Shown in pieces: positions 1 to 28,855 of a stretch of DNA of 28,855 bases. This DNA comes from a virus. The position numbers and the translations under genes were made by a program. The DNA is taken from positions 1 to 28,855 of IMG/VR virus record IMGVR_UViG_3300029319_000282; one strand, written 5' to 3'. Position 1 is the first letter of the stretch, and the number at the start of each line of letters is the position of its first letter. Below the pieces are notes generated by a model, which worked only from the letters and a program-made list of their open reading frames with translations, had not been told where the DNA came from and ran no database searches.

Positions 1-831
1 AAATGCTGCACCCGCTTCTCTACCCTTACCTTGAACATATCTAAAATAACCCTCAACATCTAATAGTTTTGGATGTAGTGTTATATCACCTCTTGTGTTT
101 CCTATACCATCGGTTTCGGTTCCAACATTACCGTCTACATATACTTTATAATTTACAGCATAGTTACCATTGGTTAGGTAGGTATAATATCCTGCGCTAC
201 CTTCATACTTTGTAGCCACTCTAAATGATTTGGGTGCAAAGTTATCAACTACATCATCTACTTTGAAATGTAGTTTTAACAATTCTGTTTGGTTTCCGTT
301 ACCATTACCAAATGTTTTGACATTACCATTGTGAGATACCATAGTTATTCTCAACCAATCATAACGATTGTTTGTAGCTGATATTTCATTATTTGCTGCA
401 TCCAAACTATCTGTATATCCAACGTTTGCGTAATGAACAACTTCATAAGAATAATGTGCACCCGCTGAACTATCACCCTCAGTCCAACCGTTGATGTATG
501 CACCTTTCTCTACACGCGTTGAATCGTGTCCCCAAGTAAAAATATCATTATCAAATACAATGTCTAAACGAAATGCAGTAACACTTGCTCCGTTATCATC
601 AAGTGTAACAGCCATTGTCATTACCGAATCTCTCCAAGCATCAAAGTTGTTATTCTTATAAGCTGGTGCAGACGCATCATCCGCTAGGTACGTTCTCAAG
701 TTATGAGTTACCGTATCTCTCCACCAAAACATTGGTGTATCGTAGGTTTTTGACTGAAGTAGTCTGATTATAGGTGTCTGACTATAACCAAAACTAAGTG
801 CCAATATCAACCCAACTAAGAATTTTCTCAT
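1..831 (-). CDS. Secreted protein with signal peptide, C-terminus cut by window edge
   Basis: An open frame runs without a stop from an ATG at 831 to the left edge (277 codons visible). The N-terminus MRKFLVGLILALSFGYSQ is a clear Sec signal peptide: a basic start, a hydrophobic core and a likely cleavage site near Ser-Gln. The rest is rich in Asp, Asn, Thr, Tyr and Trp with alternating hydrophobic residues, as in an extracellular beta-sandwich. A stretch near residues 60-80 (VTLDDNGASVTAFRLDIVFD) recalls cohesin-type sandwiches, but I do not claim the family. A good Shine-Dalgarno (GAGGG) lies six bases before the ATG. It is separated from the upstream kinase gene by 125 bases, the longest gap in the window, so it may have its own promoter. 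A cellular-style signal peptide is odd in a phage virion block. It could be a host-derived gene expressed during infection. The function is unknown. Confidence 0.72.
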   Translation of the reverse strand, partial: MRKFLVGLILALSFGYSQTPIIRLLQSKTYDTPMFWWRDTVTHNLRTYLADDASAPAYKNNNFDAWRDSVMTMAVTLDDNGASVTAFRLDIVFDNDIFTWGHDSTRVEKGAYINGWTEGDSSAGAHYSYEVVHYANVGYTDSLDAANNEISATNNRYDWLRITMVSHNGNVKTFGNGNGNQTELLKLHFKVDDVVDNFAPKSFRVATKYEGSAGYYTYLTNGNYAVNYKVYVDGNVGTETDGIGNTRGDITLHPKLLDVEGYFRYVQGKGREAGAAF

Positions 832-866
832 TAAAATCCCTCGTTAAAATATTAAAAATAGGAAAC

Positions 867-884
867 CCTTTTGGAACTAAAAGG
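867..884. other. Small inverted repeat between kinase and secreted-protein genes
   Basis: CCTTTT (867-872) and AAAAGG (879-884) form a perfect 6-bp stem with a 6-base loop in the leader of the secreted-protein gene. On the minus strand it is followed by a T-rich but interrupted run. It could be a weak terminator after the kinase gene or a leader hairpin. The sequence alone does not decide. Confidence 0.25.
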
Positions 885-910
885 TATAGACTTTATTTCA
901 CAATATAAAT

Positions 911-940
911 ATTATATATATTACGATTAATAGGTGATTG
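911..940 (-). promoter_or_regulatory. Possible promoter for the secreted-protein gene
   Basis: On the minus strand a perfect TATAAT hexamer lies at 916-911, about 80 bases before the ATG at 831, in the longest non-coding gap of the window. No convincing -35 box is seen at the right spacing, and the region is so AT-rich that the hexamer could occur by chance. Confidence 0.22.
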
Positions 941-956
941 AGTTCACAATAAGTTA

Positions 957-1688
957 TTATTTTTTCAGAAGTTTTTGCTTCTCAATCCACATCTTTGCGA
1001 TTTTGTTTTTGATAGGTTTTTTAAGAAATTTACTAACACTTTTTTTCATTATTGTTTCAAACTTTCTCATAGCTTGAATATAATTCAAAGGCTGATTATT
1101 TGGAACAATAATCATATTACTTTTTCCAAATAAACTTATAAATTTTTTACCATTTGACATAACATCAGTCCAAGATTTTTTTACTAATTCTGGTGGTAAG
1201 ACTCTGTCTCTTTGTTGATTTCTTTTTTGTGCTACTTCTAAATCAGTACCAACAAAAACCATATAAGTATCATAACCATCTTCTTCTAATTCTTTTTTCA
1301 TTTTAGCTATTTTATTGTAGTCGTGACCTGTACCGTCAATAATCATACCCAACTTACCTTGTTGATACAATTTCATTCTTTGTTTGGTAAGTGATTTAGC
1401 AAAGGCTCTTAATCCACTACCACCTTTACCTGTTAAGTCTTTAAATACTTCATCAGGCATCTTATCTAAATCTGTACCAAAACCGTATTTATTTAAAAGA
1501 AACTTTAACTCTTTATCAGAGTTGACCATTTTCATACCAGTCATACTGATATTAAATCTATCAGGTATACCAAAAAGTTGTTTTGCTACATAGGTTTTAC
1601 CACTACCTGGACCACCAGCAAGAAATACTGCTTTGAATATGCCAGGATCGTTTATACCCTCTGATAATAGATTTTTTAATTTAATCAT
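957..1688 (-). CDS. P-loop kinase / zeta-toxin-like ATPase with capsid-targeting-like N-terminus
   Basis: This is a 243-residue P-loop protein. Residues 20-24 form the first beta-strand and residues 25-32 (GGPGSGKT) are the Walker A motif. NSD at 56-58 and IDGTG at 117-121 match the zeta-toxin/AAA_33-type kinase pattern, with an Arg-rich lid-like stretch near 156-162 (RNQQRDR). The C-terminal tail is very basic (Lys-rich, about 215-243). Such kinases occur in T4-like marine phages; the substrate is unknown. The first ten residues, MIKLKNLLSE, followed by Gly, resemble T4 capsid-targeting peptides, which the prohead protease cuts after (L/I)xE. The same leader opens the peptidase at 21732. The start overlaps the endolysin stop by an ATGA, and no strong ribosome-binding site is seen, so translational coupling is likely. 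Kinase fold is confident; virion packaging is inferred. Confidence 0.82.
   Translation of the reverse strand: MIKLKNLLSEGINDPGIFKAVFLAGGPGSGKTYVAKQLFGIPDRFNISMTGMKMVNSDKELKFLLNKYGFGTDLDKMPDEVFKDLTGKGGSGLRAFAKSLTKQRMKLYQQGKLGMIIDGTGHDYNKIAKMKKELEEDGYDTYMVFVGTDLEVAQKRNQQRDRVLPPELVKKSWTDVMSNGKKFISLFGKSNMIIVPNNQPLNYIQAMRKFETIMKKSVSKFLKKPIKNKIAKMWIEKQKLLKK
1659..1688 (-). other. Candidate capsid-targeting sequence (kinase N-terminus)
   Basis: Residues 1-10 of the kinase (MIKLKNLLSE, next residue Gly) form a short amphipathic basic helix ending in L-S-E. This fits the T4 prohead protease consensus (L/I)xE with a small residue after the cut. The leader precedes the P-loop domain and is not part of the fold. 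Confidence 0.5.
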
Positions 1689-2182
1689 ACAGAAAGAGCT
1701 CGTTTATACCAACCAAATATGAATCGTTCTTGTTCAGGTTTTCTATTAACTAAATCGTAATAGTGTTTTAGTCTGTAACAACGAACTCTATCTAACTCAG
1801 GTGTGTGTTTATCTAAGGCTGCTTTTGTACCAGGTCCGAATCCACCATCAACAGTCAAATCACCTCCCTTACCATTGATAGCTCTTTGTAGTATTTTTAC
1901 AGCTGTTCCTCTACCTTGATTCACACACATATCAAAAAAGATATGTTTTAAATCTTCAGGTAAATCATCCACCTTATTTTTATCCCAATAATCTTTCTTA
2001 TAGATTTCTTTAGCACCCTCTTTAGTAAGGTTTTTTATATCTACATCTGGATAAAATCTTTTAGCGATTCCAAAATTAGTTTCACCGCCTAAATCTTTTG
2101 GGTCGTGTACATACCCACCCTCGTGGTGTAATGTTATTTCAATTATTTCATCAAACGTTGTTAAAACTTTATCTGTTTTCAT
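1685..2182 (-). CDS. Endolysin, glycoside hydrolase 108-type muramidase with peptidoglycan-binding region
   Basis: From the ATG at 2182 this is a 165-residue endolysin that should cut the glycan backbone of host peptidoglycan at lysis. Residues 20-23 (HEGG) hold the family's catalytic Glu, Glu21. They are followed by GGYV, and by GGETNFGI, the characteristic block after the active site. YWDKNKVDDLP and the FDMCVNQG helix follow. The C-terminal part from about residue 100 (LQRAIN, TVDGGFGPGT) matches the PG_binding_3 region usually found with GH108. An in-frame ATG at 2236 would add 18 residues, but the ATG at 2182 has a strong AGGAGT six bases upstream and avoids overlap with the oxygenase gene, so I chose the shorter form. 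No signal peptide is present in this form, so a holin is needed; none is visible in the window. Confidence 0.88.
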   Translation of the reverse strand: MKTDKVLTTFDEIIEITLHHEGGYVHDPKDLGGETNFGIAKRFYPDVDIKNLTKEGAKEIYKKDYWDKNKVDDLPEDLKHIFFDMCVNQGRGTAVKILQRAINGKGGDLTVDGGFGPGTKAALDKHTPELDRVRCYRLKHYYDLVNRKPEQERFIFGWYKRALSV

Positions 2183-2188
2183 AGGTTT

Positions 2189-2194
2189 ACTCCT
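2189..2194 (-). promoter_or_regulatory. Ribosome-binding site deciding the endolysin start
   Basis: AGGAGT on the minus strand lies six bases before the ATG at 2182. It is much stronger than anything before the upstream in-frame ATG at 2236, and it supports the 165-residue form. Confidence 0.7.
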
Positions 2195-2213
2195 AAAAAG
2201 GTTTTTGATTATA

Positions 2214-2822
2214 TCAATAAATATTCCAATTATCATAAATTACTCTTTTATCTTCAGAAGGATTTTTAGGTAATAATTTAAAAGCTACAGTTATACGAGG
2301 TAATTTAGATTCTCTGTACAATGGTCTTCCAACGTGAGCTATACTACCTTTAAAAACAGTTATTCTACCAGGTAATGGATTCACTCCAGCAACTATTTCG
2401 TTTACATCGTTGTAAAATAATGTTTCACCCTCTTCACCTAATGCCCAACTCTCTGTAGCATATAATAAACACGTATATGTTCTTTCCGTATTCGCATCTT
2501 TATGTATAGAACTCCGTTGTCCTTCTGTTTGAGCATTAGCATATTGTCTATCAACCTTAAACTCATCCATATTAATTATTTTTTCACTTAAAGATGGTAG
2601 TATAAAATCATTCCATATATTAGTGGTTCTTTCACAATTTGATAGTTCTTTATACCAAAACTTGGCTTCTTTTAAAGGAACCCCAGCTCCTTGCATTTGC
2701 CAGTTTCTATCTCTATGATTTATCCAAGCTATGTAATCACTAAGAAAATTTGGTTTAGGACCATCTAAATTTAGGATTACTAAATCCTCTAATTTAACCT
2801 TTTCGGTTTCTTGTCCATTCAT
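2214..2822 (-). CDS. 2OG-Fe(II) oxygenase (second of a pair)
   Basis: This 202-residue protein has the double-stranded beta-helix signature of 2-oxoglutarate/Fe(II) dioxygenases. His107 and Asp109 (IHKDA) form the HxD part of the iron site and His163 (AHVGRP) is the distal iron ligand. Arg176 (PRITVAF) is placed to bind 2-oxoglutarate. The order and spacing fit the prolyl-4-hydroxylase-like group. A strong AGGAGA lies six bases before the ATG, inside the preceding oxygenase gene, with which it overlaps by 29 bases. The two are therefore made together. Position just downstream of two tail-fibre genes suggests modification of virion protein, but nucleic acid, lipid or a host metabolite are equally possible. 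The family is secure; the substrate is unknown. Confidence 0.87.
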   Translation of the reverse strand: MNGQETEKVKLEDLVILNLDGPKPNFLSDYIAWINHRDRNWQMQGAGVPLKEAKFWYKELSNCERTTNIWNDFILPSLSEKIINMDEFKVDRQYANAQTEGQRSSIHKDANTERTYTCLLYATESWALGEEGETLFYNDVNEIVAGVNPLPGRITVFKGSIAHVGRPLYRESKLPRITVAFKLLPKNPSEDKRVIYDNWNIY

Positions 2823-3525
2823 CTATTATCTCCTGAGGTATGTAATCAAATCCATTGGGTGTGTATATCGATATGTTTGCAGAAAAAACAATTCTATCTG
2901 TTTCTCCAAGATAGGTGTCAGCATCGTGAAATACCCAAGCTGGAAAGAGAACACATTTTCCTGCTTCTGGTTGTACAGGATAATGTGAATCATTTATATT
3001 CCATAAGTTACCAAGCTGATATCTAACTAAGCCAGGCGTTCTTATATCATAAAATCTATTAGAACCTCTCTCCTCTGGTGTATGAGAAGTAAAGTAATAT
3101 ATAAAACCCCAATCACAATTTGGATGATTATGAAACTGATGTGAACCACCTTTTTGAGTTATATGAAACCAACTCTCTTGTATGTAAGTTTTCCAATGTA
3201 TTTTATCTATACCAAATCTTAATTTAAATGCATCCCATTGTTCTTTATTTATATCTTGTGTTATTCTACCAACACTTTCTTTAATATATTGATTAAAGAA
3301 TTGTACAGTTGGATTCTCCCACATATCATCCATAAAGCTAAACTTTGATTCATACAAATTGTCTTTTAAATGTGGTGTTACATCACTAGGTGCATTGTCT
3401 TGTGAATACTGATAAAATATATCAATTAACTCATTTCCCATTTGGTCGTGATAGGGGCAAGTCCACTCAAAAAAAGGAATTGAAAATAAATCTTTTTTAT
3501 TGTAACTTATGTCTGGTAAATCCAT
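2794..3525 (-). CDS. 2OG-Fe(II) oxygenase, 2OG-FeII_Oxy_5-like (first of a pair)
   Basis: This is a 243-residue protein of the 2OG-Fe(II) oxygenase superfamily. The stretch GGSHQFHNHPN (127-136... region) contains His132 and His134. It is followed by the strand FIYYFTS, then LFPAWVFH with His200, and DRIVFSANI with Arg211 as the likely 2-oxoglutarate anchor. The HxH...H...R pattern with FP(A/S)W before the distal His is typical of the 2OG-FeII_Oxy_5 group common in marine T4-like phages. It is not obviously a recent duplicate of the next gene: the iron motif is HxH here and HxD there. GAGAGG precedes the ATG. It lies 23 bases from the stop end of the Hint-containing fibre gene upstream, so it is probably part of the fibre transcription unit. 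The substrate is unknown. Confidence 0.85.
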   Translation of the reverse strand: MDLPDISYNKKDLFSIPFFEWTCPYHDQMGNELIDIFYQYSQDNAPSDVTPHLKDNLYESKFSFMDDMWENPTVQFFNQYIKESVGRITQDINKEQWDAFKLRFGIDKIHWKTYIQESWFHITQKGGSHQFHNHPNCDWGFIYYFTSHTPEERGSNRFYDIRTPGLVRYQLGNLWNINDSHYPVQPEAGKCVLFPAWVFHDADTYLGETDRIVFSANISIYTPNGFDYIPQEIIDEWTRNRKG

Positions 3526-3548
3526 ATAACCTCTCTAATAAGTATATA

Positions 3549-6500
3549 TTATACAAATGAAACTTTAACATTTTTTTCAAATCTAATTGCACTATCACTT
3601 AATTTACCATTTGCATAAAAGTTTTTATTGATTGTATTGATTGTGTATGTATCTCTACTATCTTCAATTAATTCTATAGATTTGACTTTACTTGAACCAT
3701 TTATCGTTTTAATCTCTGTATTTATTGTTAATTTACTTGAATTAACTTTATAAGTTTTGATTGTCTTTTTTGGATTTATAGAATATAATTTGTTATCAAG
3801 AGAAACCATTGGGTGGTCACTTGTTAACATAATTTCAGTGCCATCATCGAATGTTACTTTTCTTAAATGAGAGTGTTTTACTTTTAAAATATCCCATATT
3901 TCAACTAATTCATTTTTACCAGTATTGAAATTGTGTGATAATATCATATCACCTTTAGAAAGACTATCGATATGCTGTAAACCATCGTCAGTATTGAGTA
4001 GTACAGAATTATCTAAACAGGCAAATCCACCAACATCGTGAGACCAATTTATATTTCTTGTACTAGAGTCTGTATTTGTACCACCTGATGCGTGTCTAAG
4101 CTTGAGTGTTGCTGTACCACTACCAACTCTATCTGCACTTTGTGTTAATTTTACACGAGCATATATTGTTTCATTATTTACATTACCACCTGTTAACGTG
4201 TTGCCATAACTTGTAGGATTTGAAGTTTTTGCAAGTGCTACAGCAAGAGTTGCAAATGTAGGTGTTGTACCACCAATTATTGAGCTTATTGTACCTGAAC
4301 CATAATCTAAATTTATATTAGCTATTGCTGTATCAGTCTGACCGTTACCAAATGTATCGAGGGCATATGAACCAGCAGACCAAGAATCCCAACTTACTGA
4401 TGGTTGTGTTGATGTGGCATCAGTTGTGGAAGTAGTTGTTTGGGCTGCAAGTGAAAAATTGTTTGTTGCTGCACTGGTACAAAGAGTTGAACCATTGTAA
4501 GCATATACTGCAAATGAATATGTTCTACCAAATTTTGTAAGATTTATTTGGTAGAATCTTTGTGTACCTGCTGATAAACCTGTTTCTGATACTGTACCAC
4601 TTGTAGCTGAAGTTGTTGTTAAAGTGCTTGTATAATTACCACTACTTGGACCTGCTTTAACGTTGAGTGTGTCAACACTACTTACATTCCAACTAATATT
4701 AATTTGACTTTCGCTAGCTGCAGTTGCTGTGAAACTATTGACTGTTGGAGCACTGTGATTAGTTAAACTTGTAACTTCACCAGTAGTGTTGTTTTGAGGT
4801 ATCGTTGCTCCTAACGTATCACCTGAATCTGCATTTGAATCTGCATAGTAAATTTTAAACCCATCTTCGATACCTGAATTATCTGTCCAGGTCATTTCAA
4901 TAGATGAGTTCGTATTTGAAGAGAATGTCAAACTTGTTGGTGATTTTGGTATTGCTTGACCCACAGCTATATAATTACCTGCCGTCATATCACCACTATT
5001 ATCGATAAGACCAATGTGAGTATTTTCAATTTGGAAAAACTTACCTGAAGTACCACCAGACCAAACACTACCATCTTGAGCATTATAAAATCTGACTGTA
5101 TTTGAACCAGGTGTGTGGATATCGGAACGATAGAAAAGTTCTTTTTGTTCATCAGCACCTGCAAGTACTGCATCTTCTTGATTCGTACTAAAACCAACAC
5201 CACTAGTTGATGACATACTATCACCTTTGACAATAAATGAATCCCAAGTAAATGTTGCAACTTGAAAAGTAGCACCAGTTGTTGTTTTTGTAGTTGTTTG
5301 TGAGCTACCATTTGGTGTTGTAGTTTTACTTCTTAGAGCATCTACTCTGAATGTAAATGTTGTACCTGCTGATAATCCAGTAAATGTAGCTGAAGTACCT
5401 GGCATAGCAACATCGATTGATGTACCAGATGTTAAATTATGTACTCTATGGTCAGTTGCATTACTACCTGCATTAAAATTAATATTTATAGCTGTACCAC
5501 TCGTACCTACTGAACTATTGTTACTTGCTTGACCTGGTGCTGAGAAGTCAGAGAATGTTGCAGCATTATCATTTACTACTTTACCCGAAGCACTACTACC
5601 AATTCTAAAATCAACTATTGTACCAAAGGTTGTACCGTGCATTTGATTTCTATCAAATGTAACAGTACCACTTTGAGCACTTACACTAATACTTTGATAA
5701 ACATTTCCACCAGTACCTGTATCTAAACCTTCACCCATTTGTATATCTACAGCATCATCAAAGTTTTTACTATATGTTATTGTAAAATTACCTGTATCAC
5801 CAAAAGTCCAAGATGTTAGAGATGGGTTACCTAAACTTAAAGATGGGTTAATTGTTGTAGCAGTTGCGGTATCTTGAACAGATTCACCATCGGAATTAGT
5901 TGCAGTCAAAGTATATATTATAGTTGCATTATTACTATTACCAGTATCTGTTACATTACTATCAACAGATACAGAACCTACACCTTGATTTACAGTAGCA
6001 GAGCTAGCATTAGTTGTAGCAATAGTTAAATCTATTTCACCAAGTAGGTTACCTGTTGCAGCAGAGAAAGTGTCTATCACTGGTAGTGGGCCAAGAATAG
6101 CAGCATTTCCTAAACTTCTGACAATAGTATCACTTGAATCCGTGTCAATTATTCTTACTTCTCTACTACTATTGGTATCACGTTCTAAAGCAGCTGTATC
6201 AGCTACTGTAACAGCACCTGATATATCTGATGTAATAGCTGAGATATTTACAAAACTACTACCATTGTATCTTTGTACTCTCATATTTTGTACAAAATTT
6301 GCACTAACACCAGATAATGTGATATCACTACCTTCTCTCAATACTCCATCAAGAGCACCTCCTGTAAATGCTTTTGTAACTGCAGTTATGGTTTGGTCAA
6401 AACTTGTTGTACCACTTGTACTATCCTGACCACTTACAGTCAAATCTGAACTCTTAGAACCACCTGAAGTATACTTACCTTTTACTGTACCTTGTGTAGA

Positions 6501-8144
6501 ACTATTACCACTTGTAAAAGAAAAATCTGTTATAGAGTAACTAAATGATGTAATATTATTACCCTCAACACTAGGTGTAAATGTAAATTCTGTTGGTGTT
6601 ATGCCGTGAGTACTACTTGCTATTGCATCACCGTGTGTATCTGTGGTTGGTCGAAATGTACCTGAACCAGGGCTCACACCAACACTAACAGTTGGGTTTA
6701 CAGTCAATAAAGCAACTGAAGAGCTTGTTTGTGAGTAATCAGCTGAACCAGCGAATGTAATCGTATAAACTTTATTATTAGCACCTGGCGTCATTGTTGC
6801 ACTACCATCTGCGTTAAGAGTTGCGCCACCAATACTATCTTCACTTGATATCACAACTTGCTTATTATTACCTACTAAACTTGAAACTGAAAAAGCCTGC
6901 GTTTGATTTACATTAATAGTTTGACTCTGAGGAATACTAAAAGAAAGTTGTGGTGCTACTGTAATAGAACTTCCTACATAAGCTACACTATCACCATCGT
7001 GAAAAGCTTTTGGATGATATGTTCCAGCTGAACTAATTGTAAAATTTTTTGATATATCTTCTTGAACATAAACTGTAGAAACTGCTTCATCAACTGATGT
7101 AAAAGTTTTATCTGATGGAGTATTGTTGGTATCGTGTCCTATAGTTACAGTTCCACTTCTACCTCTTGAAGTACAGGTTATGGTAACATTTTCTGAACCA
7201 TCGACTGCAGAAACATTTACTGTTGTATCACTAGCTTGTAAAGAAACTATTTGTTGTGCATACTTAACCTCAAAATCTCTTTGTGAAGTTGTTTCGTTTC
7301 TTGCTTTTGATGGATTACCAACGTGTGAGGTTTGAAATCTTAAAATACCTGGTGTATTAGATATAGAGTATGTTGTATTACCAGAATTACTTTCACTAAC
7401 AAGTGTAGCAGCTATAGCACCACCATCTCCATTGATTACCGCTGATTTACCTGTTATAGATTTACTAACTTGAGTTCCTGTATTTACTGAAGTAGATACT
7501 ACTGGATTACTAATACTGGCACCCGATGAAGAGACAAAGACTGTTTCAACAATACTACCACCTGAATTCTTTATTCGTGTTACTCCATTAGCTATCGCAG
7601 TAAAATGGTTTATGGTAGCACCAGTTGCATTTTCAAAGGTACCAGTTGAAACAAAAGCATAGTATTTATCATCAGCTTCAGCAGTTGTGGGTGCAGTAAA
7701 GGGAATGTCTAATGTGCCAGTATCGGTTCCAACGTTTACCGTGTTAGATGCTAAAATTGCATTGTTTGATGTAGCTTTTACACCAACAGTAAAACTTGGA
7801 CCTAAATCAGTATTATTTCTTACAAATTCTATTTGAGCACTTTCACCATCAACATAACCATTACTTGTTACATCAGTACCATCTGCTAATTGAGGTTCGA
7901 CACTATCAAAAGAAGCATTAAGTATATTAGAACCACGAAATTCAGATAATCCAAATGGTGATGCTTTTAAAGCATCTCTATCAGCAGTTTGATTAGCAGT
8001 ACTATTTCCATCCACATCACCAACTAGAGAACCTGATGCGAATTGGTTTGCCAATGTAGACATAACTAAATCTTGTCTACTAGCAGAGTCGTTATTGTCA
8101 GCCAATGCTCCCATATGTATCGGACCTGAAGTGGGTAAAGCCAT
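3549..8144 (-). CDS. Large tail-fibre/adhesin protein with Ig/FN3-like repeats and C-terminal Hint domain
   Basis: This 1531-residue virion protein starts with a fibre-attachment-like region (about 1-74: MALPTSGPIHMGAL and FGLSEFRGSN), a pattern I associate with marine phage tail fibres. The long middle part is Ser/Thr/Asn/Gly-rich with many beta-sandwich repeats; FN3-like stretches are seen near 870-940 and 1065-1230. From Cys1376 to about 1518 lies a Hint domain with CLDNSVLL at its start, Thr1441 and His1444 in TSDHP, and NFYANGKL near the end. It lacks the His-Asn that ends an intein, and only about 13 residues follow. The start overlaps the upstream giant fibre stop in TAATG, with GAGGAG upstream, so the two are coupled. 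It probably sits at or near the tail tip and binds the host surface. The fibre role is inferred from context and composition; the Hint call rests on motifs. Confidence 0.85.
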   Translation of the reverse strand: MALPTSGPIHMGALADNNDSASRQDLVMSTLANQFASGSLVGDVDGNSTANQTADRDALKASPFGLSEFRGSNILNASFDSVEPQLADGTDVTSNGYVDGESAQIEFVRNNTDLGPSFTVGVKATSNNAILASNTVNVGTDTGTLDIPFTAPTTAEADDKYYAFVSTGTFENATGATINHFTAIANGVTRIKNSGGSIVETVFVSSSGASISNPVVSTSVNTGTQVSKSITGKSAVINGDGGAIAATLVSESNSGNTTYSISNTPGILRFQTSHVGNPSKARNETTSQRDFEVKYAQQIVSLQASDTTVNVSAVDGSENVTITCTSRGRSGTVTIGHDTNNTPSDKTFTSVDEAVSTVYVQEDISKNFTISSAGTYHPKAFHDGDSVAYVGSSITVAPQLSFSIPQSQTINVNQTQAFSVSSLVGNNKQVVISSEDSIGGATLNADGSATMTPGANNKVYTITFAGSADYSQTSSSVALLTVNPTVSVGVSPGSGTFRPTTDTHGDAIASSTHGITPTEFTFTPSVEGNNITSFSYSITDFSFTSGNSSTQGTVKGKYTSGGSKSSDLTVSGQDSTSGTTSFDQTITAVTKAFTGGALDGVLREGSDITLSGVSANFVQNMRVQRYNGSSFVNISAITSDISGAVTVADTAALERDTNSSREVRIIDTDSSDTIVRSLGNAAILGPLPVIDTFSAATGNLLGEIDLTIATTNASSATVNQGVGSVSVDSNVTDTGNSNNATIIYTLTATNSDGESVQDTATATTINPSLSLGNPSLTSWTFGDTGNFTITYSKNFDDAVDIQMGEGLDTGTGGNVYQSISVSAQSGTVTFDRNQMHGTTFGTIVDFRIGSSASGKVVNDNAATFSDFSAPGQASNNSSVGTSGTAININFNAGSNATDHRVHNLTSGTSIDVAMPGTSATFTGLSAGTTFTFRVDALRSKTTTPNGSSQTTTKTTTGATFQVATFTWDSFIVKGDSMSSTSGVGFSTNQEDAVLAGADEQKELFYRSDIHTPGSNTVRFYNAQDGSVWSGGTSGKFFQIENTHIGLIDNSGDMTAGNYIAVGQAIPKSPTSLTFSSNTNSSIEMTWTDNSGIEDGFKIYYADSNADSGDTLGATIPQNNTTGEVTSLTNHSAPTVNSFTATAASESQINISWNVSSVDTLNVKAGPSSGNYTSTLTTTSATSGTVSETGLSAGTQRFYQINLTKFGRTYSFAVYAYNGSTLCTSAATNNFSLAAQTTTSTTDATSTQPSVSWDSWSAGSYALDTFGNGQTDTAIANINLDYGSGTISSIIGGTTPTFATLAVALAKTSNPTSYGNTLTGGNVNNETIYARVKLTQSADRVGSGTATLKLRHASGGTNTDSSTRNINWSHDVGGFACLDNSVLLNTDDGLQHIDSLSKGDMILSHNFNTGKNELVEIWDILKVKHSHLRKVTFDDGTEIMLTSDHPMVSLDNKLYSINPKKTIKTYKVNSSKLTINTEIKTINGSSKVKSIELIEDSRDTYTINTINKNFYANGKLSDSAIRFEKNVKVSFV
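3591..4019 (-). other. Hint (hedgehog/intein-type) domain within the 1531-aa fibre
   Basis: This region encodes residues 1376-1518. Seen are the N-terminal Cys1376 after Gly-Phe-Ala; the block-A-like run CLDNSVLLNTDDGLQHIDSL; SKGDMILS; the block-B TxxH (Thr1441, His1444); and a late block DTYTINTINKNFYANGKL. No homing endonuclease is inserted (about 143 residues). The usual terminal His-Asn is replaced by Ser-Asp-Ser, so standard intein splicing is unlikely. N-terminal thioester formation and cleavage remain possible. Confidence 0.78.
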
Positions 8145-11100
8145 TACAACTCCTCAAGTTTTTTCTTTAGTTCATCAATCTGCTTTTGTTGTTCTTGAAT
8201 CGCACCAATTAAGAAAGTTGTTAACTTAGAGTAATCAATAGTTTTATGATGTATCTCACCAGTTAAATTCACAACCTCATCTCCTAATGAATGTACTTCC
8301 TTAACAACTTCAGGTAGAATAGGTTCAACCTCTTGAGCAATCAAACCTACATCATTTTTCTTTTGATTTATCTTCCATCTAAATGATGATGGTTTTAATT
8401 CTAATATCTTTTCTAAATTATTTTCTAATGGTTTTATATTTTCTTTTAATCTTCTATCAGAGCCTACCGATGTTGAAAATGCAGTTACGTCATCCTTAAC
8501 GTGAAGATGTCCATCACGTCCAAATGCAAATAGTTCAACACCAGCTACAGAACCGTGTCCATTTATTATTAAACCTTGTGGTTGTTGACTTACGCCAGTG
8601 CTTTCTTGTAGAAAAATACCATTTGCTGCAGCGATTGATGGAGTAGAACCAAATCGTAATGGTGGACCTGCAGTAGCATTATCTTGAAATCTTATGAATC
8701 CTTTTGTATTAGAAAAATCACTAACAATCAATGAACCTGTTAGGTGAGTTGAACCTAATATTTCTACGGTTTTATCTTCTTCGGGTGCTGCGCGGAAGTA
8801 AGCGTTATCACTATGATTAAGTGTAACATTTTCTAATGCTATAGTTTGAAATCCAGATGGTGCTAGTTCTGTCTTTTTATTACTTGGTTCGTGTTTAACT
8901 GATGTAAAGTAAGCCTTAACAGATTCTATATGCGTATCTGATGAAAATTCTTTAAATGGATTTAAATTAGCATAATTTTCTGTTAAAGCATTATTAGTAA
9001 CATTTAAGTCGTGTAATTCAAAATAGTAACCCTCAGCAGCGCCAGTGTGGTTAACTGTTACATTTTTTGTTGTGGTAAACGTTGTACTATCACTACTTCC
9101 ACCACCAGCTGGATACACAGTCTGACCTATATTGGCGTGATTCACCTCAGTATATGTAGAACCCTGCTTTCTCAATAACTTTAAGCTACCAGATATAGTG
9201 TAATTTCCAGATAAACCAATGTTGTAGTCAAGACTATCGTGATTTGGTGTAGCTACAGTTACCTCAATTTTTAGTGTTGCGGCACTTTTGTAGGTTGAAC
9301 CAGCTGATAGTGTTTTTAAATCAACGCTAGAAGAATTTTCATTTATCTCAGCTGAAAATACTGTATTATCACCCGAACCTGAATCACCTGCATATAAATG
9401 AAGTTCGGCAGAAGTTTGTGCATTATTTAAAGTTAATCCTGTAGCCTGAGTTCTATTTCCTGATGGTGTATTATCTGACATACCTGTATGACTAGATGAT
9501 TTACCACCAGCTTGTAATATGGTAGCAGATGGTGTAAAGTTAGGAACTAATTCACCAATAAAGCTTCCACTCGTGATTGTGATATTTGGTGAACCAGCAG
9601 TTGCATCTATTTCTATTTCAGAGTTTGCATCCCTTATCTTGTTACCATCAATAATCCAACCAGTTGTATCAGCCGAACCAAAGAAGCCCGTTGTAGCTTC
9701 TATGTTACCTGCTATGTTAGCATTCTGAGCGGTTACATCACCAGCAGTATTAATACTAAATGATGGAAAGTTCATAGCTAAACCATCTGAAGTACCTCTT
9801 ATATATGAAATTCCTTTTTCAAAACTAAAATCACCACTACCACTTAAAAAGATACCATCTGAGCCAGTAACGGATGTACTTCCATTCACGTAAGGTGCGC
9901 TAACGGCATCCCCTAACTTGATAGAACCACCGTTAGAAGAAGAAACTGCTATACTACTTCCTGATAAGGTTGTGGAATCTATTGTAAAGCCGCCTATCTG
10001 ACCACTTGTAGCGGTAACTGCACCTGTAATTGTTGCAGCTGTTGCTGTTACGACACCTGCTGGTGTAACTCTAAATTCTGCACTTCCAAATGTTTCATTA
10101 CCTAAATAAATTCCGTTTGAGTCTGCTTTAAATACACTTTCACCAGAACCAATTTGTATGTCTCCCTTGAATGATGCGTTTCCGTCTTTATCTATAAAAA
10201 ATTCTTTTGCGTGTAAAGCACCACTTGATGATAAAATTAGTCTACCTGCTCCACTTGTATAGTTTGTAGTATTTTCATCAGTTCCCGTAAATATCTTATC
10301 ACTATGTATAGTCCAACCACCAATCGTACCTGTTGTGGCAGTTACATCTCCTGATATCGAAACATCTCCACTACTATCTACTGAGAAGTTGCCTGTTTTT
10401 ATTTCTAAAGCACCATTACCACCATCAGCATCAAACTTAATATAATTTGTATTATTATCATCTCCTTTGATTAATACATCACCACTTCCACTTGCAAAAA
10501 ATCCTTTGTTAGTAGTTGCTACCGTACTAGCATTAGCTAAAGTTCCAGCTTTTACAGAACCATCAGAACTTAGAGTAACATCTCCACCTGTCAATGTAGA
10601 TGAACCAATATTCCAACCACCAATCAAACCTAATGATGAGGTTAGTACACCCTCTATTTTTGCACCACTTGCAATTAACTGACCACTTGAGGAAACTGCA
10701 AAATCCGTTCCAAATCTTACATAGTAATTTGAACCTGGTGTAAAATCAATATAGAATCCCTCCAATTCACTATTGTCATCTGTTTTAAATATCCTTGAAC
10801 TATTTGCATCAAGTGTTATGTTACTACCTGTAATTAAACCTGTATTTGTAATATTCCAAGAACCTATATTACCCTCTGTTGCACTAACTCTACCTGATAA
10901 GAAAACATTTTCTGACATTAAACCAAAGCCAGGATTTGCTGCACCGAATACAGCACCTGTTCCAGCTAATCCACTTAAATCTCCTAACCTTGCTTTTCTT
11001 GAAAATCCACCACTACCTGATTCTACAATATCTATGTATGGTGTATCGGTATCAGTAGGATTAGCATTTATATCTATGAATCCTGTACCTGGTCTTCCAA

Positions 11101-14100
11101 AACTAATAATAACTTGTCCATCCTCATATGATGCTGATAAAGAACTTTCTCCACTAAAGTTACCTATAGAGCCTGTAACACTACCAGCAGCTGCTCTTGA
11201 GGCTGATAGAGCGTGTTCAAATCCAGTAGAGTTACCTGTTTGGTCTGATGCAGAGAAAGCAGCTGTTAACTTTAAGAACTCAGAGTTGAAGCCTGTATCA
11301 TCTACTTTCTTACAAAATAGTAATTCACCAGGTCTAAATCCTGCAGCGTTTTGAACTGGAATCGCTGTAGCACTAGCACCAACACTACCACTTATAGTAG
11401 TAGCATTACTTACAAGTAATCTACCACCAACTGCATTAACAGTTTGTTTCTCAAAGGTTGTTGTAGCTAATGTTCCCCTTACAAATACATTTGAGAACTC
11501 AGCAAAACCTATATCATCTATAGCCCAACCTTTTTGTTTTGGAACATAATCTTTTGTTCTAATTGAACCTGTACTACTGAATATTATATTATCTGATTCT
11601 AATGTTGCACCACCTATATTCCATCCTGCAATATTACCAGCACTAGCACTTAATTCACCACTAGCTCTAACTTGAAAGTTAGATGAACTTATAAATATAC
11701 CAGTATCAGTTGTAGATGTCTCATCTGCATTACCTCTCAAGTAAAAGGTTTCACCAGATAACTTTTCTCTACCTATCGTGAATCCACCAATCTCACCTGT
11801 TTCAGCTTTTATATTACCTTTTACTGCAACGTCTCCACTTGATGATAAATGAAAGTTTGAAGAACTTATTTCTATATTACCACCACTACCACTTACAAAT
11901 TGAGAATCACTACCTAAGAAAAATGATTTAGCTTTTACTTCAAAGACACTTGGATTACTTCTAAATTTAAGTGAACCCTCATCTCCACCAGCGTGTAATT
12001 CTAATCCCAATCCATCGTAAGTTTCAGCTGAATCTATAGATTCACCAACACTACCACTAAACATAATAATACCAGGCGGACCTTCACCTGTAGTAGCTTT
12101 TTCAAATCCTTTGTATGATTTAGTTCTAAAGTAAGCTGAACTCTGTCCACTTAATTCAAACCCTTGCCCCTCACCTAATCCATTATTAATTGTAAGGGTG
12201 CCAGGCATAACATTGTCATCACCAGAAAATACCGTATTACTTCCTTGTATATCAGTAGAGTTTGGTGTGTAAGTTACTAAGTCAGCTTGCTTACCATCTT
12301 TTGTAAAGTACTCTACTTTGTAAGTTATCTTTTGAGGACGTTGTGTTAACTCTGGCGTATCAGTTATTATATCCATATTGTTTGGATTAAAACCTGATTC
12401 TCTAGCTTGTCTTAATGAAACATTATTAATGTACCATCTACCAGCGGTAGCTACAAATTGTAAAGTGGCTCTAGCTGTATCCTCTAAGATAAAGTTTTGG
12501 TATACACTCTTTGGAAATGTAATATTAGCATCAGGACCTTTATCATCAGGATTTACTATACCTATCAAGTAACCCCACGGAGTAGATTTGAAATCAGCGC
12601 CTTTATTGGTTAGATTCAAACCAGAACCAGATACGTAAACTTTTAATTCTGCCTTTTGTCTTTCAACTAAACTATCATTTTCCCTAACTTGTTTAGGAGC
12701 TTTTATAGGTTTAGCATTAAATCTTAAACTATATTCTTGTCCTCCAAATATTAAAGGACGATTTTCAGCTGATACATTACCTTTGGTAGCCACATTTCTT
12801 GTGGATGTATCTTTTAACCAAAGTGCTACATTATCTTTTTCTGAATAGTTAGAACCCGATATTAGAATTGAATCTGTTATATCAGATACACTAGCAGTTG
12901 AACCTGTCATTTCTATAAGAAGTCCTCTTTCATTCCCACCTATATATCCAGCTTCTGTACCTTGTGAACCCGACCAATACGATGTGAATATAGATGATGT
13001 TGGGAAGAAACCTTTCATCAATCTACCTTTTAAATGTAACTTATCTACAAGTTCTTCTCTAGCTTCTAAAACTCTTTCTGTTAAAAATTTATATTCAGAA
13101 TCATTTCTTGTTTTATAGTAAACTTTTGCTCTGTAAACATCACCTGATACAGTTCTTAGATTAGATAATCTAATATTTGTTTTCGATATAAAATTAACTT
13201 CGTTAAAATCATACTCTTGAGTCTCGTTAAAACTCATAGTATATGGTGAACTTGCTAAATCAGGAATTTCAATTAACTTTTTAGATAAATCAGCTACTGT
13301 ATTGTTGAAAACTAAGGGTTTGGCAGATGGTATTATCTTACCATTTTGTATATCAGCTATATCAAACTCATAAGGTAAGTTTTGACTTATTAAATCAGTA
13401 ACAGTATATCCTGCACCTTTAGCAAAATCTAAGAGTTCATATCTATCTACTTTTACTTTAGCACCATAAATTGAGTTACCTACTTTTCTATTACCTGATA
13501 AACTATCTAAAGTAATTTCATAATCTTGTACAATAGGACTACCAGCATTTTGTTGTTCATCATATCTATCATCCCCACTTGTATCATACGTACCATCATT
13601 ATCACTATTTTGTCCTGAGTTAGATGCGTTTCTATCTGAGTTAGAATCTTGTGATTGTCCATCATCATAATTGTTATCATCATCTTGAGTAACTGCATTT
13701 TCTTTAGCATCACCACCCGTATCTACAGCATTAAGTTGGTAATAAACTTTATTACTTTGCACTCCGTGTACACCAACTTGTAAGCCGACAGATTTTATAT
13801 CACTATCATCAACTATAAAATCTACATTCTTTCCGTGTCCAAGTCGAGTTAATTCAGCACCATCCGAATCATTTAAACTCCAAGTATAAGCAGTAATCTC
13901 AGTTGCGTAAGCAGCACTATGTGATGCATTAGCTCTTGTTATTGCTGTATGATTTCCAAATGATAGTGATGCAGTAGGTGTATTACTAACCGTATCATCA
14001 TCTATTATTATATCGGTATCATTCAATACTACTGCAGTAGAAGCGTTAACTGTAACTGCTAAACTACTACTTACTGATGCTATATCAGCTGCATCAGTTG

Positions 14101-16639
14101 CAACAATACTAGCTTTGTAACTACCAGCAGTAGTATATGTGTGAGTAAAATCTGCGCTAGATGAATCAGTACCTTTTAATGTTATACCATTTGGATACGT
14201 AAGTAAATCACTTGAACCATCTCCCCAAGCTACTGATATCTGTTTAAGCTGACCAGGCGTAGATGAAACTTGATTAGAACTACCACTAACTACAAGAGTA
14301 AATTCTTGTCCTGTTTCTACTGTAGAAGAACCTGATACAACATCTATATTTGGAACAGGCTGTCCTACTCGTATAGGCGCACCTATAAATGTTTTTGTAC
14401 CACCTGCAAATGAAGCCTCTATTCTTGGTGTATAAGATCCTGGTTCAGTATAAGTTATATCAGCAGTTTGTGAAGAGGCTGACATCTCTATATCAGATAT
14501 GCCAGTTTTTAAAATTCTTGAAGTAGGACTTCCTTCTCCATCCTCTGTAAACCTAACAGTAAGAGGTGCAGTTCCCTCAGAGTTATTAACAGAAAAGTGT
14601 GGGCGAGGTGTGCTTGCGTTGTTAACAACTTGTTTAATAGCTACATTTGATTTTCTACCAAGAGAATCTATAGCCCAATGTTCAATATTATAGTTACCAG
14701 CTGCTTGATACGATGCTGAAACTGCAGAGCCTGTTACAGTAGTTTTGTATAATTCAAACCCATCCCAATATACTGTTTTACCAGAACTCTGTTTAGCATT
14801 TATCCTAAAACTTGCATACTTTGTAGATGGGTGTAAAAATCTACTATGAACTTGCAATCTCGTCCAACCACTTGAGTTTACTTGTGTTAATGGTGATTCA
14901 ACGATGTTACCAAATTGGTCATCTAAAGAACCTATAGTTTCAAAGTTCTCATCTAAACCAAATAACATTAGGCTAACAAAAGCATTACCACTATTACATC
15001 TAGCATAAGCATCTATTGTAAATCCATCCGATTGAGTAGCTGGTGCTAGATTAGCAGTACTACTACCACGATAGTGTCCGAAGTAAGCCTCATCAGCATT
15101 TGGTGCTTGTGCTAAAGCGTGTGAACCACTATACTTAACACTTGATTGTCTTGTTACACTTGAGTTACCTACACTATACCCATCCCAAAATCCACTTAAA
15201 GCACTACCAAATATACCATTAGGTGCATAATTTAAAAACTGGCTACCAGTTGGACGGGCTCTATCAAAATACCAATAAAAATTATCAATTTCTGCACCAC
15301 TACTAATAGTCGCTGAAGAAGTAACATTAAAATTAGCATCAGCATTAACAACAGAGTTAGATATTGTAAAATCTGCGACAGGTGGATTAGGTGCAACTAA
15401 TATAGTTCTACTTACAACATCGTTTTGTGCATCATAATTATTTTTAACAGTGTGTTTTACGGTATATGTTCCACTACCTGTATACTCGTGTATTACCTTT
15501 CTACCTGCAGAACCTGTTACCTCAAGAACTCTACCATCACCGAACTCCCAAACAAATGTTGTATCATCTAAATTATCATCTGGATTATTTGATACATCAC
15601 TACTAGCAGAAATAATACTTCTATCACTAAATCTAAATCTAGCTCGTGTAAAGTTAGTATCTTTGATTGGGTCTAAACTACCAGTTAGGTATTCAGTTTC
15701 ATTAGCAGAGGCTTCATTAATAGTACCATCCGATATAATCATACTAGCACTTGGTGTTGCTGGTGGGTTTACTGTGATTGTTACATCATCTTTACCACCA
15801 AAACCAAATGGTGAATTACCAACTGCTCTTACTGTATAAGTTCCAGCCTTTGTATATGTATGAGTTCCATTTATATTTTGTGGATTAAATGTATCTGTAG
15901 TACCATCACCCCAATCGAAGTTTACATTTTTTACTGCACCATCTACACTAGCTTTTAACTTAACTTCATATTTTCTATTTCTTAAAACACCCGTTGGTTT
16001 TGTATCATCAAGAAAATCTAACTCAATATTACCTGGTTGAATCAACCACGGATTTAAAAATTGTTGTACACCAAACGGAACTCTTTTACCTGATAAACTT
16101 CCACTTATTTGTATGTTTACTTCTCGTTCACCTACTCTTGGAATTACCTCTTTTACTAATGTTTCAGATACAGATATTTTTGGTGCTCTTAAAAATATAA
16201 TCTTTTCATTGTTAGGAGCTGCTGGGTCTAATAAAATTTGTGCTTGATATCTTACATTGTAAACACCTTGAAATTCTGGTGGTATTTCTATTCCACCATT
16301 TAGATTTGGGTCAGGATTAATCTCACCTAATAGTGTAAGTGTAGCTAAACCAGCTGGTGCGTTTTCGTAAACCTCTATAGTTAATCTTCTTGATGTACCC
16401 TCTAAGTAATTTCTAATAGGATTTACGTAAATCGGTTCTCCATTAGCATCTACTAATTCATATAGAATATCTGTTTCTTTTTTAAGAGTATCAGAACCAT
16501 CTATTAATATAGAAGAACGACCAGTAGGAATTACGGGTGGTAAATCAAGTAAATTAAAGTAGGTATTATTAGTATCCTCTACAAAAACTTGTACTTGATT
16601 TAGATTTTGTTTTTTTACTGTTTTGCGAATTAAAGCCAT
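8144..16639 (-). CDS. Giant tail-fibre protein: PKD domains, fibre repeats, C-terminal S74 chaperone
   Basis: At 2831 residues this is the largest gene here. Residues 1-200 are an N-terminal region likely for virion attachment. PKD/Ig-like domains follow, marked by WGDG or WEFGDG near 242, 363 and 803, with less clear copies to about 970. A carbohydrate-binding-like sandwich lies at about 468-631 (ends in VYWDGFELYKT). An Asp/Asn/Ser-rich stretch at about 975-1033 may bind calcium. From about 1600 to 2350 there are seven repeats around GxIGGWxI, the usual shaft of marine T4-like fibres. The last 105 residues are a Peptidase_S74 chaperone domain that trimerises the fibre and cuts itself off. 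The stop overlaps the next fibre start. No clear Shine-Dalgarno precedes the ATG, which is 64 bases from a divergent gene. It probably recognises the host surface. Confidence 0.9.
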   Translation of the reverse strand: MALIRKTVKKQNLNQVQVFVEDTNNTYFNLLDLPPVIPTGRSSILIDGSDTLKKETDILYELVDANGEPIYVNPIRNYLEGTSRRLTIEVYENAPAGLATLTLLGEINPDPNLNGGIEIPPEFQGVYNVRYQAQILLDPAAPNNEKIIFLRAPKISVSETLVKEVIPRVGEREVNIQISGSLSGKRVPFGVQQFLNPWLIQPGNIELDFLDDTKPTGVLRNRKYEVKLKASVDGAVKNVNFDWGDGTTDTFNPQNINGTHTYTKAGTYTVRAVGNSPFGFGGKDDVTITVNPPATPSASMIISDGTINEASANETEYLTGSLDPIKDTNFTRARFRFSDRSIISASSDVSNNPDDNLDDTTFVWEFGDGRVLEVTGSAGRKVIHEYTGSGTYTVKHTVKNNYDAQNDVVSRTILVAPNPPVADFTISNSVVNADANFNVTSSATISSGAEIDNFYWYFDRARPTGSQFLNYAPNGIFGSALSGFWDGYSVGNSSVTRQSSVKYSGSHALAQAPNADEAYFGHYRGSSTANLAPATQSDGFTIDAYARCNSGNAFVSLMLFGLDENFETIGSLDDQFGNIVESPLTQVNSSGWTRLQVHSRFLHPSTKYASFRINAKQSSGKTVYWDGFELYKTTVTGSAVSASYQAAGNYNIEHWAIDSLGRKSNVAIKQVVNNASTPRPHFSVNNSEGTAPLTVRFTEDGEGSPTSRILKTGISDIEMSASSQTADITYTEPGSYTPRIEASFAGGTKTFIGAPIRVGQPVPNIDVVSGSSTVETGQEFTLVVSGSSNQVSSTPGQLKQISVAWGDGSSDLLTYPNGITLKGTDSSSADFTHTYTTAGSYKASIVATDAADIASVSSSLAVTVNASTAVVLNDTDIIIDDDTVSNTPTASLSFGNHTAITRANASHSAAYATEITAYTWSLNDSDGAELTRLGHGKNVDFIVDDSDIKSVGLQVGVHGVQSNKVYYQLNAVDTGGDAKENAVTQDDDNNYDDGQSQDSNSDRNASNSGQNSDNDGTYDTSGDDRYDEQQNAGSPIVQDYEITLDSLSGNRKVGNSIYGAKVKVDRYELLDFAKGAGYTVTDLISQNLPYEFDIADIQNGKIIPSAKPLVFNNTVADLSKKLIEIPDLASSPYTMSFNETQEYDFNEVNFISKTNIRLSNLRTVSGDVYRAKVYYKTRNDSEYKFLTERVLEAREELVDKLHLKGRLMKGFFPTSSIFTSYWSGSQGTEAGYIGGNERGLLIEMTGSTASVSDITDSILISGSNYSEKDNVALWLKDTSTRNVATKGNVSAENRPLIFGGQEYSLRFNAKPIKAPKQVRENDSLVERQKAELKVYVSGSGLNLTNKGADFKSTPWGYLIGIVNPDDKGPDANITFPKSVYQNFILEDTARATLQFVATAGRWYINNVSLRQARESGFNPNNMDIITDTPELTQRPQKITYKVEYFTKDGKQADLVTYTPNSTDIQGSNTVFSGDDNVMPGTLTINNGLGEGQGFELSGQSSAYFRTKSYKGFEKATTGEGPPGIIMFSGSVGESIDSAETYDGLGLELHAGGDEGSLKFRSNPSVFEVKAKSFFLGSDSQFVSGSGGNIEISSSNFHLSSSGDVAVKGNIKAETGEIGGFTIGREKLSGETFYLRGNADETSTTDTGIFISSSNFQVRASGELSASAGNIAGWNIGGATLESDNIIFSSTGSIRTKDYVPKQKGWAIDDIGFAEFSNVFVRGTLATTTFEKQTVNAVGGRLLVSNATTISGSVGASATAIPVQNAAGFRPGELLFCKKVDDTGFNSEFLKLTAAFSASDQTGNSTGFEHALSASRAAAGSVTGSIGNFSGESSLSASYEDGQVIISFGRPGTGFIDINANPTDTDTPYIDIVESGSGGFSRKARLGDLSGLAGTGAVFGAANPGFGLMSENVFLSGRVSATEGNIGSWNITNTGLITGSNITLDANSSRIFKTDDNSELEGFYIDFTPGSNYYVRFGTDFAVSSSGQLIASGAKIEGVLTSSLGLIGGWNIGSSTLTGGDVTLSSDGSVKAGTLANASTVATTNKGFFASGSGDVLIKGDDNNTNYIKFDADGGNGALEIKTGNFSVDSSGDVSISGDVTATTGTIGGWTIHSDKIFTGTDENTTNYTSGAGRLILSSSGALHAKEFFIDKDGNASFKGDIQIGSGESVFKADSNGIYLGNETFGSAEFRVTPAGVVTATAATITGAVTATSGQIGGFTIDSTTLSGSSIAVSSSNGGSIKLGDAVSAPYVNGSTSVTGSDGIFLSGSGDFSFEKGISYIRGTSDGLAMNFPSFSINTAGDVTAQNANIAGNIEATTGFFGSADTTGWIIDGNKIRDANSEIEIDATAGSPNITITSGSFIGELVPNFTPSATILQAGGKSSSHTGMSDNTPSGNRTQATGLTLNNAQTSAELHLYAGDSGSGDNTVFSAEINENSSSVDLKTLSAGSTYKSAATLKIEVTVATPNHDSLDYNIGLSGNYTISGSLKLLRKQGSTYTEVNHANIGQTVYPAGGGSSDSTTFTTTKNVTVNHTGAAEGYYFELHDLNVTNNALTENYANLNPFKEFSSDTHIESVKAYFTSVKHEPSNKKTELAPSGFQTIALENVTLNHSDNAYFRAAPEEDKTVEILGSTHLTGSLIVSDFSNTKGFIRFQDNATAGPPLRFGSTPSIAAANGIFLQESTGVSQQPQGLIINGHGSVAGVELFAFGRDGHLHVKDDVTAFSTSVGSDRRLKENIKPLENNLEKILELKPSSFRWKINQKKNDVGLIAQEVEPILPEVVKEVHSLGDEVVNLTGEIHHKTIDYSKLTTFLIGAIQEQQKQIDELKKKLEEL
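8147..8461 (-). other. Peptidase S74 intramolecular chaperone domain
   Basis: This region encodes residues 2727-2831, starting SDRRLKENI. Ser2727 and Lys2732 have the spacing of the Ser911/Lys916 catalytic pair in the phage endosialidase S74 domain. DVGLIAQEVEPILPEVV is the conserved core, and a C-terminal coiled coil (QEQQKQIDELKKKLEEL) ends it. Cleavage before Ser2727 would release a 105-residue piece after the fibre trimer folds. Confidence 0.88.
9600..11830 (-). repeat. Tandem fibre-shaft repeats in the giant tail fibre
   Basis: Seven diverged copies of a protein repeat centred on G-x-I-G-G-(W/F)-x-I are seen. Examples are GEIGGFTIG, GNIAGWNIG, GNIGSWNIT, GLIGGWNIG, GTIGGWTIH and GQIGGFTID, with a last variant at GFFGSADTTGWII. 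Each is followed by LSSSG-like and DVTATT-like runs. At the DNA level the repeats are recognisable but not identical. Copies are unequally spaced. This is a beta-rich shaft, not a DNA-level satellite. Confidence 0.75.
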
Positions 16640-16703
16640 AGTTGTAAATAAATATCACTACTTACATATAATTATTATAAAAGTGTGTATTGGGTGTGTA
16701 TAT
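16640..16703. promoter_or_regulatory. Divergent intergenic region with promoter-like sequences
   Basis: This is the only divergent gap of the window, between the giant fibre (minus) and the ribbon-helix-helix gene (plus). On the plus strand TTGTAA (16642-16647) and TATAAT (16667-16672) form a sigma-70-like pair, with a spacer of 19 bases, slightly long. On the minus strand a TATAAT also occurs within TTATAATAATTATA. The near-palindromic AT core could also be an operator for the small DNA-binding protein encoded beside it. That last point is inference. Confidence 0.4.
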
Positions 16704-16874
16704 ATGAAAAAAAGATATAATTTTACTTTAGATAAAAAAGTAAAACAAAAATTAGAGGAATACTCTAAGGATAACTATACTACAATGTCTGCAGTATTAA
16801 CTCGTTTAATACTAAGTTTAGATAAGAAACCGACAGGTACTGTAAAATTACCTGCTAAGAGAATCCAAAGTTAA
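16704..16874 (+). CDS. Small ribbon-helix-helix (CopG/Arc-like) DNA-binding protein
   Basis: The only credible plus-strand gene here encodes 56 residues. RYNFTLDKKVKQKLEEYS is a typical ribbon-helix-helix strand plus first helix, and TTMSAVLTRLILSLDKK is the turn and second helix. A basic tail follows (LPAKRIQS). An ATG at 16623 in the same frame would add 27 unrelated hydrophobic residues and begin inside the fibre gene, so I chose the ATG at 16704. No clear Shine-Dalgarno is seen; a sigma-70-like promoter lies about 30 bases upstream, so the leader would be short. It converges on the gp47-gp46 gene and overlaps its end by 20 bases. Such proteins repress transcription as dimers, so it may control the fibre genes or itself. 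It could also be the antitoxin half of a pair, but no toxin is adjacent. Confidence 0.68.
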   Translation: MKKRYNFTLDKKVKQKLEEYSKDNYTTMSAVLTRLILSLDKKPTGTVKLPAKRIQS

Positions 16875-19800
16875 TATTACTATAGCCTGATTGTTTCTTG
16901 ATTTCTAATAGTGTATCTACAGTATCTCTCATTTGTTCGATATGAGATACAATAACAACAAATTGGAATTGTGTTTTTAGATACTGAAAGAAGTTGTATA
17001 TAGAGTTTAGGTTATCACTATCCATAGAGCCAAATCCCTCATCTATAGCGAGGAAGTTACCTCTTGGTAGATTACATACATTTATTAAACCAACTCGGAG
17101 AGCGAGTGATGATATGAATCTTTCCATACCACTTGATAACTCAAGAGGCCAGATATTATCATCATCATAAACAATATGATTGTTGATGGTTTTCCCATCC
17201 ATTTCGAAAATAATACCAAAATCTACGATTTGAGATAGGATATTGTTCACCTCGCCCTCTATAGTTGGTAAAGCATCTTGTATTAGTTTATATGGAACAC
17301 CATCCCTACTAACAGCGCTTAAGTAGTATTGATAAGCACCTACCTTATCTTCTAACTCTTCCATTTCACTAATACTCTTTAACAAACCTTTTCTTTTACT
17401 ATCTAATACTGCTATATTTTTATCAGCATCATATTTTTTACCAGCATATTCCTTAATACCAGATTCTAGTATACTAATCTCTGTATCACATTCCTCTATT
17501 TTTTTCTCTACAATTCTATTGTGTATAATAGATTTTTTTTGTCTTTCAAACTTATCTATATCTTCTAAGATATACTTTTTGTTTTGTTTTAAGGATTTAG
17601 CTTTTTCTATGATTACTTCTTTGTTATTTGATAGTTTTTGTAATTTTATATTTAAGTTTTCTACTATCTTTGTTAATGCGTTATACTCATCTTCTTTTAA
17701 TTCTAAACTATTCACTTTATTTTTTATCTTTTCTATATCCGACAAATATTCTGTTCTCTGCTCTTTATGTAATTGAATAGATTCAATAGCGTTTTTAGCA
17801 TCTTTTACAAATGGATTAGTTGTACAAGCATCACAATCTTCATTCCATTTCCAACTTTGTAATTTATCAATAGCGCCTTGTTCAACTTGTATTTCTGATT
17901 CTAAGGTTAGTATTAACTTTTCGTAATTAAGTAAATTTCTTTTCTCATTTTCAAGTTCAGATAAATCTGGCTTTGTAATATTAACTTTATTCTTTTTTAT
18001 TTCGTTTTCTACTTCTTCTATTCTTTCTTCTGTATTAGAAAACTCATCAGCTAAACTTTTAGTTTTTAATTTTACATCTTCTAAGTTTTCATTTAGTTCT
18101 TCAATATCTTTTACATTATCAATAGGTTTTAATTCTGATACTAACTTAAATCTTTTACTTTCTTCATCACTCTTTTCTTCCTCAATCTTTTGTAATTGAT
18201 TTGTAAAATCTTTTAGTTTTATTTTCTCTGAATCTATTAATGACATTGTTGTAGTTAGCTCATCTTCAAAGTTAGATTTTTGAAAACTTTTTAATATAGC
18301 TGATTCTTCTTTTACTTTCTCAGATGCTAACTGCCATAACTTATCAAACACACCAATACCCATAAATTGAGCTAATAATTCTTTCTTTTCTTTTTGTGTT
18401 TTATCAAGAAATATACCTGAGTTATTCTGAGATGATAATGTTGTTAAAAGAAAATCATCGTAGTTACCAATAACATTTTTAATGTTGTTGTTAGTTGTTC
18501 TTCTTTGGTCACCATTCATAGATATCATTTGATTTAGTGATTCATCCCACCTAGTAAAATTAACATCTACTTTTACGTGTCCATTACGTTGTTTTTTACC
18601 TTTTCTTTCAATGTAGTAATCTACACCATCAATTTCTATATTTAGCTTACATCTAAACCTATCTTTTTTATTATTTAAAACCATCTCTGCTTTATAAGCT
18701 CTACTACAATTATCAAATAAACAAAATGATAGTGCATCTAACATAGCAGATTTACCACTAGCATTAGGTGCAAATACTCCAATAATTCCATTTAGTTTAG
18801 TAAAGTCAACTACATTGTTTTCTCCATAACTAAACATATTATCAAACTCAAATTTCTTTATCTTCCAATTTATATTTCGTTGTACATCTTCTTCTGGTAA
18901 TACTTGATTTAATTCATCATTGATTTCTTTTATCTTTAGTTCAGTATTATCATCTACAAAGTATTCATCTTTTACGTAGTTTAAAATTAATTCGTTTTGG
19001 TAATCCACATTAGATACATCACCAATGCTTATTTTATTGCCTGTAGAATTATCTGTTATAATACTATCTACTTTATATATTTTACTTTCTGATAATTTAG
19101 GATTGTCATTTTTTATAATTGATAATACCTTTTTTAATTCTGTATCAGTTGTATTTTTAGAACGTAATCTTAACCTACCATTTTTTGGAATCAAAGTTGC
19201 CCAATCTTCAGTAACAATCTTTCCATCTACTACATCAATAGTTATGTGCCCATAATCATTAGGAAGTTCTTTATGTGTAAATGTACGTGATTCAACATCC
19301 CAAACAGATATTCCGTGTCCTAATAATGCTTCTCCATAGTTTTGTTGTACTAAGGAACCACAATATCTTATAATAGGTTTACCACTTGATTTATCATACT
19401 CTTGTAATGTTTGCATCTTATGAATATCGCCAAGTAAAACCATATCAAACCCATCCATACTTTCCATCTTAACTTTACTTGGTAGTTTAAAACCTAAATC
19501 TGTTAGTGATTGGTCTACTGTTCCGTGATACAACAATACTTTGGTATCACCCTCTACATTCTCAGCTCTAAGATAATCTTCCTCTTTATCCCAAACATCC
19601 CATACAACAAATGATACATCAGCAAACTTGTAGACACCACTATCTTTAAAGTAATATAGATTTGGATGATTTAGATTCTCTACAATCGGTGTCAATACAT
19701 CTAATCTATGCTGATTATTTAGATTACAATCGTGATTACCTGCGATTATTATTGTTGGAACTATATCAGATAAGTTTTTAAATAACCTCGACAACTGGTC

Positions 19801-20019
19801 TACTAACTCAGGCGACATCTCTGTTTTACTATGTGCTATATCACCACCAATATAAACAACACTATCTTCAGGTTGTTTTTTTATCTCTTCATAAAGTTTA
19901 TTGAATACTAATTCAAATTCTTTATGTCTTTTAAGATTTCTTATTTGTATGTCTGATATATGATATATTCTTTTTAACTTATCTATTGAAGTATCAATAA
20001 CTCTTGTTTCGTTTTTCAA
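16855..20019 (-). CDS. Fused recombination nuclease: Mre11/SbcD (gp47) joined to Rad50/SbcC (gp46)
   Basis: This 1054-residue protein joins two proteins that are separate in T4. Residues 15-270 are a metallophosphoesterase with SDIQ (22-25), GGD (58-60), GNHD (94-97), His165 and GDIH (197-200). From about residue 387 it is a Rad50-type ATPase: variant Walker A APNASGKS (417-424), long Lys/Glu-rich coiled coil, zinc hook CDAC (Cys729, Cys732), second coil, signature LSSGME near 958 and Walker B LAIDEGF near 990. The complex should trim DNA ends for recombination-dependent replication and degrade DNA. The start codon is TTG, with AAGGAAG about nine bases upstream, and it overlaps the primase gene by 26 bases. 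The first metal motif normally reads DxH; here the His is Gln25. The function is secure by family; nuclease activity is less so. Confidence 0.9.
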   Translation of the reverse strand: MKNETRVIDTSIDKLKRIYHISDIQIRNLKRHKEFELVFNKLYEEIKKQPEDSVVYIGGDIAHSKTEMSPELVDQLSRLFKNLSDIVPTIIIAGNHDCNLNNQHRLDVLTPIVENLNHPNLYYFKDSGVYKFADVSFVVWDVWDKEEDYLRAENVEGDTKVLLYHGTVDQSLTDLGFKLPSKVKMESMDGFDMVLLGDIHKMQTLQEYDKSSGKPIIRYCGSLVQQNYGEALLGHGISVWDVESRTFTHKELPNDYGHITIDVVDGKIVTEDWATLIPKNGRLRLRSKNTTDTELKKVLSIIKNDNPKLSESKIYKVDSIITDNSTGNKISIGDVSNVDYQNELILNYVKDEYFVDDNTELKIKEINDELNQVLPEEDVQRNINWKIKKFEFDNMFSYGENNVVDFTKLNGIIGVFAPNASGKSAMLDALSFCLFDNCSRAYKAEMVLNNKKDRFRCKLNIEIDGVDYYIERKGKKQRNGHVKVDVNFTRWDESLNQMISMNGDQRRTTNNNIKNVIGNYDDFLLTTLSSQNNSGIFLDKTQKEKKELLAQFMGIGVFDKLWQLASEKVKEESAILKSFQKSNFEDELTTTMSLIDSEKIKLKDFTNQLQKIEEEKSDEESKRFKLVSELKPIDNVKDIEELNENLEDVKLKTKSLADEFSNTEERIEEVENEIKKNKVNITKPDLSELENEKRNLLNYEKLILTLESEIQVEQGAIDKLQSWKWNEDCDACTTNPFVKDAKNAIESIQLHKEQRTEYLSDIEKIKNKVNSLELKEDEYNALTKIVENLNIKLQKLSNNKEVIIEKAKSLKQNKKYILEDIDKFERQKKSIIHNRIVEKKIEECDTEISILESGIKEYAGKKYDADKNIAVLDSKRKGLLKSISEMEELEDKVGAYQYYLSAVSRDGVPYKLIQDALPTIEGEVNNILSQIVDFGIIFEMDGKTINNHIVYDDDNIWPLELSSGMERFISSLALRVGLINVCNLPRGNFLAIDEGFGSMDSDNLNSIYNFFQYLKTQFQFVVIVSHIEQMRDTVDTLLEIKKQSGYSNINFGFS

Positions 20020-20950
20020 AACCGCTTCCTTCTAACTTTGATTTAATGATATCATTAAAAGTTAGTTTATTTGTATTATCTATTTTCTCGGATATTTTGT
20101 TGTACCCTAATTCATTAGGATCATCTTTATCCATCTTTACCATTTTAGTTTGTATACCATAAGATTCTAAGTCTCTACTAAGTCTTAGAGAATCTACCTT
20201 AGCATCACCATCTAAAACAATGTAAGCTTCTTTTACTTTTTTATCAAGTAAAGCTAACATCAATTCTTTTGATATAACCTTACCTAACAATGGTATAGCA
20301 TTTCTTTTTATTGTCATAGCATCAAATACACCCTCACATAAGATAATTGGTTCTTCCCAATTAATATACATTTCAAAACAAATGATATTCTTACTTACAG
20401 GTGGGTTCTTGTACTTCATACCACGATCGTATAAATCTCTAGCTATAAAATAATTTAATCTACCATTTTTATCGTAGGATGGTATAATAATTCTATCTGA
20501 ATATTCTCCACTCTCACAGTAACCAACACCATATCTGATTATATCGTTATTGTCAAATCCTCTTTCTTTTAGAAAGTTTATACATCTTTTTTCTAATGGT
20601 GTGTTAAATGTATCATAGTTTAATCTTTTAAATTCTTTTGGTAGGCTTACCTTTATCTTTTGATTTTTAGATGTCTTTACAACATAGTAATCATCTTGTT
20701 CGTTTAGATATTCTTTTAAATCACTCCAATCAGATTGAGATACACCAACTGCTTTAAATAACTGATAAAAGTTATGTCCACCTTGATTTGATACCCAACA
20801 ATGCCACTTTTGACTTTTGATGTTTATTTGTAATTTAGGTTTATGATGAGTTATGAATGGTGACCAGAACATATACTCATCTGTCTTTTTTAATTTAGTA
20901 TATGTTGAACCAATCGCTCGAGATAAAATATTGAGTATTGTATTATCCAT
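19994..20950 (-). CDS. DnaG-type primase (gp61-like) with toprim domain and degenerate zinc site
   Basis: This 318-residue protein should make RNA primers for lagging-strand synthesis. Residues 27-68 align by pattern with a CHC2 zinc-binding domain: SPFITHHKPKLQIN, then KWHCWVSNQGGHNFYQLF. Only one metal Cys, Cys51, remains; the positions expected to be Cys are Ser30 and Ser54, so the zinc site looks lost. A catalytic core follows (about 110-195, with DRIIIPSYDKNGRLNYFIAR), and then the toprim domain with Glu206 in CEG and Asp247/Asp249 in LDGDA. There is no helicase domain, so a separate DnaB/gp41-like helicase is expected elsewhere. The start overlaps the nuclease gene upstream by 8 bases and the end overlaps the gp47-gp46 gene by 26. 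The length fits single-function phage primases. Confidence 0.85.
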   Translation of the reverse strand: MDNTILNILSRAIGSTYTKLKKTDEYMFWSPFITHHKPKLQINIKSQKWHCWVSNQGGHNFYQLFKAVGVSQSDWSDLKEYLNEQDDYYVVKTSKNQKIKVSLPKEFKRLNYDTFNTPLEKRCINFLKERGFDNNDIIRYGVGYCESGEYSDRIIIPSYDKNGRLNYFIARDLYDRGMKYKNPPVSKNIICFEMYINWEEPIILCEGVFDAMTIKRNAIPLLGKVISKELMLALLDKKVKEAYIVLDGDAKVDSLRLSRDLESYGIQTKMVKMDKDDPNELGYNKISEKIDNTNKLTFNDIIKSKLEGSGFEKRNKSY

Positions 20951-21278
20951 CTAATAACTTTAGTAGGTCTTTAAATTCTAAAACTGCGTAACGTTTACTT
21001 CTGTTTCTTTTAAATACCACTAAAGGTGTATGTTCATTTGCATTTTCTTCTGCTTGTTCAATCGCTGACCATATGTTAAGTTTCTCGTGAGCTTTACACT
21101 CTACAGAGAAAGGAAATAACTTTCTAGCAGCTGGTGATAATAATATATCTTCACCACTAGCACCCATACTTGTTGAACGAACATCATCTTCTTCTAACGA
21201 AGAAAATTTTTCAAGTATAAGCTCTTTTATTTCTTTTTGTAGTCTACGACCTTTTGCTTTTGCTGATTGAGTTTTCAA
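20943..21278 (-). CDS. PD-(D/E)XK nuclease, Holliday-junction-resolvase-like
   Basis: This 111-residue protein has the PD-(D/E)XK nuclease pattern: a basic first helix with Glu16 (KGRRLQKEI), Asp44 in SGEDILLSP, and Glu60-Cys-Lys62 in FPFSVECKA. IWSAIEQAEENA with Gln75 and strand PLVVFKR follow. The size and order match small phage resolvase/VRR-Nuc-like nucleases that act on branched DNA or process ends. It lies between a peptidase and the primase, in a DNA-metabolism block. The start read here is TTG at 21278. Only a distant AAGAAG lies upstream, so the start is the weakest part of the call, but the basic N-terminus belongs to the domain and no other good start exists. The exact cut is not known. 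Confidence 0.75.
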   Translation of the reverse strand: MKTQSAKAKGRRLQKEIKELILEKFSSLEEDDVRSTSMGASGEDILLSPAARKLFPFSVECKAHEKLNIWSAIEQAEENANEHTPLVVFKRNRSKRYAVLEFKDLLKLLDG

Positions 21279-21345
21279 TAATGGTATTATTTTCTTCTTA
21301 AATCTTTAAAACTTTTTCCAGTAAATAGGGTTTAAAAACCTGATA

Positions 21346-21732
21346 TTAAATTTTATTTTTCCACCTACGATATTCTTTTAATCCCCACGCCTCTGCCTGT
21401 TCTTCGAACTTATTATCATCGTGAAAATCACCACCTTTTTGTATAGCTAATTCACCAGCTATCTCATATTCTCTTTGATATCTAGCCTTACCTAATTTTT
21501 TTCTATCTAATGCGTGTTTGATTTCGTGTAGAACTGTTACTAAAAAATCTTTCATTGTTGGATATGATGGTTTTAGATTTATCGTATCTGATATCCAATC
21601 ATAATCTGCTTTATTATTACCACTCATCTTACCAAATCTTACCTTTGATTTTAGTTTATATGCTTTTACTAAACTCTTTGCAGTTTCTAAGTAATCAATT
21701 CTCTCAAGAAGTAGTGATTTTAATTTTATCAT
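21346..21732 (-). CDS. Small HExxH zinc peptidase with capsid-targeting-like N-terminus
   Basis: This 128-residue protein has a zincin motif at 69-73 (HEIKH, with His69, Glu70, His73) in the helix LVTVLHEIKHALD. The third ligand may be Glu111 or Glu114 in KFEEQAEAWG, or Glu90, as in SprT- or ImmA-like peptidases. The preceding strand DTINLKP fits the edge strand of the fold. Residues 1-10 (MIKLKSLLLE) match the kinase leader at 1688 in seven of the first ten positions or by similar residues, and end in L-L-E. It starts in an ATGA overlap with the upstream structural gene, with GAGG in front, so it is made with the tail proteins. The substrate is unknown; it may cut host proteins after injection. 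A non-packaged maturation role is the alternative. Confidence 0.72.
   Translation of the reverse strand: MIKLKSLLLERIDYLETAKSLVKAYKLKSKVRFGKMSGNNKADYDWISDTINLKPSYPTMKDFLVTVLHEIKHALDRKKLGKARYQREYEIAGELAIQKGGDFHDDNKFEEQAEAWGLKEYRRWKNKI
21703..21732 (-). other. Candidate capsid-targeting sequence (peptidase N-terminus)
   Basis: Residues 1-10 (MIKLKSLLLE, next residue Arg) repeat the leader of the kinase at 1688 at the protein level. The codons differ, so protein sequence has been kept rather than DNA recently copied. It ends in L-L-E, which fits T4-type prohead protease cleavage, though Arg after the cut is less typical than Gly or Ala. Confidence 0.45.
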
Positions 21733-22709
21733 ACATCGAACCTCACTACAAAATTCAACATCAAATCTTTATCATTTTTAATTGGATGAGCTAATTTACC
21801 AACAGCCATCAATTCGTTTTTATCGTTATACAATCCTATTGTACTTATGTAGGGTTCAAATAAACTACTTGTAGCCAAGTTAATAGATTCAGAGGCAGCA
21901 CTGTAACTACCACTAAAAGAACCTGTACCATTTGTTGGATTATCACCTGGTGGAAAAAATCTTTGTACAAAAGAAGCTGGTAAGCCTGATGGTATTTCGT
22001 GTCTACCACCTCTATTTTTAGCTATACTAATATTTGTTGTACCATTGAACTCATTTCTATCTACATAACAATTATACTCATATTCATAGTGTGTTTGAGT
22101 AGCTCTAAAATCAACTTCAAAACCATCACTACCTGTACCAGAACCTACAACAGAATAAGAACCTGTATCTGTTATTACCATCACACCGTGTGAGTAAAAT
22201 ATGTTACCCACAGAACCAGTCGCTCCCGAGGCAAATGATGATGAGTTAGCGTTATCGTATATGTTACCTTTACCATCATCTTTTAAGGTGTATGTAACAG
22301 CACCACCGTTATCCGTAATTGTTATAGAACCAGGCTTTACCTCTTCACCATATAATTGTTGTGGAAGAGTTATGACTTGAGCTGTACTATGTAAAGTCAT
22401 TTTCTTATCAGCTACATTACCAATACCAAAAGAATTGTAAGGTTCATCTTTTCTAGCATAGTATAATTGATTTATGGTAAACCAACTTGGTAAAGCATAA
22501 TATGTTGCGAATGGTTTGTTATCTGGTGATGGAGTTCCTTCAAAAAAACTAGCAGAATCTGCTGAGCCCGATGAAAATATATGGGCTGAACCACTCTCTA
22601 TAGAAAACCCAAAGACACCACTACCACTATCCATATCAGTAACAGCGAATTGTTTATGGGTCTTAAACGATTCTACTGAGGTATCACCGTCTTTGAAAGT
22701 CTTAAACAT
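21729..22709 (-). CDS. Structural protein, baseplate or tail associated (paralogue of next gene)
   Basis: This 326-residue protein is beta-rich, with many Gly, Ser, Asn and Asp and no membrane segment or signal peptide. GNIFYSHGVMVITDTGSY in the middle and STIGLYNDKNELMAVGKL from about 290 are patterns I associate with structural proteins of marine T4-like phages. The C-terminal block is shared with the gene at 22720. AAAGGAG immediately before the ATG is a strong ribosome-binding site. It overlaps the peptidase start in ATGA. The neighbours upstream are tail proteins, so a baseplate or fibre-connector role is likely. There is no motif that names it. Confidence 0.7.
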   Translation of the reverse strand: MFKTFKDGDTSVESFKTHKQFAVTDMDSGSGVFGFSIESGSAHIFSSGSADSASFFEGTPSPDNKPFATYYALPSWFTINQLYYARKDEPYNSFGIGNVADKKMTLHSTAQVITLPQQLYGEEVKPGSITITDNGGAVTYTLKDDGKGNIYDNANSSSFASGATGSVGNIFYSHGVMVITDTGSYSVVGSGTGSDGFEVDFRATQTHYEYEYNCYVDRNEFNGTTNISIAKNRGGRHEIPSGLPASFVQRFFPPGDNPTNGTGSFSGSYSAASESINLATSSLFEPYISTIGLYNDKNELMAVGKLAHPIKNDKDLMLNFVVRFDV

Positions 22710-22719
22710 ATGACTCCTT

Positions 22720-23745
22720 TTAGAAGTCTAACTTAACTTTGATTATAGCTTCTCTACTAAATGATTTTAAAAGCGGTTTACTTAATTTAGCTACAGCCAA
22801 TAGTTCGTTGTTATCATTATACAATCCAACTGTAGTTACATAAACCTTTGGATCGTTTTGCATAGAACTAACAGTTAAACTACCATCTGACTGAGTAAAG
22901 AAAGTTGGATTAGTACTAAAGTTATACTTCTTATTAGTTACTCTACAGAAGTAATGTGTAGTACTTAATTGTTCTTCTCTTCTAGCTACAAAGTTTGCAG
23001 AGCGTGATACAGCTGCAAAAAGTTTTTGTGAGTTGTTATGAGCAGCGTTTGAGCCAGTATTACTACCCAATGAAAGGTGTCCTTGGTCTAACTTTTGTCC
23101 ATTAAGAACAATAATACCCATATCTGGATAAAATAATCCATAAGCACCATCGGTTGTCTCACTAGCAGCCGCTGTATCTGTTACAGCATCACCACTTGCT
23201 ATAGTACCACTAACAACATTGAATACTCTACCACCTTGATTAACAGTTGGGTTTGTTGTTGCTCCACTATCATCGATTAATTTTACAGTACCACCACTAG
23301 CACTCATATGAAGTTCCCAGTTACCTGGATCCATTTTTTCTCTCATACGAGCTCTAGCCATAGATAAAACATAAACGTGTTTTCTATCTTTAGATGGTGT
23401 AAAAGTAAACTTATCATCATTTGGTGCCAACAATAAGTTTCTAAACTGAGAGTAGACAGCAGCTGAAGGTCTATCTGTATAAGAAGAACCTAAAACTCCA
23501 ATACTACCACTTCCATCGTAGTGTCCAAATGCTATTGAAAACTGAACTTCAGCTTCACTATCAGTTGCAGGACTTGTTTTGTAAACATCGTAAAAATATT
23601 TACCATTACTACTACTTTGAGCAGAAGATGTAAAGAATGTAGAAAGTGTTCCGACTCCACCACTAAACATTCCTGAACTTAAAGTTTGTTGAACTTCTGT
23701 TACAACATCTTCTTCATTATTAAATCCGGTGTATACTTCAGCCAT
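22720..23745 (-). CDS. Structural protein, baseplate or tail associated (paralogue of 21729 gene)
   Basis: This 341-residue protein is predicted to be beta-rich. Residues 201-215 (AYGLFYPDMGIIVLN) match in position the GNIFYSHGVMVIT block of the next gene. Residues 304-321 (TTVGLYNDNNELLAVAKL) match its C-terminal block. CRVTNKKYNFSTNPTFF (267-283) also has a counterpart there. The two are paralogues, ten bases apart. AGGAGT precedes the ATG. There is no enzyme motif, signal peptide or membrane segment. It follows the 210- and 1153-residue tail proteins, so it is likely part of the baseplate or the fibre base. Its exact place in the particle is unknown. Confidence 0.7.
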   Translation of the reverse strand: MAEVYTGFNNEEDVVTEVQQTLSSGMFSGGVGTLSTFFTSSAQSSSNGKYFYDVYKTSPATDSEAEVQFSIAFGHYDGSGSIGVLGSSYTDRPSAAVYSQFRNLLLAPNDDKFTFTPSKDRKHVYVLSMARARMREKMDPGNWELHMSASGGTVKLIDDSGATTNPTVNQGGRVFNVVSGTIASGDAVTDTAAASETTDGAYGLFYPDMGIIVLNGQKLDQGHLSLGSNTGSNAAHNNSQKLFAAVSRSANFVARREEQLSTTHYFCRVTNKKYNFSTNPTFFTQSDGSLTVSSMQNDPKVYVTTVGLYNDNNELLAVAKLSKPLLKSFSREAIIKVKLDF

Positions 23746-23754
23746 TTTTTACTC

Positions 23755-24387
23755 CTAACTATTTGCCGTTACGGTAACTGTGATTGTTTTAGAAGCGCCT
23801 GAATCATTACCGAATATTGTCATTTGAGTTGTTATAGTAGATGTAGTAGCTCTTGAAATCACGTTAACAGTTTTACCAACAACTGTAGTGCTTCTCTTTC
23901 TATCAGCATCACTCAAGAATACTGGTACCGTACCACCTCTTTGTTCAACACCACCACCAGCTGCGACAAATAAATCTGCTGCATCTGCGTTGTGTAATAT
24001 AAAGGTGTATCCATTCTTTCCATCGTTACCATTTGTTGTTGATGGTGATATAGTTTGTTGTTCGTTTGCAGTTGAAAAAGAAAGTGCAGAACTTGCCAAA
24101 GTAATAACTGGTAATTTAACAGTATTCTTTGGTAAGGTTACTAACTTATACCTCATAATCTGATTCTCATCAGGTATAGCTTCTATCAACGGCATATTTT
24201 CTATCGCCGCACCATATGAGTTAGTACCATCTGGATGAGATACATCATACAATGCGTAATCAATCTCATCATCACCAAGTGCAAACTTAGTAATTTTAAA
24301 TTCATTATTTCCTCTCGCTAGTAACTCCCTACCCTTTTTGGTTAGGATAGCATCTATCGTCTGCGATGTGTTATCAAGAAATCCCAT
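23755..24387 (-). CDS. Conserved phage structural protein, 210 aa
   Basis: The N-terminal half (MGFLDNTSQTIDAILTKKGR, then FKITKFALGDDEIDYALYD, then AIENMPLIEAIPDE) is a recognisable block that I recall from marine T4-like phage genomes, where it has no named function. The C-terminal half (about 110-210) is an Ig-like Thr/Val-rich sandwich. AGGAGC lies just before the ATG. The 68-base gap upstream (24388-24455) is AT-rich and holds no clear promoter on this strand. A tail or baseplate role is inferred from its neighbours. Confidence 0.68.
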   Translation of the reverse strand: MGFLDNTSQTIDAILTKKGRELLARGNNEFKITKFALGDDEIDYALYDVSHPDGTNSYGAAIENMPLIEAIPDENQIMRYKLVTLPKNTVKLPVITLASSALSFSTANEQQTISPSTTNGNDGKNGYTFILHNADAADLFVAAGGGVEQRGGTVPVFLSDADRKRSTTVVGKTVNVISRATTSTITTQMTIFGNDSGASKTITVTVTANS

Positions 24388-24455
24388 TTTTTGCTCCTAA
24401 AATAATATTCGGTAATATAACTATTTCTCTACTATAAATATACTTTATCATTAAA

Positions 24456-27400
24456 TTATTCAATTCTAAGTTTCGATTTACCAGGTTCTTGTGATACTAT
24501 ACGTAATGGTGTTGTATCATTCGTTTCTACAGGATTAAAATCACTTGAATATGAGTTTAAAACAGTTGTCTTATTTGTTTGTTTACATCCCTCAAACATC
24601 AAGTTAGCTAATGCGCTAAACTGGTCATATTTTGTATCAAAAGTACTTCTGTTAAATGATGAAGAATATGCGTAATACTTATTATGAACCCCTAATGAAG
24701 CACTTAATGAACTACTATAAAAGTACTTAGCTTCTAAATTATGAGCTGATAATCTTGAACCTGTTAACTGCGGTTGTAATACTTCTTCAAATACATATTC
24801 AGGACCACCTTTAGTTATTGAAGCTGTACCATAAGTATTACCCCAATATCCTTTATGTGAACCAGTATAGTTTAATTTAACAACCGATGGTACATTGAAT
24901 ATCTCCGTAGAGCCTGATATAATACCCTCGTTATCACTTACGCTACCTGTTAAAATTAATGTAGCATCTTTTGCATATTGTGATGCATCAATATGTCCAT
25001 TAAAGTTAGGTTCTTCAAAGCTCATTGAAGTAGTAAGTTTTTGTTTACTTCTTTCGAGTATATTCTGTTTTATTACAAGCCCATACTCAGCTTTAGCTCT
25101 GGCTGGCATCAACTTATCTATTTGTTTAAAAATTATCTGGTCAAAATACTTTATCAACCTCATATAATCCCAAAAACTATTTGGTGATGAATACTTTTGA
25201 AAGTAAGCATTTCTTATCTCGTGTAGTTTTCTATATCTTACATCGTTTATATCTCTTGGGTCACCTATGTATTGGTTGAAATCTAAATCAGCTACAGAAC
25301 GAATAATATCATCATCTATAACATCCGTAGGTGAAAAGAATATACCAACCTTTTGTGAATCAGTTGGTGAAGTGTCTAACAAACTTTTCTCTGCTCTCTT
25401 AGCTGGAAAGCCAGGTATGTGTGGTGATAAACCACCATCTTCTAAACTACTACTTATCACCCTTACTTTTACATTTGATTCTTTCTTAGGTCCTACATTT
25501 GGAACTAACATCTTATCCTCATCTTCTACAGATGCGTAGAAGTTACCTGTAAACCCTTTAGCACTACCTGTTACATTTGTTAGATATATGTCAGCGCTCT
25601 TATCTTGTAATTGTGCATTAGCAGCATTACTTAAATCTTTATTATCATCAAAACTTAATCTGAATAGTAAATCGGTGTACGAAGCTGATGGATGATTTCC
25701 ATTATATGATTTTGGTGAACTAACGTGGTTGTTAAATGCTGACATCGTAAGTGGTGTAGCCCAATATCTAAACTCCATCATAGAACCTGATAAGTAATCA
25801 CCAAAATTAGTAGTTCTGTTACCTATTCTGACAGTATCTGCACTTGAGTAAGAATCATTATAAGATGATGATGCACTACCACTTATAGACATAGTTACTT
25901 CTGAAGAATAATTTATAACACTTCTACCAGCATCATATTTTTTAGCAGCCAAAGTAAACTTAGTAACGTGTGCTTTAGAACCACTATCGGTTGCAAGAGA
26001 ACCACCACTACCAGATTCTCTTGATAACATTACAGAATAAAATTCACCATCATAGAAAGGCATTGTACTTGTAGACATTGATACAAATCCATTTGAGCCT
26101 GATAATTTAAAATCTATAAATGCAACGTTGTCTGTAGTTGTATCATCATCTCTTATACTAATACCCCATTTTTCATCACTACCACTTAGAGCTTGTACTA
26201 AGTTTTGATTAGAAGCCGATACAGAATTAAATCTAAATTCAACTGTATCTGGCTTTCTACCTGTTAAAGTATTGTTATCAAAGAGTGTCTCTATATGTTG
26301 CCCACCTCTAAAGTCTAAGGATTTTGTAAACTTTCTTTTTATATTAAAGGTTTGAACTTGTCCTGGTAATGTAGGTCCTCCATACTCTCTAATATCAAGT
26401 ATAGTAGATGGTATACCAAAAATATTAACCAAACTACGTAATGATTTTACAGTACCCTTTGTCTTTAAAAAGTATGGTATATTATTTAATAATCTTCTTT
26501 GTATCTTCTTACTCATATCCTCAGTAGAATCAACTGAGTATGTAGTGTATGCACTATCTGAGCCTGATTGATATTGTCCATATTTGTATTTAGGTAAATC
26601 GTCTAAATCTTTTCCATTAAATAAATCATAACCAAAACTTTTTCCAATATCTTGAAGTAAATCATTTGAATATCCTTTTTTAGAATCATCAAATGTTTCG
26701 TATAGTTTGGGAATGCTTTCTATATATGTGTAAATCTCATCATACATCTCACCAACCATATCTACAAATTTTAAAAAGTCTCCATTAGAATCATCTTCTC
26801 TAATATACTTTGGAAGTCTACTTACAAGTCTATTTTCATTACCATCATCATAGGTAGATGCACTATATATTTGTCCTGTTCTATCTGAAACACTACCGTA
26901 CCAAGTTGTAAATGCAGAGTTTGATGATGTTATAGGAACATAAGGACTAGCAAATGTACCTGCACCAGTCTTAGGCCACGATGCATCATATCTCGATGTA
27001 CCTAAAAATTCAGAACCACTTTGTATAGATGAACTTTCATTGTAAAGATATTTTTCGTATGGTGAAAACCCTAACTTAAATTCTCTTATTTGTCTATGAT
27101 ACGAATTTAATTCTTTAGCTCTTGAGCCTGTACTTGAGTTCGTAGCCAAAGAAGCTGATAAAGTACTTAGTGATTCTATTTTATCAAATTTATACTTTGC
27201 ATTTTCTAATTTTGTTCTAGCGGAACCAAACACTGTAAAGTTATCGTAATGTTCAAAATCAATATTTAAATCAGCTGAATCTAAACTTGCACTTAATATA
27301 TCAGTTCTGAGTTGATTAGATACATTCGTATCCGTAGTTATTAACTCATTTAAATTTTTATATTCTGTTCCTTTATTATCAAAGAAAGAACCTTGCGTAT

Positions 27401-27917
27401 CTTCTAAGTCAAATTGAGGTTCAAGTAAAAATGTTATATCTGTATCTAATTCATCTTCAGGTACAAGTAAAACTTCTTCCTCAATAGAATCAATCATCTC
27501 TTCAACTACGATAACATTTTCTTTACTTTCATCCGCTGTAAATTCACTATATAATTTTATTAACTTATTTTGGTCATTAACAGATAAGGTATTAGTAATC
27601 AAATATAGATTATCATTTTCTGTTAAAAGATAATGTGATAGTAAATCTAATCTAGCATTTTCAAATTCTACATTAAAAGTTAGTGGTTTTCTTGGATTAG
27701 TTCCTTTATAATCACCATCTTGTGCTTCTAAATCTATACCAGCTTGCTCGAAGCTATCCTCTACAACTATAGTCTCTCTATCAAGTACCTCTACTATCCT
27801 TGAACTAAATGGTGAATAGCTAGGTATTACAGTTGTAGTTTGTCCGCCAACACCTGTTTGGTTAGCAGGTCTCTCATCTATTTCTGGTTCTGGTGCTTTT
27901 CCATCAAATAGTGCCAT
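24456..27917 (-). CDS. Large baseplate protein with tail-protein-I-like region and LamG-like domain
   Basis: This 1153-residue protein has three parts that can be seen. Residues about 364-512 (LPKYIREDDSNGDFLKFVDM, then NIPYFLKTKGTVKSLRSLVN) recall phage tail protein I of the P2 type, which forms baseplate wedges. About 536-760 is a concanavalin/LamG-like sandwich (FRGGQHIETLF, DGEFYSVMLSRESG). About 884-955 (FWDYMRLIKYFDQIIFKQID, then MPARAKAEYGLVIKQNILER) is a block I recall from marine T4-like structural proteins. The first 350 residues are acidic. In the T4 scheme it could correspond to a gp7-sized wedge protein, but I do not claim that. The start is in a TAATG overlap with the upstream stop, with AGGA upstream, so the two are coupled. 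Confidence 0.78.
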   Translation of the reverse strand: MALFDGKAPEPEIDERPANQTGVGGQTTTVIPSYSPFSSRIVEVLDRETIVVEDSFEQAGIDLEAQDGDYKGTNPRKPLTFNVEFENARLDLLSHYLLTENDNLYLITNTLSVNDQNKLIKLYSEFTADESKENVIVVEEMIDSIEEEVLLVPEDELDTDITFLLEPQFDLEDTQGSFFDNKGTEYKNLNELITTDTNVSNQLRTDILSASLDSADLNIDFEHYDNFTVFGSARTKLENAKYKFDKIESLSTLSASLATNSSTGSRAKELNSYHRQIREFKLGFSPYEKYLYNESSSIQSGSEFLGTSRYDASWPKTGAGTFASPYVPITSSNSAFTTWYGSVSDRTGQIYSASTYDDGNENRLVSRLPKYIREDDSNGDFLKFVDMVGEMYDEIYTYIESIPKLYETFDDSKKGYSNDLLQDIGKSFGYDLFNGKDLDDLPKYKYGQYQSGSDSAYTTYSVDSTEDMSKKIQRRLLNNIPYFLKTKGTVKSLRSLVNIFGIPSTILDIREYGGPTLPGQVQTFNIKRKFTKSLDFRGGQHIETLFDNNTLTGRKPDTVEFRFNSVSASNQNLVQALSGSDEKWGISIRDDDTTTDNVAFIDFKLSGSNGFVSMSTSTMPFYDGEFYSVMLSRESGSGGSLATDSGSKAHVTKFTLAAKKYDAGRSVINYSSEVTMSISGSASSSYNDSYSSADTVRIGNRTTNFGDYLSGSMMEFRYWATPLTMSAFNNHVSSPKSYNGNHPSASYTDLLFRLSFDDNKDLSNAANAQLQDKSADIYLTNVTGSAKGFTGNFYASVEDEDKMLVPNVGPKKESNVKVRVISSSLEDGGLSPHIPGFPAKRAEKSLLDTSPTDSQKVGIFFSPTDVIDDDIIRSVADLDFNQYIGDPRDINDVRYRKLHEIRNAYFQKYSSPNSFWDYMRLIKYFDQIIFKQIDKLMPARAKAEYGLVIKQNILERSKQKLTTSMSFEEPNFNGHIDASQYAKDATLILTGSVSDNEGIISGSTEIFNVPSVVKLNYTGSHKGYWGNTYGTASITKGGPEYVFEEVLQPQLTGSRLSAHNLEAKYFYSSSLSASLGVHNKYYAYSSSFNRSTFDTKYDQFSALANLMFEGCKQTNKTTVLNSYSSDFNPVETNDTTPLRIVSQEPGKSKLRIE

Positions 27918-28807
27918 TAGAAATATTCCTCATCTGCTTGTTGTTGTTGGATTGGTGTACCACCACCTGTATTTTCTTCTTCTTGATTAGTATTACCTAA
28001 AGGATTTAATACATCATCTTCTTTTATATTATCAGATTCAGGTTCTGTATCTGTAGTTACATTAGTTTGAGTATTAACTGTATTTGTATTAGTTGCAACA
28101 CCTCGTGTTTGTGTTGTGTAACTTGTAACAAAAGCATTATCTATAGTTAATGTACCACCAACCATACCCTCTGAAAATCCTATATCTGAATCTTGTATTG
28201 TAGCTTTTAACTTGTATGGGTCAGATGAATCAACTTTTATAGTTCCCTCATCTGCATTTCCATCACTACTATTTGGTATGTATGTGTAAACTGGTGTATC
28301 AAACGAGTTGAACGATGAAGAGTAGTTAGTTAATCCATCAGGATCTAAATCTTTAAGTGTAAGTTTTATTTCTTTTTTAGATGGGCTGATTTTAGTTACA
28401 TCATAACCTAACACATCTTCACTTAGTAATCTAATATTATTCGCTTGAGGATTTGCACCAGTATACGTTCTTCCATCACTACCTTGATGTGTATCACCCT
28501 CATAGATTTCACGATCACTATTTAAAAATACAGTTCTTCTTTCACCAGCTCTTCTTCGTAAAAAATTAAGTTTTACTCTATACTTACCAGCTACATAACC
28601 TAAACTTCTTAACACTCTGCCAGGATTAAATGTAAATAATTCACCTGTTTTAAATTCGTTTACACTCTTAGTTGCTGTTTCAATAATATCACCATCATCA
28701 TCTAATACAGTAACTAAAACAAAATCGTTATCATTATTTCCGAAATTTGCATACTCACTTAAATTGGAACCATATATTTGTTTACTATCTGATGAATTTA
28801 AAGGCAT
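27917..28807 (-). CDS. Structural protein with acidic, Gln/Asn/Thr-rich tail
   Basis: This 296-residue protein has an ordered beta-rich first part (about 20-225; FVLVTVLDDDGDIIETATKS, then YRVKLNFLRRRAGE). The second part is a low-complexity tail (about 230-296) with runs of Thr/Asn, Glu and four Gln, ending in DEEYF. No catalytic motif, signal peptide or membrane helix is present. GGAAAGAG precedes the ATG. It overlaps the 1153-residue baseplate gene by one base. It is likely a baseplate component; the disordered tail could contact the next protein in assembly. The family is not recognised. Confidence 0.66.
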   Translation of the reverse strand: MPLNSSDSKQIYGSNLSEYANFGNNDNDFVLVTVLDDDGDIIETATKSVNEFKTGELFTFNPGRVLRSLGYVAGKYRVKLNFLRRRAGERRTVFLNSDREIYEGDTHQGSDGRTYTGANPQANNIRLLSEDVLGYDVTKISPSKKEIKLTLKDLDPDGLTNYSSSFNSFDTPVYTYIPNSSDGNADEGTIKVDSSDPYKLKATIQDSDIGFSEGMVGGTLTIDNAFVTSYTTQTRGVATNTNTVNTQTNVTTDTEPESDNIKEDDVLNPLGNTNQEEENTGGGTPIQQQQADEEYF

Positions 28808-28814
28808 CTCTTTC

Positions 28815-28855
28815 CTAATCTGCTTTTACTACTATAGGACCTGAAGAAAGTTCTC
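28815..28855 (-). CDS. C-terminal end of an upstream gene, cut by window edge
   Basis: One minus-strand frame reads ELSSGPIVVKAD and then TAG at 28815-28817, seven bases before the next ATG, with the ribosome-binding site in between. This spacing matches the other genes in the block. Only 12 residues are visible, so no product can be given. Confidence 0.45.
   Translation of the reverse strand, partial: ELSSGPIVVKAD

Follow-up and report, generated by a model that had tools for sequence, protein, structure and literature searches.

Two overlapping genes for different 2OG-Fe(II) oxygenase-family proteins in a variable slot beside fibre genes of an uncultured marine phage, with a possible role in fibre modification

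Examination of the window, by which we mean the whole stretch of DNA analysed (28,855 nt, positions 1 to 28,855 of IMGVR_UViG_3300029319_000282, a virus record of 31,530 bases from an uncultured marine phage), revealed two genes coding for 2OG-Fe(II) oxygenase-family proteins at 2214-3525. Both fibre genes lie upstream of the pair, and the genes for a GH108 endolysin and then for a Zeta/AAA_33-like kinase lie downstream. The features of the locus are the following:

8144..16639, minus strand: tail fibre, 2831 aa (C-terminal match to phrog_1980 'tail fiber protein', 5.1e-22)
3549..8144, minus strand: putative fibre, 1531 aa, with fn3 matches and a MALPxSG N-terminus (called from gene order and relatives)
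3530..3534, minus strand: AGAGG-like ribosome-binding site of oxygenase 1 (read from the sequence)
2794..3525, minus strand: oxygenase 1, 243 aa, PF13759 / phrog_81 type (Pfam, PHROG, residues read)
2830..2834, minus strand: AGGAG, ribosome-binding site of oxygenase 2, within the oxygenase 1 gene (read from the sequence)
2794..2822, minus strand: overlap of the two oxygenase genes, 29 bases (from the sequence)
2214..2822, minus strand: oxygenase 2, 202 aa, PF13640 / phrog_274 type (Pfam, PHROG, residues read)
1685..2236, minus strand: GH108 endolysin, right edge of the variable slot (PF05838, 4.6e-26; phrog_315, 6.3e-50)
957..1688, minus strand: Zeta-toxin/AAA_33-like kinase (PF06414, 5e-10; PF13671, 3.6e-9)

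The original prediction had drawn the two genes, their 29-base overlap, a ribosome-binding site for the second gene inside the first and the residues of both active sites, and all of these were found exactly where it had put them, with the AGGAG at 2834-2830 standing 7 bases before the second ATG. The overlap and the spacing suggest that the two proteins are co-translated. The same pair occurs at 98-99% identity in a sister contig (IMGVR_UViG_3300030333_004437, 59,925 bases), and beyond it no close relative of either oxygenase was found among viral contigs. Each oxygenase gene differs by 5 bases between the window and the sister contig, too few for a test of selection between them.

The two proteins belong to different families of predicted oxygenases, as had been proposed. 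Oxygenase 1 matches PF13759 (2OG-FeII_Oxy_5; 48.6 bits against a gathering cut-off of 27) and phrog_81 (2.7e-29), and oxygenase 2 matches PF13640 (2OG-FeII_Oxy_3; 32.7 bits against 27) and phrog_274 (1.1e-18). Since both Pfam matches stand above their curated cut-offs, they are not due to chance; both PHROGs are common phage families. Oxygenase 1 scores below the curated cut-off of TIGR02466 (55.1 bits against 62.5), and oxygenase 2 far below that of NF052475, the FlmC family 2OG-Fe(II) oxygenase (58.4 bits against 240); a literature search found nothing linking FlmC to 2-oxoglutarate, or YhhC to cyclophane hydroxylation. A role in defence was considered and set aside, as PADLOC gave one match only, to a general 2OG model that it classes as CRISPR-associated (33 and 16.8 bits).

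In oxygenase 1, the classical 2-His-1-carboxylate facial triad is replaced by HxH...H, the full site being H132xH134...H200...R211. All four residues are invariant in 28 aligned PF13759-type sequences, bacterial ones included, and HxH is also found in the solved structures 2rg4 and 3bvc where they align, so that it represents a pattern of the family and no decayed HxD. The AlphaFold model (mean pLDDT 87.1) retrieved 3bvc and 2rg4 as its nearest neighbours in a fold search, with prolyl hydroxylases next. These two structures, uncharacterised proteins of Oceanicola and Roseovarius, resemble oxygenase 1 in their HxH site and fold; they differ from it in being bacterial and 18-20% identical, and no function is given for them. 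Given the three-histidine site, oxygenase 1 is only a putative 2-oxoglutarate enzyme.

Oxygenase 2 carries a regular triad with a distal arginine (H107xD109...H163...R176), invariant in 25 aligned phrog_274-type sequences. Its AlphaFold model (mean pLDDT 77.8) was found closest to the prolyl hydroxylases of Dictyostelium and Pseudomonas putida, and for both proteins the predicted model shares its fold with solved Fe(II)/2OG oxygenases. As the fold list of oxygenase 2 also includes small-molecule oxygenases such as AndA and OkaE, its substrate is not fixed by fold alone. A profile search of solved structures gave weak matches to OGFOD1, PolD, P4H and PHD2/EGLN1 (best E 5.6e-6 / 1.2e-4), mostly protein hydroxylases, including the P. 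putida P4H solved with EF-Tu. The likeness concerns fold in the case of P. putida prolyl-4-hydroxylase (4iw3, 4j25), Dictyostelium PHD (6t8m) and PHD2/EGLN1, and profile only in that of OGFOD1 (4nhx); the solved prolyl hydroxylases are about 11-18% identical to oxygenase 2. The substrates of the P. putida P4H, the PHDs and OGFOD1 are cellular proteins, among them EF-Tu and HIF.

The family of oxygenase 2, phrog_274, is filed under the name 'DNA endonuclease V'. A Pfam search found no match to the endonuclease V family for oxygenase 2 at E up to 0.1, nor for four phrog_274 proteins of cyanophages at E up to 0.01. Three of these four are 2OG-FeII_Oxy_3 proteins, including the 'denV' of P-SSM2 (PSSM2_163), while that of S-8S53 matched no family at E up to 0.01; the phrog_274-type protein of a relative described below (L162) likewise matches 2OG-FeII_Oxy_3. 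Because PF13640 is matched and endonuclease V is not, the name looks like an annotation error, and on these Pfam matches a DNA-repair reading of phrog_274 was dropped. In Pfam at E up to 0.1, neither oxygenase of the window matches a family of nucleic-acid oxygenases (AlkB, TET/JBP).

The pair had been described as lying right after two giant fibres. This stands for the 2831-aa protein, whose C-terminal region matches tail-fibre PHROGs. The 1531-aa protein has fn3 matches in Pfam and no PHROG match, and it is probably also a fibre, judging by its position and by relatives in which the MALPxSG protein follows a large fibre. At its C-terminal end lies an intein/Hint-like segment (aa about 1378-1513), with intein matches below the curated cut-offs. 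This fibre and its counterpart in the sister contig can be aligned well along about 1100 residues, whereas their final ~430 differ, and the intein/Hint-like segment of the divergent end is present in the window only. Because the oxygenases stay 98-99% identical, a strict fit between them and the divergent fibre end is argued against, and any fibre target would more likely belong to the residues shared by both contigs or to the 2831-aa fibre. No run of at least 3 G-x-x triplets was found in either fibre, and their proline content is only 2.5-3.4%; without GXY runs, a substrate of the type used by collagen prolyl 4-hydroxylases was ruled out.

The window pair is not unique, and pairs of this kind recur beside fibre genes in ocean cyanophages. 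We surveyed 84 phage loci, namely 80 from a five-member cyanophage alignment (the best 80 of 110 found) and 4 added from a PF13759 alignment (5 loci, one already included). They hold 98 phrog_274-type genes, of which 88 lie directly behind another oxygenase gene, 86 of them overlapping it; the upstream partner is phrog_61-like in 71 cases and phrog_81-like in 17, and 10 of the 98 genes do not directly follow an oxygenase. A fibre- or collar-like gene lies within 6 kb of 87 of the 98, and 9 of the remaining 11 start less than 4 kb from the start of their locus. Because the loci come mostly from one syntenic cyanophage lineage with near-copies, the lineage from which the query was built, these counts describe a conserved arrangement and not 98 independent events. 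The window itself falls within a grouping of our own, the fibre-linked tandems, in which a phrog_61 or phrog_81 gene precedes, and overlaps or abuts, a phrog_274 gene at most 6 kb from a fibre gene.

In the isolates S-PM2, Syn1, ACG-2014i and S-CAM1, a gp12 fibre gene is followed by genes for an oxygenase, a 'tail assembly chaperone' and another oxygenase, the last overlapped by a phrog_274-type gene; Sf-CH1b shares this order, except that a collar-domain protein stands for gp12 and a hypothetical protein for the chaperone. The pairs of S-PM2 (p229/p230), Syn1 (Syn1_041/042, noted as T4-GC 28 and 166), ACG-2014i (gp037/038) and S-CAM1 (SXBG_00064/00063) thus resemble the window pair in their overlap and in having the phrog_274 type downstream. 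They differ from it in their upstream partner, which is phrog_61 (PF13640) in the three phages tested (S-PM2, Syn1 and S-CAM1) and phrog_81 in the window, in a downstream protein that is 22-30% identical to oxygenase 2, and in preceding other genes, whereas the window pair precedes the GH108 endolysin. The window's own combination, phrog_81 then phrog_274, is found in S-MbCM6 (S-MbCM6_020/021) and in second pairs of other loci (L069, L070, L074, L075 and others); there the genes overlap by 4-20 bases or are separated by gaps of 2-3, compared with the 29-base overlap of the window, and the proteins show low identity to those of the window (about 16-27%).

The space between the fibre genes and the endolysin was compared among relatives of the window by a scan with its endolysin, in which the best 80 of 183 loci were kept. 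A kinase-type gene follows the endolysin, as in the window, in 31 of the 80 loci; it lies upstream in 36, and 13 have none near. Among the 31, the space runs to the contig end in 13 and is bounded by a large ORF judged not fibre-like in 7 (5 of these slots are empty and 2 hold two small proteins), leaving 11 that were counted. The bounding gene of these 11 is a fibre by match or MALP start in 8 and fibre-like by our judgement in 3 (L150, L154, L158), and L161/L163 and L165/L167 are close copies. Seven of the 11 slots are empty, one holds only a 171-aa Gly-rich protein (L151), and three hold enzymes. The first of these three belongs to the sister contig (L148) and carries the window oxygenase pair. 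The second (L162) codes for a Gly-rich protein of 168 aa and for two oxygenases, one of the phrog_61 type (201 aa) and one of the phrog_274 type (190 aa); a further contig (L233) starts within a gene nearly identical to that of L162, directly before the endolysin. The third (L166) codes for a Gly-rich protein of 133 aa and for one of 324 aa that matches TIGR04414, the autotransporter strand-loop-strand (Aah/TibC-type) O-heptosyltransferase (275.9 bits against a cut-off of 200, the match running from profile position 81 on only).

The putative O-heptosyltransferase fills the same fibre-endolysin slot as the window pair, with the differences that it is a glycosyltransferase, the window pair being oxygenases, and that its type was seen on one contig: a scan of viral contigs with it found its own contig only. 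The large ORF beside it resembles the 2831-aa fibre of the window, with no NCBIfam match and no fibre PHROG. Since the pairs of L148 and L162, the enzyme of L166 and the empty slots all occur in one phage group, the slot has been swapped among two oxygenase pairs, a protein glycosyltransferase and nothing. This exchange is the strongest argument for a modification of fibres or adhesins, which it supports without proving, as it comprises three distinct enzyme-bearing slots with the heptosyltransferase on a single contig. In phage records, the heptosyltransferase gave 4 matches at 35-44% identity. One of them is part of a large gene, from a Microcystis phage, that carries the annotation FkbM methyltransferase.

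Genes of the phrog_274 type are found in other surroundings as well. A scan with oxygenase 2 and its L162 relative gave 38 loci, the sister contig and 37 that were examined. Clamp-loader genes (gp44/gp62), regA or thyX accompany the match in 10 of these 37 (L234, L235, L237 and L261-L267, the last being near-copies). Among cyanophages, P-SSM2 has a phrog_274-type gene between gp44 and gp62, and in S-8S53 a lone one adjoins thymidylate synthase. As for pairs, the original prediction would have been weakened if relatives carried them away from fibre genes, and this is partly so: S-B64 has a phrog_274-type gene followed by an unannotated phrog_81 gene beside psbA, S-8S53 has two overlapping oxygenase genes beside psbD, both matching oxygenase 1, and L235 has two adjacent phrog_274-like genes ahead of thyX. 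Such neighbours, with no fibre-labelled gene shown, were also seen in L236 and L239. The proposed tie to fibre genes is partly borne out by the recurrence in cyanophages, with 87 of 98 genes near fibres, and is not exclusive, as pairs away from fibres exist.

In a 60-row tree, oxygenase 2 was unplaced; the nearest protein by path is that of the L162 slot, and the most identical row, at 32%, is L237, from a clamp-loader context. The label 'fibre' changes 7 times over the tree compared with 16.7 times in shuffles, the contexts (fibre, fibre?, replication) having been assigned by hand and the near-copies inflating the clustering; context is therefore partly inherited and repeatedly changing.

Taken as a single explanation, the reading that fits best is that the pair modifies fibre or adhesin proteins, to which we give a probability of about 45%. 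In this mechanism, a co-translated tandem of two non-heme iron oxygenases would act on side chains of the phage's own fibres or adhesins during their synthesis, hydroxylation being the likeliest reaction for the second enzyme. The pair would be the cargo of a site of variable content that separates the fibre genes from the endolysin. Within the pair, the downstream, prolyl-hydroxylase-like enzyme would be the constant partner, and the upstream one would be exchangeable (the three-histidine phrog_81 type here, phrog_61 in L162 and in the majority of the cyanophage pairs sampled), with another site or residue as its target. Recurrence beside fibres and a glycosyltransferase in the same slot speak for fibre modification; pairs away from fibres and the 7 of 11 slots that are empty speak against it. 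A broader proposal can be put forward more tentatively: marine T4-like phages may carry an exchangeable slot for fibre decoration between adhesin and endolysin, occupied by oxygenase pairs, an O-heptosyltransferase or nothing, such that side chains of the fibres are covalently modified, possibly with altered adsorption or stability, and oxygenase 1 may use a three-histidine iron site.

Roles directed at the host or in metabolism are still strong rivals, although we consider them less likely. The enzymes could act as hydroxylases on a protein or metabolite of the host, or consume 2-oxoglutarate during infection, and their place after the fibres would then be a hypervariable cargo site. Such genes are numerous in marine phages and lie at various positions; one report counts 24 in a single cyanophage, with functions not specifically investigated (PMC9602691), and another gives ten in one phage (PMC9964418). 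For cyanophage 2OG oxygenases, roles in the balance of nitrogen and 2-oxoglutarate and in DNA repair have been proposed (PMC3037559), and a seasonal enrichment of phrog_61 genes has been reported (PMC11561400). The positions of phrog_274-type genes beside replication, thyX and photosynthesis genes, and solved relatives that hydroxylate cellular proteins such as EF-Tu and HIF, are also in keeping with such roles. Generic metabolism leaves two observations unexplained, namely the recurrent overlapping tandem beside fibres and the protein glycosyltransferase in the same slot of a close relative.

The original prediction had also offered a two-step oxidation, in which both enzymes would oxidise the same atom or residue in turn. 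The overlap and tight spacing imply matched amounts of the two proteins, and the order of the pair is conserved in the survey. A fixed route predicts fixed partners, and this one is improbable in our view: the upstream family varies (phrog_81 or phrog_61) while the downstream phrog_274 is constant, and lone phrog_274-type genes exist. Slightly less probable still is an action on DNA or nucleotides, with the enzymes oxidising bases or repairing phage DNA. It draws on the name of phrog_274 and on those members that lie by clamp-loader genes or thymidylate synthase, and is opposed by the Pfam results for the window protein and the cyanophage proteins and by the nearest solved relatives, which are mainly prolyl hydroxylases, a single weak DNA-demethylase match having E 0.52. 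Least probable of all, oxygenase 1 would be no active 2-oxoglutarate oxygenase; it would bind iron through three histidines and have a different chemistry, or assist oxygenase 2 as a subunit, since its invariant His134 replaces the triad carboxylate, as in 2rg4 and 3bvc, and three-histidine iron sites are typical of other dioxygenases, but R211, of the 2-oxoglutarate-binding type, is equally invariant, as expected of a 2OG enzyme.

The gene families discussed here are known and common in phages; what is new is the recurrence of the fibre-linked tandem and the exchangeable slot. Among the papers listed by our literature searches, none was found to treat, in its title or the opening of its abstract, the pair as one unit or a slot that modifies fibres. 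Genes for 2OG-Fe(II) oxygenases abound in the genomes of marine phages, and if the pairs modify virion fibres, many genes regarded as 'metabolic' would be modifiers of structural proteins, and phage adhesins would gain a second chemical layer besides sequence variation. The comparison of slots makes fibre modification a direct question for mass spectrometry of cultured phages.

Bacterial relatives of oxygenase 1 were collected from 41 genome loci, of which 37 hold a homologue by profile and 4 were dropped (no ORF passed the profile). A literature search on TonB receptors with halogenase, SapC or 2OG-Fe found nothing. A TonB-receptor-like gene occurs in the fetched stretch of 28 of the 37 loci and in 18 it is the same-strand neighbour of the homologue. 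Among the neighbours picked out from individual loci, L137 has a methyltransferase and a POT transporter, L131 has TPR-sulfotransferases together with a TPR Asp/Asn beta-hydroxylase, and L120 has a TPR-GT41 protein. By association only, these neighbourhoods fit peptide or protein chemistry near the cell surface.

The label 'DNA endonuclease V' or denV is attached to phrog_274, the PHROG family of the window's second oxygenase, which has these two members among others:

L016:3102-3671, PSSM2_163 of phage P-SSM2
L017:5896-6405, a second member

The label looks like a misannotation, as both have matches in a 2OG-Fe(II) oxygenase family and none in an endonuclease V family. Two further genes are of oxygenase type:

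L018:6378-6986, a 202-amino acid PF13759 protein (75.2 bits) in phage S-B64
L010:15512-16249, a third 2OG-Fe(II)-type oxygenase of 245 amino acids (PF13640, 31.6 bits) on the sister contig, which carries the same oxygenase pair

The S-B64 gene lies directly downstream of a phrog_274-type gene and is unannotated in the deposited record. The third oxygenase, for which no PHROG match was found, is positioned away from the fibre genes.

The fibre region and its surroundings contain the following features:

window 3549-4013 (-), an intein/Hint-like segment, residues 1378-1531 approximately, at the C-terminus of the 1531-amino acid putative fibre
L162:6233-6739, L166:6455-6856 and L151:7457-7972, Gly-rich proteins of 133-171 amino acids in three relatives
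window 1-831, the first part of a protein whose N-terminus looks, by eye, like a signal peptide

The segment has sub-cut-off matches to PF14890 (17.3 bits) and TIGR01445 (14.6 bits), and the end of the fibre might cleave itself or become attached through it; the sister contig's fibre has a different end lacking it. In these relatives, which have no MALPxSG fibre, the Gly-rich proteins (27-34% Gly) come after the large fibre and resemble small adhesins. The protein at the window's edge, which reaches 429 amino acids on the sister contig with its ORF still open, is unusual beside lysis and fibre genes.

Several proteins of the window's phage share a MIKLKxLL or MIKLKxII start:

L010:13323, L010:14339, L011:18333 and L012:17783, phage proteins
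window 1688..957 (-), the Zeta-like kinase

Since such starts resemble the N-terminal sequences that direct T4 internal proteins to the head, the kinase might, by analogy, be packaged and injected.
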